From a virus, in the IMG/VR virus record IMGVR_UViG_3300021963_000524, positions 1-28,040 of that record: a DNA stretch of 28,040 nucleotides, one strand, 5' to 3'. Both the position numbers and the translations under genes were made by a program. Each line of letters opens with the position of its first letter. Within the stretch, counting starts at the first letter, position 1. The notes under the pieces are model-generated. The model worked only from the letters and a program-made list of their open reading frames with translations. It was not told the DNA's origin and did not search any database. Below are positions 1 through 28,040 of the stretch, in pieces.

Positions 1-1109
1 AATCCAGATGATGTGAAGTTGAATGGACCATAGAATGTTGCTCTAAATGCAACATCTGAATCAACAGGATTTATTAAATTGTACTTAAATGCTGCAGAAC
101 TACCACCAATATATGGATAAACTACGTGCATTTTGCTCCAAATCCCTTCGAATTTCATATCAGAAACCAAAGTATTAATAGCTGAAGTTTCAGCAGATGT
201 TAAAGTAGCACCGGTTCTAGAGATTTGGTTAACGTAATTTAAAACGTCTTGATCCACTTGAGAAACTGATCTTCCTAAAGTGGTTTGGAATGTTTCTACA
301 ATATTATAAAATGTCGTGGCATCTGCATAAGGAATACCATCAGCAGCAAATCCAAAAGAATAAGTGTTAGCTGTAGAATAAGTAAATCCTAAATTACCTG
401 ATGTTTGACATCCGATTGTAAAAGTTCTATAATTTTTATCAGAAGCTGTTGCACTGTTATCATAATTGTTACTAAAAAATGCAGTATCGTTTCTGTATAA
501 TTTTCTAGAAGTATATGAAATCTGGTCAATCCAAATAAGTCCTTGGGGATCTCCTGAAGAACCGCCTTGTCTATTACTTTCGCTTCCTGGATCATAAAAA
601 GCATAGTTGCTATTAGCGCCAAGATCAATACTTGCTGATGTTGGATTCGTGTAAGTATTATCTGCAACTGAGCATACAAAATTTATGTAATTTTGAACTG
701 TTGCTTTATTGTCTAAACAATATAAACCCCAAGACAAACTAGAGTAATCAGTTAAATCTGTTCCTAGACTCCAATGAGTTTCTGCATAAGAGTTAGATCC
801 GTTACCAACAATACCATAATCATTAAATGCCATTCCTCCGGCAAAAGTTAATCTAAATGCTGCATCAGTATCTGCAGGATCTACTAGATTGTATTTACAT
901 GTTGTAGCAGTTCCTCCGACCATTGGCCAGATTGCGTAAAAGTAGTTCCATAAACCAGCTGTCTTTAGATCTACAACTAAAGTGTTAATTGCAGAACTTA
1001 TAGTGGGATCAGTAATCCCTGTTGCTGCTAAGAATGCAGCAGCATTTGGATCTATCGGCGGAGGCGTAGACCCGGCAGCTTTTAAAAATGTAAATGGAGT
1101 ACTAAACAT
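1..1109 (-). CDS. Tail fibre / adhesin-like protein, C-terminus cut by window edge
   Basis: The frame is open from an ATG at 1109 to the window edge (369 codons visible), and the ATG lies two bases after the stop of the preceding fibre gene. The visible part holds one complete module and the start of a second copy, about 270 residues apart. Residues about 33-92 contain INTLVVDLKTAGLWNYFYAI followed by a GG-KYNL-DP-D-DAAFRLTF pattern. From about residue 304 the same pattern returns as INTLVSDMKFEGIWSKMHVV. The first module ends with FQTTLGR. I know this module from uncharacterised phage tail and adhesin proteins, where it probably forms a lectin-like or beta-sandwich unit. Its place at the end of the tail operon suggests a distal receptor-binding or virion-decoration role. 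The exact function is inference and the C-terminus is unseen. Confidence 0.75.
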   Translation of the reverse strand, partial: MFSTPFTFLKAAGSTPPPIDPNAAAFLAATGITDPTISSAINTLVVDLKTAGLWNYFYAIWPMVGGTATTCKYNLVDPADTDAAFRLTFAGGMAFNDYGIVGNGSNSYAETHWSLGTDLTDYSSLSWGLYCLDNKATVQNYINFVCSVADNTYTNPTSASIDLGANSNYAFYDPGSESNRQGGSSGDPQGLIWIDQISYTSRKLYRNDTAFFSNNYDNSATASDKNYRTFTIGCQTSGNLGFTYSTANTYSFGFAADGIPYADATTFYNIVETFQTTLGRSVSQVDQDVLNYVNQISRTGATLTSAETSAINTLVSDMKFEGIWSKMHVVYPYIGGSSAAFKYNLINPVDSDVAFRATFYGPFNFTSSG

Positions 1110-1111
1110 GC

Positions 1112-2431
1112 TTAAGAAAAGTTTAAGTTTGCGTTTCCGTAATAAGCTCCGCTTAAGTAGATAAACGAAACGAAATCTATAGAACCTCCTGTGCCAGTTA
1201 AGGTTGGAGGAGTTCCGCCAGCCCATAAAACATCTACTCCCCAATCTATAGTGTATCCTCCTGCTGGAGAAGCTTGTTGGAATCCTATTGTATAAACTCC
1301 ACCGTCTACTGGATTTGTTTTATTAAGAGTAGTGATATTAGCATCTAAAGTGAAATACTGAATGTTAGAATTGTTCCAATTTAAAGTTACTGTTCCTCCA
1401 GTTGATCCTAAGAAATAAGCATGTGATGCTGCCTGACCAGTAACACCCAATACGTTTCCGTCGAATGTTAGGTTAGCTGATGCTTCTATTCCTGTTTGTG
1501 TTCCGTCAGAATAAACTAATCTATCAGCTCCATAGTTAGCAACTGTGTAAGCTCCTGTGGCTCCGTTAATTCCAGATGTTCCACTGGTTCCTGCGCTACC
1601 ACTAATGCCTGAAGAACCCGATGTTCCCGAAGATCCTGAAGATCCATCTTGACCTGGTACACTAGTTTCTCCAGTTGCTATTGCTTGGATGTAACCTACT
1701 AAATCTGTAGTAATATATCCAGGATTAAAAATATCATTAAATTGTATTCTAAATCCTGTAGTTGCTTTATTTACAATTGAAATGGAAGTAGATCCAGCAG
1801 AAGTTAAATCTACCCAACCACTAATACCAGTAGATAGGGATTCATATTGAAAATCTACGGAATAATTTGTTGTATTAAATGGAACTGTAAAAGTCCAATC
1901 AAAATAAACAATATTATTAGGATCGTCGTAAGTAAACATTCCTCCAGTAACACCAATATTCTTAGCAGTTAAACCAAGACCAGTTCCCGTGGCTCCTGTA
2001 GCACCATTAACTCCTGAAGTTCCGCTAGATCCTGCTGGTCCATTAACTCCTGAAGTTCCGCTGGATCCTGCTGGTCCATCAATTCCTGATGTTCCGCTAG
2101 ATCCTGCAGCACCTACTGCTCCACTAGTTCCGCTGCTTCCTGCTGCTCCTGGTGCACCGTTAACTCCTGAAGTCCCACTAGAACCACTTATTCCACTTGT
2201 TCCGCTAGAACCATTTGTTCCTGAAGTACCGCTAGATCCATTAATACCAGCACTTCCTCCACCGAAGACAAGGATATCTCCATTGGAATCTATACCTAAA
2301 ATGGTATCAGTTCCGCCAACGTTTTGGGCGTAAAGACCTACATAACCAGCAGGCGGTGTATCGGGAGAGGTAACTTTCGAGAAGTTAATTTGGCCTCCGG
2401 TAGACCCGATTATAAATTTAGCATTAGACAT
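1112..2431 (-). CDS. Collagen-like tail fibre protein
   Basis: A 439-residue structural protein. Residues about 1-55 form a short head (MSNAKFIIGSTGGQINFSKV). A long stretch of Gly-X-Y collagen-like repeats based on GSSGTSG follows, a beta-rich globular insert of about 100 residues interrupts it, and a second shorter collagen-like block comes next. The C-terminal domain of about 95 residues carries QYFTLDANIT, GGYTIDW and an ending in SGAYYGNANLNFS. That terminal domain is clearly homologous to the end of the fibre gene at 26917-28040. Such domains end many phage fibres and probably trimerise or bind the host surface. The gene lies 15 bases after the 2447-3118 gene and probably shares its transcript. 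Plus-strand ORFs over it are antisense shadows of the Gly/Ser/Pro codons. Confidence 0.85.
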   Translation of the reverse strand: MSNAKFIIGSTGGQINFSKVTSPDTPPAGYVGLYAQNVGGTDTILGIDSNGDILVFGGGSAGINGSSGTSGTNGSSGTSGISGSSGTSGVNGAPGAAGSSGTSGAVGAAGSSGTSGIDGPAGSSGTSGVNGPAGSSGTSGVNGATGATGTGLGLTAKNIGVTGGMFTYDDPNNIVYFDWTFTVPFNTTNYSVDFQYESLSTGISGWVDLTSAGSTSISIVNKATTGFRIQFNDIFNPGYITTDLVGYIQAIATGETSVPGQDGSSGSSGTSGSSGISGSAGTSGTSGINGATGAYTVANYGADRLVYSDGTQTGIEASANLTFDGNVLGVTGQAASHAYFLGSTGGTVTLNWNNSNIQYFTLDANITTLNKTNPVDGGVYTIGFQQASPAGGYTIDWGVDVLWAGGTPPTLTGTGGSIDFVSFIYLSGAYYGNANLNFS

Positions 2432-2446
2432 ATCAAGTTTTATTAT

Positions 2447-3118
2447 TTAGCAATATCCCCATGGGGCTGTTGTTTGTGTTAGTGTTAGTGGTGTTGGAAT
2501 GTTTAGCGTAGCTCCGTTTTGAACTAGAATATTCTGACAGTACGTTATAGTGTTCTGTGCGAGCGTATAAATTGTTCCTGATGTTATTGTACACGGGAAC
2601 TGATAAAGTGGCGTGTTGGTCACGTAAACAATAGCATCGAGTATTTCATTGCCGTCTACGTAAGGAACAAATTCCACTTCATGTTCGCAAGGATCAGTAG
2701 CATATAAGAATGCTTGGCCTCTATCGATTTGTGCGAATTCTATTTGACAAACGTTCCAAACTGTTTGTGCAAAGTTCCAGAAGTCATCGTCATTAGACCA
2801 GACAGCACAAGATAAAGGGGATTCTAAAGTGATTGTAGGTGCATTGGTATTAAAAGCAATGTACTCGTAGTTACCTTCTGGATACAAATAAATGTCTCCG
2901 TTTATTGGATCATTAAGTCCATCAACACCAACTAAATTAATTTCTAACTCTACAAAACGTGTATTCCTACGTACAACATTAGCTGCTACAGAGAATGTTT
3001 GCTTAGAATACGTGTTGGTAAATACTAAAGTAAAAAAATTCCCTAAGTTTGACCCAGCCGATACTGTATCAGCATAGATGATTAGGTTATTAGTACTATT
3101 GGGCGTTAGATTTAGCAT
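2447..3118 (-). CDS. Phage structural protein of unknown function
   Basis: A 223-residue protein beginning MLNLTPNSTNNLIIYADTVS. I place the start at the ATG at 3118, not at an in-frame TTG at 3154, because the TTG lies in the T-tract of a terminator and a late promoter motif (3127-3153) sits between the two. The protein is rich in beta-type residues, with alternating hydrophobic segments (FVELEINLVGVDG, GDIYLYPEGNYEYIAFNT), and has a C-terminal half containing several cysteines. It looks like a small beta-sandwich virion protein of a kind seen in Bacteroidota phages. It is the first gene of a unit that continues into two fibre or adhesin genes, so an adaptor or fibre-attachment role is plausible but unproven. 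Confidence 0.7.
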   Translation of the reverse strand: MLNLTPNSTNNLIIYADTVSAGSNLGNFFTLVFTNTYSKQTFSVAANVVRRNTRFVELEINLVGVDGLNDPINGDIYLYPEGNYEYIAFNTNAPTITLESPLSCAVWSNDDDFWNFAQTVWNVCQIEFAQIDRGQAFLYATDPCEHEVEFVPYVDGNEILDAIVYVTNTPLYQFPCTITSGTIYTLAQNTITYCQNILVQNGATLNIPTPLTLTQTTAPWGYC

Positions 3119-3126
3119 TCTATTAA

Positions 3127-3153
3127 TAAGTATGAAATCTCTACTAGTTGACA
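3127..3153 (-). promoter_or_regulatory. Putative late promoter (TGTCA-N14-CATACTTA)
   Basis: On the minus strand TTGTCA is followed 16 bases later by TACTTA inside CATACTTA, eight bases before the ATG at 3118. The same two boxes with identical spacing occur at four other late-gene starts. The -35 box overlaps the T-tract of the terminator at 3153-3185, so one transcript ends where the next begins. Confidence 0.6.
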
Positions 3154-3185
3154 AAAGAAAGGCCGAGAAATAATTCCCGGCCTTT
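3153..3185 (-). terminator. Intrinsic terminator after the tail tube gene
   Basis: On the minus strand AAAGGCCGGGAA pairs with TTCTCGGCCTTT (one G-U pair) around a TTAT loop, followed by CTTTT. It lies between the stop of the 3215-3751 gene and the next late promoter. The T-tract is short, so some readthrough is possible. Confidence 0.8.
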
Positions 3186-3214
3186 GTAAGTTGCCTTTTT
3201 GTGTGTTAGGCGAA

Positions 3215-3751
3215 TTAAGCGTTAACGAATGTGCATCCGGTTAACGAAGCCAAGGTAGATACTTGGTAAGTCATTTCTGGTTCCATACCCTGAAGTATAA
3301 GACCGTTGTATCCTCCGAAATCTCCTAAAGCTGTACCAGTTGTTGAAGTACCAGCAGAGATTACGCAGCCTCTAGTAAGACCAGTGATCCAATATAGACC
3401 ATTGTTGTCTTCAAATACGCATCTTGATGCTCTATTGTAAGCAAGCAATTGAAGTTGTGCTCTTTTTGCAGAAGACATTTTCTGAACTGGGATTGTTACT
3501 TCTTGAGTCCAAAAAGCTGTTCCATTTGAGTTGCTTATATTAAATACCTCAGAAAAACTTGCGGTTTCCTTCGCCACGTCGATCTGATAAAACGTTCCTG
3601 TACCCCCTGCGATAGCAGTGATACCTGCTGTTGCGCCAGCAGTTACAGAAGTATAGTCGAAATTGCTTGATACCCAAAGGGTTTTTATCCCAGAAATCGA
3701 GTCAAGGCAATCGAGGCTTATGGCCCCTGTTAAATTACATGTTGTTGACAT
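3215..3751 (-). CDS. Putative major tail (tube) protein
   Basis: A 178-residue protein directly downstream of the major capsid gene. It starts MSTTCNLTGAISLDCLDSIS and has beta-rich segments (KTLWVSSNFDYTSV, FYQIDVAKETASFSEVFN), a central KRAQLQLLAYN helix and a Gly-rich end (NGLILQGMEPEMTYQVSTL). Size, composition and a position in its own high-output segment between capsid and fibre genes fit a tail tube subunit in Bacteroidota siphophages. The FSEVFN, mid-protein helix and late GMEPE segments are what I would expect of that tube-protein type, but I cannot run a profile search. An alternative is a capsid decoration protein. A hairpin at 3778-3803 lies upstream and an intrinsic terminator immediately downstream, so its mRNA level may be set separately from its neighbours. 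Confidence 0.6.
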   Translation of the reverse strand: MSTTCNLTGAISLDCLDSISGIKTLWVSSNFDYTSVTAGATAGITAIAGGTGTFYQIDVAKETASFSEVFNISNSNGTAFWTQEVTIPVQKMSSAKRAQLQLLAYNRASRCVFEDNNGLYWITGLTRGCVISAGTSTTGTALGDFGGYNGLILQGMEPEMTYQVSTLASLTGCTFVNA

Positions 3752-3777
3752 AGTTCGTTTATTATTTTTTTTAAATA

Positions 3778-3803
3778 GGGAAGTCTAATTGCTTAGACTT
3801 CCC
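3778..3803 (-). terminator. Perfect 11-bp hairpin after the capsid gene (attenuator or mRNA stabiliser)
   Basis: GGGAAGTCTAA pairs perfectly with TTAGACTTCCC around a four-base loop, nine bases after the major capsid stop codon. The bases after it on the minus strand are CTATTTAAAA, not a T-tract. It is therefore a poor intrinsic terminator and could be a 3'-end stabiliser or processing site separating capsid and tail tube messages. Confidence 0.5.
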
Positions 3804-3812
3804 ATTGTGAAT

Positions 3813-4757
3813 TTAGATAGTTGATACGAACTGAGAAGCGTAAACTGCAGTACCCATTCTGAACTTAGACATGAAGTTAACAACGTCTTGTGAAGGATCG
3901 TAGTAGAACTTGAAGTTGTCAGCGTCATCCAATAGACCTGTACCGAAGAAAATGTATTTCTTAGGACCTACGATGATGTGAGAGTTGCTAGTTAAACCAG
4001 GAGCTCCGAAGATCGTCATAGTTGTACCTGGCCAAGTGAATGTGTTTGGTGCACTACCAGAAACGTTAGAAATGTTAGGATACTGAGTAACCAAAGCATT
4101 ACCTTTGTTCAATAGAGACTGTACAGCGATTGCGTAGTTAGTCATTGACATGTACATAACTAGATCGTCTTCTTGCTTAAGAGCGTTAGTCAATTTGTTG
4201 TAGATACCCCAGATAGTGTCGAATGCAGTAGCAACAACCAAAGGAACTACGATACCAGCACCAGTACCGCCGATGCAACCATCAGCTACAGTAGCTTGTG
4301 CAAGTAAACCTTCTAGAGATCCACCGTCACCAGCCCAAATAGTGTTTTCCACGTAAGCTGCGATGTTGTTTACTTTGTTGTTAGCGATTTGCTCAGCAAA
4401 TGGTACAGATTCAGCATAAGCTGAAGGGCTCAATTGAGAACTCAACCAGTACCCCCTCAGATCCTCTGGGCAAAGCTGTTCTTTGAGCATCTTGCTTTGC
4501 ACCACCAAAGTCAATTGGCTAAATGCTGTAGAGTTACCTGTAGCACCACCTGGACCAACTTGCGCTGCTCCGAAACCACAAGTGGCATCGATGATGTAAG
4601 GGTTTGAGTTTAGTAAGTTGATTGCAGATGTTCCTGCAGTCTTACCTGCCAATAGTGTTAAGTATTGAACTGTGTGTGGCTTTAAAAGCGCTTTAGATAC
4701 TAAATCAGTTGACAACTGATCAGTATATGCTGATAGACCTGATAGATTAAATGACAT
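3813..4757 (-). CDS. Major capsid protein (HK97 fold)
   Basis: A 314-residue protein with the expected layout of a compact HK97-fold shell subunit. It has an N-terminal arm, a spine-helix region (QLTLVVQSKMLKEQLCPEDL), a middle NIAAYVENTIWAGDG segment typical of Bacteroidota phage capsids, an A-domain region (TAFDTIWGIYNKLTNALKQE, then DLVMYMS) and a C-terminal half containing HIIVGPKKYIFFGTGLLDDA. It lies 18 bases downstream of the scaffold candidate and shares the transcript starting near 5405. The order protease polyprotein, scaffold, capsid is classic for head modules and supports the call. Family assignment comes from recognition of layout and neighbours, not from a search. Confidence 0.85.
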   Translation of the reverse strand: MSFNLSGLSAYTDQLSTDLVSKALLKPHTVQYLTLLAGKTAGTSAINLLNSNPYIIDATCGFGAAQVGPGGATGNSTAFSQLTLVVQSKMLKEQLCPEDLRGYWLSSQLSPSAYAESVPFAEQIANNKVNNIAAYVENTIWAGDGGSLEGLLAQATVADGCIGGTGAGIVVPLVVATAFDTIWGIYNKLTNALKQEDDLVMYMSMTNYAIAVQSLLNKGNALVTQYPNISNVSGSAPNTFTWPGTTMTIFGAPGLTSNSHIIVGPKKYIFFGTGLLDDADNFKFYYDPSQDVVNFMSKFRMGTAVYASQFVSTI

Positions 4758-4775
4758 AATTTTTTGTGTTTATTT

Positions 4776-5372
4776 TTAGAATTTTCTGTTTGTTTTACCT
4801 AATTCTGCTTTGACGTTTTTAAGACCTTCTAGTCTTGCATCTAAAGCTGAAGTTGGTGTGATTGGTTCGTCGTTGAAAGTAGAAAGTTTAGAAGCTCCTG
4901 GAGTCTTACTCATTTTTTCCATTTTGGATTTGTAAGAAGCCATTTCTTCTTTAACCACGCTAACTTCTTTAGCTACTTCTTCAATAGCTTCCATACATTG
5001 CATGATCATTTTTTTCATTTCCTCTTTAACAATTTCCCCTTCGGTTTTTGTTGGTTGACCTGCTGGCTCTTCGCCTGCTGGTACTTCTGCTGCGGCTTCG
5101 ATTTCTACCTCTACTTTAGGTTCGGCTTCGATTACCTCAGAAATCGTTCCTTCAGCGTCGACAGTAACTTTGGTTCCATCTTCAAGTGTGTGAATACCCT
5201 CTGGTGCCGGTGCCTTTTCTCCGCTCTCACTAACTACGAATAGTTTAGATCCTGCTTCGAAGCTTTCCGCTTCCACTCTGGTAACTCCATCTTCAAGAAT
5301 AGACTCCGCCATCTTAACCTCTAAACCTAGGGCGATTTTAATTGCGTTGATTTTTTCTTTGTAAAAGTTCAT
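4776..5372 (-). CDS. Putative capsid scaffold / assembly protein
   Basis: A 198-residue acidic protein. The N-terminal segment (MNFYKEKINAIKIALGLEVK) leads into two short beta-type repeats (ILEDGVTRVEAESFEAG and HTLEDGTKVTVDAEGT), then a low-complexity E/A/P linker. A predicted coiled coil (KEEMKKMIMQCMEAIEEVAK onward) follows, with a tail of about 45 residues. This layout, just upstream of the major capsid gene and just downstream of a protease gene, is typical of a scaffolding protein that templates the procapsid and is then cleaved. The LEDG-repeat N-terminus is familiar from Bacteroidota phage head modules. The coiled-coil and acidic composition are visible; the scaffold role is inferred from them and from synteny. 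Confidence 0.7.
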   Translation of the reverse strand: MNFYKEKINAIKIALGLEVKMAESILEDGVTRVEAESFEAGSKLFVVSESGEKAPAPEGIHTLEDGTKVTVDAEGTISEVIEAEPKVEVEIEAAAEVPAGEEPAGQPTKTEGEIVKEEMKKMIMQCMEAIEEVAKEVSVVKEEMASYKSKMEKMSKTPGASKLSTFNDEPITPTSALDARLEGLKNVKAELGKTNRKF

Positions 5373-5404
5373 ATTGTGATAATTTTTTTTGGTGTTATCT
5401 CAAG

Positions 5405-5431
5405 TAAGTATGCTTAAAATGCGAGATGACA
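5405..5431 (-). promoter_or_regulatory. Putative late promoter (TGTCA-N14-CATACTTA)
   Basis: ATGTCA is followed 16 bases later by TACTTA within CATACTTA on the minus strand, with 32 bases between the box and the ATG at 5372. It is the only one of the five late motifs that leaves a leader of ordinary length. It would drive scaffold, capsid and tail tube genes. Confidence 0.6.
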
Positions 5432-5438
5432 TTTTCTA

Positions 5439-7424
5439 TTAGGAATTTTTTAGGATTCTAATAACCTTATTATATATTTCTCTATCCTTTTGGTATTGCT
5501 CCCAGTCAAGTTTATCCATAAACGAACCTTCGAGGCTAAATCCTTTAACCTCCCCAGACTTAACCTTTTTCCAAACCTCGGAGTCGGTAACTCTCATTTT
5601 GATTACCCAGCTGCCTACAGGTAGGTTTAGGTTATAGACCGAATTAGCCTTATCCTCAGGGTGTTCAATAATCCAGCTCTCGTAAACGTAAGATTTGCCA
5701 TCTTGTTCTCCATCATGTTGGATGTTGCTCTCGGCTAACTTCTGTTCTCTCATGAACTTCTCCGCCATTCTTCTAACAACCTCTGGGGAAAATCTAACGA
5801 AGTAAACGTTTCCGTTCTTGTCTTTGCGGGGTATTTCAATATTTGGTATGGCTACTGGACCAACTAATTCCATTTTGTCTTCAATAGCAGCAAAAGCATA
5901 ACCATTATTAGGCATGTCATTTGGTTTTTCCCCAGCGATACCTGGTGCAGCACCTTTGTTTTCGTATCCGCCATCTTCATTTACATAGAACTTAGTCCAT
6001 CTATGCTTGCAGTTAGGTCCACCTTTATACTTCCAGATAGAGTAGGTATCATCCCCATTTAACCCAAAACCTGGGTTAACAGCTCTACTACCCATAGCTT
6101 CTATATCTTCGAATGTGTAGAATAGATCCATGCTTACCATTTCACTGCAGAAAGCTCTAGTATCTGATCCAACTGATCCTGTGTATTTGTAAACAGTGTA
6201 GCCCTTAGCAAACTTAAGATCCATATTTTCTGTCTCTTCGGTGAAATTCAATCCGTTTACTTTTAAATCTGTAGCACTAATTCCTACGCTTTTAGCAAAT
6301 TCTAGAACTGCACTAAGATTTAACTCCACATTCTTTAGTATGCTGTCTGCTTTACGTCCAACATACTTTCCTGTAGGTTCCCATTTACCTTCTACATCTT
6401 CGTAGATCTCGATAATGTAACCTGGATCTTCTTCGGTGCCTTGTATTTCGAAATCTACACCTGGTACTTTTTTAGCACCTTTTACGATCTCTGTGATCTT
6501 TCCTCTTGGATTCTTGTCTGCTGTTTTCCAGCTAACTTCGTCGCCAACAGAAAGTTCGTCAACAGATGCAAACTCTTGTAGTTCAGGATGATATCCTAGA
6601 TACACTAGATTACCAGACTTAGTAATAGTTTCCCCGTCTATCTTAACCTCTACAGGTTCTATATTGTCCGGGTTATCGTACCAGTACTGAACATCATAAC
6701 CGCCATCGTCTTTTAATTCTACTACCAAACCTCTATCGTAATTTTGGTCTTCTGCTTGTAGAACTACTTTTTCACCTCTAGGTAAAATAATCCCTTGTGC
6801 TGCAAATTCTTCGTTTCTGATTTGCTTAAGTTTTCTTTCTGCCCATTCTATACCTTCTGTTCCTCCCCAAGCATCCCACATTAACTTGCCACATCCTTCG
6901 CCATAAGGGGTTTCTGAATTCTGTCTATGCCTTTGGAAGGCAGACATACGTGCTATAGTGTCTTCGGAAATAGGTTCTTTGTTAGCTAACTGGCTTGCTC
7001 TAGCTTTTCCTGTAGCCATACCGCAATCACCCCAACCATTTTCTTCTGCATAAGCAACTGCACGTCTAGCATTTTCTACAGCAGCTTCTGGATAATCAGT
7101 ATAGCTTTCTGCAAACTTTTGTTTCTTCTTTCCAGTTTCATCCACATAAGGCGGGAGTGCACTAGTGTCTATGCTCATATTCTCGTAGGTAGAGATACAG
7201 ATAGCAACAGCTTGATCTTGGTCTTTACCTTCGCCAATTAAAACTGGTACGCATCTGCCCATGTATTCAGACTCTGATTCTCCAGATTCTGGTTCTACAA
7301 ATTTCTCAGCTTTAAAGTACATAAAGTTCTTTTCGATAGCTGGAGTATCGACTAGTGCTATGGCGTCTACACCAGATCCTTCCAGTTCGTCTACTATTTC
7401 TAAATCAATTACTTTTCTTTCCAT
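5439..7424 (-). CDS. Prohead serine protease of the XkdF type, multidomain polyprotein
   Basis: A 661-residue protein. I choose the ATG at 7424 (MERKVIDLEIVDELEGSGVD) over one 11 codons upstream because a late promoter motif lies between them. Residues 1-40 form a typical protease-family start (AIALVDTPAIEKNFMYF). Residues 54-82 hold a small EGKDQDQAVAIC module. Residues about 108-205 hold a WGDCG, GEGCGKLMWDAWGG domain known from phage head proteins. Residues about 290-365 resemble the hypervirulence-associated TUDOR domain (SVGDEVSWKTA, EEDPGYIIEIYED). Residues about 415-480 end in GGPNCKHRW, like MuF-type C-termini. Residues about 520-640 match the XkdF / S78_2 protease core, with candidate catalytic His570 and Ser630 (GFSLEGSF). 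It probably cleaves scaffold and capsid during head maturation. Domain names are from recognition. Confidence 0.8.
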   Translation of the reverse strand: MERKVIDLEIVDELEGSGVDAIALVDTPAIEKNFMYFKAEKFVEPESGESESEYMGRCVPVLIGEGKDQDQAVAICISTYENMSIDTSALPPYVDETGKKKQKFAESYTDYPEAAVENARRAVAYAEENGWGDCGMATGKARASQLANKEPISEDTIARMSAFQRHRQNSETPYGEGCGKLMWDAWGGTEGIEWAERKLKQIRNEEFAAQGIILPRGEKVVLQAEDQNYDRGLVVELKDDGGYDVQYWYDNPDNIEPVEVKIDGETITKSGNLVYLGYHPELQEFASVDELSVGDEVSWKTADKNPRGKITEIVKGAKKVPGVDFEIQGTEEDPGYIIEIYEDVEGKWEPTGKYVGRKADSILKNVELNLSAVLEFAKSVGISATDLKVNGLNFTEETENMDLKFAKGYTVYKYTGSVGSDTRAFCSEMVSMDLFYTFEDIEAMGSRAVNPGFGLNGDDTYSIWKYKGGPNCKHRWTKFYVNEDGGYENKGAAPGIAGEKPNDMPNNGYAFAAIEDKMELVGPVAIPNIEIPRKDKNGNVYFVRFSPEVVRRMAEKFMREQKLAESNIQHDGEQDGKSYVYESWIIEHPEDKANSVYNLNLPVGSWVIKMRVTDSEVWKKVKSGEVKGFSLEGSFMDKLDWEQYQKDREIYNKVIRILKNS

Positions 7425-7429
7425 GTTAG

Positions 7430-7456
7430 TAAGTATGTTTTTATTACAATTGGGCA
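7430..7456 (-). promoter_or_regulatory. Putative late promoter (TTGCCC variant, N16, TACTTA)
   Basis: CATACTTA ends five bases before the ATG at 7424. Exactly 14 bases upstream of it is TGCCC, matching the TGTCA box at three of five positions. The -35 part lies in the last codons of the tape measure gene. If transcription starts at the usual distance, the mRNA begins at or next to the start codon. Confidence 0.5.
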
Positions 7457-9843
7457 ATTCTTTCTATTTTAGCGTCTGCTTCTTGCTGAGTTGTCATGTC
7501 AGAAGCTACAACGTAGGTCTTAATAATAGGTATTTGAAAGTTGGATTGTGAACCTGACGTTGTAACTGGACCACCATCTGCCATGCCTTTACCTCCACCC
7601 ATTTGGTTAATCATTGAAAGCAAACCTCCGTACATTGCTGTTGATTTAGCATTAACTACGAACTCTCCGTCCGATAGCCTAGCTGGAATAGAATCAGATC
7701 TGCTTGATCCAGGTCCGCTTACGTAGCCACCATCAGCATAAGTGGAAGGCTTAGCTCCTCCTTCTCCTCCTCCTCCGCCACCACTACTTTCGTATTGTGT
7801 TGAAGCGATCTTAGCTAAAGTGGCTGCAGTTGTGATAGCAACAAATGCTAATGAAGCAATACCGGCAGGGTTTGGTACAGGACCAATAGCAACTGGAGAT
7901 TGTGCAAGAGATGCTGTTGCTGCTTTAGCTCCATCTATAATAGCTGCAGCTAACTGCATTTTCTTATTGAATTCGAATTGTTTCTTTAAGATAGCTTCCT
8001 CTTCAGCAGATCCTTTCTTAACATTCTTTAGTTTACCAGCATATACTGCATCGCCTATTGCTTGAGTAGCTCCAGCTGCTTGGGTAGCAAGTTCAAGTCC
8101 AGCATTAATAGCATCTAAGTTTGCTTGTCTTTCTTCTTCTATTAAATCTTTTCTTTTCTGAGTGTTCTCAGCTACTATTCTAGTTCTTTCCTCTTCTGTT
8201 AATACGGTGGAATCTTTAACAGCTTGATCTGCTTTATCCAGAGCAGCTATACGCTCCTCGTAAGTGGCATTTTCATTGTCTATAATAGCATTCTGAGCAT
8301 CTAGTAAGATCTGTACTTGTTTATCAGAATAAGTCTTGTTAATGGCTACTATATTCTCTGCAAGTTGTTTTTCTAAAGCCTCTCTTTCTGCGGTGCCAAC
8401 AGCATACTGATCGATAAGCACCTTGAACTTTTCTTGTTCAGCTTTTATTTCAGCGTCACGTTTTTCTTGTTCAGTATTAACTAAAGCTTCAGCAGTTTGT
8501 TTAGCTAACTCTTTTCTTTTCTCGTCAATTGCTTTTTGGTTATCGTACTCCTGGTTTGCTATAGCATTCTTAGTGTCCGCAATTTCTTTGGTTAACTCTA
8601 TACCTTTCTTATCGTACTCCTCCTGAATAGCTAGCAACTCTTTCTTAGCATTAACCTCTAGTTCCTTAGTGTCTTTACCCGCTGTTCTAGCATCCGTGAT
8701 AAGTTTATCGTTCTTGATTTTGTTAGCGTCTACCTCTGCCTTGTAAGCATCCTCTTGGGCTTTCTTAGCATTGTCAGCATCAGTTTTAGCTTTGGCTTTC
8801 TTATCAGCAGTATCTTGTTTATCGATAGCATTAATTTGCAACTGAAATCCTGCTCTATCGTTTTTAAGTTTAGTTAATTGTTTCTTAGTTTCTTCAATAG
8901 CTTTGTCACCTTCTTGCTCTATCTCTTTAGGATCGAAAACCATTTTAGCAATACCACCGTAAAGACCTTTTTCAAGACCAAAGTCTTTGCCCAGTGCTTT
9001 ACCAACAGCATCGACAGTCTTTAATAGTACTGCCAAAGGAGCTGTTAAGAATTTAAGAATACCTTCTAAAATACTAGCATTTCTTTTAGCAGCATCTACT
9101 TGGGCTTTCTTAGTTGCTTCTTGATTCTGTAATTGTACTTCAGTTGCTGCAATAACCTCGTCAGTCTGAAGCATTTTCATCTTCAGGATATCTTTCTCTG
9201 ACTTACCTTGAAGTTTTAGAATGTTATCCTGTGCACCTAAATCATCTAACTTTTTGCTTTGTGCTGCAACATCTGCTGCTGCCAACTTATTAAGCTTTTC
9301 CTGTTCAGCTGATACACCCGACACAGCGGCCATGATATCATCCCAGTACGCGTAAATCGTTCCAAGAGCAACTACAAGTAAACCAATACCAGTAGATCCG
9401 ATAGCTCCTTTAATGGCTTTAAACGCATTGACAGCAACAGTTTTCATGTTGCTGAAAGCATCTCCAAGATCTGCTAAAGCGGTTAGACCTTGTGTAAGAG
9501 CCATTGCTGACTGAACCTTTTGGAAAGTCTTTTCAAAATCTTTAGCATCTCCCCCAGCTAATCCAATAGCACCTTGCAATGCTGTGAATCCTCCAGATAG
9601 TGAAGCTATACCTTTTGTGAATGCTCCGAACTTACCTGCTGTAGTACCTAATGCTTTAGCTGATTCTGAAGCATCACCTAACTCATCTTTTAAGGTACCG
9701 ACTTTAGCTGCTGCTGCTGCAATAGCAGCTGGAGAAGCGTTGACATCAGCCATCAACTTCTGATATTCAATTTGAGCTTCCTTGATCTGAGCTTTTAAAC
9801 TCTGAAACCCGGTAACCTCTATATTAATATTTTCATCTGCCAT
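7444..9843 (-). CDS. Tape measure protein
   Basis: A 799-residue protein with strong tape measure features. The first 60 residues begin an alpha-helical region, a hydrophobic segment follows (IGLLVVALGTIYAYWDDIM), and then several hundred residues of charged coiled coil rich in K, E, A and Q (repeated KELEVNAKKELLAIQ-type heptads). A second hydrophobic region occurs at IASLAFVAITTAATLAKIAS, and the C-terminus has the classic GPGSSRSDSIPARLSDGEFV motif followed by VNAKSTAMYGG. It sets tail length and passes through the tail tube. At the usual scale of about 0.15 nm per residue it would give a tail of roughly 120 nm. It lies downstream, not upstream, of the two tail-tip genes, which is unusual. 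Confidence 0.92.
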   Translation of the reverse strand: MADENINIEVTGFQSLKAQIKEAQIEYQKLMADVNASPAAIAAAAAKVGTLKDELGDASESAKALGTTAGKFGAFTKGIASLSGGFTALQGAIGLAGGDAKDFEKTFQKVQSAMALTQGLTALADLGDAFSNMKTVAVNAFKAIKGAIGSTGIGLLVVALGTIYAYWDDIMAAVSGVSAEQEKLNKLAAADVAAQSKKLDDLGAQDNILKLQGKSEKDILKMKMLQTDEVIAATEVQLQNQEATKKAQVDAAKRNASILEGILKFLTAPLAVLLKTVDAVGKALGKDFGLEKGLYGGIAKMVFDPKEIEQEGDKAIEETKKQLTKLKNDRAGFQLQINAIDKQDTADKKAKAKTDADNAKKAQEDAYKAEVDANKIKNDKLITDARTAGKDTKELEVNAKKELLAIQEEYDKKGIELTKEIADTKNAIANQEYDNQKAIDEKRKELAKQTAEALVNTEQEKRDAEIKAEQEKFKVLIDQYAVGTAEREALEKQLAENIVAINKTYSDKQVQILLDAQNAIIDNENATYEERIAALDKADQAVKDSTVLTEEERTRIVAENTQKRKDLIEEERQANLDAINAGLELATQAAGATQAIGDAVYAGKLKNVKKGSAEEEAILKKQFEFNKKMQLAAAIIDGAKAATASLAQSPVAIGPVPNPAGIASLAFVAITTAATLAKIASTQYESSGGGGGGEGGAKPSTYADGGYVSGPGSSRSDSIPARLSDGEFVVNAKSTAMYGGLLSMINQMGGGKGMADGGPVTTSGSQSNFQIPIIKTYVVASDMTTQQEADAKIERIAQL

Positions 9844-9861
9844 TTTAGTTGTTTGTTTTTA

Positions 9862-12800
9862 TTATCCTGTTATTTGTACTTTCCATTGTCTAGTAAAGCC
9901 ATCTGGTTGTGTGTAGTCTGGCGATTGTTCTCTAACCGGTGCTTCTAAAGGAAGAGGTTGTTTTTTCTCTATAACTATATCTCCGTTAAGTAGGTATTGT
10001 AAGAAGAACGTTCCCGGTGCTCCGTCATAGCTTGCAGTTGCTTTAGTGAATGCTTTTTCTTCTACTGAGAATGAAGCGGTAAACGGAACGTCAGGATCTT
10101 GATCATTAGGGAATGTTAGTGTTCCTACTGGCAGCCAATCTACTCCATTGAAACTCTTTTCTAAATCTATGTAGCCATCGAATCCGGTCATGTAAGAAAC
10201 GAATTCTAAGTCAATGTCGTAAAGAGGGGTACATGTACAACTACAGTCACCGCTTGATGTAATTTCTCCTAGGCCTCCAGTTACGATGTAAGTAAACGTA
10301 CCATCAGAGTAAATGCCATCGACTACAGGAGTAATTCCGTAATCGGTGTAAAGGAAACTACCGAATGTTAATGCCACATCAGTTGAATAGCAAGTAGCTG
10401 TACCGTCTACGAAACAACAAGCATCACAATCTGCAGTAGCACCGTAGCCCAAATTGAATGGATAATATTCACTAGGAGCTGGACAGTTAGTTAATGTGAT
10501 GTTGGTAGCGTAGTTAAAAGTACCTTCGTAGATATTAAGGACAATTCCTAAATCTTCTTCGTAATCCGTATAGCGATAGAAACCTGAACTTGCTCCGATA
10601 GTAAACTCTGCATCCTGATAGTAATCTATATTCTCTTCGAACACATCTGACTGTAGTCCGTAGATTGTTACATCAGCTGGTGGAATTGTTGGGGTTGCAC
10701 AAGCAACTGAATCTAAAGAAGTTGCTGAATACTTAGTTGCAAAACCAACACCAGTCCCGCCGCTACAAACACACGAAGGGTTTGTGATAGCTATTAAGTT
10801 ACCACCGCTACCAATCTGCCATACCACTCCACCAACTTTATAAAAACCAGGACTGGCCGGAATATTTCCGAAAACGTCTGCGTAGACAAAGCTTGCTCCT
10901 ACCACCATAGTTCCTGGAGTAGAAGTGTAAACGGTTTGTTGTCCTAGAACTCCACCAGTACAACATTTAGCTCCACAGGCACTGTTTCCGAAACAAGCGG
11001 TTACTGGATTTAGTATTGTAATTCCTGAAGGTATAGATACGCCCAGGGTGTCACCGATCTTGTACATTCTAACTTTACAGTTAGTGGTTTCCCCTACGAC
11101 ATAGTCTTTTATAGAATCTACTAGATACCAAGCGTCGTTAACCCAGAAGTAATCGTTGAACTTAATGTCCTTAACATCTAAGTAGTCTAGGTTAAAAGTA
11201 GCCTCGACCAACTTAGAGTACTTGTTGTACACTGTGTCATACCAACCTTGCCAGTAAGCAGTGTATTGGGTTAATGAAGTTACAGCAGTTGGGTTAGCAG
11301 TCGGTCCATAAGCCACATCATAGAGAGGTGCAGTGTATTTCCAACTTAGATTTAAAGATCCTTGTGCTGCTGGCCATTGTTGGAATTGGGAAACAAGTGG
11401 ATAACTTTGCTGTGCAAAATATCCAGTGCCTTGATCGTTCTTAATGTACCATTGGTAAGCTCCCGAAGTTGCTCCTGTATTTGGTTGTAGTCCATTCCAG
11501 AAAACTAATCTAAGTTTAGGTTGGATAGGTTCTATTTTATCTGTAGTACCGATGGTTAACTTAGAAATCTTAGGTATCAACATTTTCTGCCAAGCTCCAC
11601 CTGTTGCAGCAGGAATAGATGCTAACGGGGTTGGAGCAAATAAACTTTCTCTTACTGTCTCTCCAACTATTAACTCATTACCTGAATCTAGGTTAAGTTG
11701 CCCGTAGGTTTGTTTAGTTGCTAACGAGTAGTTTAAGTTAAGGTAATCAGAATCGTCAACATCTTTATAAATGTTGTTTCTTGTTTGGCTTTCCCAAAGC
11801 GGGGTTAACTTAAACTCTTTTGATGTATCTAGTTTAGCAGTCCAGTCGTTTGCTGCACCGGTTCTGATCCAGTCGATCCAAGGTATGATCTTAAACTCTT
11901 TTGGGTTATCCTTACTTGGGATAAACACCAACTTAAATCGGTCAATAACTGCTTTTAAGAAATCTGTTACCTTAATGTTATCAGGCATTAACTGTTGCAC
12001 GTTAATAAACTGAGGTGCCAAAGTACATCTAAAAGATCCTTGGGTAAACTTAAAAGAGGTAGCTTGATAACCACCAGATACTTGGGGTGGTTGCATTTCT
12101 GCAACAACCTGTACCAAAGATCCTGCTAACCCTCCAGCTAGGTTAAAGGTGTAAGTGTTGAATTGTTGTCCACCGATGAAATCAAATTGAGCAGTATCGA
12201 AATAAGTAACCACGTTTGTAGGAGAAGTAACCTTTAACCTAAATCTACCGTATAACTTAGATGATGTTGGAAGACCGTTAAGGTATGCTATACCTTTTAA
12301 GTTCTCTACTTGGAAAACATAATTTCCAGTTGATGGAAGTTTGTAAGTGGATGTGGTAGTGGTGTAATTATTACCAGGATCTGAGATTTCTAGCGGAGCT
12401 AAAATCTGTGTAGTGGTTCCAGCATTAATAAGTGATCCAACCGAGGCATTAACATTAGCAGCAAAGAACTGGTTAGCGTCTAAAGTAGCCGAAGCTTCTT
12501 TACCTAAAACAACATAAAGATTATTCCAAAGCTGCGATCCCGATCCAGTAGCACCCATGAATGAATCGGATGAATAGGTGTAACCACTAATACCAACCTG
12601 AGGTGTGTACGGTGAGAACAACATTTGGTAAGATGGGCTAATGATAGCATCCCATAGAACCTTTAGCGATATTACCGGTTTAAACTGGTTCTGTTGTAAT
12701 GGATTTGCGGTTGACGTAAATGACTTAGGGAAGTAAGCACTAAGTGTTGGTATAGTTGGTGCTGGTGTACTATCGTACGTGTAACCCCATTCAATCAACG

Positions 12801-13320
12801 GGTATCTAATTGCTCCACCAAATAGACCACTCGGGCTCCAACTGTTTGTGATCGAAGCGTAGTTTCTGTTATGGTTAAACATAGTCAGATCTAGATCTCT
12901 TAGATACTTACCGGTAATAACCGAACCTAAATCTGAAGTGTCTCCAAAGAAACCAATCTCGTAAGCAATCACTTGTTTATCAAGATCCCTAACAATGTTG
13001 TTAAGTCTAATGCTTCCTGTGATTAACGTTTCTCCGCTATCGTTTATGTAGGCCGGGATTTTTCTACTAGGATCAAAGTCTGTGGTGTTGATGTTAAACG
13101 CCCTTTTAAAGAACTCGGCATTCTTAGCAGTGTTAGGTATTCTAAACGTTCTAGTAAATGCTGAAGCAACCTTTAGCGGTTCTGTGATAGAAGCAACCGA
13201 TAAATTTAGTTTAATTGGGTCCGCATTAAACAGATCCAAAAGATACCATTGGTATAGTGGGCTGCCCGAAGGTCCGAATGGTTCGCTTCTTACGAATAAC
13301 TGTACTGTATTTGCTGCCAT
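9862..13320 (-). CDS. Large tail-tip / baseplate hub protein with Cys-rich C-terminal repeats
   Basis: An 1152-residue protein, the longest in the window. The N-terminal region (residues about 40-100, with AFTRTFRIPNTAKNAEFFKR) is a module I know from tail proteins of Bacteroidota phages and prophages. The central 650 residues are beta-rich and resemble a hub or Tal-like structural protein. From about residue 776 to 1030 there are about fifteen cysteines in clusters (CFGNSACGAKCC, CVC, CDACC, CSCTC) interleaved with a short degenerate repeat of form G-SF-Y-D-P-G-Y. The last 120 residues form another beta domain ending in FTRQWKVQI. Position between the Dit-like gene and the tape measure suggests the tail tip that contacts the host. 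No peptidoglycan hydrolase motif was seen. Confidence 0.75.
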   Translation of the reverse strand: MAANTVQLFVRSEPFGPSGSPLYQWYLLDLFNADPIKLNLSVASITEPLKVASAFTRTFRIPNTAKNAEFFKRAFNINTTDFDPSRKIPAYINDSGETLITGSIRLNNIVRDLDKQVIAYEIGFFGDTSDLGSVITGKYLRDLDLTMFNHNRNYASITNSWSPSGLFGGAIRYPLIEWGYTYDSTPAPTIPTLSAYFPKSFTSTANPLQQNQFKPVISLKVLWDAIISPSYQMLFSPYTPQVGISGYTYSSDSFMGATGSGSQLWNNLYVVLGKEASATLDANQFFAANVNASVGSLINAGTTTQILAPLEISDPGNNYTTTTSTYKLPSTGNYVFQVENLKGIAYLNGLPTSSKLYGRFRLKVTSPTNVVTYFDTAQFDFIGGQQFNTYTFNLAGGLAGSLVQVVAEMQPPQVSGGYQATSFKFTQGSFRCTLAPQFINVQQLMPDNIKVTDFLKAVIDRFKLVFIPSKDNPKEFKIIPWIDWIRTGAANDWTAKLDTSKEFKLTPLWESQTRNNIYKDVDDSDYLNLNYSLATKQTYGQLNLDSGNELIVGETVRESLFAPTPLASIPAATGGAWQKMLIPKISKLTIGTTDKIEPIQPKLRLVFWNGLQPNTGATSGAYQWYIKNDQGTGYFAQQSYPLVSQFQQWPAAQGSLNLSWKYTAPLYDVAYGPTANPTAVTSLTQYTAYWQGWYDTVYNKYSKLVEATFNLDYLDVKDIKFNDYFWVNDAWYLVDSIKDYVVGETTNCKVRMYKIGDTLGVSIPSGITILNPVTACFGNSACGAKCCTGGVLGQQTVYTSTPGTMVVGASFVYADVFGNIPASPGFYKVGGVVWQIGSGGNLIAITNPSCVCSGGTGVGFATKYSATSLDSVACATPTIPPADVTIYGLQSDVFEENIDYYQDAEFTIGASSGFYRYTDYEEDLGIVLNIYEGTFNYATNITLTNCPAPSEYYPFNLGYGATADCDACCFVDGTATCYSTDVALTFGSFLYTDYGITPVVDGIYSDGTFTYIVTGGLGEITSSGDCSCTCTPLYDIDLEFVSYMTGFDGYIDLEKSFNGVDWLPVGTLTFPNDQDPDVPFTASFSVEEKAFTKATASYDGAPGTFFLQYLLNGDIVIEKKQPLPLEAPVREQSPDYTQPDGFTRQWKVQITG

Positions 13321-13323
13321 CTA

Positions 13324-14778
13324 TTAAGTGTTTTGTAAAGATTGAGTCATGTTTAGGTCTAGTTCGAATGTAGCCTGGATGAGTTTTTCCTGTTTAACCA
13401 ACTTAACCTCGTAACTCTCACCTTTAACCTTACAGCTATAAGGGAATGCGTTAGCAATAGGCGAGTCATTATAAATGTAGGCTATAACCATAGGTGACTT
13501 CTGTAAGCCTTCGATTAGGTTAACCTCGGCTTGGGTTAACCAATCTGTCTGAACTCTCCATGTGTTTGTAGCGGTCTTGTTAAAGATCTTATCTCCACCT
13601 TGTGTAGGTAACGTACCAAGTGGAGGATAACTAGATGATAGCTGTGGGACTGGAACGCTAGAACTCCAGTTCATTTGGTTCTGAGTGTACTGTTCAGATT
13701 TAGTGTTAATGGTCTTAACAGCGTACATTGTAAAGTTGTAGTAGTCTCTGCCGCCCCATTCATTTAACCAGCTAACCCTAACCCTAGGATAAAGGGGTTG
13801 GCAATAGTTCTCTACGTTGATTGTGATTGGTTGGGTTATCGCTGATCCGAATGTACAAGCTCCGTAGTTGCTGTAAGTGTGACCTTGAATAATCACGCTC
13901 CATCCATCAGTGATAGGTTGTCCTGTACGAGCCGCTAAGATGCTTGGGCTATAGTTGACATGGACTAAGTCGTATTGTGCAGCAGGCTGAATGTTATACG
14001 TGGTAGAACACAATGTTTTAGGTCCCATACCATTTGCAATTGTTAACGGAACGTCTGTGGTCTGTACTAATGTACCCGATGCGTTGTAAACCCTATATCT
14101 GAATCCGAAGATAAGTCCGTTACCTGAACCCGGACTGTAGTTGATCCAGGATAGAGTTCCTTTATCGAAGCTGTATAAGTTACGGGTTAAAGAGTAGTCG
14201 TTAGAAAGTGGGTAAGCTAAACCGCCTGACCATTCTCTAGCAATGTTACCTTGGAAAGGATCCAGCTTCCAAACACCGTTAGTGGATGGTTGTTGCATCG
14301 TCCATAGATTCTCGTGATCTTCTAACGAAGCTGCAAGAGCAACAACTTCTAGGTTGGCTGAAGGGTAAGCCGAGTAGACTGCGTAAGCTGGTGGACCGAA
14401 GTTGTCTCCAGGAAGTCCGTTACGTAATGCAAAGGAACCAGCCACTCCGTTAATACCCCAACGTTCTCCCACCTTACAGTAGACGTGACAAGATGCGGTT
14501 TCGTTATCGTGAAACCATTGGGTGTTGGGAGTCTCTAATTCACCTTGGGTAAAACTAGAAACTCTAGCATAACTCTGTACGATTGCTGACACGTCCCACA
14601 TACCATATCCAGATGGGTTAGGTCTTTGGGTGATTCTAGTAATATAGGTGCCGTCAATGTACACATCAATCACATACTGAAAGTCAGGTTGGTTTATGTT
14701 ATCTGATTGTACAGTCCATATGATAGGATTGTAGGCTCCGCATATTCTGGATGGTTTGTATGTAACGCTAGTTATCAT
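13324..14778 (-). CDS. Tail-tip protein, distal-tail-like
   Basis: A 484-residue beta-rich protein. It begins MITSVTYKPSRICGAYNPII and includes YVIDVYIDGTYITRITQRPN, a central region with several NYSPGSG- and NEWGGRDYYNF-type segments, and a C-terminal domain of about 110 residues (WRVQTDWLTQAEVNLIEGLQ, then VKLVKQEKLIQATFELDLNM). The last part resembles the closing domain of distal tail or adaptor proteins in Bacteroidota phages, in which a tail-ring domain precedes a ligand-binding part. It sits three bases upstream of the large hub protein and just after the tail chaperone, fitting a distal tail (Dit-like) ring. Remote homology to true Dit proteins cannot be tested here. Confidence 0.65.
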   Translation of the reverse strand: MITSVTYKPSRICGAYNPIIWTVQSDNINQPDFQYVIDVYIDGTYITRITQRPNPSGYGMWDVSAIVQSYARVSSFTQGELETPNTQWFHDNETASCHVYCKVGERWGINGVAGSFALRNGLPGDNFGPPAYAVYSAYPSANLEVVALAASLEDHENLWTMQQPSTNGVWKLDPFQGNIAREWSGGLAYPLSNDYSLTRNLYSFDKGTLSWINYSPGSGNGLIFGFRYRVYNASGTLVQTTDVPLTIANGMGPKTLCSTTYNIQPAAQYDLVHVNYSPSILAARTGQPITDGWSVIIQGHTYSNYGACTFGSAITQPITINVENYCQPLYPRVRVSWLNEWGGRDYYNFTMYAVKTINTKSEQYTQNQMNWSSSVPVPQLSSSYPPLGTLPTQGGDKIFNKTATNTWRVQTDWLTQAEVNLIEGLQKSPMVIAYIYNDSPIANAFPYSCKVKGESYEVKLVKQEKLIQATFELDLNMTQSLQNT

Positions 14779-15572
14779 GCTTTTGTTGTTTTGTTTTTAG
14801 TTGGCCATAGCCTCTTTATCCAGTTGTCCTTTTTTCCACGTAAGCCAGTTGAAAGCGGCTCTGACCTGGAGCTTCGTAGTTTCCTCAAATTTAAGAACGT
14901 CTCCTCCAGAAATAAAGTTGATAAGTCGCCACCAATTTCCAGCTGGGCTGCTTTTTGGAGCTTCTCCAGGTCTTTTGGGTCCATCATCTTCGTTTCCTCC
15001 ATCTGCAGTAAAGAGTTTAGGGTACTCCTTAAAGAACTGTTTGCGCACTGCAAAAAAAAAGAGTTAGCGGATTTAACTGCTGACACTGGGAGATCTAAGA
15101 ATAGTTCTTTTCTGTATTTGAATCCGTCTGTGTCGTAGTCTTCAATCTTAAGTATGTTGCCTTTATGTTCTATTACTGGTCTGTATAAGATAGCAGCGAT
15201 GTCTTCTAGTTTCCTATCTGCATTCTTATCTGCTAGGATTAGATCAAGATCTACGAACTCTCCCACTGTGATATCCTCGATAGCAGGTAAGCCATACTTA
15301 ACCCCTTTAAATTCTATGATGGGGTTAATGCTATCAGCGTTACCCTTTAACCTAGTGATCTGAAGTTGTGCTTCGTCCCATACCAATACCCAATCCCCAT
15401 ACTTTAATTTTCTTAAAGTAGCTATTGGACAATCGGTTAGACATTCTACTATTAAGTACTCTGTGTCTTTCTCTGGGTTCATTAACAAGTCCTGTAACTT
15501 GTAGTAAGTAGCTAAAGATATTTCTTTGAACTCATACTTACTTAATCCTATTTTAAAACTTGGTTTGCTCAT
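14775..15572 (-). CDS. Tail assembly chaperone-like protein, unshifted frame
   Basis: The unshifted frame encodes 265 residues. Residues 1-173 look like a tail assembly chaperone N-terminal part, with IGLSKYEFKEISLATYYKLQ, a VGEFVDLDLILADK helix and an AAILYRPVIEHKGN segment. At 15052-15060 there is a run of nine T on the coding strand. Beyond it the unshifted frame continues to a TGA overlapping the next start (ATGA), but its codons (AGG, CTG, CTA, TGC) and its sequence look unlike a conserved protein. The -1 frame over the same stretch looks more like a real protein. I think the functional full-length product is the -1 shifted one and this tail is at best the minor or alternative end. Position upstream of tail-tip and tape measure genes supports a chaperone role. 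Confidence 0.7.
   Translation of the reverse strand: MSKPSFKIGLSKYEFKEISLATYYKLQDLLMNPEKDTEYLIVECLTDCPIATLRKLKYGDWVLVWDEAQLQITRLKGNADSINPIIEFKGVKYGLPAIEDITVGEFVDLDLILADKNADRKLEDIAAILYRPVIEHKGNILKIEDYDTDGFKYRKELFLDLPVSAVKSANSFFLQCANSSLRSTLNSLLQMEETKMMDPKDLEKLQKAAQLEIGGDLSTLFLEETFLNLRKLRSSRSEPLSTGLRGKKDNWIKRLWPTKNKTTKA
14797..15054 (-). CDS. -1 frame extension of the tail assembly chaperone
   Basis: From the T9 run a -1 slip leads into an 85-residue frame that starts FAVRKQFFKEYPKLFTADGG and contains GNWWRLINFISGGDVLKFEE and VRAAFNWLTWKKGQLDKEAM. It stops at 14797, 18 bases before the next ATG. Its codon choice (GGA, CCT, GAT, AAA) matches the flanking genes better than the overlapping zero frame. 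The shifted fusion would be about 258 residues (173 + 85). It could be initiated separately at a GTG (15048), but the slippery run directly before it makes frameshifting more likely. As in the lambda G/GT pair, the fused form would bind the tape measure protein and recruit tube subunits. Confidence 0.6.
   Translation of the reverse strand, partial: FAVRKQFFKEYPKLFTADGGNEDDGPKRPGEAPKSSPAGNWWRLINFISGGDVLKFEETTKLQVRAAFNWLTWKKGQLDKEAMAN
15052..15060 (-). promoter_or_regulatory. Slippery T9 run for -1 frameshifting
   Basis: On the coding strand the zero-frame codons are TCT TTT TTT TTG, so T-TTT-TTT satisfies the X-XXY-YYZ slippery heptamer. A one-base backward slip joins the chaperone N-terminus to the 14797-15054 frame. 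A homopolymer miscount of T10 as T9 would give the same result and must be excluded. Confidence 0.6.
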
Positions 15573-15952
15573 ACTGGTTTCTTTCTAAATTGTATTCTAA
15601 TATATTGTCCGATGACCTTTGCCATCATTCTCTTTACGTTTACTAAAACTGTGGTTTCTAGTGAAGTCCAGAATCTAGGTCGGATTCCACCTGTTCCTTT
15701 ACCTGGGTTTGGATTCCATGGACCATTCTTTCCTTTACCATATACACCATATGGTCTTGTTCCTTTATCGACCCATATGCCATATCTTTCATAGTCATAC
15801 CTAAATTGCACACTCTTACCTGTGTAGTTTGCTTTCACTTTAATAGATCTCTTAAGCTTACCTGTTTTAACAGGAACCTGCTTTCTTAAATTGTCAGCTA
15901 ATAATCTAGCCGACATGTTAAGTGCTTGTGTGAGTTCTAGATCTTGTGCCAT
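15569..15952 (-). CDS. HK97 gp10-like neck / head-tail connector protein
   Basis: A 127-residue basic protein. It starts with a helical segment (LELTQALNMSARLLADNLRK), then VPVKTGKLKRSIKVKANY, the hallmark of gp10-like minor tail or neck proteins. A beta segment (YERYGIWVDKGTRPYG) and a C-terminal helix (FWTSLETTVLVNVKRMMAKV) follow. It overlaps the previous gene by one base (TAATG) and the next by four (ATGA), so the three are translationally coupled. It probably forms part of the head-tail interface together with its upstream neighbour. Confidence 0.75.
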   Translation of the reverse strand: MAQDLELTQALNMSARLLADNLRKQVPVKTGKLKRSIKVKANYTGKSVQFRYDYERYGIWVDKGTRPYGVYGKGKNGPWNPNPGKGTGGIRPRFWTSLETTVLVNVKRMMAKVIGQYIRIQFRKKPV

Positions 15953-16422
15953 TATGCTTCAAATGCTGCGTCACATAGATTGAATGGACTCTTAACATCC
16001 ACATTGATCTCTGCTGTCCAACCAGCTAGGTTGTTATTAAATCTCTCTACGAAAGGTACTATATTGATTGGTGTTTCTAGATTTAGATCTACGTCACTCC
16101 AATTAGTTAATATGATCTTGCTAAAGATGTCTTGCATAATCATTAGCGTGTTGTTGTGGGTATCGACCTGTAACTCTTGTTCGTTCTTAGCAATGTCTGC
16201 CACGATTAGACTAAACCCTAACGTCATCTTACCGAATCGGTCTAATGAGGATTGTTGGGGAATCATAAAGACTACTGGGAATCTTTGGAATGTGTGGATA
16301 TGGTTTTCCACGTCGATGTCAGATAGTTCTCCTACCTGAAATTGCTTAACAGACTGTTGGGATAAAGCAATGGTTTCAAATTCCTTTATGACCTGCTTGT
16401 AAGTTGTAATAGGGTTTCCCAT
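15952..16422 (-). CDS. Putative tail terminator / head-closure protein
   Basis: A 156-residue protein with an alpha/beta layout expected of tail terminators: an N-terminal helix (TYKQVIKEFETIALSQQSVK), a strand with FPVVFMIPQQSS, a LGFSLIVADIAKNEQELQVD segment, a long middle helix (NNTLMIMQDIFSKIILTNW) and a final strand pair (LAGWTAEINVDVKSPFNLCD). It is the first gene of the tail operon, after terL and right behind a late promoter motif, and overlaps a gp10-like gene. That order matches connector modules of many siphophages. Function rests on fold impression and synteny. Confidence 0.6.
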   Translation of the reverse strand: MGNPITTYKQVIKEFETIALSQQSVKQFQVGELSDIDVENHIHTFQRFPVVFMIPQQSSLDRFGKMTLGFSLIVADIAKNEQELQVDTHNNTLMIMQDIFSKIILTNWSDVDLNLETPINIVPFVERFNNNLAGWTAEINVDVKSPFNLCDAAFEA

Positions 16423-16436
16423 GTGTTCTTTTATTA

Positions 16437-16463
16437 TAAGTATGTTATTTGAATTATCTGCCG
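16437..16463 (-). promoter_or_regulatory. Putative late promoter (CCGGCA variant, N16, TACTTA)
   Basis: CATACTTA ends 14 bases before the ATG at 16422. Fourteen bases upstream of the box is CGGCA, matching the TGTCA element at three of five positions. It lies just after the terL stop and would start the long tail operon running to 7444. Confidence 0.5.
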
Positions 16464-16470
16464 GGCTTTT

Positions 16471-17709
16471 TTACCAAGCTTCTAAGCCTTGTCTGCTCCT
16501 GCCTTGTACAGCATATCTTGGACCTTCTTGTAAAGCTCCTACAGCGTAACGTAAAGCATCCATAGCGTGATTGTAGCTGTCTATTGGTTTGTCTGTTCCA
16601 GTTCGGTAAGCGTAGTTGTAGTATTCTTCTATTAGGTTCTCCGAAATCGGGTTGGCCGAGACCTGGAATGTGTGGATCTTGTCTATGCCCGATCTAATAG
16701 AGTCTGGTCCTTTTACGGCTGCGTAAATGTTCTTCCATCCTAGTCTTCTTAGGGTTTCGATAGATCTTGGATCGGCCGAATCTGCGTAGATGCTTGCTGT
16801 CTTAGGAACGCTGGCACTATCCATTAGGAGAGACAGGTCTTCTGTAGTTAACCCTTTATGGTAGATCACCTCTTCTACCCATAGCCTCTTATCCCGCTTC
16901 TTAACCTTAACCAGGGCTGTAGGGTCAGAGGCAAACCCGAAGTCTAAGCCGTACACAGTCTCTGCTTCTTGATCTGGGATGTAGTCGAAGCTCCAGTTCT
17001 TAAACACTGCACCTTCGCCAATATCTCTCCAAAGTCCTAAGATGTGGTGGGAGTAGTAAGCCGGATCGGAGTACAGAGAGTCTTCCCACTCCTTGATCTT
17101 ACTCTGGTCTAGATTGTGTTCGTTGTCTTTATAGGTTGTATGAATGTAGCCGTGGTTAGAAGTCCACTTAGGGTTCGGCTTACCATCGGGCAGATAGAAC
17201 CTTTTGTAGATCCATGACTGCTTAGATGTTGGGTTAAAGAGCAAGAAGATCCTTCTCTCCACGCCCTTGGTCCTGAAACTGTCTATTAGCTTTAGGTACT
17301 CTTCTTCGGATGGTAACTCCGTGGCCTCGTCTATTAGTAGGTGAGTTACCCTAGCCAAACCTTTACCTCGGGCTGTCATAGTGCCCTCGGCTAACTTCAT
17401 AGAGTGTGTGATGATCATGTTGCCGTTTATCTTGGAACAGATCTCATCACCTTTAACCTCGATGTAACCGGCTAAGCCCCAATCGCTTATGATATCCACT
17501 ATGTCTCGGTAGATTGAGTTGGTTAACGCACGGGAAGTATAACGGGCTATTACACCGCGGAAATAGTCTTCGCCCATTAGCTTCATAACGAAGTATGCGG
17601 CCACATTAGTTGTCTTGCCTGATGCACGACCCCCGCTAATGATCCAATAAGTCTTATCCTCGTAGAAGATAGGCGAGTAGGCGTCTAAGAACTTAAACTC
17701 CTTATTCAT
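16471..17709 (-). CDS. terL: Terminase large subunit
   Basis: A 412-residue DNA packaging motor. I choose the ATG at 17709 (MNKEFKFLDAYSPIFYEDKT), which overlaps terS by eight bases, over an upstream in-frame start lying deeper in terS. The ATPase domain has Walker A GGRASGKT (residues 26-33), Walker B LLIDEATE with D127 and E128, and a coupling motif FLLFNPTS (156-162). The nuclease domain has three acidic candidates, D256 in YGLDFGF, D310 in IYADSADP and D384 in HAMDALRY. The layout fits PBSX/Terminase_3-type large subunits. It translocates DNA into the prohead through the portal and cuts the concatemer. The portal gene is about 6 kb upstream instead of adjacent. Confidence 0.95.
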   Translation of the reverse strand: MNKEFKFLDAYSPIFYEDKTYWIISGGRASGKTTNVAAYFVMKLMGEDYFRGVIARYTSRALTNSIYRDIVDIISDWGLAGYIEVKGDEICSKINGNMIITHSMKLAEGTMTARGKGLARVTHLLIDEATELPSEEEYLKLIDSFRTKGVERRIFLLFNPTSKQSWIYKRFYLPDGKPNPKWTSNHGYIHTTYKDNEHNLDQSKIKEWEDSLYSDPAYYSHHILGLWRDIGEGAVFKNWSFDYIPDQEAETVYGLDFGFASDPTALVKVKKRDKRLWVEEVIYHKGLTTEDLSLLMDSASVPKTASIYADSADPRSIETLRRLGWKNIYAAVKGPDSIRSGIDKIHTFQVSANPISENLIEEYYNYAYRTGTDKPIDSYNHAMDALRYAVGALQEGPRYAVQGRSRQGLEAW

Positions 17710-17998
17710 TCCCCGGTTTTGTAGGTAGGATAATATTAATTGGTTGGAATGCTTCGCCGTCTTGGCCGGTGATCTCTGCCCTGCTAACTTCTGGGACAAA
17801 TCGTTGGCTAATCTTAACGTACATCTCTAGATAAGCTTTAGGATCTTTCTCCTTTAACTTATTAAGGGCTTCGTGTAGTTCTTCCTCTCTGCCTTCTAAC
17901 AGGTTAGCGAAAGCATCACGTATTCTTTTGGATACTTCATTAACTGTTCCCGGTTTTCTACCGGCGGGGTTTCCCGACTCTCCTGGTTTAAATGCCAT
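17702..17998 (-). CDS. terS: Terminase small subunit
   Basis: A 98-residue protein beginning MAFKPGESGNPAGRKPGTVN, the KPG-SGNP-GRKPG opening shared with many phage DNA-recognition proteins placed before terL. A basic helix (VSKRIRDAFANLLEGREEEL) and a second helical segment (DPKAYLEMYVKISQRFVPEV) follow, with a short tail. It overlaps terL, so the two are coupled. It probably recognises the packaging site and loads terL. It stands behind an early-type ATATATAG element, not a late motif, so terminase may be expressed from a different promoter class than the rest of the virion genes. Confidence 0.8.
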   Translation of the reverse strand: MAFKPGESGNPAGRKPGTVNEVSKRIRDAFANLLEGREEELHEALNKLKEKDPKAYLEMYVKISQRFVPEVSRAEITGQDGEAFQPINIILPTKPGNE

Positions 17999-18011
17999 GT
18001 TGCAAATGGTT

Positions 18012-18030
18012 GTTCTTTACAACTATATAT
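18012..18030 (-). promoter_or_regulatory. Putative early-type promoter of terS (ATATATAG + TGTAAAGAAC)
   Basis: The minus strand reads ATATATAGTTGTAAAGAAC, ending 13 bases before the terS ATG. The same element occurs before the HNH gene at 20427 and, in a shorter variant, before the gene at 22909. A CTGACA lies 16 bases upstream of TATATA here, close to a -35 consensus, but the other two sites lack it. Confidence 0.5.
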
Positions 18031-18047
18031 GAGAATCGTGAAAAGTG

Positions 18048-18533
18048 TCAGATATTAAGGTAAGCCCATTTTCTACCAGATTTTATACCAGCTATTAGTT
18101 GCCTACTTATTCCGTACTCTCTACTAAGTGCGGCTTGGTTAACCGGTTTTTGTAACCTACGTTTTATTTCTAAGGCTTGGTCTTCAGTTAACTTACAACT
18201 TCCGTGAGTTTCCCCTTTAGCTGGTATTCTATTTTCATTCTGTTCTTCTGGGGTAGCCCATCTTAGATTCTCTATCCTATTGTCAGTCTTTATCCGATTA
18301 ATATGATCTGGTGTAGTGTTAAGGGGTTGGGGAGGACCAAAATGCTTAAGCACGAGCTGATGTATCTTAAGCATCCTCTTTTTACCATAATGACTTGTTA
18401 CGATAGAAAGATATCCCCTTCTAGACAGAACAGGTCTTATTATTATAGTTTTGCGTCTTTTGTTACTCATTACATTTCCTTGATCACTAATCTCGTAATC
18501 AGGAAACTCTTCGATTGGTTTCCATGTTTCCAT
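18048..18533 (-). CDS. HNH homing endonuclease with NUMOD4 and C-terminal helix-turn-helix
   Basis: A 161-residue protein. Residues 4-24 are a NUMOD4-type opening (WKPIEEFPDYEISDQGNVMS). Residues about 55-95 carry the HNH nuclease (KIHQLVLKHF, then TPDHINRIKTDNRIENLRW with D76, H77 and conserved Asn residues). Residues about 115-160 form a DNA-binding helix-turn-helix (LTEDQALEIKRRLQ, AALSREYGISRQLIAGIKSG). It is probably a free-standing homing endonuclease inserted between the replication-type genes and terS. The intact catalytic motif suggests activity. Its ends abut the next genes closely (one base between its ATG and the upstream stop). Confidence 0.88.
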   Translation of the reverse strand: METWKPIEEFPDYEISDQGNVMSNKRRKTIIIRPVLSRRGYLSIVTSHYGKKRMLKIHQLVLKHFGPPQPLNTTPDHINRIKTDNRIENLRWATPEEQNENRIPAKGETHGSCKLTEDQALEIKRRLQKPVNQAALSREYGISRQLIAGIKSGRKWAYLNI

Positions 18534-18534
18534 A

Positions 18535-18834
18535 TTATCCGAATGTTTGTTTATATTTGTTTTCTAATTCTGCTACTTGTGCTGCGGATTCTAGATCTTG
18601 TGCTGAAAATTCCTGCATCGCTTCCGGTTCTCCTAGATAATAGAACTGAACTGAGTGTGATGATCTGCTAATAAAGATTCGGAATGTGGTGTCCGGTTCT
18701 ATTATCATTACAGTTTCTATTCCATCAACTATCTTGTACCCGGCGGATTTGTAGGCTTTAATTGTTTCTGCGACAACGGGTAGTTGTCTTTCCTTGAAGT
18801 GTGTCTTTCTGACTGATGCGTTTAATGTTCCCAT
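18535..18834 (-). CDS. Small phage protein of unknown function
   Basis: A 99-residue protein starting MGTLNASVRKTHFKERQLPV. It has a helix near residues 18-32 (PVVAETIKAYKSAGYK), a central antiparallel-looking beta pair (ETVMIIEPDTTFRIFISRSS, VQFYYLGEP) and a C-terminal helix (SAQDLESAAQVAELENKYKQ). No family recognised. It lies between the winged-helix protein (one base) and the HNH gene (one base), so it is probably cotranscribed with the replication-type genes. The compact spacing and normal composition support a real gene. Confidence 0.65.
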   Translation of the reverse strand: MGTLNASVRKTHFKERQLPVVAETIKAYKSAGYKIVDGIETVMIIEPDTTFRIFISRSSHSVQFYYLGEPEAMQEFSAQDLESAAQVAELENKYKQTFG

Positions 18835-18835
18835 G

Positions 18836-19180
18836 TTAAAAATCTACCTCGTTAAAAATATCAAAATCTTCGGGACATCCAGGAGTTTCAGATCCAACGA
18901 GTACTGCTAACATCCTAGCAGTTCCGCTACTATGGTTTATTTTAAGTATACGACGACTTCGAAGGTCAGACAATAGTTTATGAAGGGTTGGGTAGTCACA
19001 CGCTAATAGCGAGCTTAAAAACTCATCAGAAGCAAAACAACATCTATCTTGTTCTTGCCAACTCCAGATATAACTTACTAGATACTTCTCTCTTAGTGTG
19101 GTTAATCTACTGTCTTGCAGTACGTGGTCATAGACCTTTAGTATTTTGTAACTCATGGTAATAGGGTTATGGTAAATCAC
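18836..19180 (-). CDS. Winged-helix protein, replication-module type
   Basis: A 114-residue protein with a central helix-turn-helix region (CCFASDEFLSSLLACDYPTL followed by HKLLSDLRSRRILKI), typical of winged-helix domains in phage replication initiators and helix-turn-helix regulators. The N-terminus (YDHVLQDSRLTTLREKYLVS) forms two helices leading into it. The start overlaps the end of the preceding replication-type gene by 14 bases. It may act with that protein at the phage origin, or as a transcription factor. The protein at 22356-22679 has a similar fold pattern (TNEWIASKFGWTPAFVNDVI). Start choice is uncertain: MSYKILKVYD, eight residues in, is also possible. Confidence 0.6.
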   Translation of the reverse strand: MIYHNPITMSYKILKVYDHVLQDSRLTTLREKYLVSYIWSWQEQDRCCFASDEFLSSLLACDYPTLHKLLSDLRSRRILKINHSSGTARMLAVLVGSETPGCPEDFDIFNEVDF

Positions 19181-19682
19181 TATACAAATCTTCTAGACTG
19201 TTATGATTTGGGGTTAGTACTTCTTTATTGAATAAATGACTAGGGCTATTAGTCTCCTCTATAGTAATATTCTTAGATTCTTCTTCTTCATCTTCTTCTT
19301 CAAGGGCGCGAGATAGGTTTTTGCTAGACGTTTTGCTAGGATCTTTGCTAGCATTTTGCTTGTTATTTGCTTTAGCTAAACCACCTTTTCTGCCATTTTC
19401 TGCTTTCCATACTGCATGTTCTTCCCTTTCTTTAGTAACTCTTTTTAATTTTCTGTTGTATAATTTGCCCTCAGATTCTTCGAATTTAGAAATGATTTGT
19501 TCATCTTCAACGCCTTCTAAAACTTTCATGATCCCATCTAATGTTAAACCCTCATTTACATGTTGATGACACAAAAGATCTATAAGTCTACCTTTTTGAT
19601 CGTACGTTAGAAAAAACGTACCCGTTAACCAATCCTTTGCGTAAAGTAGGAACGCAGGATCTTTTCCTTTTTCTTTTCTCAT
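19167..19682 (-). CDS. DUF1376-like replication protein
   Basis: A 171-residue protein. Residues 8-50 have the DUF1376-type pattern (DPAFLLYAKDWLTGTFFLTY, KGRLIDLLCHQHVNEGLTLD) found in phage replisome organisers and primosome-type proteins. Residues about 60-100 hold a KLYNRKLKRVTKEREEH and GRKGGLAKANNK stretch that often follows this domain. The rest is a low-complexity acidic and serine-rich linker (ALEEEDEEEESKNITIEE) ending in a short LEDLYSDLP tail. It probably takes part in starting phage DNA replication. The visible module is small, with no helicase or polymerase nearby, so much of replication may rely on the host or on genes outside the window. Confidence 0.72.
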   Translation of the reverse strand: MRKEKGKDPAFLLYAKDWLTGTFFLTYDQKGRLIDLLCHQHVNEGLTLDGIMKVLEGVEDEQIISKFEESEGKLYNRKLKRVTKEREEHAVWKAENGRKGGLAKANNKQNASKDPSKTSSKNLSRALEEEDEEEESKNITIEETNSPSHLFNKEVLTPNHNSLEDLYSDLP

Positions 19683-19684
19683 TG

Positions 19685-19837
19685 TTAAAATAGTTTATTT
19701 GATTTTTTGTATTGGCTGAGAAGTCTATTAACTTCGTGGTCCAACCATTTTTTATTTGCTTCTTGTTTATCCACTGGTTTGGATTTGAGTAACAACTTAA
19801 TGTACTCTTGTTCTTGTTTTGATAATTTTTGCTTCAT
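19685..19837 (-). CDS. Small basic protein (50 residues), unknown function
   Basis: An ORF of 50 codons from ATG at 19837 to TAA at 19685, two bases before the ATG of the DUF1376-like gene. The product starts MKQKLSKQEQEYIKLLLKSK and ends HEVNRLLSQYKKSNKLF. It is lysine-rich and predicted helical. It fills most of the space between the HNH gene and the replication gene with gene-like spacing. The first seven residues equal those of the HNH protein upstream (MKQKLSK), with an identical 12-base start (ATGAAGCAAAAA). Function unknown. Confidence 0.6.
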   Translation of the reverse strand: MKQKLSKQEQEYIKLLLKSKPVDKQEANKKWLDHEVNRLLSQYKKSNKLF

Positions 19838-19875
19838 TTTCCAAATTTATGATTGCTTTACGGTAATAAAAAATG

Positions 19876-20427
19876 TTATTCTAATTTTTTGAAACGATCG
19901 TACCTTTTCCTGTTCATGTAGTACTCTGGAAGTTCTCCAGTTTTTATTATAAGATCGGATGCTTCCTGATAGACTGCTGCAGCTTCTTCCGCCGTCATAT
20001 AGCAGCCGAGGTACCGATTCTCCCCTTTATAACAGATTTGGCTTTTGTATCTTCTTTTGCCAATAGCTGTTTTAGTTACACCGGTGGGCAATTCCCTGTT
20101 CTTGTGAATATAAGATAGGGCTGTGTTTCGACGGTGACTTATCACCTCAAGATTATCCAATCTGTTATTGGTCTTGTCATGGTCTATATGATTGATGGTC
20201 ATTAGACCTCTTTTTGCTACGTGGCCCAAAAATATTTCTGAACATAAATGATGTACGTAACATGTTTTTCTCTTTCCGTTAACCGTGATGTTAACTGCTG
20301 GATAGTCAGAAATTAAAAAGGGTTTAAGTACATTTCTAGTCTTTAGGTTTTTAACCTCCCCGAATTCGTTAATGGCGTAATCGCTGCCTTCTAACCGTAC
20401 GAATTTCTTGCTTAGTTTTTGCTTCAT
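19876..20427 (-). CDS. HNH homing endonuclease with AP2 DNA-binding domain
   Basis: A 183-residue protein. Residues about 10-30 resemble a NUMOD4-like opening (SDYAINEFGEVKNLKT). Residues 57-100 are the HNH nuclease (YVHHLCSEIFLGH, then INHIDHDKTNNRLDNLEVIS with H80, D82 and conserved Asn). Residues about 115-157 are an AP2 domain (TGVTKTAIGKRRYKSQICYK, RYLGCYMTAEEAAAVYQEA). It is a free-standing homing endonuclease with its own early-type promoter element and a strong terminator upstream, so it forms a separate unit. Its start is shared in sequence with the small gene downstream (MKQKLSK), which may mark the insertion point. Confidence 0.9.
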   Translation of the reverse strand: MKQKLSKKFVRLEGSDYAINEFGEVKNLKTRNVLKPFLISDYPAVNITVNGKRKTCYVHHLCSEIFLGHVAKRGLMTINHIDHDKTNNRLDNLEVISHRRNTALSYIHKNRELPTGVTKTAIGKRRYKSQICYKGENRYLGCYMTAEEAAAVYQEASDLIIKTGELPEYYMNRKRYDRFKKLE

Positions 20428-20434
20428 AGTGTTT

Positions 20435-20453
20435 GTTATTTACATCTATATAT
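20435..20453 (-). promoter_or_regulatory. Putative early-type promoter (ATATATAG + TGTAAATAAC)
   Basis: The minus strand reads ATATATAGATGTAAATAAC, ending seven bases before the HNH ATG at 20427. It is the closest match to the element before terS (16 of 19 bases identical, by my alignment) and lies downstream of a terminator, so a fresh promoter is needed there. Confidence 0.55.
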
Positions 20454-20483
20454 CTGAACGATATAAAAGTTTCGGGCATCCAC

Positions 20484-20514
20484 AAAAAAAAAGTCCTAGT
20501 TTCCTAGGACTTTT
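20484..20514 (-). terminator. Strong intrinsic terminator of the early operon
   Basis: On the minus strand AAAAGTCCTAG pairs with CTAGGACTTTT around a GAAA loop, followed by an unbroken T-tract (nine T including the end of the stem). It lies downstream of the 20573-21055 gene and upstream of the HNH promoter element. Confidence 0.92.
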
Positions 20515-20572
20515 CGTTCGTTTGAAGCAATCAAAAATCAAATATTGGAAAACATTAAGATTCGAACGTAAA

Positions 20573-21055
20573 TTATAGTGCAGCTTCTTTGGATTGTTTC
20601 ACATTATAATTCGGACTAACCTTTTGCCAGGCTTTAATATACCTTTTAGTTAACCCCAGATCTTTAAAGTACTTAACCATATCTCTTCCATCCCCATAGA
20701 ATTTTTCCCTTATCAGCATCTGTTCGACTGTGTTGTCTATGAATTTTCTTTCTCTTTCTTGTCTGGCCGGGTCATCCACACACATAATTTCTAAATTGTC
20801 GAAAGATGTGTCGTACGGATTCATGTTAAGGAATCTAATATTAGTGTAAGCCGGTAGTTCTTCTTCGGTCCAGCATTCCCAAACAAGATGTTGACTTGAT
20901 TTCTTAGTGAAGTGATCTACCATGTCGTCTTCACTCTTGCATCTAACAACTCCACAACGGCTTGCCTCTATCTCAGGAATTGTAGGGTGCGTCTTAAACT
21001 GCACAGGCTCGGTTGACACTGGGTAAACACAATGGAACAGAGACTCGTATACCAC
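20573..21055 (-). CDS. Degenerate HNH-endonuclease relative, probably catalytically inactive
   Basis: A 160-residue protein. Residues about 25-40 (PTIPEIEASRCGVVRC) look like the opening of HNH/NUMOD4 proteins. Residues 55-62 (QHLVWECW) correspond to the H-LVAEAF motif, and residues 73-91 (IRFLNMNPYDTSFDNLEIM) correspond to the NHIDGNKTNN-ENLEW motif. The catalytic His and Asp of that motif are replaced (by residues such as Phe and Leu). A helical C-terminus follows (FIDNTVEQMLIREKFYGDGR, KDLGLTKRYIKAWQKV), perhaps a DNA-binding part. It is the last gene of the early operon. It may be a domesticated DNA-binding protein; the relationship rests on short motifs. Confidence 0.5.
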   Translation of the reverse strand: MVYESLFHCVYPVSTEPVQFKTHPTIPEIEASRCGVVRCKSEDDMVDHFTKKSSQHLVWECWTEEELPAYTNIRFLNMNPYDTSFDNLEIMCVDDPARQERERKFIDNTVEQMLIREKFYGDGRDMVKYFKDLGLTKRYIKAWQKVSPNYNVKQSKEAAL

Positions 21056-21056
21056 C

Positions 21057-21260
21057 TTAAACTTTTTTAGAGTCTTTAGCTATTTTCATACAATGTGCGA
21101 TGACAGATCTACGGCAGGAGCCACATCCCGTGTCTACGAGATAGGTTCCATTATATCCGTTATAGATTCTGTAAGCCAAAGCTAACTCATCTGCACTCCA
21201 GTTTTTCTTTGGTTCGTCAAATAAACTAATGTTTTGTTCTAGTTCTTCTTGCCAGGTCAT
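21057..21260 (-). CDS. Small early protein with CxxC and Cys-rich motif
   Basis: A 67-residue protein (start MTWQEELEQNISLFDEPKKN). It includes ELALAYRIYNGYNGTYLVDT, then GCGSCRRSVIAHCMKIA, a compact C-x-x-C plus later Cys that could bind a metal or a DNA structure. The YRIYN-GT-DTGCGSCRRSVI pattern is one I associate with small conserved proteins of Bacteroidota phages whose role is unknown. It lies one base after the membrane protein stop and one base before the next start codon, so it is a member of the early operon. Its small size and early position suggest host takeover or regulation, but no function can be assigned. Confidence 0.65.
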   Translation of the reverse strand: MTWQEELEQNISLFDEPKKNWSADELALAYRIYNGYNGTYLVDTGCGSCRRSVIAHCMKIAKDSKKV

Positions 21261-21261
21261 A

Positions 21262-21534
21262 TTAAAATAATTTAGTGTGTACTTTATCGGTTTCGTTAGA
21301 GAGCCACGCTGTCGCTAGAGCCGTTAAAAAGCTCAAGATCAATCCCGTTTTCCAGAATAGAATCTGTAGTAGCAATTGACTCCACATTCCCAGACAAGTC
21401 GGACAACTCATCGGTTTCTTGTTTTCTAACTTTAGTTTTCTTAGCATCCACTGATACGGTTGACTGTGGAATAGTGCTGGTATCGCCATTGATACTATCA
21501 GTATCTGTAGAAATGAATTGAGTAGTAGGACCAT
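21262..21534 (-). CDS. Small membrane protein with CPTC motif (DUF1360-like)
   Basis: A 90-residue protein with hydrophobic segments at about residues 3-22 (LLLNSFLQILIVSMAIPALF), 52-61 and 64-78 (GLILSFLTALATAWL), linked by a basic loop and SCPTCLGMW at residues 43-51. The C-P-x-C-L-G-x-W pattern is a known feature of small membrane proteins in phages and bacteria of the DUF1360 kind. Function unknown; a role at the host membrane is possible. The ATG at 21534 lies inside the overlapping 21296-21661 frame, and M16 (21489) is an alternative start. It ends one base before the next gene's ATG, as expected in an operon. Confidence 0.65.
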   Translation of the reverse strand: MVLLLNSFLQILIVSMAIPALFHSQPYQWMLRKLKLENKKPMSCPTCLGMWSQLLLQILFWKTGLILSFLTALATAWLSNETDKVHTKLF

Positions 21535-21661
21535 CGATAATTGTTATTTTTGCTGTTTGTTTAACGCCATTAGCGTAAGCCATCTTGGAGATGTCTCTCT
21601 GTAAGTTTTCTGTCTTAGACTCGAAGTAAACTTCAAGATCGTTAAATTTCCATTTTATCAT
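21296..21661 (-). CDS. Hypothetical protein overlapping the membrane-protein gene
   Basis: A 121-residue frame (start MIKWKFNDLEVYFESKTENL). The first 42 residues lie outside the overlap and look like a normal small phage protein (DISKMAYANGVKQTAKITII). The remaining 79 overlap the 21262-21534 gene in another frame for 239 bases and are rich in T, S and D (DTDSINGDTSTIPQSTVSVD), which is common for out-of-frame coding. Either both frames are used or this gene ends early through an undetected frameshift. The ATG at 21661 has an A-rich leader and follows the 21670-21867 gene by eight bases. Confidence 0.5.
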   Translation of the reverse strand: MIKWKFNDLEVYFESKTENLQRDISKMAYANGVKQTAKITIIDGPTTQFISTDTDSINGDTSTIPQSTVSVDAKKTKVRKQETDELSDLSGNVESIATTDSILENGIDLELFNGSSDSVAL

Positions 21662-21669
21662 ATAAGAGT

Positions 21670-21867
21670 TTATTTTGTTTGTGTTAAGGTTAACAGTGGT
21701 GGTTGGTAAAAAGATTCAGTAGCGGGCTCTGTATGAGCATCTAGCTTAGCAAATTCGTTCTCTAGTTCTTTTACAAGCTTTTGAACTTGGTATCTTCTAG
21801 CTGCAATCTCTTTTGTTCTGATTGCTGCTTTCTTTTTTTGGTCTTTTCTATGTCTTGATTTTGGCAT
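21670..21867 (-). CDS. Small highly basic protein
   Basis: A 65-residue protein. Residues 2-34 are strongly basic (KSRHRKDQKKKAAIRTKEIA and more), and a helical KLVKELENEFAKLDAHTEPA region and a Pro/Gln/Thr-rich tail follow. No family recognised; nucleic-acid binding is suggested by composition only. Its start overlaps the stop of the sigma-like gene by one base (TAATG), so it is coupled to the sigma factor in the early operon. Confidence 0.6.
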   Translation of the reverse strand: MPKSRHRKDQKKKAAIRTKEIAARRYQVQKLVKELENEFAKLDAHTEPATESFYQPPLLTLTQTK

Positions 21868-22352
21868 TAGATATTTTGTTTAATGTGTTTTCGAATTCGG
21901 TTTATAGACAAAGATATAGAAGTGCGAGGGATTCCAGTGGCACGAGCCAAAGAGGATATTGTATGATTCTCAGTATAAAAAATCTCAAATAGTTTTTTAT
22001 CGAACCAAGAAAGTTTATCAAGTTCTCTTTTAATGTTATCGGCGATTTCGGTTGTTGGGTCATATTCATCTTCAATATCCTCAAACTTTTCTATATCGAA
22101 ATCAGCTGAGGGTTTCTTATAAGTATGATAAAAGGGGGATGTTACCGACTTCCAGCTGTTAAGCATAATACGCACACAGTAGAATCTACCACCTCCTGAA
22201 TCGATTATAGTATCGACCTCTTTCTTTCTTAAGAACTCATCTATCGTATAATGTAACAGTTCTTCCGACAGTTCGTGATTACCACTAATCCTCTCCGCTG
22301 CTTCTTTAAGAGGAATGTAGTTATCGTTCATGAACTGCTCTACCAAATTCAA
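21867..22352 (-). CDS. Phage sigma-70-like (ECF-type) RNA polymerase sigma factor
   Basis: A 161-residue protein with two sigma-type regions. Residues about 10-85 match a reduced region 2 (LKEAAERISGNHELSEELLH, RFYCVRIMLNSWKSVTSPFY), a pattern seen in phage sigma factors of Bacteroidota phages. Residues 107-160 match region 4, with a helix-turn-helix at 129-155 (SSLARATGIPRTSISLSINR). An acidic linker separates them. It should bind host RNA polymerase core and recruit it to phage promoters; the CATACTTA late motif is the obvious candidate target. It is in the early operon behind an ATATATAG element, fitting an early-to-late switch. Family call is from motifs. Confidence 0.75.
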   Translation of the reverse strand: MNLVEQFMNDNYIPLKEAAERISGNHELSEELLHYTIDEFLRKKEVDTIIDSGGGRFYCVRIMLNSWKSVTSPFYHTYKKPSADFDIEKFEDIEDEYDPTTEIADNIKRELDKLSWFDKKLFEIFYTENHTISSLARATGIPRTSISLSINRIRKHIKQNI

Positions 22353-22355
22353 ATT

Positions 22356-22679
22356 TTATGGGTTAATTTCTGTTGCTTCCACCGTCAGAATATCCTCGCA
22401 AGGATTAGCTCTACCAGGTATGTAAAAGCTTAAGTTTCTAGTGCCGTTCCATTGTTTGCTCATAACAAGTAATTTTCTGGTAGCCAGTAGATTTATTACG
22501 TCATTAACAAAAGCAGGGGTCCAGCCAAACTTAGATGCTATCCATTCATTAGTAAGTGTACAACACTCGTCTCTTAAAGTAAATGAAAGGACTAGATTTA
22601 CGATAATCTTTTCTGGATAGCCCAGATTTGGATCATCCCAAATAAAGGGATCAATTCTTAGTAAAATAGGTTCTTCCAT
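22356..22679 (-). CDS. Winged-helix DNA-binding protein
   Basis: A 107-residue protein with a helix-turn-helix core at about residues 24-75: PEKIIVNLVLSFTLRDECC, TNEWIASKFGWTPAFVNDVI, then NLLATRKLLVMSKQW. This is the pattern of winged-helix replication or regulatory proteins in phages. The N-terminal 20 residues (IDPFIWDDPNLGYPEK) are typical of this type. It is the second gene of the early operon, just upstream of the sigma-like gene, with which it may control phage transcription. A replication role is equally possible. Confidence 0.62.
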   Translation of the reverse strand: MEEPILLRIDPFIWDDPNLGYPEKIIVNLVLSFTLRDECCTLTNEWIASKFGWTPAFVNDVINLLATRKLLVMSKQWNGTRNLSFYIPGRANPCEDILTVEATEINP

Positions 22680-22909
22680 TAGTATTCTAAAAATGTAGCG
22701 TCAGACATTGTTGCTTTAACCAACTCTTCTAAAGTGCAAAGAGTTTTTACTAAGTGTTCTTTACGAATCGGATCCCATATTTTCATACAAACTTTTCCGG
22801 ATGCTGAAATTGTTAATTCATAGACTTGGTATTCAATACCTTCTAATTTTACGTAGAAGCCTTCTGGCTTCTGTTGCTTGCTGTTAATCTTTTCTATTAC
22901 GAATGCCAT
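22679..22909 (-). CDS. Small early protein, first gene of the early operon
   Basis: A 76-residue protein (start MAFVIEKINSKQQKPEGFYV). It contains an N-terminal beta-rich segment (FYVKLEGIEYQVYELTISAS) and ends CTLEELVKATMSDATFLEY. It looks like a compact alpha/beta domain. No family recognised. It is the first gene behind the early-type element at 22921-22938 and overlaps the start of the next gene by one base. First genes of phage early operons often act on the host, but nothing in the sequence shows this. Confidence 0.65.
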   Translation of the reverse strand: MAFVIEKINSKQQKPEGFYVKLEGIEYQVYELTISASGKVCMKIWDPIRKEHLVKTLCTLEELVKATMSDATFLEY

Positions 22910-22920
22910 GTTTAAATTTA

Positions 22921-22938
22921 GTTATTAATACTATATAT
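22921..22938 (-). promoter_or_regulatory. Putative early promoter (ATATATAG + TATTAATAAC)
   Basis: The minus strand reads ATATATAGTATTAATAAC, ending 11 bases before the ATG at 22909 and just after a terminator. It shares CAGATATATAG with the element at 20435-20453. It would drive the genes from 22909 to 20573, including the sigma-like factor. Confidence 0.55.
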
Positions 22939-22978
22939 CTGTTGCGAAAAATCACTTATTTTATAGATCAAAACACAC

Positions 22979-23008
22979 AAAAAATCCCCAAGATATTATC
23001 TCGGGGAT
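22979..23008 (-). terminator. Intrinsic terminator of the portal operon
   Basis: On the minus strand ATCCCCGAGATA pairs with TATCTTGGGGAT with one G-U pair and a small loop, followed by TTTTTT. It lies between the holin-like gene and the early promoter element, separating late portal transcription from the early operon. Confidence 0.9.
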
Positions 23009-23028
23009 CGGTAACAAAATCTTATAAT

Positions 23029-23232
23029 TTAAGCGTCTGTTTTGGTTTTATTTTTAAGTATCTTGTATTCGTTTATGATCTTAAGAAAAGTCCATACTAC
23101 AGAAGCCAATCCTAATAGAACTTTTAGTGCAAGATCCCAGTCCATAGCGGTCATTCCTAGGAATACTCCAGTGTTAACGTAAGGTATCGGGTCTGTTGCT
23201 AGTTTCTTTACTACTTCCAGTGTGTCGTTCAT
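23029..23232 (-). CDS. Holin-like small membrane protein
   Basis: A 67-residue protein with one hydrophobic segment at about residues 34-52 (ALKVLLGLASVVWTFLKII), a mildly amphipathic N-terminal half and a strongly basic C-terminus (NEYKILKNKTKTDA). The size and the TM-plus-basic-tail layout fit a small holin or other phage lysis protein. No lysin is adjacent, so other membrane roles (for example superinfection exclusion) are possible. It ends the portal transcript, and an intrinsic terminator follows. Its start lies inside the small ORF at 23174-23320 in another frame. Confidence 0.55.
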   Translation of the reverse strand: MNDTLEVVKKLATDPIPYVNTGVFLGMTAMDWDLALKVLLGLASVVWTFLKIINEYKILKNKTKTDA

Positions 23233-23320
23233 CGATGTAATTTTTTAATTTGTTTTCGTTAGCTACAGTAGTTTTATAGGTCTTCGACAACTTAACTACT
23301 ATTTTTTTAATCTTGCTCAT
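23174..23320 (-). CDS. Very small basic ORF (48 residues)
   Basis: An ORF of 48 codons from an ATG directly adjacent to the stop of the 23321 gene (TAA then ATG, no gap) to TAA at 23174. The product starts MSKIKKIVVKLSKTYKTTVA and ends KETSNRPDTLR. It fills the gap before the holin-like gene and then overlaps its first 59 bases in a different frame. The perfect start position and basic N-terminus argue for a real gene. Its length and overlap argue against. Function unknown. Confidence 0.4.
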   Translation of the reverse strand: MSKIKKIVVKLSKTYKTTVANENKLKNYIDERHTGSSKETSNRPDTLR

Positions 23321-23950
23321 TTAAAAAACTGTTGTGTTCACGTATGTGTTAGGGAATAGGCCTTCGCAGCATCCAGAAATACCGTCATTTAGATTTCTGT
23401 TCATACCAGATCTTTTCTTCCAAGCGTAAGGCATATTAGAAGTAACTAGTCCACCATAGATTGGATCCATATAACTTGGCATTTGTCCATCGGTCACTCT
23501 TTGGCTAAAATAGACAGCGTAGTCGCCAGGATGTAATTGTATCCATTCCACCATTCTAGTAGCGTAAACGTTACCAGTATCTCTACATTGTTGTTGTAAG
23601 AATTTAAGTTCATCTAAATCGATGCTATCAGCATTTTCCGATGTTGGTGATACTACGCTTTTGTTGTAGATTTTGTATTTAAGGTTAGGTAACGCTCTCA
23701 TTAAACCCCATTGGATTAGAGCTTTAGAAATGTAGTTGTCAATAAGAAATTGATTTTCTGTGGTAACGGTACCGTTAAGAACTTGATCTTGTAGGCTAAA
23801 ATAAAATGTAGAGCCCAAATAGAATTGAAGTTCTATATCTTGGGCTACAAGAATATTAGGCACTAAATCAGCATCGCTTACATTCTGGTTTGTAGTTGTA
23901 AAAGAGCGGATCTTCTCGGCCGATACGAACAATGGAATTTTTTGGCTCAT
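23321..23950 (-). CDS. Head-tail connector candidate (DUF6712-like)
   Basis: A 209-residue protein. The first half is helical (SDADLVPNILVAQDIELQFY, NYISKALIQWGLMRALPNLK), as in connector proteins that bind the portal. A LDELKFLQQQCRDTGNVYAT segment follows, then a YAVYFSQRVTDGQMP and NMPYAWKKRSGMNRNL C-terminus. It lies seven bases after the portal gene in the same unit, where a gp6/gp15-type adaptor is expected. I recall this layout from a Bacteroidota phage family of unknown function (DUF6712), but cannot confirm. Cysteines near the end (GCCEGLF) are unusual. Confidence 0.6.
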   Translation of the reverse strand: MSQKIPLFVSAEKIRSFTTTNQNVSDADLVPNILVAQDIELQFYLGSTFYFSLQDQVLNGTVTTENQFLIDNYISKALIQWGLMRALPNLKYKIYNKSVVSPTSENADSIDLDELKFLQQQCRDTGNVYATRMVEWIQLHPGDYAVYFSQRVTDGQMPSYMDPIYGGLVTSNMPYAWKKRSGMNRNLNDGISGCCEGLFPNTYVNTTVF

Positions 23951-23957
23951 AGTTATA

Positions 23958-25133
23958 TTATATGTTTGCGTCTACAGATGCCTCTCCAACTTTTACTCCT
24001 TCTTCGTTGAAAAGTCTTAGCGGTTCAATGTAAAGTTCGTTATCCTCGTATCCATAATAGCTCATTAACTTATCAAAGATCTTAAGTAGATATTTTTGGA
24101 TTGGTACAATAACTGTTGTGTTAAAGTGTTGTGAAGCTACAAGAATTTCGTCCTTGTTATTAGATAAACCTGCACCACCAATATCTTTAATACCTAATAG
24201 TAACGGTGAAGTAATCTTCATGCCCGTTAAAATTTGTTGGCTTATTCTTTGGCTTAAAGTCACATAGTAATCTGAATTCGCTGCATCAATAGGCGTTACC
24301 TCTGTTCCGTGTTCTTTATCAGTAGCAAAACTTAGAAAGAATTTACCTGCTCCTTCTACTCCAGAAAAGCTTGATGCAAGTTCGTCGTAGATGTCTTGTC
24401 TTGTTTCAGGATCGGGAATTCCGTTGTTCATTGAAATGAAAAGCGAAGGTGCCAAACCGTTTTGTAGGTTGTACCAGTGGAATGAATCGATCATAATATC
24501 CACGTTAGCAGCTGTTAACGCTCCTGAATAGTCAGGAATAGGATAATACTTATTGCCTGGATTATATTGGAATGCAAAAAGCAGCTGTCTTGGGTATAGG
24601 TGAGCTGTGTTAGGATCGAAGGCTTTAATAGCTTTTGGCTTGTAAATATCCTTCTTGTATTTTGACCAGTCAGCAGAATAGTAATACCATTCTACTCTAT
24701 CAGTGTCTTTATCTATATGACCAGAACGAATGTCGTTAAAGTCCATGTTGTAGATGTCTACGATCTTCTCTCCAGTTTCATCCCAAATAATCTGTAAAGC
24801 GAACCCCCCGAATATGATGTAGTCCAAAGCTACCCGACTAAAAATGCTCGTCCAGCTTTCTAAATCTGCATTAGCTCTTTTTAAAACATATTCTAAATCT
24901 GGATTTTTAGTTCTTAAACCTTCACCAACTGTGTAAGTTTGTTTAGAAGTTACGCAGGTTCTAACCATAGAAGAACCGTTATAAATTGGGGTTACTATAT
25001 TTTGGGGATATAAATTATCTAGCCCATAAGAAATCCAACTATGCGATCTTAGCTCGAAAACTTTAGGTAATGTAGGATCTGGAACTTCTCTACTGAACTT
25101 TAAGAAGTTTGAATTGCTGTTAGTGTTGCTCAT
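23958..25133 (-). CDS. Portal protein
   Basis: A 391-residue portal subunit. Features include the N-terminal clip-type start (SWISYGLDNLYPQNIVTPIY), an AMP-like beta region (IIFGGFALQIIWDETGEKIV and EWYYYSADWSKYKK), an NPGNKYYPIPDYSGA segment, and the C-terminal stem (RISQQILTGMKITSPLLLGI, then GGAGLSNNKDEILVAS). The GLSNNKDE motif before the last helix is common in portals of the PBSX/HK97 type. It forms the ring through which terL pumps DNA and to which the connector attaches. It starts 6 bases after a late promoter motif and leads its own transcription unit, far from terL. Confidence 0.88.
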   Translation of the reverse strand: MSNTNSNSNFLKFSREVPDPTLPKVFELRSHSWISYGLDNLYPQNIVTPIYNGSSMVRTCVTSKQTYTVGEGLRTKNPDLEYVLKRANADLESWTSIFSRVALDYIIFGGFALQIIWDETGEKIVDIYNMDFNDIRSGHIDKDTDRVEWYYYSADWSKYKKDIYKPKAIKAFDPNTAHLYPRQLLFAFQYNPGNKYYPIPDYSGALTAANVDIMIDSFHWYNLQNGLAPSLFISMNNGIPDPETRQDIYDELASSFSGVEGAGKFFLSFATDKEHGTEVTPIDAANSDYYVTLSQRISQQILTGMKITSPLLLGIKDIGGAGLSNNKDEILVASQHFNTTVIVPIQKYLLKIFDKLMSYYGYEDNELYIEPLRLFNEEGVKVGEASVDANI

Positions 25134-25139
25134 TATCTA

Positions 25140-25166
25140 TAAGTATGAAAAGATGTGAAAGTGACA
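25140..25166 (-). promoter_or_regulatory. Putative late promoter (TGTCA-N14-CATACTTA)
   Basis: ATGTCA, then 16 bases, then TACTTA within CATACTTA on the minus strand. The box ends six bases before the portal ATG at 25133, so a transcript starting at the usual distance would begin at the start codon. It shares a 73-base intergenic region with the divergent glycosyltransferase gene. Confidence 0.6.
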
Positions 25167-25191
25167 TTGAAAAATTTACGCCTTTTTGGAC

Positions 25192-25197
25192 TATAAT
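25192..25197 (+). promoter_or_regulatory. TATAAT box upstream of the glycosyltransferase gene
   Basis: A perfect TATAAT, ten bases before the ATG at 25207. A TTGAAA occurs upstream, but the 19-base spacing is poor. The CATACTTA element is absent on this strand, so this gene belongs to a different class from the portal beside it. The short distance would give a nearly leaderless mRNA. Confidence 0.35.
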
Positions 25198-25206
25198 ATA
25201 TACGAT

Positions 25207-26091
25207 ATGGAAGAAAGAAAAAACTTAGTATTACACATTAACGGCGGAATCGGTAAGTGTATCATGGCCACGGCAGTTATACGCTCGTATAAGCAAAATT
25301 ATCCAGGTTCTAGAGTGGTTGTAGTGTCAGGATATCCTGAAGTATTTATAAATAATTCAGACATTTACAAAAATTTCTCTTTTAATACTCCATATCTATG
25401 GCAGGATTACTACGGAAATCCTGAATGGGAGGTGTCTGCGCACGACCCTTATATGGAAAATGTCTGGATCAAGAACGAAAAAGAACACCTTATAGACATT
25501 TGGTGTGAGCTTTTAGGTGTTCCTTCTGTGCAAAAAACTCCATTATTATTCTTTTCGGGTCCGGAAGTAGAGGAATTAATAGCAATGATTCAGACAGAAA
25601 AACCTTTAGTAATCGTACAATCTACTGGAGGTGCTAACCCTGCTGCTAGATCTTGGACTAGAAATCCTCCGCAAAACGAATTCGATGAATTTTTAAATAA
25701 GTTTAAAGACACACATTTTATTGTGCACTTATGTCTATCAGAAACACCAAAACTTACTAATATTCATCAAAGACTAGAAACGTTAAGTAGACGTCAAGCT
25801 ATGTGTCTTATACACTATTGTGCAGAGTTTGTAGGAATAGATTCTTTTGGACAACATGCTAGAGCAGCTAATCTTAGTGCAGGATCTACAACTATTTTCT
25901 TTCCTTTAGCTGAATCTGTAGAGAGATTAGGTTATGATTTAGAGAATTTTAAGAATATAGTACCGGTTCCTGAAGTTCAGGAAATTATAAAATCTAGTCA
26001 GGATTATTATGCAACAGTTTTTAAATACGGTATAGAAGACGTTTCAGAAAATTGTCCAGTTCCTGTTGGTAGTAGATGGTTTAATTTTTAA
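25207..26091 (+). CDS. GT9-like glycosyltransferase
   Basis: A 294-residue protein, the only gene on the plus strand. The ATG at 25207 (MEERKNLVLHINGGIGKCIM) is preferred over an upstream TTG that would place a TATAAT inside the gene. The N-terminal pattern NGGIGKCIMATAVIRSYKQN with YPGSRVVVVSGYPEVFINNS matches the GT-B fold of glycosyltransferase family 9 (heptosyltransferase type). The C-terminal HYCAEFVGIDSFGQHARAAN matches the second conserved motif (G-DS-H-A). It transfers a sugar from a nucleotide donor; substrate unknown. Possible targets are virion fibres or host surface glycans. It meets the adhesin gene tail to tail, overlapping it by four bases. Confidence 0.75.
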   Translation: MEERKNLVLHINGGIGKCIMATAVIRSYKQNYPGSRVVVVSGYPEVFINNSDIYKNFSFNTPYLWQDYYGNPEWEVSAHDPYMENVWIKNEKEHLIDIWCELLGVPSVQKTPLLFFSGPEVEELIAMIQTEKPLVIVQSTGGANPAARSWTRNPPQNEFDEFLNKFKDTHFIVHLCLSETPKLTNIHQRLETLSRRQAMCLIHYCAEFVGIDSFGQHARAANLSAGSTTIFFPLAESVERLGYDLENFKNIVPVPEVQEIIKSSQDYYATVFKYGIEDVSENCPVPVGSRWFNF

Positions 26092-26915
26092 TTATAGTAT
26101 TCTATAATTCTTATTATTCCGTTTGACCCTGCTCCTCCGTCAGATGGACAAGCTGCTCCTGAAATAATAGAAGCTCTTCCTCCGCCTCCTCCTGCTCCAT
26201 AAACTGCTCCATCAGGCGGTCTAGTATTATCTAATAACATATCTCCACCCTTTCCGAATCTTAATCCAACATAAGAACATTCTGCTCCTCCTGCTCCACC
26301 AATACCTTCAGCAATACTGTATCCAGCTCCTGATCCTCCGCCTCTTCCTCCGTTTCCTGCACAAGCTGAGTCCGAAGTAAGAATAGCATTATATTGATAA
26401 ACTCCTCTTCCTCCCCCATTTCCTGTATAAGTAGATCCTGTTCCCCCAGGCCCTCCAGAAACTACGATGCAAGAACTTTGATTAGGACAATAACATCCTC
26501 CTGTTCCTCTTCCTCCACCCTGAGCACTTAAAAGAGTTCCACCGGTGTAAGTAACACAAGATCCATTTCCTGAAACTCCGATTTGACCGTTTGTTGAATC
26601 GAGTGCAGCTTTAGCTCCTCCTGCTCCTCCGGTACCTATACGAATACAATAAGGAGAATTAGATAAAGATGCGCAAGTGTAATTACAGCAAGAGATTCCA
26701 CCTCCGCCACCACCTCCGCCTCCGGATGCTTGAAATCTAGGAACTCCTGAGTTTGGAGCAGCTCCTCCACCTCCACCTCCACCAGCACCTATTACTATAA
26801 TAGTTGCACATGTTAGTCCAGAAGGAACGGACCAAGAGCTAGTAGTTATAAAATCTCTTACTATGGCTCCCGTGGCTCCGTTATTTAAGTTACCTAAATT
26901 TCCTGTTAAATTCAT
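26088..26915 (-). CDS. Glycine-rich tail fibre / tip adhesin-like protein
   Basis: A 275-residue protein. The first about 45 residues (MNLTGNLGNLNNGATGAIVR, then SWSVPSGLTCATIIVIGAGG) form a known phage Gly-rich-domain opening. Most of the rest is polyglycine or GG-rich (GGGGGGGAAPNSG, ASGGGGGGGGGIS) with interspersed Cys, ending in GAGSNGIIRIIEYYN. Such Gly-rich proteins form polyglycine-II helix sandwiches in some phage adhesins. It starts one base after the stop of the fibre gene at 26917-28040, the order of a fibre followed by a tip adhesin, as in some T-even-like phages. It probably caps the fibre and binds the receptor; this is inferred from composition and position. Confidence 0.72.
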   Translation of the reverse strand: MNLTGNLGNLNNGATGAIVRDFITTSSWSVPSGLTCATIIVIGAGGGGGGGAAPNSGVPRFQASGGGGGGGGGISCCNYTCASLSNSPYCIRIGTGGAGGAKAALDSTNGQIGVSGNGSCVTYTGGTLLSAQGGGRGTGGCYCPNQSSCIVVSGGPGGTGSTYTGNGGGRGVYQYNAILTSDSACAGNGGRGGGSGAGYSIAEGIGGAGGAECSYVGLRFGKGGDMLLDNTRPPDGAVYGAGGGGGRASIISGAACPSDGGAGSNGIIRIIEYYN

Positions 26916-26916
26916 A

Positions 26917-28040
26917 TTATCCTAAGTTAAGGGTAAAGCTTCCGTAATAGTTAGAGTTGTAATAAACTAAAGAAATGAAACTAACAGATCCAACTGCTCC
27001 AGGTAAAACCGGAGGAGTTGCGTTAGCCCATTTTACTGACGCTGGCCAAGTAATTGTATATCCCCCTGCACCACCTTGTGTAATTAACAATCCATAAGAA
27101 CCTCCTTCTAGACCATTATTAAGCGTAAGTGAAGTGATAGAAGAAGTTAAAGTAAAGTACTGATTATTTGCGTTATCCCAATCGATAGTAGGGGTTCCTC
27201 CGATACTTCCATTATTATGAGCTATAGAAGCTCCTTGACCAAAAGCAATTAGATTGTTAAGGTGAACTGTATTTGCGTTAGTTGTAGTAACACCAGCACC
27301 CAAAGCTACTGATGCGTTATGAGTAGCAACTGCTGCACAACCAATAGCGATTGAGTTATTGGCACTTTGTGCGTATGCAGATTTACCGATAGCGATTGCT
27401 GCTTCAGTTGATCTTGAGTTAACACCTATTGCAATACCACAGTTACCAAAACTTTGTGAGTCGTAACCCATTGTTGTGGTACCAGCTCCAATTGATATAG
27501 AGTTAGTACCAATTGCTACTGAACATTGAGCTGTTTTAGCTTGTGCTCCAATTGCTACTGAATAAGGTCTACCATCGAAAGCGTCTGCGCAATATCCAAT
27601 TGCTACTGAACACACATCCATAGCATGAGCACAGCGTCCAATTGCAATTGAACTATCTAAACAAGCAATTGATTGTACACCTATTGCAACAGTATTTATG
27701 GCATTTGTACATGCACTAGATCCTAATGATATAGATAATCCTGCAGTTGCTGTAGCACCTACTGCTGTAGAAACTAAAGATGTTGATTGTTCTAACGTGA
27801 TTGGAGAAGAAGCTCCTGAACCTGCAGGTCCTGTAGGTCCAATAGGTCCTTGAGATCCTGAAGTACCACTACTTCCTGCCGCTCCTGCTGCTCCACTAGT
27901 TCCACTAGAACCGTTAGCACCTGCTGCTCCACTAGTACCTGAAGTACCACTACTTCCTGCCGCTCCTGCTGCTCCACTAGTTCCACTAGAACCGTTAGCA
28001 CCTGCTGCTCCACTAGTACCTGAAGTACCACTACTTCCTG
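26917..28040 (-). CDS. Tail fibre with collagen-like, YadA-like and C-terminal domains, 5' end outside window
   Basis: The frame is open to the right edge, so the N-terminus is missing; the visible ATG at 27621 is an internal Met. Visible parts in order: collagen-like GSSGTSG repeats including an exact 81-base tandem repeat, a short SQGPIGPTGPAG linker, then a head built of about 14-residue S-x-A-I-G repeats (SVAIGYCADA, SIAIGRCAHA, AIAIGKSAYA) as in YadA-type trimeric adhesins. Cys residues recur in several repeats. The last about 100 residues are a fibre-end domain (NNQYFTLTSSIT, GGYTITWPASVKW, YYGSFTLNLG) homologous to the end of the 1112-2431 gene. It should trimerise into a long rod with a host-binding end and is followed by the Gly-rich adhesin gene. 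Confidence 0.85.
   Translation of the reverse strand, partial: GSSGTSGTSGAAGANGSSGTSGAAGAAGSSGTSGTSGAAGANGSSGTSGAAGAAGSSGTSGSQGPIGPTGPAGSGASSPITLEQSTSLVSTAVGATATAGLSISLGSSACTNAINTVAIGVQSIACLDSSIAIGRCAHAMDVCSVAIGYCADAFDGRPYSVAIGAQAKTAQCSVAIGTNSISIGAGTTTMGYDSQSFGNCGIAIGVNSRSTEAAIAIGKSAYAQSANNSIAIGCAAVATHNASVALGAGVTTTNANTVHLNNLIAFGQGASIAHNNGSIGGTPTIDWDNANNQYFTLTSSITSLTLNNGLEGGSYGLLITQGGAGGYTITWPASVKWANATPPVLPGAVGSVSFISLVYYNSNYYGSFTLNLG
27860..28040 (-). repeat. Exact 81-bp tandem repeat in the collagen-like region
   Basis: Positions 27860-27940 and 27941-28021 are identical, and a third copy starts at 28022 and runs off the edge. Each unit encodes 27 residues built from GSSGTSG, GTSGAAGA and NGSSGTSG blocks. 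Exact repetition of coding DNA suggests recent expansion by slippage or recombination. Confidence 0.9.

Follow-up and report, generated by a model that had tools for sequence, protein, structure and literature searches.

The window analysed here, the whole stretch of 28,040 bases of a virus record, carries the gene set of a tailed phage, nearly all of it on the minus strand. The set includes a portal gene and head genes, small genes in a central block, the terminase, tail genes, and the genes of a Peptidase_S78_2 protein, of fibres and, identified by their position, of a 198-aa putative scaffold and the capsid. Among the cultured phages listed, those with the nearest large terminase subunit (TerL) are phages of Nonlabens and Riemerella (34–36% identity), which makes a member of the Bacteroidetes the probable host of the window phage and of its family of small, uncultured phages. 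The central block contains three HNH endonuclease-like genes (18048-18533, 19876-20427 and 20573-21055), one of them with NUMOD4, and a relative of the third is present in several other contigs. Residues 141–261 of the collagen-like fibre protein (1112-2431) are 91% identical to a stretch of one relative, G015, whereas the other genes of G015 are about 30–52% identical to those of the window, indicating a recent exchange of the fibre segment. A 301-aa ORF on the plus strand (25186-26091), for which no Pfam match was found, runs opposite to nearly all genes and diverges from the predicted portal promoter.

The sigma factor gene and its surroundings

The gene at 21867..22352 on the minus strand encodes a protein of 161 residues with region 2 at about residues 4–80, a linker at about residues 82–98 and region 4 at about residues 105–161. 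Region 2- and region 4-like motifs had been noticed in this ORF by the first-pass annotation, and both are present: the NCBIfam sigma70-ECF model TIGR02937 matched residues 4–160 over profile positions 3–164 of 165 (E 8e-7), and a PHROG phage sigma family spans residues 7–160. The Bacteroidetes ECF model TIGR02985 also matched (E 3.2e-4). The TIGR02937 score of the single window protein, 28.8 bits, is under the curated cut-off of 42.9, and the Pfam region 4 model matched this protein alone only weakly (E 0.016, 15.3 bits vs. a cut-off of 25.7); all 31 aligned sigma relatives matched TIGR02937, the best with an E of 1.2e-13. Structure prediction, which the same annotation had proposed as a check, returned a sigma fold. 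Two AlphaFold models (mean pLDDT 77 and 81) showed two helical domains with a low-confidence linker between them, and sigma factors ranked top when the PDB was searched with either model by Foldseek (best full-length E 1.8e-3, probability 1.00). Region 4 superposed on PDB sigma factors at a TMt of 0.74–0.84; the full-length TM-scores were low (about 0.35), which we attribute to the low confidence of the linker, leaving the orientation of the domains undefined. A sequence-profile search of the PDB gave no credible match. As the curated cut-offs were missed but a full-length match and the fold are present, the protein belongs to the sigma superfamily, distantly but clearly. It comprises regions 2 and 4 and lacks regions 1.1 and 3, and, judged by its profile matches and predicted fold, it is an ECF-type sigma factor.

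Full-length relatives of this protein, 46–78% identical to it, were found in viral contigs, and none were found by a search of bacterial genomes. The gene has a TTG start in the window (22350-22352); across the family, 20 of 25 members appear to start with TTG and 4 with GTG. Such a rare start codon could keep the expression of the factor low. Directly upstream lies the gene of a winged-helix-like 107-aa protein (22356-22679), which, like a winged-helix-like 114-aa protein encoded at 18836-19180, matches the same loci in many relatives; the two are possibly paralogous regulators. No anti-sigma gene was recognised near the sigma gene.

The early-type element that had been proposed to precede the sigma operon could not be confirmed. 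Instead, a strong terminator-like hairpin on the minus strand (22983..23009), with a 12-pair stem followed by a T run, separates the portal unit from the sigma-containing unit. No late motif was found before the latter, and the Bacteroidetes consensus TTTG/TAnnTTTG was neither enriched in these genomes nor present before the sigma operon. A scan for sigma-70 promoters of the E. coli type gave no excess either.

A bipartite motif before virion genes and inside the sigma gene

The alignment of 41 sites defined the late motif as TGTCA, a 14-base gap and CATACTTA. In the 21 sigma-carrying contigs (485 kb), its relaxed form, GNCA-N14-(C/T)ATA(C/T)TTA, occurred 75 times in the sense and 0 times in the antisense orientation, although some of these contigs are close relatives and the 75 sites are thus not independent events. 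The spacing was 14 in 74 sense sites, compared with 4 sites for all other spacings of 8–22. These strand and spacing biases rule out chance. The octamer alone, with one mismatch allowed, was not enriched in the window (45 occurrences vs. 36.6 expected), so the promoter claim depends on the bipartite form. A shorter pattern, GTCA-N14-CATATTTA-NNN-TAAA, was tried on viral contigs and rejected, as its matches were mostly chance ones outside the family.

A profile scan of the window returned only six high-scoring bipartite sites, all on the coding strand. The bipartite late motif of the first-pass annotation stands at five of them, before gene starts and in a stricter form than had been noted; the sixth (octamer 22127-22120) had gone unreported. 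The five are predicted late promoters on the minus strand. The one of the portal gene (25140..25165) reads GTCA-N14-CATACTTA, its octamer (25147-25140) ends 6 nt from the ATG, and orthologous sites are present in 18 contigs. The 156-aa gene that is the first after TerL is preceded by GGCA-N14-CATACTTA (16437..16462, octamer 16444-16437, 14 nt to the ATG; orthologous sites in 10 contigs), and the Peptidase_S78_2 gene by GCCC-N14-CATACTTA (7430..7455, octamer 7437-7430, 5 nt to the ATG), with orthologous sites in other contigs and the motif at the protease start in 7. The remaining two read GTCA-N14-CATACTTA and have orthologous sites in 14 contigs each: one precedes the genes of the 198-aa putative scaffold and the capsid (5405..5430, octamer 5412-5405, 32 nt to the ATG), the other the 224-aa gene (3127..3152, octamer 3134-3127, 8 nt to the ATG). 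Large fibre-like ORFs also carry the motif at orthologous starts. A strong terminator hairpin (3158-3185) lies a few bases 5' of the −35 element of the 224-aa gene, terminator and predicted promoter standing back to back.

While the gap between the −35 element and the octamer is fixed at 14, the distance from the octamer to the ATG ranges from 3 to 45 nt, and is 5–8 nt in 42 of the 71 sites that lie outside the sigma gene and have a start codon behind them. Sigma factors generally initiate transcription about 6–7 bases after the −10 element. With a gap of 5–8 nt, the corresponding mRNAs would be leaderless or nearly so, and many late mRNAs may therefore begin at the ATG or within a few bases of it.

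The sixth site lies inside the sigma gene itself (22120..22145, minus strand; GTAA-N14-CATACTTA, profile score 22.5), at codon 76 and in frame 0 in the group of the window. In the group L038-L045, it sits at codon 88 and is read in a different frame, with different amino acids encoded. Most members carry this nested site; it is missing from L026, L027, L030, L033, L013 and L034. When the sigma genes were recoded randomly with synonymous codons, the observed score of the nested site was reached with a p of 0.025 in the window, and with one not above 0.005 in 11 of 25 homologous genes, of which some are near-duplicates. Selection on the nested DNA element, apparently through codon choice in two frames, is thus likely. 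In the clade L038-L045, an out-of-frame ORF of 61–70 aa begins 7 nt past the nested site; it is poorly conserved and was not accepted as a gene.

The genes of the small and large terminase subunits (16471..17998, minus strand) lie downstream of the sigma gene in the window, as they do in most relatives, and are not directly preceded by a late motif of their own. Since the profile scan of the window detected no late site before them other than the nested one, the supply of late terminase mRNA is its most economical role, and it is a candidate promoter for late terminase transcripts. A fuller picture, in which the sigma factor starts transcription inside its own gene for the terminase, the other late promoters give leaderless mRNAs, and codon choice maintains the nested site in two frames, is offered tentatively, at somewhat below an even chance. 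If it is true, the whole late programme is run by one protein of 161 residues.

Probable pairing of the factor with the motif

Co-occurrence of factor and motif in related phages had been named by the first-pass annotation as a check, and it holds. When 2.9 million viral contigs were scanned blind with the stringent motif, 11 contigs matched, all of which belong to the window phage family by their virion genes. No sigma gene was detected in 6 of these 11 contigs, which are fragments covering virion genes only. Conversely, the sigma gene is present in 11 of the 12 contigs found through TerL, and the twelfth begins at TerL; an apparent absence of the factor from some TerL relatives was rejected once a profile search had found the gene. 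Where the sequence of a relative covers both regions, factor and motif are found together, and no relative with the motif and demonstrably without the factor was found among the contigs examined. Contigs with more distant sigma factors (543 kb) contained 0 and 1 motif sites, and a de novo motif search in the distant sigma groups L047-L098 returned mostly A-rich words. In 84,980 bacterial and archaeal genomes, the stringent motif had 7 scattered matches, none of them in Bacteroidetes.

The clade of G021, whose sigma factor is 46% identical to that of the window, lacks GNCA-N14-YATAYTTA. Its orthologous starts carry TTCA-N14-TATATCTA, GTCA-N14-TATATCTA and GTCA-N14-AATATCTC, and a relative of G021, L016, has TTCA-N14-AATATCTA. 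The −10 element of this clade is thus WATATCTA, i.e. (A/T)ATATCTA, while the CA core of the −35 element is retained. Compared with the window protein, region 2 of the G021 sigma factor is 42% identical, the most diverged of those compared, region 4 is 60% identical, and the recognition helix 86%. The −10 element shifts with region 2 and the −35 core stays with region 4, as direct recognition predicts. In this one clade, and at few sites, the covariation supports the pairing of factor and motif but is not conclusive.

The link that the first-pass annotation drew between this factor and this motif is therefore well supported by comparative evidence; we infer that the window factor reads GNCA-N14-YATAYTTA directly, and likewise the timing of the switch. 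The factor would bind host core RNA polymerase and direct it to dedicated late promoters, consisting of a −35 TGTCA, a 14-nt gap and a −10 YATAYTTA, immediately upstream of virion genes, those of the portal, protease and scaffold among them. It would be made early and the virion genes late, and its nested copy of the motif would supply late transcripts for the downstream terminase genes. We consider such a retargeting of host core polymerase by the phage factor to be very probable. Against it weigh a sigma score below the curated cut-offs, a motif that is not canonical for ECF factors, and the shared ancestry of the sites.

The motif might instead be read by an alternative sigma factor of the host, with the phage factor acting elsewhere, e.g. 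on host genes. Bacteroidetes have many ECF sigma factors, and TIGR02985 is itself a model of them; however, the absence of the stringent motif from the Bacteroidetes genomes searched, the confinement of the motif to phages carrying a sigma factor of the window type, and its shift along with region 2 make this improbable. Slightly less probable still is that the motif is bound by another phage protein acting as an activator, either the winged-helix-like 107-aa one or a 67-aa one encoded near the sigma gene. The genes of both adjoin the sigma gene and recur in many relatives, but tblastn found neither the 107-aa protein nor its 114-aa cousin in G021 or G024, and no 67-aa protein in G021, and the geometry of the motif, with its single fixed spacing, is that of a sigma −35/−10 pair. 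Least probable of all, and barely credible, is that the octamer is an RNA-level signal of translation or processing, as its frequent position 5–8 nt before the ATG and the little use of Shine-Dalgarno sequences in Bacteroidetes might suggest, since its distance to the ATG varies and that to GTCA is fixed, which argues against a translation signal, and in the window the nested copy is not closely followed by a start codon.

Comparison with known sigma factors and their promoters

The reading in which the phage sigma factor recognises the late motif places this factor beside the ECF (group 4) factors (TIGR02937; TIGR02985 in Bacteroidetes), with which it shares the presence of regions 2 and 4 only, a length of about 160 residues, and the fold. 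It differs from them in being phage-encoded and in scoring below the curated cut-offs. Canonical ECF promoters have AAC at −35 and CGT at −10; the predicted promoters of the window have GTCA (TGTCA in the aligned consensus) and YATAYTTA instead.

A parallel that is open to bench testing is offered by the cultured Nonlabens phage P12024L, which, together with P12024S (Inhavirus), comes closest to the window in its TerL (36% identity) of the cultured phages listed. P12024L has a gene annotated as 'Sigma-70 region 2' (P12024L_35) three genes before the terminase. A bipartite motif of its own, AAAACAAA...CGTTAATA, lies 3–4 nt before six of its gene starts (near 276, 2657, 19336, 22016, 23256 and 24857 in contig L197), with 6 sense and 0 antisense sites; shuffles gave an expectation of about 0.03, which is optimistic, as the pattern was chosen after viewing the upstream sequences. 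Apart from membership of the superfamily, the P12024L factor shows no detectable relation to the window family, and its promoter resembles the canonical ECF AAC/CGTT elements, unlike the motif of the window. This suggests that a phage ECF sigma factor with its own late promoter may be a recurring arrangement. In the literature searched, no such pair of factor and promoter in Bacteroidetes phages, with a sharp promoter set and a nested copy, is described. A defined minimal sigma factor, a sharp consensus and natural specificity variants make promoter recognition by phage ECF factors directly testable, and the pair could be put to use for orthogonal expression in Bacteroidetes.

The late factors of T4 and SPO1 use accessory proteins, whereas the window factor is a single ECF-type protein that would recognise both the −10 and the −35 element, and no equivalent of an accessory protein was identified. 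The type of T4 gp55, without region 4 and with promoters consisting of a −10 element only, does not fit the window factor, which has region 4 and a conserved −35-like element. What SPO1 gp34 and T4 gp55, both phage late sigma factors (PMC9429907), have in common with the factor proposed here is the service of dedicated late promoters, and the window family does have a dedicated motif before its virion genes. Late sigma factors of phages are thus known from SPO1 and T4; what would be new here is a single factor of the ECF type with a sharp set of promoters and a copy nested in its own gene.
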